A DNA stretch of 39,599 nt from a bacterium (GTDB lineage: Bacteria; Vulcanimicrobiota; Vulcanimicrobiia; Vulcanimicrobiales; Vulcanimicrobiaceae): assembly GCA_021786705.1 (NCBI GenBank), contig JAJYMV010000134.1, positions 1-39,599 on the forward strand, written 5' to 3'. A model generated the notes under the pieces. It did no database searches. It was not told where the DNA came from and was given only the letters and a program-made list of their open reading frames with translations. Made by a program: the position numbers and the translations under genes. Shown piece by piece: positions 1 to 39,599 of this stretch. Numbering within the stretch: position 1 is the first letter of the stretch; the number at the start of each line of letters is the position of its first letter.

Positions 1-527
1 CGCGCGCCGACCGCGATCGCGCCGGCGGTTTCGTGAGCGGGGATATCGCCGATATCGGGGCGGTCGTTCCGCGCGAAGCGAGCTGCGAGCCCCTCGAAGC
101 CGTCGCGCCGGGCGTTGGCGAGCAATCGCCGTTCGGGAATCAGTGCGGCTTCGCCGTAGAGGAAGCTCGGAATTCCCTCGCATTGCCAAATTTCGCGTGC
201 CGCGCTGCGCGCGAGATCGACCGCCTCGGCCATCGGTGCATCGCCGAGTGGAACGAAGGGCAACACGTCGAGCGCGCCGATGCGCGGATGAAGGCCGTGG
301 TGCGAGCGCAGGTCGATGCGATCGCGGGCGACGCGTGCGAGCGCGAGTGCCGCTCGGAGCAGGCATTGGCCATCTCCCACGATCGTGAGAACGCTACGAT
401 GGTGCGCCGCGTCGGAGCTACGATCGAGAACGTGCGCGCCCGTCGCTTCAACCGCGGCGATGGCGCGCCGTATCGTTTCGTCGTTGCGCCCCTCGGAGAG
501 ATTGGGGACGAGTTCGAAGAGGTGCAC
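1..527 (-). CDS. Glutamate formimidoyltransferase, N-terminal part (runs off window start)
   Basis: Reverse-strand translation from GTG at 527: VHLFELVPNLSEGRNDETIRRAI...HHGLHPRIGALDVLPFVPLGDAPM; VPN-SEGR and HPRIGA-DV-PFVP are formiminotransferase hallmarks. Confidence 0.85.
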   Translation of the reverse strand, partial: MHLFELVPNLSEGRNDETIRRAIAAVEATGAHVLDRSSDAAHHRSVLTIVGDGQCLLRAALALARVARDRIDLRSHHGLHPRIGALDVLPFVPLGDAPMAEAVDLARSAAREIWQCEGIPSFLYGEAALIPERRLLANARRDGFEGLAARFARNDRPDIGDIPAHETAGAIAVGA

Positions 528-532
528 GAGCG

Positions 533-1840
533 CTAGCCCAGCACCTCGGCGATCGCCGAACCGATATCGGGAAATCGCTCCGCGCTGACGTGTACGCCGT
601 ATCCCAACCGTTTTGCCTCCGCCGCGCGCCGAGATGCCGCGCTCACCGCGCGCACCTCGCCGGAGAGCCCGAGCTCGCCATAGGCAACGACATCCGCTCC
701 GACGGCACGGTCGCGCAGCGAGGATGCAATCGCGAGGGCGATGCCGAGATCGGCGGCGGGCTCGCTGACGCGCAGACCACCGGCGACCGATGCGTAGATA
801 TCGTGCGATCCAAGCATCATGCCGGCGCGCCGTTCGAGAACGGCGATAATCATCGCGAGGCGCGCCGGATCGAGATTGTTCGCCAAGCGGCGCGGCGTGC
901 CGAAGCTGCTCTCGCCAACGAGCGCTTGCACTTCGACGAGCACCGGGCGCGAGCCGAGTATCGATGCGACGACGCAGCTGCCGCTCGGGCGAGCATCGCG
1001 CCCGGCGAGAAAGATTTCGGAGGGGTTCGCCACATCGTGAAGGCCGTCGTCGTGCATAGAGAAGACGCAGATCTCGTCGATCGAACCGAAACGATTTTTA
1101 TAGGCGCGGAGAATGCGATAATCGCCCTGAACTTCGCCCTCGAAATAGAGCACGGTGTCGACGAGATGTTCGAGAACGCGCGGCCCGGCGATGCTGCCGT
1201 CCTTGGTGACATGGCCGACGATGAACGTCGCGCAGCCGGTTCGCTTGGAGAACTCCACGAGCGCCTGGGTGCAGTCGCGCACCTGGCCGACGCTTCCGGC
1301 GTAGCTCTCGCTCTCGGGCAGGCGAACGGTTTGGATCGAATCGACGATCATCGCACGCGGTGCGATGCGCGCGGCGGCATCGAGAACGGCGTGGAGATCG
1401 GTCTCGGGAAAGAGCAGCAACGAGGAATCGAGTTTCAACCGCGCGGCGCGCAATTTCACCTGCGCGGCGGACTCTTCGCCGCAAACGTAGAGAACCGGGC
1501 CGGCGAGTTGAAGGCGCGCGGCGATCTGGAGCAAGAGCGTCGATTTGCCGGCTCCGGGCGGGCCGCCGACGAGCGTCACGCTTCCCGGGACGATGCCGCC
1601 GCCGAGCACGACATCGAACTCCGGCATGCCGGTCGCGATGCGAACGTGATGCGCGCTCTCGACATCGTGCAGCGGAATCGGTTCCACGCTCGGCCCGCGC
1701 AGCGAGCGCATCGGGCGCGCCGCCTCGCGCGGCCGTTCCTCGAAGGTGTTCCATGCCGAGCATTGCGGGCAACGCCCGAGCCAGCGCGCAGATTCAAATC
1801 CGCAGGCGCTACAGAAGAATACCGCTCGGGTTTTGGCCAT
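533..1840 (-). CDS. radA: DNA repair protein RadA
   Basis: MAKTRAVFFCSACGFESARWLGRCPQCSAWNTF (C4 zinc finger), GGPPGAGKSTLL Walker A, KNRFGSIDE motif, Lon-like C-terminal domain. Confidence 0.95.
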   Translation of the reverse strand: MAKTRAVFFCSACGFESARWLGRCPQCSAWNTFEERPREAARPMRSLRGPSVEPIPLHDVESAHHVRIATGMPEFDVVLGGGIVPGSVTLVGGPPGAGKSTLLLQIAARLQLAGPVLYVCGEESAAQVKLRAARLKLDSSLLLFPETDLHAVLDAAARIAPRAMIVDSIQTVRLPESESYAGSVGQVRDCTQALVEFSKRTGCATFIVGHVTKDGSIAGPRVLEHLVDTVLYFEGEVQGDYRILRAYKNRFGSIDEICVFSMHDDGLHDVANPSEIFLAGRDARPSGSCVVASILGSRPVLVEVQALVGESSFGTPRRLANNLDPARLAMIIAVLERRAGMMLGSHDIYASVAGGLRVSEPAADLGIALAIASSLRDRAVGADVVAYGELGLSGEVRAVSAASRRAAEAKRLGYGVHVSAERFPDIGSAIAEVLG

Positions 1841-1922
1841 TCTCGCTCTCTTCGCGTGCGTGCGACGAGCGTCCCGTGCGCCGGGCAACCGCGCGCGCAC
1901 CATGCGGGTTACCCGCAGCGAG

Positions 1923-3401
1923 ATGAGCGCAGCATCGTCGAAGCATATCGCGATCGTGGGGGCAGGCGTCGCCGGGCTGACCGCCGCAGCTCTCCTCGCA
2001 CATCGTGGATTTCGCGTGAGCCTCTTCGAAAAGCAGAGCCTCCCCGGTGGGCGCGCCGCCGCGATGACGTGGGATGGATTCACCTTCGATCTCGGCCCGA
2101 CGCTCCTCTTTATGCCCGACGTCTATCGCGATGCCTTCGCGCGCTGGGGCGGCGATTTCGATCGTGAGGTGCCGATGCTGCGGCTCCGCCCGAATTATCG
2201 GCTCAACTACGCCGACGGAAAGCAGCTGGTCATCTCCTCGTTCCTCTCCGAGACCATGCGCTCGCTCGAAGCGTTCGCTCCCGGCTCGAGCCGTGGGTTT
2301 TTGCGCTATTTCGCCGATGCGGCCGATGCCTATCAACGCTCCCGCCGTCTCTTCGTCGGCGAGCGCATTCGCTCGTTCGCGCATTTTCTTTCACCCGAAA
2401 GGATCGCCGCGCTCTTTTCGACCGGTGCCTTTCGGCGCCTCGGCGCGCAGGCGTCGCGGAGTTTCGGCGATCCGCGCGTCGCCGGAGCCTTGTCATTTCA
2501 ATCGATGTATCTCGGCATGTCGCCCTTCGATGCGCCGTTGCTCTATCGGCTCTTGCTCTTTACCGAACTCGGCGAGGGCATTTTCTTTCCGTTCGGCGGC
2601 ATCGGCGCGCTTCCGCGCGCGCTCGATCGCGCCGCGCGTCGCAATGGTGCGCAGCTGCGATACGAGTCGGAGATCGCTGCGATCGAACGGCACGGCAAGC
2701 GCGTCGTCGCGCTGCGCACCGCGGGCGGCGAGCGCATCGAATGCGATGCGCTGCTCCTCAATGCCGACCTGCCCTACGCCTACGATCGGCTCCTCGGCGA
2801 ACCGGAGCATCGCTCGCTGCGCATGCGCCATACGCCCTCGGCGTTGCTTGTCTATGTCGCGCTCGAAGAGCGGTACGAGGATCTCCTGCACCATGAATTC
2901 GTGATGCCGGACGATCTGCGGGCAACCTGCAACGATATTTTTCGGCGCGGCCGGATTCCCGAGGATCCGGCGATCTATCTCTGCGCTCCAAGTGCGAGCG
3001 ATCCGTCGATGGCGCCGCCGGGAAAGGAGGCGCTCTACCTGCTCGTGCCCGCTCCTTCGCTCGAAGGAGTCGTTGATTGGGCCGGCGAGCGCGAGGCAAT
3101 CGTGGCGCGTGCATTGCGCATCGTCGAGGAGCGGCGCTTGCCCGGGCTACGGTCGCGCATTCGTTGGGTGCGATCCCGAACGCCGCTGGAATTTCAGAAC
3201 GAACTCTTTCTCGATCGCGGTTCGGCGTTCGGGCTCTCGCACGACCTCTTGCAGATCGGGCCGATGCGGCCGGATAACCGACACGCGACGCTTGAGAATT
3301 GTTATTTTGCAGGTGCCTCGACGCGCCCCGCGACGGGTTTGCCGCTCGTGATGCTTGGAGCCTTGCAGAGCGTCGATCGTCTCTGCGAGGAGCTTGGATG
3401 A
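1923..3401 (+). CDS. Phytoene desaturase / CrtI-CrtN family FAD oxidoreductase (copy 1)
   Basis: MSAASSKHIAIVGAGVAGLTAAALLAHRGFRVSLFEKQSLPGGRAAA...FDLGPTLLFMPDVY...YLGMSPFDAPLLY...GASTRPATGLPLVMLGA. Confidence 0.88.
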   Translation: MSAASSKHIAIVGAGVAGLTAAALLAHRGFRVSLFEKQSLPGGRAAAMTWDGFTFDLGPTLLFMPDVYRDAFARWGGDFDREVPMLRLRPNYRLNYADGKQLVISSFLSETMRSLEAFAPGSSRGFLRYFADAADAYQRSRRLFVGERIRSFAHFLSPERIAALFSTGAFRRLGAQASRSFGDPRVAGALSFQSMYLGMSPFDAPLLYRLLLFTELGEGIFFPFGGIGALPRALDRAARRNGAQLRYESEIAAIERHGKRVVALRTAGGERIECDALLLNADLPYAYDRLLGEPEHRSLRMRHTPSALLVYVALEERYEDLLHHEFVMPDDLRATCNDIFRRGRIPEDPAIYLCAPSASDPSMAPPGKEALYLLVPAPSLEGVVDWAGEREAIVARALRIVEERRLPGLRSRIRWVRSRTPLEFQNELFLDRGSAFGLSHDLLQIGPMRPDNRHATLENCYFAGASTRPATGLPLVMLGALQSVDRLCEELG

Positions 3402-3423
3402 CGCCGGGCAAACCCCAGCCTAC

Positions 3424-4272
3424 GTGAAGGCATCGGAGGATCTCGCACGCTCCGCCCGTTGGTGTGCGCAGGTCATGCGCGTGCATGCGAAGAGTTTTTA
3501 TTTCAGCACGCGCGTCTTACCGCGCGCGAAACGCGAAGCGGTGGAAGCACTCTACGGTCTCTTTCGCAGCGCCGACGATCTCGCCGACGAACCCGGACCG
3601 ACGCTCGAAGAGCGTCGTGCGGGCTTCGCCAGGATACGCGCGAACCTTGCGGCGATCGTTCGCGGGGAAGATGCGAGCGATGCACCGTGGGGAGCTGCGG
3701 TCGCCCGAGCGCTCGCGCGCTTCCCGATTGCGATCGACGATATTCTCGCGCTCGTCGCCGGTTGCGAGAGCGATTTGGATCCTCACCCGATCGCGACGTA
3801 CGCCGAGTTGGAACGATACGCACGCGCGGTCGCCGGAACGGTGGGGCGTTGCTCGATGGCAATTCTCGGAGCGAGCGACGACGATTCGCTCGCACGCGGC
3901 GAACGGTTGGGAATCGCGATGCAATACACGAACGTTCTGCGCGACGTCGCCGAAGACGAACGGAACGGGCGTATATATCTTCCTCAGCGAAAAGTCGAGC
4001 GCATCGGGCGACGCGAAGTGATGCGCGCGCTCGCGGAGCTCGCACGAAGCGATTATCGCGAAGCGGGCGTCCTCGCCGCGCGGGTGCCCAACGATGGTTC
4101 CCGCTGGGCGCTTCTCGCGACCGCCGATATCTACGGTGGAATCGTTGACGAGGTGGAGCACCGCGGATTCAATCCCGAAGCGGGGCGAGCGGTCGTGCCG
4201 ACCCCGGCAAAGATCGTGCGTGCGATGCGCTGCTGGGTGCGCGCCTATACCGGTTTTGCGAGCATGAGGTAA
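3424..4272 (+). CDS. Squalene/phytoene synthase family (CrtB/CrtM-like)
   Basis: HAKSFYFSTRVLPRAKREAVEALYGLFRSADDLADEPG and YTNVLRDVAEDERNGRIYLP trans-isoprenyl diphosphate synthase motifs; start codon uncertain (GTG 3424 or upstream). Confidence 0.88.
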   Translation: MKASEDLARSARWCAQVMRVHAKSFYFSTRVLPRAKREAVEALYGLFRSADDLADEPGPTLEERRAGFARIRANLAAIVRGEDASDAPWGAAVARALARFPIAIDDILALVAGCESDLDPHPIATYAELERYARAVAGTVGRCSMAILGASDDDSLARGERLGIAMQYTNVLRDVAEDERNGRIYLPQRKVERIGRREVMRALAELARSDYREAGVLAARVPNDGSRWALLATADIYGGIVDEVEHRGFNPEAGRAVVPTPAKIVRAMRCWVRAYTGFASMR

Positions 4273-4691
4273 ATGATGGAGAAGAGGGCGAGGGTGACCG
4301 TCCAGCCGAGAATACTCCACGCAAGGAAGGGGCGCGTCAGCGCCGCATCGTCGTCGGCGCGGGCGCGTCGCTCCATGTGGATCTCGAGCGGGACGAGCAC
4401 GGCGAACCAGAGCACGCCGCTCGCGATGGCGATCGCGAGCGCATCGCGCGTCCAGAGGGTCTGCCACGGGTCGATGCCGAGCCGCGCGGCCAACGCGAGC
4501 CCGCTGATAATGACCGCGGATCCGAAAATCAGGGTAAAGATGATATCCGTGAAGAGAATCTCGCGGACGGCGAAGCGGCGAAGCCGCTCGTCGCCGGAAC
4601 GGAATGCGCGGGTTGCCCAAATGCCGGTGACGACAAAGTTCCCGAGCCAAAGGACGCCCGCTGCGACGTGGAGGCTTTCGAGCATCGGCAT
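4245..4691 (-). CDS. Small integral membrane protein, DUF2269-like
   Basis: MPMLESLHVAAGVLWLGNFVVTGIWATRAFRSGDERLRRFAVREILFTDIIFT...; about four hydrophobic segments with HVAAGVLWLGN start typical of DUF2269/CopD-like proteins. Confidence 0.6.
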   Translation of the reverse strand: MPMLESLHVAAGVLWLGNFVVTGIWATRAFRSGDERLRRFAVREILFTDIIFTLIFGSAVIISGLALAARLGIDPWQTLWTRDALAIAIASGVLWFAVLVPLEIHMERRARADDDAALTRPFLAWSILGWTVTLALFSIIYLMLAKPV

Positions 4692-4715
4692 AGCGCGCGG
4701 TTCGGAGCGCTCGGC

Positions 4716-6140
4716 ATGAAGTCCGCCTTGGTCGTCGGCGCGGGTTTTGCTGGGCTGAGTGCCGCGCTCCATCTCGCGCGCGCCGGTATCTCGGTGCGCG
4801 TGTTGGAGGCGGCCGATCGTCCGGGCGGGCGGGCGCAGGCGTGGAGCAGTGGCGGGTATCGCTTCGATCTCGGTCCGACGCTCATCGTGATGACCGATGT
4901 GTTCGAAGCAGCGCTAGGAGCGCGACATTTTGCCGAGCTGGAGTTGATGCGTCTGGAACCCGGCTACGAAGTACGGTGGCGCGACGGCGAGCGCTTCGCC
5001 ATGCACTCCGATATCGCACTGCTGCTCGCCGAGCTCGAGCGTTTCGAGCCCGGGGTGAGCGCGCGCGCGCTCGACTATCTCGCGCGCGTGCATGGGGCCT
5101 ATCGCGACGCACGCCGAGAGGTGCTCGAACGCGACCATACGCTGCTCTCGTTTGCAGGATTGCTCGCGCGCCCCGGGCGCATGCGCCCGTGGATCGCGGG
5201 CTCGTTCCGTCGCTTCACCGAGCGCTCGTTTCATCGGTCGCGTTTGGTCGACGCGTGGACGTTTCAATCGCTCTATCTCGGCACGTCGCCGCTGCGCGCT
5301 CCCGCGATGTACGCGCTGCTTCCCGTCGTCGAAGCGATCGAGGGCATCTGGTTCGCACCGGGCGGGATGGCGAGTATCGTCGATACCTTCGTGAACGCAG
5401 CGGAATCCTTAGGCGTTGCGTTTTCCTACGAACGGCGCGTCGACCGTCTCGAACGGAACGCCGCGGGAACGTGGTGTGCGTACGCGGGAGCGGAGCGTTT
5501 CGAGGCCGATGCCGTCGTCGTCGCTGCCGATCGCGAGCCCGCGCTCGCGCTCCTCGGGACGCCGCCTCCGCGCTCTCGGCCGCCCCGCTACGGGCATAGT
5601 GCGCTCTGCTTGTACCTCGGCGTGCGGCGTCGGGTCGATCTCCCGTATCACACCGTCTTTCTCCCCGACGATCCGTGGCGTGCCTATCGCGCGCTCGATG
5701 CCGGGATGCTTCCCGACGATCCGCTGCTCTACGTCTACAATCCGGTCGCGCGCGATGCGAGTGCCGCGCCGAGCGACGGCAGCGCACTCCTCGTGCTCGC
5801 TCCGGTGCCGAACCTCACGGCGCTGCGCGAAAGCGATCTCGCCGCATTTCGGCGGCGACTCTTCGAACGACTCGAAGGAGCGGTCGGAGAGCTCCGCGAG
5901 TTTATCGAAGTCGAGCGCATGCGCGGGCCCGCGGAATGGGCGAGCGAACTCGGGCTCATGCACGGCGCGGCGTTCGGCCCCGATCACACGCTCGATCAGA
6001 TGGGGCCGTTCCGGCCGCCGATCCACGAAAAACGTTTTCCCGGATTGGTCTTTGCGGGGAGCGGAACGCGACCGGGTTCCGGCGTGCCGATGGTCGTGAT
6101 CTCGGGACGACTCGCCGCCGAGCATCTCCTGCGCCGGTGA
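4716..6140 (+). CDS. CrtI/CrtN/CrtP-type carotenoid desaturase or oxidase (copy 2)
   Basis: MKSALVVGAGFAGLSAALHLARAGISVRVLEAADRPGGRAQAW...FDLGPTLIVMTDVF...YLGTSPLRAPAMYALL...GSGTRPGSGVPMVVISG. Confidence 0.85.
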   Translation: MKSALVVGAGFAGLSAALHLARAGISVRVLEAADRPGGRAQAWSSGGYRFDLGPTLIVMTDVFEAALGARHFAELELMRLEPGYEVRWRDGERFAMHSDIALLLAELERFEPGVSARALDYLARVHGAYRDARREVLERDHTLLSFAGLLARPGRMRPWIAGSFRRFTERSFHRSRLVDAWTFQSLYLGTSPLRAPAMYALLPVVEAIEGIWFAPGGMASIVDTFVNAAESLGVAFSYERRVDRLERNAAGTWCAYAGAERFEADAVVVAADREPALALLGTPPPRSRPPRYGHSALCLYLGVRRRVDLPYHTVFLPDDPWRAYRALDAGMLPDDPLLYVYNPVARDASAAPSDGSALLVLAPVPNLTALRESDLAAFRRRLFERLEGAVGELREFIEVERMRGPAEWASELGLMHGAAFGPDHTLDQMGPFRPPIHEKRFPGLVFAGSGTRPGSGVPMVVISGRLAAEHLLRR

Positions 6141-6850
6141 GCTGGCAACGCGCGCATCGAGTCGCGGGCTTCGAAGCGTTCTTCGGCGCCTATCTTCGTT
6201 GGCTGATGCGTCGCAGTTTCGCGCGCGTTCTCGTGCGCTGCGAGGGAGCGTTGCCCCAAGGCGGCTACGTGGCCGCCGCAAATCATCACTCGTGGTGGGA
6301 TGGTTTTCTCGCATCGAGCATTCACCGCGCCTTCGCGCCGGAGCGAGCGTTCAACCTGATGATGGACGACGAACAATTGCGGCGCTTTCCATTTTTTCGC
6401 ATGGGCGGTGCGTTCTCCGTCGATACGCGCAGCGTGCGGGCCGCATACGACGCGATCGCGTACGGCGCGCGATGCGCGCGCGATGGTGCCGGGCTCTGGA
6501 TTTTTCCGGACGGCGTGCTGCGGCCACCGCTCTGCGCGCCGCACTTTACTTCGGGATTCATCCACGCCGCTCGCGCTGCGGAGGTTCCGGTTCTGCCGGT
6601 GGCGATGCGGTATTACGTTCTCGACGAGCAACGGCCGACGGCGATCGCGGCGATCGGCGCGCCGATCGATCCCCACCCGCGCGCGGCACGAGCGACGAGC
6701 GAGGAATCCGTCTCCGAGCTCCTCGCATCGATCGATAGCGATCTGCGCGAGGGACGCATCGACGAGCGCTATCGAGCGATCCTGCACGGGCGTTCGGGGA
6801 TCGACGAGATCGTCGCCGCGTGCATCGCTCCGTTGCGACGACGAACGTGA
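6137..6850 (+). CDS. PlsC-like 1-acylglycerol-phosphate acyltransferase family protein
   Basis: AAANHHSWWDGFL (HX4D-type motif), FRMGGAFSVD, WIFPDGVLRPP; GTGA overlap with upstream stop. Confidence 0.8.
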   Translation: MSWQRAHRVAGFEAFFGAYLRWLMRRSFARVLVRCEGALPQGGYVAAANHHSWWDGFLASSIHRAFAPERAFNLMMDDEQLRRFPFFRMGGAFSVDTRSVRAAYDAIAYGARCARDGAGLWIFPDGVLRPPLCAPHFTSGFIHAARAAEVPVLPVAMRYYVLDEQRPTAIAAIGAPIDPHPRAARATSEESVSELLASIDSDLREGRIDERYRAILHGRSGIDEIVAACIAPLRRRT

Positions 6851-8001
6851 TCGCCGCGCTCTCGTGGCTGCTCGGAACGGCGCTCGCGCTCGCCTTCGGC
6901 GGCGCGGCGATGGCGTTGGCGAACGTGCCGCTTTTCCATCGGCTCGTGCCGCAGCCCGGCGCGCCCGGAACGGTCGATCTCTACATAGCGATGCGCGATG
7001 AGGCCGAACGTGCGCGCGAATGCGTCGCGAGCTTTCTCGGGCAGCCCGAGCTCCGGCGCGCCGTCCTGATCGACGACGGGTCGAGCGACGAGACCGCAGC
7101 GATCCTCGCGAGGATCGCACGCGAGGACGAACGGGTCGTCGTTCTTGCCGTTCCCGCCGACGCACCGGCGCAGCGTTCGCCGAAAGCGCGTGCGATCGCC
7201 GCGGCGATCGCCGCGGTACCGATCGAAGCACCCTTCGTGCTCTTCGCCGACGCCGATGTGCGAGCGCTTCCCGGCGCACTCGGGGCGACGCTCGCGGCGC
7301 GCGCAACGCTCGAGGTTGGAGCGGTGACGGGTTTCCCGCGCACGCGCGTGCGCGATCTATGGGCGGCGGGCTTTGCGTTGCTCCCGCGCCTGCTCTTGCT
7401 CGAAGCGTTTCCGATGCGCGCGGCGCGCGGGCTCGATCCGCGCTTCGCTGCGGGGAACGGGCAATGGTTTTTCGTCGAACGCGACGCGTATGCGCGCAGC
7501 GGCGGGCATGCGGCGATTTCCGCGCTGGTTGAGGATATTGCACTCGCGAGCGCGTTGAAACGCAGCGGTACGCGCGTCGCCTGCGTCGACGCTCGCGACT
7601 GCGTCGTGCTGGAAGGCTACGGCGGCCTTCGAGCGAGCCTCGCTGGATTGGGGCGATCGTTGCTCGGGCAGGTCGGTATTCTCGGCAGCCTCCTCTACGC
7701 TGCGCTCTATCTCGTGCGTGCCGCGCTACCCGCTGCCGCCGCGTTCGCCTGGATCGACGCCCTATCGACGGGTTCGGGAGGCTGGTTCGCGATGGCGTCG
7801 CTGTTGACGCTCGGTGCTGCGGCTCCGACGTTCGCATTTTCCGCCGCAGCGACGGCGGTCGAGCGTCCTCGGGGAACACCGCAACCGCCGGCGGCGCCGT
7901 TCGCCGTCGCGCTCGGGCTCTGGGCGGCATTTTCGGGCATCCGTGGCGGCCTGCGCTGGCGGGGGCGGAGGATAGGCCGGGCGAACCCCCGGCCGCTGTG
8001 A
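6847..8001 (+). CDS. Membrane GT2 glycosyltransferase, CrtQ-like
   Basis: N-terminal TM, VDLYIAMRDEAERARECVASFL...AVLIDDGSSDETAAI, DADV, LVEDIALASAL, C-terminal TM segments; GTGA overlap start. Confidence 0.75.
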   Translation: MIAALSWLLGTALALAFGGAAMALANVPLFHRLVPQPGAPGTVDLYIAMRDEAERARECVASFLGQPELRRAVLIDDGSSDETAAILARIAREDERVVVLAVPADAPAQRSPKARAIAAAIAAVPIEAPFVLFADADVRALPGALGATLAARATLEVGAVTGFPRTRVRDLWAAGFALLPRLLLLEAFPMRAARGLDPRFAAGNGQWFFVERDAYARSGGHAAISALVEDIALASALKRSGTRVACVDARDCVVLEGYGGLRASLAGLGRSLLGQVGILGSLLYAALYLVRAALPAAAAFAWIDALSTGSGGWFAMASLLTLGAAAPTFAFSAAATAVERPRGTPQPPAAPFAVALGLWAAFSGIRGGLRWRGRRIGRANPRPL

Positions 8002-8684
8002 CTCCTCCCCACCTGCAGATCGCGCTCGACGGCCCCGCCGGCTCCGGCAAGACGACGGTCGCCCGTCGCCTCGCCGAGCGCTTGGCATTGCTCTATCTCG
8101 ATACCGGCGCGATGTACCGGGCGCTCGCCGTGCTCTCGCTTCGGGAGCGGGTCGATGCGGATAACGAACCGGCGCTCCTCCGGCTGCTCGAAGCGCGCCC
8201 GATCGAGATTCGGCTCGAGCCCGGAGCGCCGATGGGCTTCGTCGTGCTCGCCGGCGGCGAAGTGCTCTCGGAGAGCGAGTTGCAGGCAAATGCGGCGAGC
8301 GTCGTCGTTTCGACGATTGCGGCGCACCCCCGCATCCGCGAACGGATGGTCGCCAAACAACGCGAGATCGCTCGCCTCGGCCCGGTCATCATGGCGGGTC
8401 GCGATATCGGCACGGTCGTTCTCCCCGACGCGCAGCTCAAAATTTTTCTCACGGCGAGCATCAGCGCGCGCGTCGCGCGTCGCAAAGCACAATTCGCCGC
8501 CTCCGGCACCGCGATCGACGCACACGCCCTCTTCTCGGAATTGGAAGAGCGCGACCGGCTCGACGAATCGCGCTCGAATTCACCGTTGCAAATATCGCCC
8601 GACGCACACGTGATCGATTCCAGCGAGCTCGGCGTCGATGAGGTCGTCTCGAAAATCGCCGCGCTCGCGAGTGCCGTGGCGTGA
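7998..8684 (+). CDS. cmk: Cytidylate kinase
   Basis: LQIALDGPAGSGKTTVARRLAERLALLYLDTGAMYRALA; MAGRDIGTVVLPDAQLKIFLTAS. Confidence 0.95.
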   Translation: MTPPHLQIALDGPAGSGKTTVARRLAERLALLYLDTGAMYRALAVLSLRERVDADNEPALLRLLEARPIEIRLEPGAPMGFVVLAGGEVLSESELQANAASVVVSTIAAHPRIRERMVAKQREIARLGPVIMAGRDIGTVVLPDAQLKIFLTASISARVARRKAQFAASGTAIDAHALFSELEERDRLDESRSNSPLQISPDAHVIDSSELGVDEVVSKIAALASAVA

Positions 8685-9268
8685 CGGCATTCTACCGGTT
8701 CGGGCGCGGCCTCTGTCGGCTCGCGCTGTTGCCGTGGCGCGTCCACGCGATCGGCATCGAGCGCGTTCCGTCGAGCGGGCCGCTCATCGTGGCGGCGAAT
8801 CACGTCTCCTATCTCGATCCGCCGGTGTTGGGGATTTTTCTTCCGCGAATGCTGCATTATATGGCGAAGCGCGAATTGTTCGCCGTGCCGGGGCTCGGCG
8901 CCGCAATCACGGCGGTCGGCGCATTTCCGGTCGACCGCGGAGGAAACCCGATGAGTGCGATTCGGCGCTCCGTCGAAGTCTTGCGTGAAGGGAGAGCGGT
9001 CGCGATTTTCCCCGAAGGGCGACGGAATACCGACGGGCTCGCGCCGATACAATTGGGAGTCTCCTTGCTCGCCTCGCTCGCACGCGCCCCGGTCGTTCCG
9101 GCCTGTATCGTCGGCACCGATCGAGCGCGGCAGTTCGCACGCATCACCGTGGTCTACGGCGAGCCGCTCCGCGACGCGTGCGAAAACGGGCTCGCGCGCG
9201 GCGATATCGAGCCGTTCGCGCAGCGCGTGATGGCGGCGATTCGCGCGTTGCGTGCGGAGGCGGCGTGA
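8681..9268 (+). CDS. plsC: 1-acyl-sn-glycerol-3-phosphate acyltransferase (PlsC)
   Basis: VAANHVSYLDPPVLGIFLPR (HX4D), GAFPVDRGG, IFPEGRRNTDG. Confidence 0.92.
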   Translation: MTAFYRFGRGLCRLALLPWRVHAIGIERVPSSGPLIVAANHVSYLDPPVLGIFLPRMLHYMAKRELFAVPGLGAAITAVGAFPVDRGGNPMSAIRRSVEVLREGRAVAIFPEGRRNTDGLAPIQLGVSLLASLARAPVVPACIVGTDRARQFARITVVYGEPLRDACENGLARGDIEPFAQRVMAAIRALRAEAA

Positions 9269-10245
9269 ACGCGTCGGCGATCGATGCGTCGCTGGCATCG
9301 TTCGAGCGTCGATTGCTCGAACGCGTGAGCGAACACCGCTGCGGCGATCTGCTGCGCGAGGCGCTCGACTATCACTTTGGTTTCGGCGCGTTCGGCCCGA
9401 CGCGCGTCGGGAAGCGCCTCCGTCCGCAACTGCTCTTTCGCACGGCGTTTGCGCTCGGGGCGAACGCCGAAGAAGCCCTCGACGCCGCCGTCGCGGTCGA
9501 GATCCTCCATAATTATTCTCTCGTTCACGACGATATCGAAGATCGCGACGAGCTGCGGCACGGTCGCCCAACGCTCTGGTCGCGCTATGGCATCGCGCAA
9601 GCGATCAATGCCGGAGACGCGATGTGCGCGGTCAGTTTTCTCGCGCTGACGCAGAGCGAGGCGCGGCTCGGCGCGCGAGGGACGCTCGCCGCCGTGCGGA
9701 CGCTGCACGAGGCGCATCGGGCGATGTGCGACGGACAGGCGCGCGACATCGCCTTCGAATCGTGCGATGCCGTGGCGTTTGAGGAGTATCTCGAGATGAT
9801 CGCAGGGAAGACCGCCGCGCTCTTCGGTGCTGCCTGTGAATTGGGGGCGCTCTGCGCCGGCGCCGAGGCATCGACGGTGGAACGCGCGCGCGAATTCGGC
9901 CGCGAATATGGTATGGCATTTCAAATTCGCGACGATATGCTGGGAGTCTGGGGAAATGAGGCCGAGACCGGAAAACGCGTCGCGGGCGACCTCGCGCGGC
10001 GCAAGTGGAGTTTCCCGATCGTCTGGGCGCTCGCGCAGGCCGAGGGCGCCGCGCGCCGCATCGTCGCCGCGATGTATGCAAGCGGCCGGAGCCTCGGCGG
10101 CGACGAGGTAGAAGCGGTTCGCGACGCGCTCGACGAACTCGGTGCACGCCCGGCTTGCGAGAGCGCCATCGCGCAACGCCTGAACGCCCTTCAACGTTTC
10201 GGCGATGACGATCTCTATCGGTTTGCCGCCGATTCTCTTCGCTAG
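9265..10245 (+). CDS. Polyprenyl (geranylgeranyl-type) diphosphate synthase
   Basis: GKRLRPQLLF, EILHNYSLVHDDIEDRDELRHGRPTLW (DDxxD), QIRDDMLGVWG second motif; GTG start 9265. Confidence 0.92.
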   Translation: MNASAIDASLASFERRLLERVSEHRCGDLLREALDYHFGFGAFGPTRVGKRLRPQLLFRTAFALGANAEEALDAAVAVEILHNYSLVHDDIEDRDELRHGRPTLWSRYGIAQAINAGDAMCAVSFLALTQSEARLGARGTLAAVRTLHEAHRAMCDGQARDIAFESCDAVAFEEYLEMIAGKTAALFGAACELGALCAGAEASTVERAREFGREYGMAFQIRDDMLGVWGNEAETGKRVAGDLARRKWSFPIVWALAQAEGAARRIVAAMYASGRSLGGDEVEAVRDALDELGARPACESAIAQRLNALQRFGDDDLYRFAADSLR

Positions 10246-10263
10246 GAAAGGACCATCGACCGC

Positions 10264-13200
10264 GTGAGTACTCCTTCTGCATCCTTCCGCGATCGCGTCG
10301 AGGCAATCGCTCGACCGCTCCTCTATACCGTCCTCGCACTCGGGCTCGTCCTTCGCCTCGCGCTCATTCGAGAGAACGGGTTTTCGAACGATATTGCGGC
10401 GTTTGCGTCGTGGGCGATCACCCTAGCGACGCATCCGCTCTCGCAGTTTTACGGCAGCGCAGGCTTCGCCGATTACCCGCCCGGATATTTTTATCTCTTG
10501 CGCGCGATCGGCGTGCTGTGGACCCATCTCTTTGCCGCGCAAGGCGCCGGGAATGGCGCGCTCAATCTGCTCGTCAAGGTACCGGGCATTCTTGCCGATC
10601 TCGGTATCGGCGCATTGCTCTACGCCGTGGTCGCTCGCCTCGGCGGCAAAGCGCTCGGATTGCTCGCCGCCGTCCTTTACGTCCTCAATCCGGCAACGAT
10701 TTTTATCTCGGCGGTCTGGGGACAGGTCGACGCGGTCGCGGGCTTTTTCGCTCTGCTCGCCATATACGCGCTGCTGCGCAGCGGCGACGAGGAGCGCGGC
10801 ACGATGCGCTGGTCGATCCTCGCCTGGACGGCGTTCTCGTACTCGCTGCTGATTAAACCGCAGGCCGCGGTTCTTATTCCGCTCCTGCTCGCGTACGCGT
10901 TCGTGGGGACGCGTTGGCGCGCGACGAGTCTCCGTGCGGCGGGCGCAGGCATACTCGCCGCCTTCGGGCTCGCATGGCTCGTCGCCGTTCCCTTCCATCC
11001 CTCGTTCGATCCGGTCGCCGTGCTTGCATGGCTCTACGAACGCTATCAGTTCGGCGCGAGCGTCTATCCGGTCAATTCGGCGAATGCCATGAACCTCTGG
11101 ACGATCACCGCGCCGTTCTGGCAATCGGACTCGGCGACCATCTTCGGTATTCCGCAAGGGCTCTGGGGAATCGGGCTCGTCGTCGCCGCGACGGCCCTGG
11201 TGACGTGGCGGTACTTGCAGGAGCGCACCGAGGGGGCGCTGCTCGAAGCGGCGGCAATAGCGTTGCTTGCGTTTTACATGCTGGCGACGCGCATGCACGA
11301 GCGGTACAGTTTTGACGGAATTCTTTTTTGCATAGCGGCGATCGGCGTTGCGAGGCGCTACCTTTGGGGCGCGATCGTTCTCTCGATCGTTCTTTTCGTC
11401 AACCTGCAATACGCCTATGCGTATCTTCGCGTCGTGACCGACCATACGCCCGGCGTCAACGCGATGGATCTTTGGCCGACGGTGACGCACCCGCTCTCGC
11501 TCGTAGCCGTGCTGACGTTCTTTGCGCTCAGTTATGGTTTTCTTTCGATATCGGGAGAGAGCGAACCCGGCAAACGCGATGCCGACCCCTCGGTCGAGGC
11601 GATCAAGGCGTGGTTCGCTCGGGGCCCGCGGCGCTGGTTCGCTCCGCGCAATGGGTTGGCCGCGCTCGCCTGGCCGCTCGATTACCTGATATCCGGGGCC
11701 TTGACCGTCGCGAGTTTCGTTCTCTCGTTCGTTAATTATTGGAAGCCAGGTCAAAAAATATTCGACGAGATCTACTTCGCGCGAGCCGCCGAAGAGTATC
11801 TACGTAACGTTCGTATCTACGAAGACACGCATCCGCCGTTGACGAAGTTGCTCATCACGGCCTCGACGTGGCTCTTCGGTGGGTTGCCGCGTGGGGATAA
11901 CGCGCACGGGTGGCGCTTCGTCGACGTCCTCTTCGGTGCGTTGGTCATTCCGATCGTCTACGCATTCGCGCGGCGCGTCACGCGGTCGACGCTCTTTGCG
12001 ACGATCGCGACGACGCTCTTTCTCTTCGACGGAATGCATTACGTGCAATCGCGCATTGCGACGCCCGAGGGCATCGTGATCGTTTTTTCCGTCGCCGCCG
12101 TCTATGCATTCTACCGTTTCTGGATCGCCTCGCAGGTGAACGAACGGCAGCACGTCGATCTTCCGTGGTGGGCATATCCGGCCTCGGTCGCACTCTCGCT
12201 GGGTGTTGGATCGATATTCGGGGTTTTCTACGGAGCGATATTTACCAAACTCAATCCTACGGCGAACCCGACCGTCACCACGGTCGCCGAGGTGCTGATC
12301 GCCCTCTACGTCGCCGTCGGCCTTTACCTACTGGGGCGGCTCGTCGTGCTCCCGAAAATCTTCGGCGATGCCCGAAGGGAGTTCAGCTTTCCCGACGGCT
12401 CGCTCGCGCTTGTCGGCCCGGATGGAATTCGCGTCGAGACCTTTGACGGCGGTCGCATCGAGCCCGACCGGAAGACGCCGATTCGTGGTTCGCAGACGAC
12501 GGTTGAAAATGGGGCGCTCGTGGCGCGGATCGAACCGGGCGTCGAGTTCGAGTATCGCCGCGACGGCAGCGTGCGGTACGCAACGCCCGACGGCGCCGTT
12601 CTTTACACCGGGAATCGCATCGAAAGCGATGCCGGCGAACGCGAGGATGGCCGCAGTGCGGGGTGGTGGCTGATCGCCTTTACCGTCGCCCTCGGCTGCC
12701 TCATTGCCAGTAAGTGGTACGGAGTCATGGGCTTCGGCGTGAGCTGGCTCGTGCTAATTCTCGTCGCTTCGCAGCGCTTCTTGAAAAAGAAAATCGCCCT
12801 GTGGGGGAACCCGCGTGGGTTCCGGCTCGACGTCGCGCTGCTCTCGATCGTCTTTATCAGCATGACGGTCTATATGTTGGCGTGGGTGCCCGATATCGCA
12901 CGCAACGCGAAATCGGTGAACGAAATCCACAATTTTAACGATGTCGTCTACCGACAGTACACGATGTTCGAGTACCACGATCACCTGAAAGCGACGCATC
13001 CATACTCTTCGAAGTTCTGGGAATGGCCGCTCGATATGGTGCCGGTGGCGTACTATTACAAAGATCTACGAACGAATCCGACCGATCCGAACGGCTGTTG
13101 CGTACGCGAGATCACCTCGATGCCCAACCCGTTCATTCTCTGGTTTGGGTTACTCGCGATTCCGATCGTCGGCGTTCTTGCATGGAGGGAGCGGCACAAG

Positions 13201-13524
13201 GGCTACGCCTTGCTGGTGCTCGACTACCTCCTCCAATGGCTACCGTGGTCGCTCTCGCCGCGTATCGCCTTCGAGTACCATTACTACGTCGATATTCCGC
13301 TCGTCTGCATCTGCAACGCCATCGTGCTGCAACGCCTCTGGCAGTGGGGCGATGGGCAGGAAGAGGCGAAGAAGATGCTCGCTCGCGGGCTTGTCGGCGC
13401 CTACGTCCTGCTCGTGATCGCCGGCTTCATCTATTTTTTCCCGATCCTCTCGGCGACGCCGATTACCTGGAATGCGTGGCACCAGCGAATGTGGTTCTCG
13501 AAATGGATCATCGGGCCGGGGTAG
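10264..13524 (+). CDS. Very large GT-C glycosyltransferase: N-terminal GT-C module fused to C-terminal protein O-mannosyltransferase (PMT/GT39)-like module
   Basis: 1086 aa. N-half: NDIAAFASWA...DYPPGYFYLLRAIG, many TMs. C-half: FDEIYFARAAEEYL...THPPLTKLLI, ASKWYGVMGF, HPYSSKFWEWPLDMVPVAYYY (PMT and PMT_4TMC signatures). Confidence 0.8.
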   Translation: MSTPSASFRDRVEAIARPLLYTVLALGLVLRLALIRENGFSNDIAAFASWAITLATHPLSQFYGSAGFADYPPGYFYLLRAIGVLWTHLFAAQGAGNGALNLLVKVPGILADLGIGALLYAVVARLGGKALGLLAAVLYVLNPATIFISAVWGQVDAVAGFFALLAIYALLRSGDEERGTMRWSILAWTAFSYSLLIKPQAAVLIPLLLAYAFVGTRWRATSLRAAGAGILAAFGLAWLVAVPFHPSFDPVAVLAWLYERYQFGASVYPVNSANAMNLWTITAPFWQSDSATIFGIPQGLWGIGLVVAATALVTWRYLQERTEGALLEAAAIALLAFYMLATRMHERYSFDGILFCIAAIGVARRYLWGAIVLSIVLFVNLQYAYAYLRVVTDHTPGVNAMDLWPTVTHPLSLVAVLTFFALSYGFLSISGESEPGKRDADPSVEAIKAWFARGPRRWFAPRNGLAALAWPLDYLISGALTVASFVLSFVNYWKPGQKIFDEIYFARAAEEYLRNVRIYEDTHPPLTKLLITASTWLFGGLPRGDNAHGWRFVDVLFGALVIPIVYAFARRVTRSTLFATIATTLFLFDGMHYVQSRIATPEGIVIVFSVAAVYAFYRFWIASQVNERQHVDLPWWAYPASVALSLGVGSIFGVFYGAIFTKLNPTANPTVTTVAEVLIALYVAVGLYLLGRLVVLPKIFGDARREFSFPDGSLALVGPDGIRVETFDGGRIEPDRKTPIRGSQTTVENGALVARIEPGVEFEYRRDGSVRYATPDGAVLYTGNRIESDAGEREDGRSAGWWLIAFTVALGCLIASKWYGVMGFGVSWLVLILVASQRFLKKKIALWGNPRGFRLDVALLSIVFISMTVYMLAWVPDIARNAKSVNEIHNFNDVVYRQYTMFEYHDHLKATHPYSSKFWEWPLDMVPVAYYYKDLRTNPTDPNGCCVREITSMPNPFILWFGLLAIPIVGVLAWRERHKGYALLVLDYLLQWLPWSLSPRIAFEYHYYVDIPLVCICNAIVLQRLWQWGDGQEEAKKMLARGLVGAYVLLVIAGFIYFFPILSATPITWNAWHQRMWFSKWIIGPG

Positions 13525-13553
13525 CGGGCGGGCTGGGGGCGAATCCCTAGGGC

Positions 13554-14306
13554 ATGTCCGGTCACAGTAAATGGCACAATATCCGCCTGCGCAAAGGCAA
13601 GGTCGATGCGCAGCGCGGCGCCCTCTTCACGAAACTCAGCAAGGAAATCATCCTTGCTGTGCGGGGCGGCTCACCCGATCCCGAGGCGAATTACCGCCTC
13701 AAGATGGCCGTCGAGAAAGCCCGCGCGAACAACATGCCGCGCGAGAATATCGCGCGCGCCATCGCGCGCGGCGGCGGCTCGGGGAACGAACGCGAGATCG
13801 AAGAGATTCGCTATGAAGGCTACGGCCCGCACGGGCTCGCCGTCGTCGCCGATGCGGCGACCGATAACCGCAACCGCACCGCCGGCGAGCTGCGATTCCT
13901 CTTTCAAAAACACAAAGGCGCGCTCGGCGAGACCGGGAGCGTCGGGTGGATGTTCGACCATCTTGGCATTCTTGAGGTCGATGCAGCCGGCCGGGAGGAA
14001 GACGCGTTTCTCGAACGGGCGTTGGTCGATGGGGTCGTCGACATCGAATGTGGCGATCCGACCGCGACCGTCTATTGCGAGATCGAAGCGCTGCGAAACG
14101 TTCGCGAAGCGCTGAGTGCGGCCGGGCTTACCGTGCGCGATGCCTACCTCGGCGTTCGAGCGAAGACGCCGATTGCGTTGGAGGGCGAGCGCCTCGGCGA
14201 GGCACTGGCATTTTACGATGCGTTAGAAGAACATCCCGATATCGTGCGCGTCTTTATCAATCTCGATGCCAGCGAAGCGGCGTTAGAAGCGTTGGCGGTA
14301 GGATGA
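13554..14306 (+). CDS. yebC: YebC/PmpR family regulator (TACO1 family)
   Basis: MSGHSKWHNIRLRKGKVDAQRGALFTKLSKEIILAVRGGSPDPEANYRLKMAVEKARANNMPRENI. Confidence 0.95.
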   Translation: MSGHSKWHNIRLRKGKVDAQRGALFTKLSKEIILAVRGGSPDPEANYRLKMAVEKARANNMPRENIARAIARGGGSGNEREIEEIRYEGYGPHGLAVVADAATDNRNRTAGELRFLFQKHKGALGETGSVGWMFDHLGILEVDAAGREEDAFLERALVDGVVDIECGDPTATVYCEIEALRNVREALSAAGLTVRDAYLGVRAKTPIALEGERLGEALAFYDALEEHPDIVRVFINLDASEAALEALAVG

Positions 14307-14956
14307 AGCTCGCGCCGTCGTTGCTTTCGGCGAACTTCGCGCGGATCGGCGAGGAGATCGCCGCCGTCGTCGATGCGGGAGCCGATTACCTGCACCTCGA
14401 CGTGATGGATGGTCGCTTCGTACCGAATATCACCTGGGGGCCGAAGATCATCGGGGATCTCCGCCCGCTGACGAAGCTCCCATTCGACGCGCATCTCATG
14501 ATCGTCGAGCCGGAACGATACGTCGAAGCCTTCGTCGCCGCGGGCGCCGATATCGTCACCTTTCATCTGGAGGCGACGCCGCACGCGCAGCGCTTGCTCG
14601 CGCACCTGCGCGGCCTCGGTGTGAAAGCGGGGATCGCTCTCGATCCTCAAACGCCGATCTCCGCGCTCGTCGATATCGTGGAGGACTGCGATCTGCTGCT
14701 GGTGATGAGCGTCAATCCGGGATTCGGCGGACAGAGTTTTTTGACGCGGTCGTTGGCGAAAATTCGCGAAGCGCGCGCGTTGGTCGCGCAACGCAACCCA
14801 CGCTGCGAGATCGAAGTCGATGGCGGGATCAACGCGCAAACGCTGCCGCTCGTCGCGGAGGCGGGGGCCGATATTGCGGTCATGGGATCGGCGGTTTTCG
14901 ACGGCATCGATCCCGCCGCTCGACTACGCTCGCTGCGCGCATCGCTCGCGACGTAA
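14303..14956 (+). CDS. rpe: Ribulose-phosphate 3-epimerase
   Basis: MKLAPSLLSANFARIGEEI...HLDVMDGRFVPNITWGP...MSVNPGFGGQSF...EVDGGIN. Confidence 0.95.
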   Translation: MKLAPSLLSANFARIGEEIAAVVDAGADYLHLDVMDGRFVPNITWGPKIIGDLRPLTKLPFDAHLMIVEPERYVEAFVAAGADIVTFHLEATPHAQRLLAHLRGLGVKAGIALDPQTPISALVDIVEDCDLLLVMSVNPGFGGQSFLTRSLAKIREARALVAQRNPRCEIEVDGGINAQTLPLVAEAGADIAVMGSAVFDGIDPAARLRSLRASLAT

Positions 14957-14959
14957 GGT

Positions 14960-15961
14960 ATGGGGCTCTCCGAGAATGCAACGATCGCGGCGATTCGCGA
15001 AGAGCTCGGCGAAGCCGGGCGTTCGCGCATCGAGGTAGGAATCGGTGACGACGCCGCGCTCTGGCAGCCGTCGCGGAGCGATCGCAGTGCGATCAGTACC
15101 GATGCCTTCGTCGATGGCATTCATTTTCGGCGAGCTACGACTCCGCTCGATCGAATCGGCGCGCGAGCGATAGCCGCGAGCGTGAGCGATCTCGCCGCGA
15201 TGGGCGCTCGCCCGCGCCTCGCGACCGTCGCGCTCGGCGTTCCGGGCGACTTCACGCTCGAGGATATCCGCTTGCTCTATCGCGGCATCGCGCGTGCGGC
15301 GACCGAACAGGGGGTTGCGGTCGCCGGAGGCGATAGCACGGCATCCCCGGTGCTCTCGCTCGCGGTGACCGCAATCGGCGAGGTGCGCGCGTCGCACGTC
15401 AAGCGCCGCGACGGAGCACGTCTCGGCGACACGATCGCCGTGACCGGGCCGCTTGGGGCGAGTGCGGCGGGGCTGCGCGCGCTCGACGACCTGCGCCTGC
15501 TCGACGAGCCGCTCCGCGGCCGCGCCATCGATGCGTACGAAAATGCGCGAGCGCGCGTGCCCGAGGGGCGATGGCTCGCGGGCAGCTCGCACGTGCGAGC
15601 GATGATCGATTGCTCCGATGGGCTCGGCCGCGACTGTGCGCGTCTTGCTGCGGCCTCGGGGGTCGGCATCCTCCTCGATCGTATTCCGGTCGCCCCGGAG
15701 ATTGCGGCGGTAGCACTGGCGACCGGTGAGAATGCCGAGGAGCTCGCACTCGCCGGCGGCGAGGATTACGAATTGATCGTAGCGATTGCGACGCCGGCAT
15801 TCGCGCATCTTCAAAGGCGATTTCAGAAACGCTTCGGGCGGGAATTGCTTGCGGTGGGGCGCTGCGATGCGCAGGCGGGAGTCCGCTGGTGGAGAAGCGG
15901 AAGCGCGACTCCGGTCGATCGGTATGGTTGGGACCACTTTGAAGTAGGAGAGACGCAATGA
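14960..15961 (+). CDS. thiL: Thiamine-monophosphate kinase
   Basis: VGIGDDAALW, STDAFVDGIHF, ASVSDLAAMGARP, VAGGDSTAS, MIDCSDGLGRD. Confidence 0.93.
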   Translation: MGLSENATIAAIREELGEAGRSRIEVGIGDDAALWQPSRSDRSAISTDAFVDGIHFRRATTPLDRIGARAIAASVSDLAAMGARPRLATVALGVPGDFTLEDIRLLYRGIARAATEQGVAVAGGDSTASPVLSLAVTAIGEVRASHVKRRDGARLGDTIAVTGPLGASAAGLRALDDLRLLDEPLRGRAIDAYENARARVPEGRWLAGSSHVRAMIDCSDGLGRDCARLAAASGVGILLDRIPVAPEIAAVALATGENAEELALAGGEDYELIVAIATPAFAHLQRRFQKRFGRELLAVGRCDAQAGVRWWRSGSATPVDRYGWDHFEVGETQ

Positions 15962-16917
15962 ACGGCGAGCGCGACGAAGTCCTTTCGTATCCGCTCATTG
16001 GGAGCATCCAAAATAGCGTCGGCATGGGCTTTATCGGCAATCAGGCATTCGCCGCCGTCGCCCACGGCCTCGGCCTGCGCGTCGTTCACGCCGAGTCGAT
16101 GTTCGCCGGGGCCCACGGCGGTTTCTCGGGGCGAGCGACGCATTATGCCGACCCGACCAATTTTCGGCGCGACGTTCGGTTTCTCGTCGAACAGGAACCG
16201 CGCGTCATTCTTGTCGGATTTCTTCCAAAAGCGATCTACGTTGATATCGTGGCCCAGGCGTTGCGGGATTTCTCCGGAATCGTGGTTCTCGATCCGGTTA
16301 TCGGCGACGGAAAGAAGGGGCTCTACGTCAGCGAGGAGACCGCGCGTGCGATCGTCGAGCTGTTGCTCCCCGTCGCGCAGATCGTGACGCCGAATCGCTT
16401 CGAGGCCGACGTCCTCACCGGCGGTGTCGGCGATACGTTTACCGAGTTCGGATTTCTCAATGCGCTCTTCGACCTCGGTCCGAAAGGGATCGTCGTCACG
16501 TCGTACGAGCGCGATCCCGAGAAGCATCGCAGCCGGTTGCTCTTTACCAACGGATATAATTACGCGCGTATCTCCGCTCCATACTATCCGGCATATCCGG
16601 CGCACGGAGCGGGTGACGTGTTCGCCGCAGCGATGGCGTGTTTCGTCGCGCTCGGCGCCTCGCCGTTTGCCGCGACCTTGTTGGCGACGACGCTCGCGGC
16701 ACGGGCGGTGGCGAATACCTCGCCGTATGGCGGAGCGACCGTCGATCCCGTCGCGGCGCTGGAAAAATGGAATCCGAGCGGCTACCAGCTCGACGATCAA
16801 CGCACGATGGGCTTCTGCGAACGCTCCAACGTCAAGAGCGAACTGATGAAAGCGACGGCGATCGATGCGCCGCGGCTGAAGTTCGCTCCTCCGAAACATA
16901 AAATACTCTACGGATGA
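15958..16917 (+). CDS. Pyridoxal/hydroxymethylpyrimidine kinase family (PdxK/PdxY-like)
   Basis: IVVLDPVIGDGKKGLYVSEETARAIVELLLPVAQIVTPNRFEADVLTG; AHGAGDVFAAAMACFVALG. Confidence 0.82.
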   Translation: MNGERDEVLSYPLIGSIQNSVGMGFIGNQAFAAVAHGLGLRVVHAESMFAGAHGGFSGRATHYADPTNFRRDVRFLVEQEPRVILVGFLPKAIYVDIVAQALRDFSGIVVLDPVIGDGKKGLYVSEETARAIVELLLPVAQIVTPNRFEADVLTGGVGDTFTEFGFLNALFDLGPKGIVVTSYERDPEKHRSRLLFTNGYNYARISAPYYPAYPAHGAGDVFAAAMACFVALGASPFAATLLATTLAARAVANTSPYGGATVDPVAALEKWNPSGYQLDDQRTMGFCERSNVKSELMKATAIDAPRLKFAPPKHKILYG

Positions 16918-17336
16918 GCCCGGGGAGCATCACGTTCGGCGAGCGCGCGAACGGCGCTGCGCTGGAGATCGAAATTCTCGGCTATCGTTATCCCGACGTC
17001 GCCGAGCCCGACGGGCTCGACTTGCTCGACGTCGCCGCTCGGCTCTACGCACCTCCCGTAGAGAGCGCGTTCGATCTCGCCGTCCGCGTGCGCGAACTTG
17101 AAAACCTTCGCTCCTACCTCGAACGGATCGCCGGCGGAAACGGGCCGCGCGAACTCCTTCGCTTTGCCGACGGGCTCTTCGAATTGACCTTCGCACCGAG
17201 CCGTCGCGGCCCCGTGCTCGTGGGAGTGATGTTACGCGACGTCGAGCGCGCGCACGTCCGCGTGGAGTATCTGGTGACGCTCGAACCGCACCATATCGGC
17301 AAGGCGGTCGGTGCGCTCGACGCCGTGTTACGGTAA
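16914..17336 (+). CDS. Hypothetical protein (140 aa), possibly WapI-like fold
   Basis: ATGA overlap with upstream gene; IEILGYRYPDV...WapI-like layout of short beta segments and helix; no confident family. Confidence 0.5.
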   Translation: MSPGSITFGERANGAALEIEILGYRYPDVAEPDGLDLLDVAARLYAPPVESAFDLAVRVRELENLRSYLERIAGGNGPRELLRFADGLFELTFAPSRRGPVLVGVMLRDVERAHVRVEYLVTLEPHHIGKAVGALDAVLR

Positions 17337-17755
17337 TCCGCGCGTCGCCAACCAACCATCGAGCGCGGCGACGAACGGCGCGAACGTCGTTCGGTGAAGA
17401 TGGTGATCCCCTTCGGAAAGCGTTGTCACGACGGTGCCGGGAGCGGTCGCGTGAAGCGATCGGTCGTAGCAGTCGCGAGGGATAATGCTCTCCCGCGCCG
17501 CCCCAGGAATGACCGGCGAGCAGTTCGATCGGTTCGCCGATTGCGCGTGCGACCGCTATAGCGTCGGAAGTACATTGCGCGAGCGTCATCGAGCCGGTGC
17601 TGCTCGCAGAATCGCCATGTCCGCGTCGATCGTAGGCGTACACGCGATACCGCGACACGAGATGTTCGGCGAGTCGCGTCCAGGATCGCCGGGCCGTTTT
17701 CGCCCCAGCGTTCGAGCGTCGTTTCGGCTCCGACCTCGAAAGCGACCTTACGCAT
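17328..17755 (-). pseudogene. Degraded alpha/beta hydrolase, fragments in three different frames
   Basis: Frame 1: MRKVAFEVGAETTLERWGENGPAIL; frame 2: SWTRLAEHLVSRYRVYAYDRRGHGDS...IELLAGHSWGGAGE; frame 3: ESIIPRDCYDRSLHATAPGTVVTTLSEGDHHLHRTTFAPFVAALDGWLATRGLP-stop. Confidence 0.75.
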
Positions 17756-18647
17756 CGTCGTCGGCGTGACGCGAACGAAAGGTGAGTTCGGAGATCGCCG
17801 ATTTGTCGAGATCGCCGAGGCCGATCTTTCGGAGGCGTTCGTACTGCCGATGCGTCGCTTCGGCGATCGGCAGCCGCAGTCGTGCTTCGCGAGCGAGCGC
17901 GAGTGCGATGCCGGAGTCCTTGGCGGCATGTGCGGCGGAGAAATAGGTCTCGTGTTCGCGCGCGATCATATCGGCGCCGTCGGTCGCTCGAACGCGCGAA
18001 TCGGCGCCGGTCCGAGCGAAGACCTCGAGCACGAGGTCGAGATCGAGGCCGAGCGCATCGGCGAGCCCGAGCCCTTCGGCGAGCGCCGCGGTGTTGGCGT
18101 TCATCGCCATGTTGACGAGCGCTTTGAGCGCGGCGGCGCGCCCCGCCTCACCGACATAAACGAGCGACGAGCTGATATCGCGCAAAAACGGTTCGCAGCG
18201 CTCGAAGACCGCGCGGTCGCCGCCGATCATGAGATAGAGGCTCCCTTCGCGAGCCTGAACGATCGAGCTCGCCATACACCCTTCGATCGCCGACGCTCCC
18301 GCCGCACGCGCGCGCCGTTCGACTTCGATGTGGGTCGCTGGTGCCACCGTGGCGCAGTTGACGAACGTACGGCCGCGCGCGTCGCGCAGCAACGAGTCTT
18401 CGCCGTCGCTGAAAATCTGCAGCATCGCTGCATCGTCGCTGACGACGGTGAGCACGATATCGCAGTGGGGAGGAAGCTCGGCCGGGTGAGCGGCTACGAC
18501 GGAACCCACCTGCGCTGCAAGGCGGCGGGCGGAGTTTTCGTCGATATCGTAGACCGAGGGGATCGCGTATCCGAGGTCGTGGAGGCGAAGCGCGATGTTC
18601 GCGCCCATGCGCCCGGTCCCGACGATGCCGATGCGTTGCTTCGACAC
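17748..18647 (-). CDS. NAD(P)-dependent beta-hydroxyacid dehydrogenase (3-hydroxyisobutyrate dehydrogenase family)
   Basis: RIGIVGTGRMGANIALRLHDLGY; VNCATVAPATH; KALVNMAMNANTAALAEGLGLADALGLD; AKDSGIALALA. Confidence 0.88.
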   Translation of the reverse strand: MSKQRIGIVGTGRMGANIALRLHDLGYAIPSVYDIDENSARRLAAQVGSVVAAHPAELPPHCDIVLTVVSDDAAMLQIFSDGEDSLLRDARGRTFVNCATVAPATHIEVERRARAAGASAIEGCMASSIVQAREGSLYLMIGGDRAVFERCEPFLRDISSSLVYVGEAGRAAALKALVNMAMNANTAALAEGLGLADALGLDLDLVLEVFARTGADSRVRATDGADMIAREHETYFSAAHAAKDSGIALALAREARLRLPIAEATHRQYERLRKIGLGDLDKSAISELTFRSRHADDDA

Positions 18648-18663
18648 GCCGGTCGCGGCGCGG

Positions 18664-18855
18664 TTAGACCGCGCGGGTGACGCGCTTCGCGCGCAGGCAG
18701 CCGGTGCAGACGCGCGCCGTTCGGTGCGTGCCGCGAACGTCGATTTTGACGGCTTGGAGATTGGGCAGCCAACGACGCTTGGTCTTATTCATGGCGTGGC
18801 TAACGTTGTTGCCGGACATCGGCCCTTTGCCACAGACTTCACAGCGCTTCGCCAT
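18664..18855 (-). CDS. rpmB: 50S ribosomal protein L28
   Basis: [59 protein letters not shown]. Confidence 0.96.
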
Positions 18856-19048
18856 TTGAGTCGGTTCCTTACAACGGAGATGCGACGAAAGTCGCGGGAG
18901 GTAGCGGGCCGCAGAACGGCTCGCAAAAGCCTGAGCAGTTTACCATGGGGAGGCGCGAACTTCAAGGCCGCCCGGAGGGCACCAATCCCCTCCGTCTTTC
19001 GTTCATCGGGTCGTATCGTACTTCGATCGACTCTTGAAGGGAGTTTCT

Positions 19049-19579
19049 GTGAATAAAGGGCGAATCGCGCTCCTCGTAGGCACCTGTCTGAGCCTGGCCC
19101 TCGTGGGATGTGCCGGAGCGAATGCCGGCACCGAAATCGGTAGCAGCGCGCCGGTCTACGTTCATATGAACGGCGGAAACGAGTTCCTCGAACCCACCGT
19201 CGCCGTCTCGCCGGGCGAGCCCGTGGTCTTCGTCAACGAGGACACCGAGCCGCATACCGTCCTTGGCTACCATCCCTCGACCGGGAAGCTGAACCCGGCG
19301 ATCGACGGCGATCCCGCCGGTACGCCGGGAGCCGGGCATCCCGTTGCTACCTACACCGTGAGATTGAAGAAGCCGGGCATCTACGCCTACTACTGCTCGG
19401 TCCACGCCGTGCTCGCAAAGACCTACGGAACCGCCGTGCAGCCGGCGCATCGACCCGGCGTCCACGGCTACCCCGGCGCAATGGCGGGGGAGATCATCGT
19501 CACCACCGACCCGGCACTCATCGCCCAGAACCCGGCGAGTAGCGCCAAAAAGGTTCTCAACGGCTATTTCGGCGGGTAA
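19049..19579 (+). CDS. Cupredoxin-like lipoprotein with extended copper-ligand loop
   Basis: Signal peptide with lipobox (LALVGC), EDTEPHTVLGY, IYAYYCSVHA...AMAGEIIV giving His/Cys/His/Met ligand set; GTG start preceded by gaagggag. Confidence 0.82.
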   Translation: MNKGRIALLVGTCLSLALVGCAGANAGTEIGSSAPVYVHMNGGNEFLEPTVAVSPGEPVVFVNEDTEPHTVLGYHPSTGKLNPAIDGDPAGTPGAGHPVATYTVRLKKPGIYAYYCSVHAVLAKTYGTAVQPAHRPGVHGYPGAMAGEIIVTTDPALIAQNPASSAKKVLNGYFGG

Positions 19580-19653
19580 TCCTCACCGAGCGTAGCGCGC
19601 CCCGACGAGGGCGGGGACAGGATTCGACCGGGAGAGCCCAAAGGAGCGCGGCC

Positions 19654-21246
19654 ATGGATGTGACCGCGCTCGATGGGCGCGCCTTTGCGAAGTTTATCGC
19701 CGCGGGCAGCTACTTTCTCAAGAAATACCGGGGCGTCCTCAACGATCTCAACGTCTTCCCCGTCCCCGACGGCGACACCGGAACCAACATGTTCCTGACG
19801 GTGCGTTCGGCGAGCCTCGCCGCCGCGAAATGCGCGAGCGCTCCGCTCTCGGAGGTCGCGGCGGCAGCGGCGGAGGGGAGCCTGATGGGCGCGCGCGGGA
19901 ACTCGGGCGTGATCGTCTCGCAGATGCTGCGCGGTTTCGCTCACCACGTCCGTCATCGGCGCGAGATCGATACCTTCGTCTTCGCGACGGCGTTGCGCGA
20001 GAGCGTCGCGGCGGCGCGCCAAGCGTTACTGCGCCCGGTCGAGGGGACGATTCTCTCGGTCGCCGACGCGGCGGCGGAGGCCGCCTATCGGCTCGCGCTG
20101 CACGAACGGGATTTCTACCGGCTCTTAACCGGGGTGGTGCGCGCGGCGAATGAGGCCCTCGACCGGACGCCCGAGCAACTCGCCGCCCTGAAGGACGCGG
20201 GGGTCGTCGATGCCGGCGGGGCGGGATTCGTCTATTTTCTTGAGGGCATATCGAGTTTTCGCCCCGAGGTCAAGGTGCGGGCGACCGCGTTCCCGCGTCG
20301 GCCGGCGAAGAAGAGCGCGTTTGCGAGAACGCAGCAGGTCGGTGAAAACAAGTTTTGCACGGAGTTCATTCTCGAGCGCGCGACCGTCGGCGTCCACGAG
20401 GTGCGCACGACCTTAGAAAAACTCGGCGAATCGTTGCTGGTCATCGGCGATATACCAAGAATAAAGGTTCACATCCATACCGACGTTCCGCAACGCGTGA
20501 CCGAGAGCGTCGAGCGCTTCGGCGCCGTCACGCATTTGAAAGTCGACGATATGGAACGGCAGCACCACGTGTTGGTCGTCGACGGCGCTCCACACGCGCG
20601 TGCAATCGTGGCGGTCGTTCCCGGAGAGGGCTTCGAAGCAATAGCGCGCGAGTTGGGTGCGGAAGTGACCGTTCCCGCAGCGGTCAATCCGAGCGTTCGC
20701 GACCTGTTACTCGCGATCACGAAAACGCTTTCGGATGATGTGCTGCTCTTCGTCAACGATAAAAACGTCGAATTAGCGGCGCGCGAGGCGGCGAGTCGCA
20801 GCGATAAACGCGTCGTCGTCGTGCCGACGCACAACATCGTCGCCGGCATCGCGGGGCTCTTCGCCTTACGCTCGCTCGGCGATGCTGCGACTCTTCCGGT
20901 GGAGAAGATTCTCGCCGAGGCCGCCCGCGTTCGTGGCGCGCAGCTCTTCTTCGCCGGGAAGGATGCCGTGCACGGTACCCTGCGCATCGCGCGCGGAAAA
21001 CCCGTCGCCGCGCTCGACGGCGAGTTGTTTGTCGCCGAGAGCCTCCTCGAGGTTTTGCGCGATGTGGTGAAGGCGATGGGAGGCGAGCGTGGGGGGCTGC
21101 TGACCCTTTACTATGGCGGAACACAGCGAGAGCGCGATGCAAAGGTGCTGGCCGATGCGATGAGCGAAGCCTTCCCAAATCTTGATGTGGAGTATTATTA
21201 CGGCGGAATGAGCAACGCAGAGTATTGGATCGCGCTCGATGAGTGA
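19654..21246 (+). CDS. fakA: DAK2-domain fatty acid kinase subunit FakA (YloV family)
   Basis: NDLNVFPVPDGDTGTNMFLTV, LMGARGNSGVIVSQMLRGF, DAGVVDAGGAGFVYFLEGI, VHIHTD. Confidence 0.92.
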   Translation: MDVTALDGRAFAKFIAAGSYFLKKYRGVLNDLNVFPVPDGDTGTNMFLTVRSASLAAAKCASAPLSEVAAAAAEGSLMGARGNSGVIVSQMLRGFAHHVRHRREIDTFVFATALRESVAAARQALLRPVEGTILSVADAAAEAAYRLALHERDFYRLLTGVVRAANEALDRTPEQLAALKDAGVVDAGGAGFVYFLEGISSFRPEVKVRATAFPRRPAKKSAFARTQQVGENKFCTEFILERATVGVHEVRTTLEKLGESLLVIGDIPRIKVHIHTDVPQRVTESVERFGAVTHLKVDDMERQHHVLVVDGAPHARAIVAVVPGEGFEAIARELGAEVTVPAAVNPSVRDLLLAITKTLSDDVLLFVNDKNVELAAREAASRSDKRVVVVPTHNIVAGIAGLFALRSLGDAATLPVEKILAEAARVRGAQLFFAGKDAVHGTLRIARGKPVAALDGELFVAESLLEVLRDVVKAMGGERGGLLTLYYGGTQRERDAKVLADAMSEAFPNLDVEYYYGGMSNAEYWIALDE

Positions 21247-22249
21247 GCCGCGTATTGCCGTCGATGCGATGGGTGGAGACCGCGCCCCGGAGGAGGTCGT
21301 CGCGGGCGCCTTGCTCGCCGTCGAAGCCTTCGGCGCCAACATCGTCCTCGTCGGCGATGAGGCGCGCATACGCCCACTGCTGGGAGGAAGCGCGAGCGAT
21401 CGCGTTGCCGTCGTTCACGCCCCCGAGGCGGTGCCGATGGATCAACATGCCTCGCAGGCGCTGCGCGGCGCCGACCGGACCTCGCTCGGGAGGGCGATCG
21501 AACTCGTGAAATCCGGTGAGGCCGACGGCGTCGTCTCGGCTGGGAATAGCGGCGCCTTTCTCGCCATCTCGTTGGTAAAACTCCGCACCATCGAGGGGAT
21601 CGCGCGCCCGGCGATCGCGACGGTCTGGCCCGCGCTCAACGGCCCGTCGGTCCTCCTCGATTCGGGAGCGAACGTCGATTGTCGACCGGAATGGCTCGTC
21701 CAGTTCGGTATCATGGGGAGCGCCTACGCGCGCGCCGCTTTGGGAATCGAACGCCCGCGCGTGGGCATTCTCTCCATCGGCGAGGAACGCACCAAAGGGA
21801 ACGCCGCTGTGCTCGAGGCCGCCGCGCTGCTCGATCGAGCGCCGCTCCATTTCATCGGCAACATCGAAGGAAAAGATATGTTCCATAACGTCGCCGACGT
21901 CATCGTCGCCGATGGATTTGTCGGCAATGTCGTGCTCAAGGCGTGCGAGGGAATGATCGGCGATCTTGGATCGGTGATGAAGAAGGAGGTGCTCGGCGGC
22001 GGGCTCATGGCCAAGCTCGGCGCCGCCCTGCTCCTACCGCGGTTGCGCGGATTGCGCAAGCGCTACGATTACGAGACCTATGGCGGAGCTCCGCTGCTCG
22101 GGCTCCGAGGGAATTGCATCGTTTCGCACGGTCGCATCAGCCGAAACGGCATCAAGCATGCTATTCGCGCCGCGATCGAAGAAACGCGCGCCGACGTCGT
22201 CGGCAAGATCGGTCAACTCGTCGCCGGAGAGATGGTAACAAAAGTTTAA
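21239..22249 (+). CDS. plsX: Phosphate acyltransferase PlsX
   Basis: IAVDAMGGDRAPEEVVAGALLA; VSAGNSGAFLA; VLLDSGANVDCRPEWLVQFGIMGSAYA; EGKDMFHNVADVIVADGFVGNVVLK. Confidence 0.96.
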   Translation: MSEPRIAVDAMGGDRAPEEVVAGALLAVEAFGANIVLVGDEARIRPLLGGSASDRVAVVHAPEAVPMDQHASQALRGADRTSLGRAIELVKSGEADGVVSAGNSGAFLAISLVKLRTIEGIARPAIATVWPALNGPSVLLDSGANVDCRPEWLVQFGIMGSAYARAALGIERPRVGILSIGEERTKGNAAVLEAAALLDRAPLHFIGNIEGKDMFHNVADVIVADGFVGNVVLKACEGMIGDLGSVMKKEVLGGGLMAKLGAALLLPRLRGLRKRYDYETYGGAPLLGLRGNCIVSHGRISRNGIKHAIRAAIEETRADVVGKIGQLVAGEMVTKV

Positions 22250-23130
22250 TGCCGATTCACGTCGTTACCGATAGTACCGCCGATATCGATCCGGCGCGTG
22301 CGGCCGAACTCGGCGTAACGGTCGTGCCGCTTTTCGTCGTCTTCGGCAACGAATCGCTTCGCGATTACATCGATATCTCGCGACCGCAATTTTTCGAACG
22401 GCTCGGGCACGACCCGATATTGCCGACCACTTCTCAGCCGAGTGCGGCGATGTTTGAAGAGGCTTTCGCGCCGGCGGCCGCACGCGGTGAGGATATCCTC
22501 TGCGTTACGATCTCGTCGGTGCTCTCGGGAACGATCAATGCCGCGAGAGCCGCCGCCGAGCGTATCGCGGGCGTGCGCGTCGACCTCTTCGATTCGATGA
22601 ACGCCGCCGGCGGGTTGCAATTTTTCGTCGAAGATGCGGCGCGCATGGCGGCCGCCGGTGCTTCGATGGAGGATATTCTTCGTCACCTCACCACCATGCG
22701 AGAGCGGACGCCGCTCTACGCGACCCTGCCGGATCTCTCGCACGTACAGCGCACCGGGCGCATCGGTCGGGCAGCCGCAGTCCTCGGCGGGCTGATGAAA
22801 ATCGTTCCCATCCTCACGCTCGATGCGGGTGCGGTCGTCTCTCGCTCGCAGGTGCGAACCTTCAAGCGCGCGCAAGAAACGATGGTCGATCTCATCTGCT
22901 CCGACGAGAAGGGCTCGGCTCCGGCTCGCTTTCGCGTCATCCATACGCAGGCACCCGAACTCGCGACACAGATGCGGGACCGCATCGTCGAGCGGAATGC
23001 CGGGCGCGATATTTCGGTCGATATCGTCGAGGCGGGTCCGGTGATTGCGGTGCATGCCGGAGCCGGAGCGATCGGGGTCGTCGCAACCGATACTTTTAGC
23101 GATCTGCATATGGTCCGTGGTACTCAATAA
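22249..23130 (+). CDS. DegV family protein (FakB-like), copy 1
   Basis: MPIHVVTDSTADIDPARAAELGVTVVPLFVVFGNESLRDYIDIS; SSVLSGTINAAR. Confidence 0.9.
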   Translation: MPIHVVTDSTADIDPARAAELGVTVVPLFVVFGNESLRDYIDISRPQFFERLGHDPILPTTSQPSAAMFEEAFAPAAARGEDILCVTISSVLSGTINAARAAAERIAGVRVDLFDSMNAAGGLQFFVEDAARMAAAGASMEDILRHLTTMRERTPLYATLPDLSHVQRTGRIGRAAAVLGGLMKIVPILTLDAGAVVSRSQVRTFKRAQETMVDLICSDEKGSAPARFRVIHTQAPELATQMRDRIVERNAGRDISVDIVEAGPVIAVHAGAGAIGVVATDTFSDLHMVRGTQ

Positions 23131-23145
23131 AAGAGGGAGATTTTC

Positions 23146-23994
23146 ATGTCCGTCACCGTGGTTACCGATAGCACTTGCGATATGTCGCGCGAAATGGCGG
23201 CAAAATACGGAATCGTCCAGGTTCCGCTCTACGTTATTTGGGGGAACGAGCGCTTCCGCGACGGCGTCGATATCACGATGACGGAATTCCATCGCCGATT
23301 GATGAGCTCGAAGGAGAACCCGATCACCGAAGAACCTTCGAGCGACGAGTTCGCCGCCGTATTTCAAAAAGAGATCGATGCGGGGCGCGAAGTGATCTGC
23401 CCGACGATCGGAGCGAAGCTCTCGAAGACCTTCGAATCGGCGAGCGCCGCCGCGCGGCAATTTCCCGGCAAAGTGGAAGTCGTCGACACCGAGACCTTTT
23501 CGGGTGGATTGGCGCTGCACGCGATGCTCGCGGCCGAACTCGCGAGGGCCGGGGTCCCGTTAAAAGAAATCGCGGCGCGACTGCGCGCGAAGCTGGCGAC
23601 CCAGCGCGGCAACATGGTGCTCCCCGACGTCACCTTCCTCGGCCGAAGCGGGCGTTTGAACAAAGCCGTCGTCTCGCTCGCGCAGATGATGCGCTTGAGC
23701 CCGATCCTCCAACTCAACCACGGGGTAGCGGAGTCGGCGACGCAAACGAACGATTTCGAAAAATCGCGACGTCAACTCATCAGTATTGCATTGCGTAGTC
23801 TGGAGAACACTTCGAAGATTCGTTTTATGGTCGGTGCGGTCGATGCGCCGGAGCTGGCCGCAGAGTTCGAAAAGGAGATCCGCGAAAAATTAATTGGCGG
23901 CTGCGAGTCGCTCTACGTCTACGCGTGCGGCCCGGTAGTCGCCACGAACTCCGGCCCGCGAGCGTGCGCCGTGTTCTCGATGCCGATTGACTGA
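23146..23994 (+). CDS. DegV family protein (FakB-like), copy 2
   Basis: MSVTVVTDSTCDMSREMAAKYGIVQVPLYVIWGNERFRDGVDIT; GNMVLPDVTFLGRSGRLNKA. Confidence 0.9.
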   Translation: MSVTVVTDSTCDMSREMAAKYGIVQVPLYVIWGNERFRDGVDITMTEFHRRLMSSKENPITEEPSSDEFAAVFQKEIDAGREVICPTIGAKLSKTFESASAAARQFPGKVEVVDTETFSGGLALHAMLAAELARAGVPLKEIAARLRAKLATQRGNMVLPDVTFLGRSGRLNKAVVSLAQMMRLSPILQLNHGVAESATQTNDFEKSRRQLISIALRSLENTSKIRFMVGAVDAPELAAEFEKEIREKLIGGCESLYVYACGPVVATNSGPRACAVFSMPID

Positions 23995-25129
23995 AGAGGC
24001 GTTCGGCGGCGTTTACGTTCATCTGCCGTTCTGTCCCTATATCTGCCCCTACTGTGATTTCGCGAAGTGGCCGCTGCGCCGTAGCGACGCGCGTCGCTAT
24101 CTCGACGCGCTGCATCGGGAGATCGCCGGGTCGGTTCGTCGCCCGGCCGAGAATATTTTTCTCGGCGGCGGAACCCCGAACGCCTACGACGCCGATGCGA
24201 TCGTCGATCTCCTCGCGCGCCTGCAGGAGCATTTCCCGCAGGTCGACGCGCAGCGCGAGGTGACGATCGAGGTCAATCCCGATGCCGTTCGCCCCGGCGA
24301 TATGGAAGCGTACGCGCGTGCCGGAATCAATCGGCTCTCGATCGGCGTGCAGTCGTTTCGCGAGTCGGAATCGCGCGCGCTCGGTCGTCGCCACAGCAAC
24401 GCCGATGTCGAGCGCTGCGTTCGCGAAGCGCGCGCCGCCGGTATTCGATCGCTCTCCGTCGACCTGATTTTCGCCCTTCCGGGGCAGAGTGAAGCGAGTT
24501 GGATCGAGTCGCTCGATGCGGCGACCGCCTTAGGCGTCGACCATTGTTCGACGTACGGCCTCACCATCGAATCCGGGACGCCCTTCGAACGGCTCTATGC
24601 GCGCGCCCCGGAGCGGTTTGCCGACGAAGATCTGGAAGCGCGGCTCTACGAGCTGGCGATGGATCGGCTCGGTGCCGCCGGCTTCGAACACTACGAAATC
24701 AGCAATTTTGCGCGCCCGGGGCACCAGAGTCGGCACAACGCAAACTATTGGCGGAATGGAAGTTACCTCGGCCTCGGCGTCGGCGCCGCATCCTACCTTG
24801 AGGGGGAGCGCTGCACGGCGACGCGGAGTCTGACGACCTATATGGAGGCGATCGAACGGGACGAGCCCGTCCCTCGCGACTGCGAGCGGCTCGAGGGCCT
24901 CGCGCGGCTCGGCGAGGCGATGATGCTCGCGCTGCGGACCGCACAAGGGGTCGATGCCTCGGCCTTTAATCAACGATACGGCATCGATCCGTTCGTTACG
25001 TACGCCTCCACGATCGCAGGCTTCATCGAGGTCGGATTGTTGGAACGCAGCGACGAACGTCTCCGTTTAACGCGGCGTGGACGATTGCTCGCCAATACCG
25101 TTTGTGGGGCCTTTGTGACGCTCGAGTGA
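23987..25129 (+). CDS. hemW: Heme chaperone HemW-like radical SAM protein
   Basis: VYVHLPFCPYICPYCDFAKW (CxxxCxxC), FLGGGTPNAYD, RLSIGVQSF, DLIFALPGQS, HYEISNFARPGHQSRHNANYW; TTG start overlapping the upstream stop. Confidence 0.9.
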   Translation: MTEEAFGGVYVHLPFCPYICPYCDFAKWPLRRSDARRYLDALHREIAGSVRRPAENIFLGGGTPNAYDADAIVDLLARLQEHFPQVDAQREVTIEVNPDAVRPGDMEAYARAGINRLSIGVQSFRESESRALGRRHSNADVERCVREARAAGIRSLSVDLIFALPGQSEASWIESLDAATALGVDHCSTYGLTIESGTPFERLYARAPERFADEDLEARLYELAMDRLGAAGFEHYEISNFARPGHQSRHNANYWRNGSYLGLGVGAASYLEGERCTATRSLTTYMEAIERDEPVPRDCERLEGLARLGEAMMLALRTAQGVDASAFNQRYGIDPFVTYASTIAGFIEVGLLERSDERLRLTRRGRLLANTVCGAFVTLE

Positions 25130-26214
25130 AAACGACGAATCTCTCCTCGACGCTCCTGCGCGCGATCTTCGCGATTCTTTTTGCGGTCGCCGGTTTTCTC
25201 GTCGGACAAGAGGCCTATCTTCGCGTCCTCACGTTCCATACCGCCGGCTCGGGCGTGCAGATTCTTTTGGATATCGGCGCCTCGGTCGTCGGCGCGGTCG
25301 TGGGGATCTTCCTCGCACCGGTCGCGCAGTCGCTCTTTGAAGAAGAAGCACGCGCGGTCGAGCGCTCGGTCGAACGGCTCGCCCCCTCCGAACTCGTCGG
25401 CGGAGCCGCCGGACTGATCGTCGGCTTGGTGATAGCCTATCTCACCAAGAGCATCTTTTTCGAATTCGTCGGCGTCGCGGGAAAGACGGGCAGCCTGGTA
25501 GCGATTCTCGTCTACCTCGTCGTCGCGATGTTTATCGCCTACCTCGGCGCGCGTATCGGCGCGAAGCTGCGCATCGTTCCCCTGCCGCCCTCGCTCGTTT
25601 CCGGGCTCTCGCCGAAGGTGCTCGATACATCGGTGATCGTCGACGGCCGTATCGTCGAAGCGATCAAGAGCGGTTTCCTCGAAGGCCCGTTCGTGCTCCC
25701 GCGCTTCGTGTTGCGCGAGCTCCAGCAAATCGCCGACTCCGCAGATGCGCTGAAACGCGCGCGCGGGCGGCGCGGCCTCGACGTGCTCGGCCGCTTGCAG
25801 GAAGTCGCCGGGCTCGAAGTGGTCGACCGCGATTACCCCGAACTCGCGCCGGGAAACGTCGATGCAAAGCTCGTTCGCTACGCTCGCGAGTTCGGCGCGA
25901 AAATCGTCACGAACGATTACAATCTGCAGCGCGTCGCGCGGGTGGAGAACGTGATGACGCTCAATCTTCACGAACTGACCGCGGCGCTCAAGCCCGTCGT
26001 ATTGCCGGGTGAAGAGATGCGCGTGCACGTCGTTCGCGAAGGGAAAGAACCGCACCAGGGCGTTGCCTATCTCGACGATGGTACGATGGTGGTCGTCGAA
26101 CGCGCGCGCCGATACCTCGGCGACCGGCTCGACGTTATCGTGACCAGCGTGTTGCAAACCGTTTCGGGGCGGATGATCTTCGCACGCCCGAAAGGCGAGG
26201 AGAACGAGGAGTGA
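25126..26214 (+). CDS. PIN/TRAM domain membrane protein, YacL-like
   Basis: Four N-terminal TMs, then KVLDTSVIVDGRIVEAIKSGFLEGPFVLPRFVLRELQQIADS (PIN), KIVTNDYNLQRVA, TRAM domain GVAYLDDGTMVVVERARRYLG. Confidence 0.92.
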   Translation: MKTTNLSSTLLRAIFAILFAVAGFLVGQEAYLRVLTFHTAGSGVQILLDIGASVVGAVVGIFLAPVAQSLFEEEARAVERSVERLAPSELVGGAAGLIVGLVIAYLTKSIFFEFVGVAGKTGSLVAILVYLVVAMFIAYLGARIGAKLRIVPLPPSLVSGLSPKVLDTSVIVDGRIVEAIKSGFLEGPFVLPRFVLRELQQIADSADALKRARGRRGLDVLGRLQEVAGLEVVDRDYPELAPGNVDAKLVRYAREFGAKIVTNDYNLQRVARVENVMTLNLHELTAALKPVVLPGEEMRVHVVREGKEPHQGVAYLDDGTMVVVERARRYLGDRLDVIVTSVLQTVSGRMIFARPKGEENEE

Positions 26215-26918
26215 TGCGGTGGGGTGCGTTGGTGGTCGCCGCGGGTGAGGGGCGCCGTTTCGGCGGCTTCAAACAACTCGTGGAGATCGCCGGTCGCCCA
26301 ATGCTTGCGTGGTCGCTCGAAGCGATCGCGGCGGTGCCGGCATTCTCGGTCGTCGCGGTGGTGACGGCACCTGCGGCGTACGACGATGTCGAGCGCGTCG
26401 CGCGACCGATTCTCGGCGAACGGCTCGCGCCGCTCGTCGAAGGCGGCGCGACGCGCCAAGAGAGCGTTCGCAATGGGTTGCGCGCCGTCGCCGAACGCTG
26501 CGATGCGCTCGCGATCCACGATGGCGCACGCCCCTGCGTGCGCGCAGACGAGATCGAAGCCGGAATGCGCGAGGTCGCACCGGGGCGTGCGGCGCTGCTC
26601 GCGACGCGCATCGTCGACACGCTTAAAAGGACCGATGAGAACTCGATGCTCGTTCGTGAGACCGTCGCGCGCGAGCACCTCTGGGGGGCGCAGACGCCGC
26701 AATTCGCAACCGTTGCCGACCTGCTCGCGGCGCACGAACGTGCCGCCGCTGCGGGAGTCGCCGCGACCGACGACATCGCGCTGCTGGAAACGATCGGGGT
26801 GCGCTGCACGATCGTTCCATCGAGCCCGGAGAATCTGAAAGTGACGCAGCAGAGCGACCGCGAACTCGCGGCGGCGATCCTTCGCGCACGCACCGCGCGC
26901 CTCGGTGTGCCGCGATGA
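26211..26918 (+). CDS. ispD: 2-C-methyl-D-erythritol 4-phosphate cytidylyltransferase
   Basis: ALVVAAGEGRRFGGFKQLVEIAGRPMLAWSLEA; GGATRQESVRNGL; IHDGARPCV; QTPQFA; ATDDIALLE. Confidence 0.94.
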   Translation: MMRWGALVVAAGEGRRFGGFKQLVEIAGRPMLAWSLEAIAAVPAFSVVAVVTAPAAYDDVERVARPILGERLAPLVEGGATRQESVRNGLRAVAERCDALAIHDGARPCVRADEIEAGMREVAPGRAALLATRIVDTLKRTDENSMLVRETVAREHLWGAQTPQFATVADLLAAHERAAAAGVAATDDIALLETIGVRCTIVPSSPENLKVTQQSDRELAAAILRARTARLGVPR

Positions 26919-27397
26919 TGCGGGTCGGACATGGCTTCGACGCCCACCGGCTCGTTCTCGGTCGTCGGCTCGTGCTGGGGGGCGTCGAGATTCCCAGCGA
27001 CCGGGGGGCGCTCGGACACTCCGATGCCGACGCCCTCGCGCATGCCGTCGCCGACGCCCTGCTGGGATCGCTCGCCCTCGGTGACCTCGGGCAGCATTTC
27101 CCCGATAGCGATCCCCAGTGGAAGGATGCCGATTCGCTGGAATTATTGGCGGCCTGCGTCGCGCTCGTTCGGACGCGCGGCTACCGTGTCGGCAACCTGG
27201 ATGCGACCATCGTCGTAGAACGTCCGCGTCTCGCGGCGTTCACTGAGACGATGCGTTGCAACCTTGCCGCTCGATGCGGCGTCGATGCGAGTGCCGTGAG
27301 TGTGAAAGCAAAGAGTAGCGAGGGAATGGGATATACCGGAGACGGGACGGGGATCGCCGTCTATGCCGTTGCGACCGTCGAGTCGCTCGCATCGTGA
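26915..27397 (+). CDS. ispF: 2-C-methyl-D-erythritol 2,4-cyclodiphosphate synthase
   Basis: RVGHGFDAHRLVLGRRLVLGGVEIPSDRGALGHSDADALAHAVADALLGSLALGDLGQHFPDSD; KAKSSEGMGYTG. Confidence 0.96.
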   Translation: MMRVGHGFDAHRLVLGRRLVLGGVEIPSDRGALGHSDADALAHAVADALLGSLALGDLGQHFPDSDPQWKDADSLELLAACVALVRTRGYRVGNLDATIVVERPRLAAFTETMRCNLAARCGVDASAVSVKAKSSEGMGYTGDGTGIAVYAVATVESLAS

Positions 27398-27939
27398 GCC
27401 CGAAGGTCCTCGCGCTCGCGCGCCGCATGCAGGAGTGGGGGCTCCTCGAAACGCCGGCCCCCGACGCGGCGTTGCGTTGGATCGAGACCTTCCTCCAGGC
27501 CTATGGCGAGCGCGTCGCCGATCTCGACCTCGCGCGCCCGCTGGTGCTCGCGCTCCGCGCGGAGTCGTGCGTCGTGCCGGCGTTGGAACTGGAGCGACTC
27601 CGTTCGCGTGAGGTGCTTTTCTTTCTCGATGCCGTCGGACAATATGTCGACGCGCAACCCGAATTGCGCGGCCTCCCGCTCGCCCACGATCTCGCGGCGA
27701 TCGGCGAGGAGTTTGGTTTGAGCGCGCGCGATACATTCGATAGCGTTCGCATGGCGCTCACCGGCGTGCGCGACGATGTTCCGCTCGAGGCGCTCTTTCC
27801 GCTCCTCGGCCACGATCGTATTTTGATTCGTATCGGCGCGATCAACGCGCGCCTTTTGCACGGGCGCGGCTTGGAACCGATCGCGTTCGGCCCCGGCGGC
27901 GCGCCCTTCGAACCGATTCACGGAAAGCGGCCCTCGTAA
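27394..27939 (+). CDS. Free-standing GluRS-type C-terminal anticodon-binding domain (no catalytic domain)
   Basis: 181 aa; PLAHDLAAIGEEFGLSARDTFDSVRMALTGVRDDVPLEALFPLLGHDRILIRIGAINARLL matches the GltX C-terminal pattern (lR-AltG...P-lfe-l-llGke--l-Ri); occupies the gltX position between ispF and cysE. Confidence 0.8.
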   Translation: MSPKVLALARRMQEWGLLETPAPDAALRWIETFLQAYGERVADLDLARPLVLALRAESCVVPALELERLRSREVLFFLDAVGQYVDAQPELRGLPLAHDLAAIGEEFGLSARDTFDSVRMALTGVRDDVPLEALFPLLGHDRILIRIGAINARLLHGRGLEPIAFGPGGAPFEPIHGKRPS

Positions 27940-28619
27940 TGGGATTATTGAAGACGATCGCCGCGGATTTTCGCGCGCCGTTACAACGCGATCCCGCGGT
28001 CCGCGGAGCGCTCGACGTGCTGCTCTCCTATCCCGGATTCCACGCACTGTTCGCGCACCGGTTTATCCACGTACTGCACGGCTGGGGCATCCCGCTCCTC
28101 CCGCGTTGGCTCGCGCATATCGTGCGTTTTCTCACCGGGATCGAAATCCATCCGGGAGCGACGATCGGCACCGGCGTCTTCATCGATCACGGAATGGGCG
28201 TGGTGATCGGCGAGACGGCGGAGATCGGCGACGATTGCACCATCTATCAGGGCGTCACGCTCGGCGGCACGAGCCTCTCGCACGGGAAACGCCACCCGAC
28301 GCTCGATCGGAACGTCGTCGTCGGCGTCAACGCGGCGGTGCTCGGCGCGATCACGATCGGAGAGAATACGAAAATCGGCGGCGGATCGGTGGTCGTCCGC
28401 GACGTTCCCGCCAACGCGGTCGTCGTCGGCGTTCCGGGACGGGTCGTGTTCATCGACGGAGAACCCGTACGAAACGCGAACGAACCACCGCGCGTCGTCA
28501 TGCCCGATCCCGATGCGGTGCAGATCGCGCAATTACAGACCCGCGTCGCCCAACTCGAGGGGCGCCTGCGGGCGCTCGAACGTTCGCAAGGAAACGACGA
28601 TGCCGCTGCAGCTCTATAA
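27939..28619 (+). CDS. cysE: Serine O-acetyltransferase
   Basis: GIEIHPGATIGTGVFIDHGMGVVIGETAEIGDDCTIYQGVTLGGTSLSHGKRHPTL left-handed beta-helix hexapeptides. Confidence 0.95.
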   Translation: MGLLKTIAADFRAPLQRDPAVRGALDVLLSYPGFHALFAHRFIHVLHGWGIPLLPRWLAHIVRFLTGIEIHPGATIGTGVFIDHGMGVVIGETAEIGDDCTIYQGVTLGGTSLSHGKRHPTLDRNVVVGVNAAVLGAITIGENTKIGGGSVVVRDVPANAVVVGVPGRVVFIDGEPVRNANEPPRVVMPDPDAVQIAQLQTRVAQLEGRLRALERSQGNDDAAAAL

Positions 28620-30057
28620 TACCCGTACTCGCCGGGTCGAGCCGTTCCAACCGCGCCGCGATGGGCGCGTTTCGATTTATGTCTGCGGGCTCACGCCTTC
28701 GGCGCAGGCGCACCTCGGGCACGCACGCTCCTTTCTCTTTTTCGATATCCTCCGTCGCTATCTGACGTTTTCGGGGTACGATGTGACCTACGTTCAAAAC
28801 GTCACCGATATCGACGATCGCAGCATCGCCGCGGCACATCGGCTCGGTGTCTCGTGGCGAGAGATCGTCGACGGCTATTACGCGGAGTTCAAGCGTTCGA
28901 TGCGGCGTCTCGGCGTGCGCGAACCCGATAAGGAACCCTACGCGACGGAGTTCATTCCGGAAATTCGCGAGACGATCGTGGCCTTGATCGAACGTGGCTA
29001 CGCCTACGTGGCGAGCGACGGTATCTATTATCGCGTCGGAAAATTCGAACGGTACGGCGCGCTCTCCAATCGAAATATCGCCGAGCTCGAAGCGGGCGCC
29101 CGTATCGAAATCGACGAGGCGAAAGAGGAACCGCTCGATTTTGCGCTCTGGAAATTTGCGAAGCCCGGCGAACCGCATTGGCCGTTCGAACCCTACGGCG
29201 ATGGGCGGCCGGGATGGCATATCGAGTGCTCGGCGATGTCGCACGCCTTGCTCGACCCGGAGGGGACGGGCTTCGATATCCACGGCGGCGGCGCCGATCT
29301 CATTTTTCCCCATCACGAAAACGAAATCGCGCAGAGCGAGCCGTTGATGGCGCAGCCGCCGATGGCGAAGTTCTGGTTGCACGGCGGGTTGTTGCTTTTC
29401 GACAATCGCAAGATGAGCAAATCGCTCGGGAATTTCGAGCCGCTCTGCGACGTGCTCGATCGCTACGATCCGCAGGCGATTCGGTTGCTGTTCTTGCGGA
29501 CCGGCTACGGAAAAGTCATGAACTTCACCGACGAAGCGATGTCGGGGGCCGAGGCCACGCTCGAGCGGCTCCGCCGCGATTATCGCGCCCTCCACGCCGT
29601 GGCGGGCAGCGCGAACGGCTCCGTTCGCGAAGGCGGCGCGTTGACCGCGCGCGTCGTTGCGGCGCTCGACGACGACATGAATACCGCCGCGGCGCTGCGC
29701 GAGGTTCTCGCTGCGGCAGGCAATAGCGCGACCGAGGGCGCCGCGCAGCGGTTGGCGGAACTTCGAAACGCACTGACGCTGCTTGGAATCGAGCCCGACG
29801 AACGATGGCTCGCCGAACCGGAGGCGCTCCCGTTACCTTCGGAGCTCGCGGCGGCGCTGCGCGGCGAGATCGGCGAACCCTGGCTCGACGGGATCGAGGA
29901 TGCACGGTCCGCGCTCGAACGAGTGATCGCGGAACGGCTCGCCGCACGCGCCGGCAAGGATTGGGCGCGCAGCGACCGGTTACGCGATGCGTTACTGCGT
30001 TGCGGCATCGAAATTCAAGATGGTAAGGAGGGTTCGGTATGGAGCGTCGTCCGATAG
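28600..30057 (+). CDS. cysS: Cysteinyl-tRNA synthetase
   Basis: [14 protein letters not shown]...[70 protein letters not shown]. Confidence 0.95.
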
Positions 30058-30836
30058 CCGGTGCGCGATTGAAGGCCCCACTCGATTTTGACGACGTGAT
30101 CTACGGAATTCACGCCGTCGAAGAAGCGCTGGGAGCCGGCGAAAAGATTCTCGCGTTGCACGTAGCGAGCGATCGCGCGCGCGATCCCGCCTTGCGTGCC
30201 TTGCTCTCGGCGGCGGAGGAGCGCGGCCTGCGCGCTCGCTTCGAGGGGCGCGATTTTTTTGCGCGTCTGCCCTACAAGGCACATCAGGGCGTCGTCGCAC
30301 GGAGTGCTCCCTTTCCGTACGCCGATCTGGAAGACGTGCTTGCGCCGCGCGATGGAGCACCGCTGCTCGTCGTTCTTCTCGACCATCTCACCGATCCGCA
30401 TAACGTCGGTGCGATCGTTCGCACCGCCGCATGCATCGGCGCGAACGGGATCGTCCTTCCGGATCGCCGGAGTGCGGGCATCAACGCGACGGTACGGAAA
30501 GCCGCCGCGGGTGCGACCGCGCATATCCCGATCGCTCAAGTCACCAATATCGCGCAAACGATTGCCGCATTCAAAAAGCGCGGGCTCTGGATCGCCGGCG
30601 CCGATGCCGGCGAAGGCGCGGAGTCGATGTACGAGGTCGATCTTAACCGAGACCTCGCGCTCGTCATCGGGGCGGAGGGGGCTGGGCTCGCCCCGCTGGT
30701 CGCCAAAAACTGCGATTTCCGGGTGAAGATCCCGATGCTCGCCGGAGTCGCCTCGCTTAACGCCTCGGTGGCGGCCGCGGTGCTCCTCTACGAGGCCGTG
30801 CGCCAGCGCCGAGGGAGCGAGCCCTCGCTGCCGTAG
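30039..30836 (+). CDS. rlmB: 23S rRNA 2'-O-methyltransferase RlmB (SpoU/TrmH family)
   Basis: IYGIHAVEEAL; LLDHLTDPHNVGAIVRTAACIGANGIVLP; LVIGAEGAGLAPLV; IPMLAGVASLNASVAAAVLLYE; RBS aaggaggg. Confidence 0.94.
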   Translation: MERRPIAGARLKAPLDFDDVIYGIHAVEEALGAGEKILALHVASDRARDPALRALLSAAEERGLRARFEGRDFFARLPYKAHQGVVARSAPFPYADLEDVLAPRDGAPLLVVLLDHLTDPHNVGAIVRTAACIGANGIVLPDRRSAGINATVRKAAAGATAHIPIAQVTNIAQTIAAFKKRGLWIAGADAGEGAESMYEVDLNRDLALVIGAEGAGLAPLVAKNCDFRVKIPMLAGVASLNASVAAAVLLYEAVRQRRGSEPSLP

Positions 30837-30869
30837 CGCTAGAAAATCGGCCCGTTGCGGCAAAAACGC

Positions 30870-30898
30870 TTGACGGTGGAGGGGAGCCCTTCTATACT
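30870..30898 (+). promoter_or_regulatory. Sigma70-type promoter upstream of sigH
   Basis: TTGACG at 30870-30875, 17-bp spacer, TATACT at 30893-30898, in the rlmB-sigH intergenic gap. Confidence 0.7.
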
Positions 30899-30975
30899 CC
30901 GTCCCGTGCGACGCGCTCGACGGGCCCCGGCCCGCGTCATGCGTCCACGCGTCCCAGACGAGGCAGATACCACCC

Positions 30976-31623
30976 ATGGCAATGACCCAGCCGGCCCCAA
31001 CGGGGTTGGACTATCACGAACGCGGCGACGAAGACCTCGTCGCTACCGCGAAGAGCGGCGATAGCCTTGCGATGGAGTTCTTACTCAACAAATACAAGAA
31101 CTTCGTGCGCATCAAGGCAAAGAGCTACTTTCTCATCGGCGCGGATCGTGAAGATATCATTCAGGAAGGCATGATCGGCTTGTATAAGGCGGTCCGCGAT
31201 TTTAAAGCCGACAAACTCTCGAGTTTTCGCGCTTTCGCCGAATTGTGCATCACGCGTCAGATTATTACCGCAATCAAAACTGCGACGCGCCAGAAGCACA
31301 TTCCGCTCAATCAATATATCTCGCTCAATAAGCCGATCTACGACGAGGATAGCGAGCGAACGTTGCTCGACGTCATGCCGGCGCAAAAATCCGGCGACCC
31401 CGAAGAGCTCGTCGTAACGCAAGAGGTCTCCGACGACATCCGGCAGCGCATTCGCCAGAATCTCTCGGAGCTCGAATCGCAGGTTCTCGAATCCTATCTT
31501 GAAGGCAAGAGCTACCAAGAGATGGCTCGCGATCTCGGTCGCCACGTAAAATCGATCGACAACGCGCTGCAGCGCGTCAAACGCAAGATCGAGAAAAATC
31601 TCGCCGAGTTCGAGTTTAAGTAA
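30976..31623 (+). CDS. sigH: RNA polymerase sigma factor, SigH/sigma-30-like
   Basis: DEDLVATAKSGDSLAMEFLLNKYKNFVRIKAKSYFLIGADREDIIQEGMIGLYKAVRDFKADKLSSFRAFAELCITRQIITAIKTATRQKHIPLNQYISLNKP. Confidence 0.9.
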   Translation: MAMTQPAPTGLDYHERGDEDLVATAKSGDSLAMEFLLNKYKNFVRIKAKSYFLIGADREDIIQEGMIGLYKAVRDFKADKLSSFRAFAELCITRQIITAIKTATRQKHIPLNQYISLNKPIYDEDSERTLLDVMPAQKSGDPEELVVTQEVSDDIRQRIRQNLSELESQVLESYLEGKSYQEMARDLGRHVKSIDNALQRVKRKIEKNLAEFEFK

Positions 31624-31668
31624 CGGAATCTAGGCGGAGGTGTGGGGCGGTTCGCTCGAGCCGTACGT

Positions 31669-32058
31669 TTATCGCTCGTCGCCCCCCGCGCCCTCGTCGG
31701 TATCTGTTTCTCGCTCGACCCGCTCGCCGCAGATCGCGACGATGCGGTCGTAGGCGCGTTCGCGATCCTCAAGTGGATCGACGACGAACGTTTCGCTCGC
31801 GCGGCCGTCGCTCGGTACGACGCAGAGCGTCACCAGCCCCTTCGCACAGACGTCCATGCACGATGTAGAGATCGCACGGATCGGTCCCCATTTCCCGCGT
31901 TCTTTTAGCGCGGCCTTCAGCCACGTGCGCAGGGGCACCGTGCCGTGTCGCGCTGCGATCTCGGGCGTCTCCTCGGGGATGCGCTCGGAGGAGCAGCGCC
32001 CGCAGACGAGGGCGAGGCCGCCGGCGCGCCATTTGGGACGGACGGTTTGCATGAGCAT
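31669..32058 (-). CDS. Small Cys-motif protein, (2Fe-2S) ferredoxin-like / DUF1636-like
   Basis: ALVCGRCSSERIPEE...ISTSCMDVCAKGLVTLCVVP cysteine pattern; start may be ATG 32058 or 32052. Confidence 0.6.
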   Translation of the reverse strand: MLMQTVRPKWRAGGLALVCGRCSSERIPEETPEIAARHGTVPLRTWLKAALKERGKWGPIRAISTSCMDVCAKGLVTLCVVPSDGRASETFVVDPLEDRERAYDRIVAICGERVERETDTDEGAGGDER

Positions 32059-32074
32059 CTCCCGAAGAGAATGG

Positions 32075-32150
32075 TGGAGCCGACGGTGGGACTCGAACCC
32101 ACGATTGGCAGTTTACAAAACTGCTGCTGTAGCCGCTGAGCCACGTCGGC
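32075..32150 (-). tRNA. tRNA-Thr (anticodon TGT), CCA encoded
   Basis: Reverse strand GCCGACGTGGCTCAGCGGCTACAGCAGCAGTTTTGTAAACTGC...GTGGGTTCGAGTCCCACCGTCGGCTCCA; cloverleaf by eye. Confidence 0.95.
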
Positions 32151-32165
32151 GGAGAGCGGCAGCTT

Positions 32166-32226
32166 CCACGCCTCTCGCACGCCCCCTCCGCACGACCCGG
32201 GGAGAGAGGAGCGGGCGTGGATTTTT
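32166..32226 (+). terminator. Possible hairpin plus T-tract between the two tRNA units
   Basis: CCACGCC (32166-32172) pairs with GGCGTGG (32214-32220), followed by ATTTTT; long loop, so weak. Confidence 0.3.
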
Positions 32227-32237
32227 GACGGTAGTCG

Positions 32238-32266
32238 TTGCGAGGAGTCTTGGGGTTTGATATCGT
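32238..32266 (+). promoter_or_regulatory. Candidate promoter of the tRNA-Tyr/Gly/Thr unit
   Basis: TTGCGA (32238-32243), 17-bp spacer, TATCGT (32261-32266) with extended -10 TGA; about 30 bp upstream of tRNA-Tyr. Confidence 0.45.
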
Positions 32267-32297
32267 ACCGTCCGGAGCCGTCGGCAGACGGTCGCGT

Positions 32298-32385
32298 GGG
32301 TAGGTGGTCGAGTGGTTAAAGGCACCGGACTGTAAATTCGGCGCGCGAAAGCGCTACGCTGGTTCGAATCCAGCCCTGCCCACCA
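32298..32385 (+). tRNA. tRNA-Tyr (anticodon GTA), long variable arm, CCA encoded
   Basis: GGGTAGGTGGTCGAGTGGTTAAAGGCACCGGACTGTAAATTCGGCGCGCGAAAGCGCTACGCTGGTTCGAATCCAGCCCTGCCCACCA. Confidence 0.96.
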
Positions 32386-32386
32386 C

Positions 32387-32460
32387 GCGGGCGTTGCATA
32401 GTGGTAGTGCTTCTGCCTTCCAAGCAGACAGCGCGGGTTCGATTCCCGCCGCCCGCTCCA
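32387..32460 (+). tRNA. tRNA-Gly (anticodon TCC), CCA encoded
   Basis: GCGGGCGTTGCATAGTGGTAGTGCTTCTGCCTTCCAAGCAGACAGCGCGGGTTCGATTCCCGCCGCCCGCTCCA. Confidence 0.96.
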
Positions 32461-32470
32461 AAGAAACGAC

Positions 32471-32545
32471 GCCGTTGTAGCTCAGTGGTAGAGCACGTCC
32501 TTGGTAAGGACGAGGTCATGGGTTCAATCCCCATCAACGGCTCCA
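32471..32545 (+). tRNA. tRNA-Thr (anticodon GGT), CCA encoded
   Basis: GCCGTTGTAGCTCAGTGGTAGAGCACGTCCTTGGTAAGGACGAGGTCATGGGTTCAATCCCCATCAACGGCTCCA. Confidence 0.96.
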
Positions 32546-32548
32546 GTT

Positions 32549-32573
32549 TCGCGTTTCGAACGCGATCGTTTTT
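32549..32573 (+). terminator. Rho-independent terminator of the tRNA operon
   Basis: TCGCGTT-TCG-AACGCGA perfect 7-bp hairpin followed by TCGTTTTT, 4 nt after tRNA-Thr(GGT). Confidence 0.7.
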
Positions 32574-32611
32574 GCATCTGCCGAGTGCCTTCACGCGTTC
32601 TTTTAGAACGT

Positions 32612-33019
32612 ATGAACGAACGAAAAGAGCCGGAGATCGTGCGGAGCGAGGACGAGTGGCGCGCCCATTTGGGCCCCGAGCGCTATCACATTTTACGCGA
32701 AGCTGGAACCGAACGGCCCTTCTCCGGCTCCCTGCTCGCCGTCACCGCCGAGGGGCGTTACCTCTGCGGGGCATGCGGCGCCGCCCTCTTTACCGCCGAT
32801 GCAAAGTTCGAATCGCACTGCGGGTGGCCGAGTTTTACCGAACCCGAAGAATTGGAGCGCGTGCGCTTACTCGAGGATCGAAGCCACGGAATGCTGCGAA
32901 CCGAAGTGCGCTGCAAGCGCTGCGACTCGCACCTCGGTCATGTCTTCGACGATGGCCCGGGGCCGAAGGGCACGCGGTATTGCATCAACTCGCTCTCGCT
33001 CGATTTTCAGCCGAAGTAA
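32612..33019 (+). CDS. msrB: Peptide-methionine (R)-S-oxide reductase MsrB
   Basis: YLCGACGAALFTADAKFESHCGWPSFTEP; TEVRCKRCDSHLGHVFDDGPGPKGTRYCINSLSLDF. Confidence 0.95.
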   Translation: MNERKEPEIVRSEDEWRAHLGPERYHILREAGTERPFSGSLLAVTAEGRYLCGACGAALFTADAKFESHCGWPSFTEPEELERVRLLEDRSHGMLRTEVRCKRCDSHLGHVFDDGPGPKGTRYCINSLSLDFQPK

Positions 33020-33165
33020 CGAGCGGTCTTTACGCGGGCGTAACAAAGCTCACCGACCCACGCGCGGCAACGCCGATCGTCCCTAAGATTCGCGCCGTGG
33101 ATCGCTGAAAAAGATTAACACCTCCGGAGGGAGCATCGTCCCCGAGAAGGAAGCGCGCGAACGGG

Positions 33166-35100
33166 ATGGGAGCCGCCAAAAGTCATACGCTGCCCGTCGA
33201 CCTCGGTGAGGTTCTCGAACGCATCACCGACGGATTCTTCGTGCTCGACCGCGACATGCGGATCCGATTCATGAACGGGGAAGCCAAACGTTTGCTTGGG
33301 GCGGTCGGCCGCGATGTTGTCGGCATGCGGGTGCGCGATCTCTTCCCCACCTTCGCAAATTCGGTCTTCGAGGAGCAGTACCAAAAGGCGCTCGATACCG
33401 GCGCCCCGACGGCCTTCGTCGAGTACTCCCTCACCTCGTACCTCTGGTTCGACGTCAAGGCCTTCCCCGCACCCGACGGGATCTCGGTTTACTTCCGCGA
33501 CGTGACCGATCGTGTCGAGGCCGAGCGCGTCCTGACCGAACGGAATAATCAACAGGCCGCCCTCATCGAATTCGGGCGGCTCGCGCTCTCGCAGGCCTCG
33601 CTCCTTCGCGTGAGCGAGGATGCATTGGAGCTCCTCTGCACCTACCTCGACGTCCCGGCGGCGGAGATGTACCGCTACCGGCCCTCGCTCGACCGCTACG
33701 AGCGTGTCGGCGAACTCGGCGACGCCGTCCCGGCGCTTCGCGCCGACGACGAGACGCTCGATTTCGCCGGTTCGGCGCAGATCCGGAGAGCGGAGCCGAT
33801 CGTCGTCGATCGCCTCACCGACGAATCGCCCTTTCTCGACGCGCATGCACGGATGGCGAAGGGAATCGTTTCGGTCGCCTGCGTCCCGATCGGAACCGAG
33901 AGCGAGCCGATCGGCATGATCGTGGTCGGCAGTCCGCGTGCCTCCGACTTCGACGAGGCCCGCCTCCGCTTTATCGAGAGCGTCGCGACGACGATCGCGG
34001 AGGTCTTTCACAGCACGCGCGCGACCGCGCAGACCCGCGAGATCCTCGACAGTATCACCGATGCCTTCGTCGCGGTCGACAAGTCCTTACGCATCATCTA
34101 CGTCAACGAACGCTTGGCGCAGTTTTATCGGTCCAAAAAAGAAACGCTCATCGGGCGCCCGATGATGGATTTCGTCGAGCCGAGCGCGGAGAGCATGGTA
34201 CGCGCCGCCTTCGAAGAAGCGCTTGCCACGCGCAAACCCGTCACGCTCGAATTGCGCTCCAACGTCAACGGGCGATGGTACGACATGCGGATCTATCCGT
34301 TCGCCGACGGCTTAGCCGGCTACATTCGCGACATTACCAATCGGATCAATAGCGAGCGAGAGATTCGCGAACTCAATGCGACGCTGGAGCAGCGGGTCGC
34401 CGAGAGAACCAAACAACTCGAGGCCGCAAACCAAGAACTCGAATCCTTCGCATACTCGGTCTCGCACGATCTGCGCGCGCCGCTACGAGCGATCGACGGG
34501 TTCAGCCAGGTGCTCGAAGAAGATTATCGCGAGTTGCTCGACGAGACCGCGAAGGGCTACTTGGGCCGGGTGCGTTCGGCTGCGAAGCGCATGGCCGAGC
34601 TGATCGATGCACTGCTGCGCTTGGCAAAAATCGCGCGCGCCCCACTTCATTTCGAAACGATCGACGTAAGCGAGATGTTCTCCGGCATCGTCGCGGAGCT
34701 CGCGGTCGCCGAACCCAACCGCAGCGTCGCTATCGACGTCGAGCCGGGCCTCGTCGGCCTCGGCGACCCCGCGCTCGTTCGAGCCGCTCTCGCAAATTTG
34801 GTCGGTAATGCCTGGAAGTTTACGCGCAATACCGAGCATCCGTCGATCGCCTTCGGGCGCGATCCCTCGGGCGAATTCTTCGTTCGCGATAACGGCGCGG
34901 GTTTCGATATGGCGTATGCGAATAAACTCTTCGGGGCCTTTCAACGCCTTCACGCTGCCGATGAGTTCGAGGGAACGGGAATCGGTCTCGCCACCGTCGC
35001 ACGCATCGTTCATCGCCACGGCGGCACGCTTCGAGCGGAAGGCTCGGTCGGACACGGAGCTACGTTCTGGTTTACGCTTCCAACGGAGGTTCCCCAATAG
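33166..35100 (+). CDS. PAS-GAF-PAS-HisKA-HATPase_c sensor histidine kinase
   Basis: ITDGFFVLDRDMRIRFMN (PAS), GAF segment, second PAS, FAYSVSHDLRAPLRAIDGFSQVLEEDY (HisKA), NLVGNAWKFT, RDNGAGFDM, GTGIGLA. Confidence 0.92.
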   Translation: MGAAKSHTLPVDLGEVLERITDGFFVLDRDMRIRFMNGEAKRLLGAVGRDVVGMRVRDLFPTFANSVFEEQYQKALDTGAPTAFVEYSLTSYLWFDVKAFPAPDGISVYFRDVTDRVEAERVLTERNNQQAALIEFGRLALSQASLLRVSEDALELLCTYLDVPAAEMYRYRPSLDRYERVGELGDAVPALRADDETLDFAGSAQIRRAEPIVVDRLTDESPFLDAHARMAKGIVSVACVPIGTESEPIGMIVVGSPRASDFDEARLRFIESVATTIAEVFHSTRATAQTREILDSITDAFVAVDKSLRIIYVNERLAQFYRSKKETLIGRPMMDFVEPSAESMVRAAFEEALATRKPVTLELRSNVNGRWYDMRIYPFADGLAGYIRDITNRINSEREIRELNATLEQRVAERTKQLEAANQELESFAYSVSHDLRAPLRAIDGFSQVLEEDYRELLDETAKGYLGRVRSAAKRMAELIDALLRLAKIARAPLHFETIDVSEMFSGIVAELAVAEPNRSVAIDVEPGLVGLGDPALVRAALANLVGNAWKFTRNTEHPSIAFGRDPSGEFFVRDNGAGFDMAYANKLFGAFQRLHAADEFEGTGIGLATVARIVHRHGGTLRAEGSVGHGATFWFTLPTEVPQ

Positions 35101-35531
35101 TGAGCACCCCCTACATCCTCCTCATCGAGGATAACGACGACGATATCGAACTCACCAAGCGAGCGTTCGAGAAAAATCATATTCTCAACGAAATCGTCGT
35201 TCTCCGAGACGGCGAAAAAGCGGTGCAGTATCTCTTCGAGAAGGCCTTCGAAGGGCGCGGTACTCCACAGTTTATTTTGCTCGATTTAAAGTTGCCGAAG
35301 GTCTCGGGGCTCGAACTCTTAGAACAAATTCGGCATCACGACGCCACGCGCCTCATTCCCACCGTCATCCTTACCTCGAGCAAACAGGACGAAGATCTGC
35401 TCGCCGGGTATCGGCTCGGCGTGAATAGCTACGTGCGCAAGCCGGTCGATTTTAACGAATTCGTCGAAGCGGTTCGGCAAGTAGGGCTCTATTGGCTCGT
35501 CCTGAATCAGACGCCGCGAACCGGCCTATGA
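35100..35531 (+). CDS. Single-domain response regulator, Rcp1-like
   Basis: YILLIEDNDDDIELTKRAFEKN...FILLDLKLPKVSGLELLEQIR...TSSKQDEDLLAGYRLGVNSYVRKPVDFNEF. Confidence 0.92.
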   Translation: MSTPYILLIEDNDDDIELTKRAFEKNHILNEIVVLRDGEKAVQYLFEKAFEGRGTPQFILLDLKLPKVSGLELLEQIRHHDATRLIPTVILTSSKQDEDLLAGYRLGVNSYVRKPVDFNEFVEAVRQVGLYWLVLNQTPRTGL

Positions 35532-37618
35532 ACGCTAGTCGGCCGTTACGCGTCCTGTGCATCGACGATTCGGCCGACGATGCCGAACTCAACGTGCTCG
35601 CGCTCGGGCGTGCCGGGTATCGTGTGGAAACGCAACGCGCCGACCGTGAGGATGCTGCTCGCGAGGCCCTCGACCGTGCGACCTGGGACGTCGTGCTCTG
35701 CGACTACTCGATGCCGAATTTCAGCGCTCCCGCGATGCTCGCATTGCTCGCCGAGCGCGATCTCGACATTCCCTGTCTGATCGTCTCCGGAGCGATCGGC
35801 GAAGAAGCCGCTGCCGAGGCGATTCGCCTCGGTGCCTACGATTATATTTTCAAAAACAATCTCAAACGGCTCGGGCCCGCCGTCGACCGGGCGCTGCGCG
35901 ACGCCGATTTGCGCCGCGCGCGGCGCATCATCGAACAACAGCTCCGTGCGAGCGAGACGCGACTGCGCCTCCTCTTCGAGCAGCTTCCCGCGCTCGTCGT
36001 CACGACCGATACCGACCTCACGATCACCTCGATCGAGGGCGCGCGCCTCGGGGCGTTGGGCATGGAGAGCGAGGCACTCCTCAACACGCGCATCGCCACG
36101 TCAGCGTTGATCGCCGACGAGTCGCGCTTTCCCGTCCGGCGCGCACACCTCAAGGCTCTCCAGGGTGTCGCCGGTGAGTACGAGATGATTTGGGGCGGGA
36201 AAACGCTGCAAGGCCATGTCGAGCCGCTGCGAACGGAGAGCGGTCGAATCGTGGGAACGATCTCGGTCGCATTCGATATCACCGAGCGCAAGGTCGCAGA
36301 GCAACGCCTCACCTATTTTTCGCAGTTCGATCTTTTAACCGACCTTCCCAACCGCACCGTTCTTGAGGATCGGCTCGTGCAAGCGTTGGCTCTAGCGGCG
36401 CGGCACGGCGATTCGATTGCGGTCTTCGCTATCGATCTCGACCGCTTCAAAGAAGTCAACGAGAGCTACGGACGGACCAGCGGAGACGAGCTGCTTCGCG
36501 GCGTCGGGCGGCGGTTGCGCCGTCTCTTCGACGACACCGCCACCGTCTCGCGTTTCGGCGAGGATCTCTTCGTCATTCTCGCGATCGGCCTCGATTCGCG
36601 CGAACTCGTGGAAGCGCAGGGGCGGCGTATTCGCGACGCATTCGAATCGCCGTTCGAGATACGCGACTCCGATATTTATGTGACTGCAAGCATCGGCATC
36701 GCGTTAGCGGGCGATGACGGAAATGACGCGCACGGATTGATCGAATCGGCGGAGGCGGCGCTGCTCTCCGCAAAGCAGAGCGGCCGAAATACCTGGCGCT
36801 TTTTTACCCCGAGCATGCTGCTTTCATCGGTCGAACGCATAACGCTCAAACGCGATCTTCGCGTCGCCGCGGTGAACGACCAACTCGCGTTGCATTATCA
36901 GCCGATTCTTCGGGCCTCCGACGGCGCGCTCGCCGGCCTCGAAGTGCTGGTTCGGTGGCAGCACCCGAGTTACGGAATGCTGATGCCCGATAACTTCGTT
37001 CCGCTCGCCGAGGAATCCGGAGCGATCGAGGATGTCGGCGAGTGGGTCCTCGCGTCGGCATGCGAGCAATTCGTTCGTTGGAGTAAGAGCGGCGTGAAGC
37101 TCCGTCGCATCGCGGTGAACCTCTCGGCCCGTCAATTCGAAGGGCGCGACCTGCGCGAACGCGTCGCCGCGATCATCGAACGCACCGGAATCGCCCCGGA
37201 GAATCTGGAGTTGGAACTCACCGAGAGCGCGATCATGCGCGACGTCACCGGCGCGATCGCAACCTTGCAGGATCTCAAGCGCCTCGGCGTTCGCATCGCG
37301 GTCGACGATTTCGGTGCCGGCTATACGAGCCTCTCGTTCTTGCGTCGCTTTCCGGTCGATTGCTTGAAGATCGATCAATCGTTTGTCCACGATCTCCACG
37401 AAGGATCGCACGACGAGGCGATCGTGAAAGCGATCGTGACGTTGGCAACGAATCTTGGGCTCACCTCGGTCGCCGAGGGCGTGGAAGATGAATCGGTCTT
37501 CATGCAGCTCCGCGCGCTCGGCGTCAGCGAGGTACAGGGTTTCCATCTCTCGCGCCCGATGACGTTGGAGGCGACCACGACGTTTCTATCCGAACACGTT
37601 GCGATGGCGACGGAGTAA
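35528..37618 (+). CDS. Response regulator with PAS, degenerate GGDEF and EAL domains
   Basis: LRVLCIDDSADDAELN...VVLCDYSMPNFS (REC); RFGEDLF in place of R-GGDEF; LEVLVRWQHPSYGMLMPDNFV...LELELTESAIMRD...IAVDDFGAGYTSLSFLRRFPVDCLKIDQSFV...VAEGVED (EAL). Confidence 0.92.
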   Translation: MNASRPLRVLCIDDSADDAELNVLALGRAGYRVETQRADREDAAREALDRATWDVVLCDYSMPNFSAPAMLALLAERDLDIPCLIVSGAIGEEAAAEAIRLGAYDYIFKNNLKRLGPAVDRALRDADLRRARRIIEQQLRASETRLRLLFEQLPALVVTTDTDLTITSIEGARLGALGMESEALLNTRIATSALIADESRFPVRRAHLKALQGVAGEYEMIWGGKTLQGHVEPLRTESGRIVGTISVAFDITERKVAEQRLTYFSQFDLLTDLPNRTVLEDRLVQALALAARHGDSIAVFAIDLDRFKEVNESYGRTSGDELLRGVGRRLRRLFDDTATVSRFGEDLFVILAIGLDSRELVEAQGRRIRDAFESPFEIRDSDIYVTASIGIALAGDDGNDAHGLIESAEAALLSAKQSGRNTWRFFTPSMLLSSVERITLKRDLRVAAVNDQLALHYQPILRASDGALAGLEVLVRWQHPSYGMLMPDNFVPLAEESGAIEDVGEWVLASACEQFVRWSKSGVKLRRIAVNLSARQFEGRDLRERVAAIIERTGIAPENLELELTESAIMRDVTGAIATLQDLKRLGVRIAVDDFGAGYTSLSFLRRFPVDCLKIDQSFVHDLHEGSHDEAIVKAIVTLATNLGLTSVAEGVEDESVFMQLRALGVSEVQGFHLSRPMTLEATTTFLSEHVAMATE

Positions 37619-37622
37619 CCGA

Positions 37623-38099
37623 TTATCCCAGGCGCGCGAGTGCGCGGACGTCGACGCGTGCGGCGAGCGTTCGGGCGAGCCGTTCGATGCCGAGGCGATC
37701 GCTCTCGGTGAATCGTGCCTTGCGCGGGCTGTCGCAATCGACCACGCCGAGAATGCCGGCGGCATCGCGGAGCGGCACGACGACCTCGGAGGCCGAAGCA
37801 CTATCGCAGACGATATGGTCGTCGAAGGTAGCGACATCGTCGACGAGGATCGTACTGTCGGCGGCAAAGGCTTTTCCGCAGACGCCGCGCCCGATCCGAA
37901 TGCGCGTGCAGGACGGCTTGCCGATGAACGGTCCGAGAACGAGTTCCTCGCGCTTCGCGATATAGAGCCCGGCAAAGTTGAGCTCGGAAATCTCGGAGGC
38001 GAGAAAGGCGGCGAAATTCGCGCAATTCGCGAGGACGTCGGGTTCGCCCTCAAGCAAGGCTTGCAGCTGACGCTCTAACTGTTCGTAATCGGTCGACAT
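37623..38099 (-). CDS. Free methionine-(R)-sulfoxide reductase (GAF-domain fRMsr)
   Basis: NFAGLYIAKREELVLGPFIGKPSCTRIRIGRGVCGKAFAADSTILVDDVATFDDHIVCDSASASEVVVPL with the three fRMsr cysteines. Start 38099 or 38105. Confidence 0.88.
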   Translation of the reverse strand: MSTDYEQLERQLQALLEGEPDVLANCANFAAFLASEISELNFAGLYIAKREELVLGPFIGKPSCTRIRIGRGVCGKAFAADSTILVDDVATFDDHIVCDSASASEVVVPLRDAAGILGVVDCDSPRKARFTESDRLGIERLARTLAARVDVRALARLG

Positions 38100-38135
38100 G
38101 GGCATCGTGTTCGCGCCGACACCGTTTCTCTTCCC

Positions 38136-38166
38136 GCCTGCCCATCCCGAACGGAGGATGGGAGGC
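38136..38166 (+). promoter_or_regulatory. Strong hairpin in the divergent fRMsr / HD-GYP leader region
   Basis: GCCT-(G)-CCCATCC / CGAACGGA / GGATGGG-AGGC: 11 bp with one bulge, 23 nt before the ATG at 38190. Confidence 0.4.
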
Positions 38167-38189
38167 GCCCGGCGAAGGGGCTGGCGACG

Positions 38190-39599
38190 ATGGAACTCGA
38201 TATGGGGGTAGGCGAGCAGATCGGCAAGAGTTCTGCATTGGTGCGGCGTGCCGCCGCATTGCTTTCCTCGGATCATTCCTTCGACGAATTATTCGCGCGC
38301 CTGACGGAGATGCTCGCCGAACTCGTCGATGCCTCGACGGTCTTCGTCGCGCTCCCAGGGGCGAACGGCGATTACGCCGTCGAGTATCATTTCGATCACG
38401 GAAAAGTTCTTCGCGGACACGTGCCGTTGCGCGAGGGTTCGGTCGCGTTGCGAGCGATCGCCGAGCAACGGCTCGTGTGGGGCAACGCGCCCGAGGAATG
38501 GGCGCCGGGCGGTCGCGTCGCCATCGACCCCGAGCATCCCGAGCGTAACGACAGCATATCGGCGATCTTCGCGCCGATGCGCCACGCCGGCGCGATCGTC
38601 GGGTGCCTCTCCGTCCAGAGCCCGAAAGCTGACGCCTACACCGTCGGCGAGGCGGAGCTCGTCGCGGCGATCGCGCACTTTCTCGGCGTAGCGCTGGAGA
38701 ACCGTCGCCTCTTCGAGCAGAGCCAACGCATCGCGGAGATCGATCCGCTCACCGGGCTCCCCAACCATTCGAAACTCGTGCGCGATTTAGAAAAATTCGT
38801 CGGGCAGGCGACCTCGACTCGGCCGGTCGCTGCCGCGATCTTCAACGTTGTGAATTTCTCGCAATTCAACGATACCTATGGGTACGCGCTCGGCGACGAG
38901 GTGCTGCACCGAATCTCCGAAACGATCTCGCGATTCTATTCGGCCAACGTCACGGTCGGGCGCTTCGGCGGCGACGCGTTCTTAATGATCGTGCACGGAG
39001 AATCGAGCGATCGTGCGATCGCAACGATCGCCGAACTCGCGCACGCGTTCTCCACGTTGACCTTCGAAGACGGCGATCGGCGGATTCCGATCTCGCTCGC
39101 CTGCGGGTACGCGCTCGCGCCGATGGATGCGGTGACGCGCGTCGATCTGATCGCGCTCTGCACGCATCGCCGCCGTCTGAGCCGCAAGCGCGGCGGGGCA
39201 CCCGTAGGGGACGACGAGATCGACGCGCTCGCTCTGAACGGACAGTTCGTGGAAGTGCAGACGCTCGTGGACGCGTTGATGGATCGCGACCCGTTTACGC
39301 GCGTTCATCTCGTGCACGTGAATGCCATGGCGAAGCATTGGTCGGAGGCAAATCTCGATCTCAGCCCATCGGAGTTCTCGACCTTCATGCAGGCGAGTCT
39401 GCTGCACGATTTGGGGAAGCTGCTCGTCTCCGACCGCATTCTCGTAAAACCGGGTCGACTCACCGCCGCAGAGTATCGCTCCATGCAAGAGCACGCTCGC
39501 TTTGGCCACAACATCCTCTCGGATTTCCATCGCTTCGATGCGGTCGCCCGCGTCGTGGCCCAGCACCACGAGCGCTGGGATGGAAAGGGATACCCGGCC
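38190..39599 (+). CDS. GAF - degenerate GGDEF - HD-GYP protein (runs off window end)
   Basis: MELDMGVGEQIGKSSALVRRAAALLSSD...IDPLTGLPNHSKL...GRFGGDAFLMIV...LLHDLGKLLVSDRILVKPGRLTAAEY...VAQHHERWDGKGYPA. Confidence 0.88.
   Translation, partial: MELDMGVGEQIGKSSALVRRAAALLSSDHSFDELFARLTEMLAELVDASTVFVALPGANGDYAVEYHFDHGKVLRGHVPLREGSVALRAIAEQRLVWGNAPEEWAPGGRVAIDPEHPERNDSISAIFAPMRHAGAIVGCLSVQSPKADAYTVGEAELVAAIAHFLGVALENRRLFEQSQRIAEIDPLTGLPNHSKLVRDLEKFVGQATSTRPVAAAIFNVVNFSQFNDTYGYALGDEVLHRISETISRFYSANVTVGRFGGDAFLMIVHGESSDRAIATIAELAHAFSTLTFEDGDRRIPISLACGYALAPMDAVTRVDLIALCTHRRRLSRKRGGAPVGDDEIDALALNGQFVEVQTLVDALMDRDPFTRVHLVHVNAMAKHWSEANLDLSPSEFSTFMQASLLHDLGKLLVSDRILVKPGRLTAAEYRSMQEHARFGHNILSDFHRFDAVARVVAQHHERWDGKGYPA

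Follow-up and report, generated by a model that had tools for sequence, protein, structure and literature searches.

GluQ-RS (YadB) is a stand-alone half of glutamyl-tRNA synthetase (GluRS, GltX) that has turned into a separate protein. It keeps the catalytic half and lacks the anticodon-binding (AC) domain. The protein described here is the reverse, an AC domain on its own, and so is not a GluQ-RS. HisZ, AlaX, PoxA and proteins of the Trbp111/Arc1p type resemble it in being aminoacyl-tRNA synthetase (aaRS) domains domesticated as free-standing proteins (PMC9437257, together with general background), but they are unrelated folds or catalytic domains and none is a bacterial GluRS AC domain. We came across no description of a GluRS AC domain as a protein of its own in the literature searched, which lay mostly outside subscription journals. 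There are also bacteria with two GluRSs. In H. pylori and A. ferrooxidans GluRS2 is specific for tRNA-Gln (PMC3927822). The protein that we call GltX-B is like GluRS2 in being one of two GluRSs, in having GatCAB and no GlnRS around it, and in lacking the arginine of Thermus position 358. Unlike GluRS2 the orphan has no catalytic half, and the tRNA specificities given here for the Eremiobacterota are predictions from sequence. A non-charging GluRS paralogue that sits beside an active GluRS is known as well. It is comparable to the eroded GltX-B discussed below, but it is full-length, and its reduction to an AC-only protein is not reported for that paralogue in the literature searched.

The window is a stretch of 39,599 nucleotides (contig JAJYMV010000134.1 of assembly GCA_021786705.1) from a member of the Vulcanimicrobiaceae. 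The initial annotation described an intact reading frame of 181 aa between ispF and cysE with an AC domain and no catalytic half, and we confirm this. The features of the locus are as follows.

26211..26918, + strand: ispD, upstream, in the same operon as the orphan
26915..27397, + strand: ispF, overlapping the orphan start (GTGA)
27394..27939, + strand: stand-alone GluRS anticodon-binding-domain protein, evidently a GltX-B remnant, 181 aa
27418..27840, + strand: Anticodon_2-like domain of the orphan, residues 9-149, all-helical (secondary structure from a low-confidence model)
27841..27936, + strand: conserved C-terminal tail of the orphan, LLHGRGLEPIxxGPxGxPFxxI, residues 150-181, outside the Pfam domain
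27939..28619, + strand: cysE, overlapping the orphan stop (TAATG)
28600..30057, + strand: cysS, downstream, in the same operon as the orphan

The reading frame is intact. Its GTG start lies in the GTGA overlap with the ispF stop, and its stop shares TAATG with the start of cysE at 27939. The gene is closely joined to its neighbours at both ends, and the initial annotation had placed it in a tight operon with cysE and cysS. The 181 residues consist of the AC domain (about 9-149) and a short tail. There is no Rossmann catalytic domain, HIGH or KMSKS, as the initial annotation had said, and tblastn found no catalytic-half remnant upstream at 28 orphan loci. That annotation placed the GltX AC domain in the second half of the protein. 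The homology stands but the placement does not, since the domain takes up everything except the tail. Elsewhere in the window there is a cluster of four tRNAs at 32075-32545 (Thr-TGT, Tyr-GTA, Gly-TCC, Thr-GGT), and adjacent genes at 22246-23130 and 23146-23994 appear by eye to encode paralogous DegV-family proteins.

Pfam Anticodon_2 (PF19269) matches residues 9-148 of the window's orphan over profile positions 3-138 of 141, with 19.4 bits, which is below the gathering cut-off of 23.6 bits. Stand-alone orthologues from other genera are above it (45.6, 37.8, 37.4, 35.1, 28.7, 26.1 and 26.0 bits), as is the copy of Vulcanimicrobium alpinum (24.6 bits). The profile comparison with GluRS AC domains that had been suggested as a check gave a match. 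Aligned by hhalign with A-type GltX, the orphan profile reached a probability of 95.6 (E 1.2e-8), with query 30-149 on GltX columns 356-478. Homology to the C-terminal AC domain of GltX is carried by this alignment and by the nesting of the orphan within the GltX-B AC clade. PDB searches with the orphan (phmmer, hmmsearch) ranked GluRS chains first with weak E-values. Two AlphaFold models had low confidence (pLDDT 55-56). Foldseek found no significant match for them, and the top hit was GluRS at E 2.3. It must be noted that the second structure-prediction alignment included L052, a chance match inside an apparent alcohol dehydrogenase reading frame, and that A1 comprised the true orphans plus the AC domains of a full-length B fragment (L045) and of pseudo-B (L046, L048, L049).

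Stand-alone homologues occur in most genera of the Vulcanimicrobiaceae, soil and peat bacteria of the phylum Eremiobacterota. The domain model matches 70 of 99 family genomes. Full-length or pseudo-B account for 13 of these, which leaves about 57 with the stand-alone form, some inspected by hand and others counted by model match only. This spread in relatives had been proposed as a check, and it includes a closed genome, that of V. alpinum WC8-2. This strain was the first of the phylum to be brought into culture (PMC9758169), and its closed chromosome (G017) carries a stand-alone orphan of 201 aa at L165:6488-7093. That copy no longer adjoins ispF or cysE, and cysS directly follows it. A large gene with an apparent LuxR-type C-terminus (L165:3541-6612, - strand) lies between ispF and the orphan there, and the ancestral operon is broken. 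No orphan matches were found in plasmids.

Families f2 and f3 have two full-length gltX genes. GltX-A lies beside glmU, and GltX-B lies in an ispF-gltX-cysE-cysS slot. In f1, the family of the window, the basal genomes G013, G034 and G082 have a full-length B together with an old-type A, and the same is found in G014 and G031. The B of G034 spans two contigs and that of G082 has a frame break. The ancestral state of the class is evidently two gltX genes, a glmU-linked A and a B in the ispF-cysE slot. In a tree of AC domains the orphans fall inside the slot-B clade and adjoin the full-length B of G013, G034 and G082. The orphan shares both the locus and the closest AC domain with the family's own full-length B, and by these marks it is the remnant of a second glutamyl-tRNA synthetase. 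The slot between ispF and cysE is then evidently the inherited gltX-B position. The link to these genes was rejected as evidence of function, since it is ancestral gene order and the neighbours differ in V. alpinum. The earlier suggestion of a regulator tied to cysteine and isoprenoid genes is not supported.

An intermediate is found in g9, the genus of V. alpinum. Eight of its genomes have a full-length B in which KLSKR is eroded, and in some HVG is eroded too. These full-length pseudo-GluRS loci are L150-L156 and L168 (G111, G112, G113, G114, G120, G116, G118 and G115). Their catalytic domain groups with the B of f1 and f2, which implies that the pseudo-B was inherited. The eroded B is evidently a pseudo-synthetase intermediate between the active enzyme and the orphan. 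All the stages are seen in living relatives: active enzyme, dead full-length enzyme and domain alone. The g9 pseudo-synthetases are placed deep among the orphans in the AC-domain tree. This requires several truncations, unless one lineage regained the catalytic half by recombination. We argue that the catalytic half of B was probably lost several times; if the better-supported nodes are counted, the minimum is four.

The initial annotation asked whether there is a gltX elsewhere in the genome with its own AC domain. There is one full-length gltX in the window genome, on contig C150 beside glmU, and it has its own AC domain (100 bits). The best PDB match of this enzyme, A*, is 5tgt GltX (597 bits), which we take to be from Pseudomonas aeruginosa. 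In genomes with a B remnant, A has evidently been replaced by this proteobacterial-type GluRS. A* (G000:C150:10983-12386, and the glmU-linked gltX of other orphan carriers) looks xenologous, standing in place of the phylum's GltX-A. It has Tyr at the Thermus R435 position in 49 of 49 scorable sequences. The GltX of G114 (L190, G114:C18) is only 40% identical to A* and has no glmU match in the fetched stretch, so a second replacement is possible. The idea of a chimera in which the catalytic half of B moved onto A to give A* was not supported, as the AC domain of A* falls on the A side and the enzymes closest to A* are of the proteobacterial type.

A* is present and the orphan absent in genera g45 and g19 and in genomes G023, G030 and G121. 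In these genomes ispF adjoins cysE wherever both are visible. Several lineages have lost the orphan altogether, which means its task is dispensable; parsimony gives 5 changes, of which 3 are forced. Searches of the class turned up no GlnRS, and GatB occurs in nearly all of its genomes, so Gln-tRNA must be made via Glu-tRNA-Gln. A gain of GlnRS was considered as the cause of orphan loss in g45 and g19 and rejected, as neither has one. Two genomes from other families of the phylum have a full GlnRS plus GatB (G057:C194, G058:C36).

The orphan is under strong purifying selection. Its dN/dS within the genus is 0.06-0.15; ispF has comparable values (0.06-0.12), and those of cysE are a little lower (0.03-0.08). 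Across 24 genomes its median identity is 63.0%, against 52.9% for the AC domain that A* has in those genomes; it is the higher of the two in 247 of 276 pairs, which are non-independent. In active synthetases the catalytic domain is the more conserved in every pair, at 71-84% against 42-60% for AC in f3 B and 67-80% against 34-63% in A*. The g9 pseudo-synthetases have the reverse pattern, with 54-71% in the catalytic domain and 72-82% in AC (one near-identical pair excluded). Between the full-length B of G013 and that of G034 the AC domain is 74% identical, near the level of the catalytic domain. That its conservation is already unusually high there suggests that the new constraint arose before B ceased to be catalytic.

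Of 36 orphans, 34 keep the residue that matches Thermus R435 (R119) and all 36 keep the one that matches L447 (L131); both are presumably tRNA contacts. The position of Thermus Arg358 behaves differently among the groups. It is always Arg in A and A* (50 of 50 scorable sequences for A*), and His, Gly or Glu in full-length B. GltX-A would be of the tRNA-Glu type and GltX-B perhaps of the tRNA-Gln type. Orphans have R, G, Q, A, H or E there, Arg being commonest, so they have not all kept a strict reading of anticodon base 36. The tail and the block PALELERLRxRxVLFFLDxVxQYVDxQxELRxL are among the most conserved parts of the orphan. Both are missing from aligned f2 AC sequences except that of G040. 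Full-length B from G013 and from G034 has the tail too, and G012 retains the domain without it.

Several other explanations must be weighed. The genome is fragmented into 185 contigs, of which the window is one, and an assembly or frameshift artefact could have removed the catalytic half. We give this next to no credence. Dozens of assemblies made independently show this architecture, the closed V. alpinum chromosome among them, and there is no catalytic remnant upstream, which settles the check for frameshift or misassembly that had been proposed. It is also very improbable that the orphan is a decaying remnant without function that awaits deletion. The gene does derive from a degraded one and it has been lost in several lineages, but the selection data contradict decay. 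The frame is intact, it is present in most genera, its dN/dS is like that of ispF and its conservation exceeds that of the A* AC domain, so the original view that it is not decayed holds. Another early proposal was half of a split GluRS. That would call for a partner with a catalytic half and no AC domain, and the only GltX found is full-length and carries an AC domain itself. In several sister lineages the orphan is cleanly deleted, yet that single GluRS remains. Such outright deletion means the orphan is neither a split-GluRS half nor essential for charging tRNA-Gln, and we reject the proposal.

A related scenario is that the orphan presents tRNA-Gln to A*, yielding Glu-tRNA-Gln for GatCAB. 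Arg358 marks discrimination in Thermus, A* has this Arg and is closest to Pseudomonas GluRS, and the P. aeruginosa enzyme is reported to discriminate against tRNA-Gln (PMC3927822). GlnRS is absent, and the source protein B lacks Arg358 where it is full-length in the class. However, Arg358 alone is not decisive since H. pylori GluRS1 showed no such effect when this residue was mutated (PMC3927822), and A* carries its own AC domain. The lineages that have A* and neither orphan nor GlnRS mean that the orphan cannot be generally required for A* to handle tRNA-Gln. We consider the scenario unlikely. It is equally doubtful that a free-standing anticodon adaptor from a tRNA-Gln-type GluRS tunes or widens the tRNA choice of an acquired discriminating-type GluRS in trans; if true, two proteins would together solve Glu/Gln tRNA charging for a bacterium that lacks GlnRS. 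One can also imagine that the orphan no longer binds tRNA and is a small helical scaffold or regulator that docks through its tail (HGRGLEPI...GPxGxPFxxI) on, for example, GatCAB, A* or another translation factor. The high conservation of the tail and mid-domain block, their absence from nearly all aligned f2 AC domains and the unconserved base-36 position speak for this. Against it, the residues aligned with R435 and L447 are kept almost without exception, no partner gene was identified, and G012 has the domain without the tail. We regard this scaffold role, the chief alternative, as possible, although on the improbable side.

We argue, with somewhat better than even confidence, that the orphan is a domesticated remnant of GltX-B and a non-catalytic binding protein, most likely for the tRNA anticodon arm or RNA. 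The comparison shows a class ancestor with GltX-A and GltX-B and, in one family branch, the replacement of A by A*. In B the catalytic motifs went first and the whole catalytic half later, probably several times, while the AC domain and tail remained under strong purifying selection. We infer that the AC domain of B had taken on a further, non-catalytic task while B was still an active enzyme and that this task was retained, because in the full-length B of G013 and of G034 the domain already shows unusual conservation. Most likely the retained task of the free-standing protein would be to bind a tRNA anticodon arm or some related RNA; retention of the residues that match Thermus R435 and L447 speaks for this. 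The conserved tail may bind a protein partner as well. A* and GatCAB would make Gln-tRNA without the orphan. A role as a tRNA-binding trans factor, as first suggested, would be compatible with the data.

The orphan is best called a domesticated aaRS domain, reciprocal of GluQ-RS; this comparison was made in the initial annotation, and the AC-only architecture bears it out. Proteins derived from the catalytic half of an aaRS are well known. Here it is the opposite half that is independent and under strong selection, which suggests that this domain does something other than charging. Glu/Gln charging itself also becomes a question in a lineage that has no GlnRS and runs on a single proteobacterial-type GluRS with the discriminating Arg358. 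Since V. alpinum is in culture, the role of the orphan and Glu/Gln charging can both be tested.
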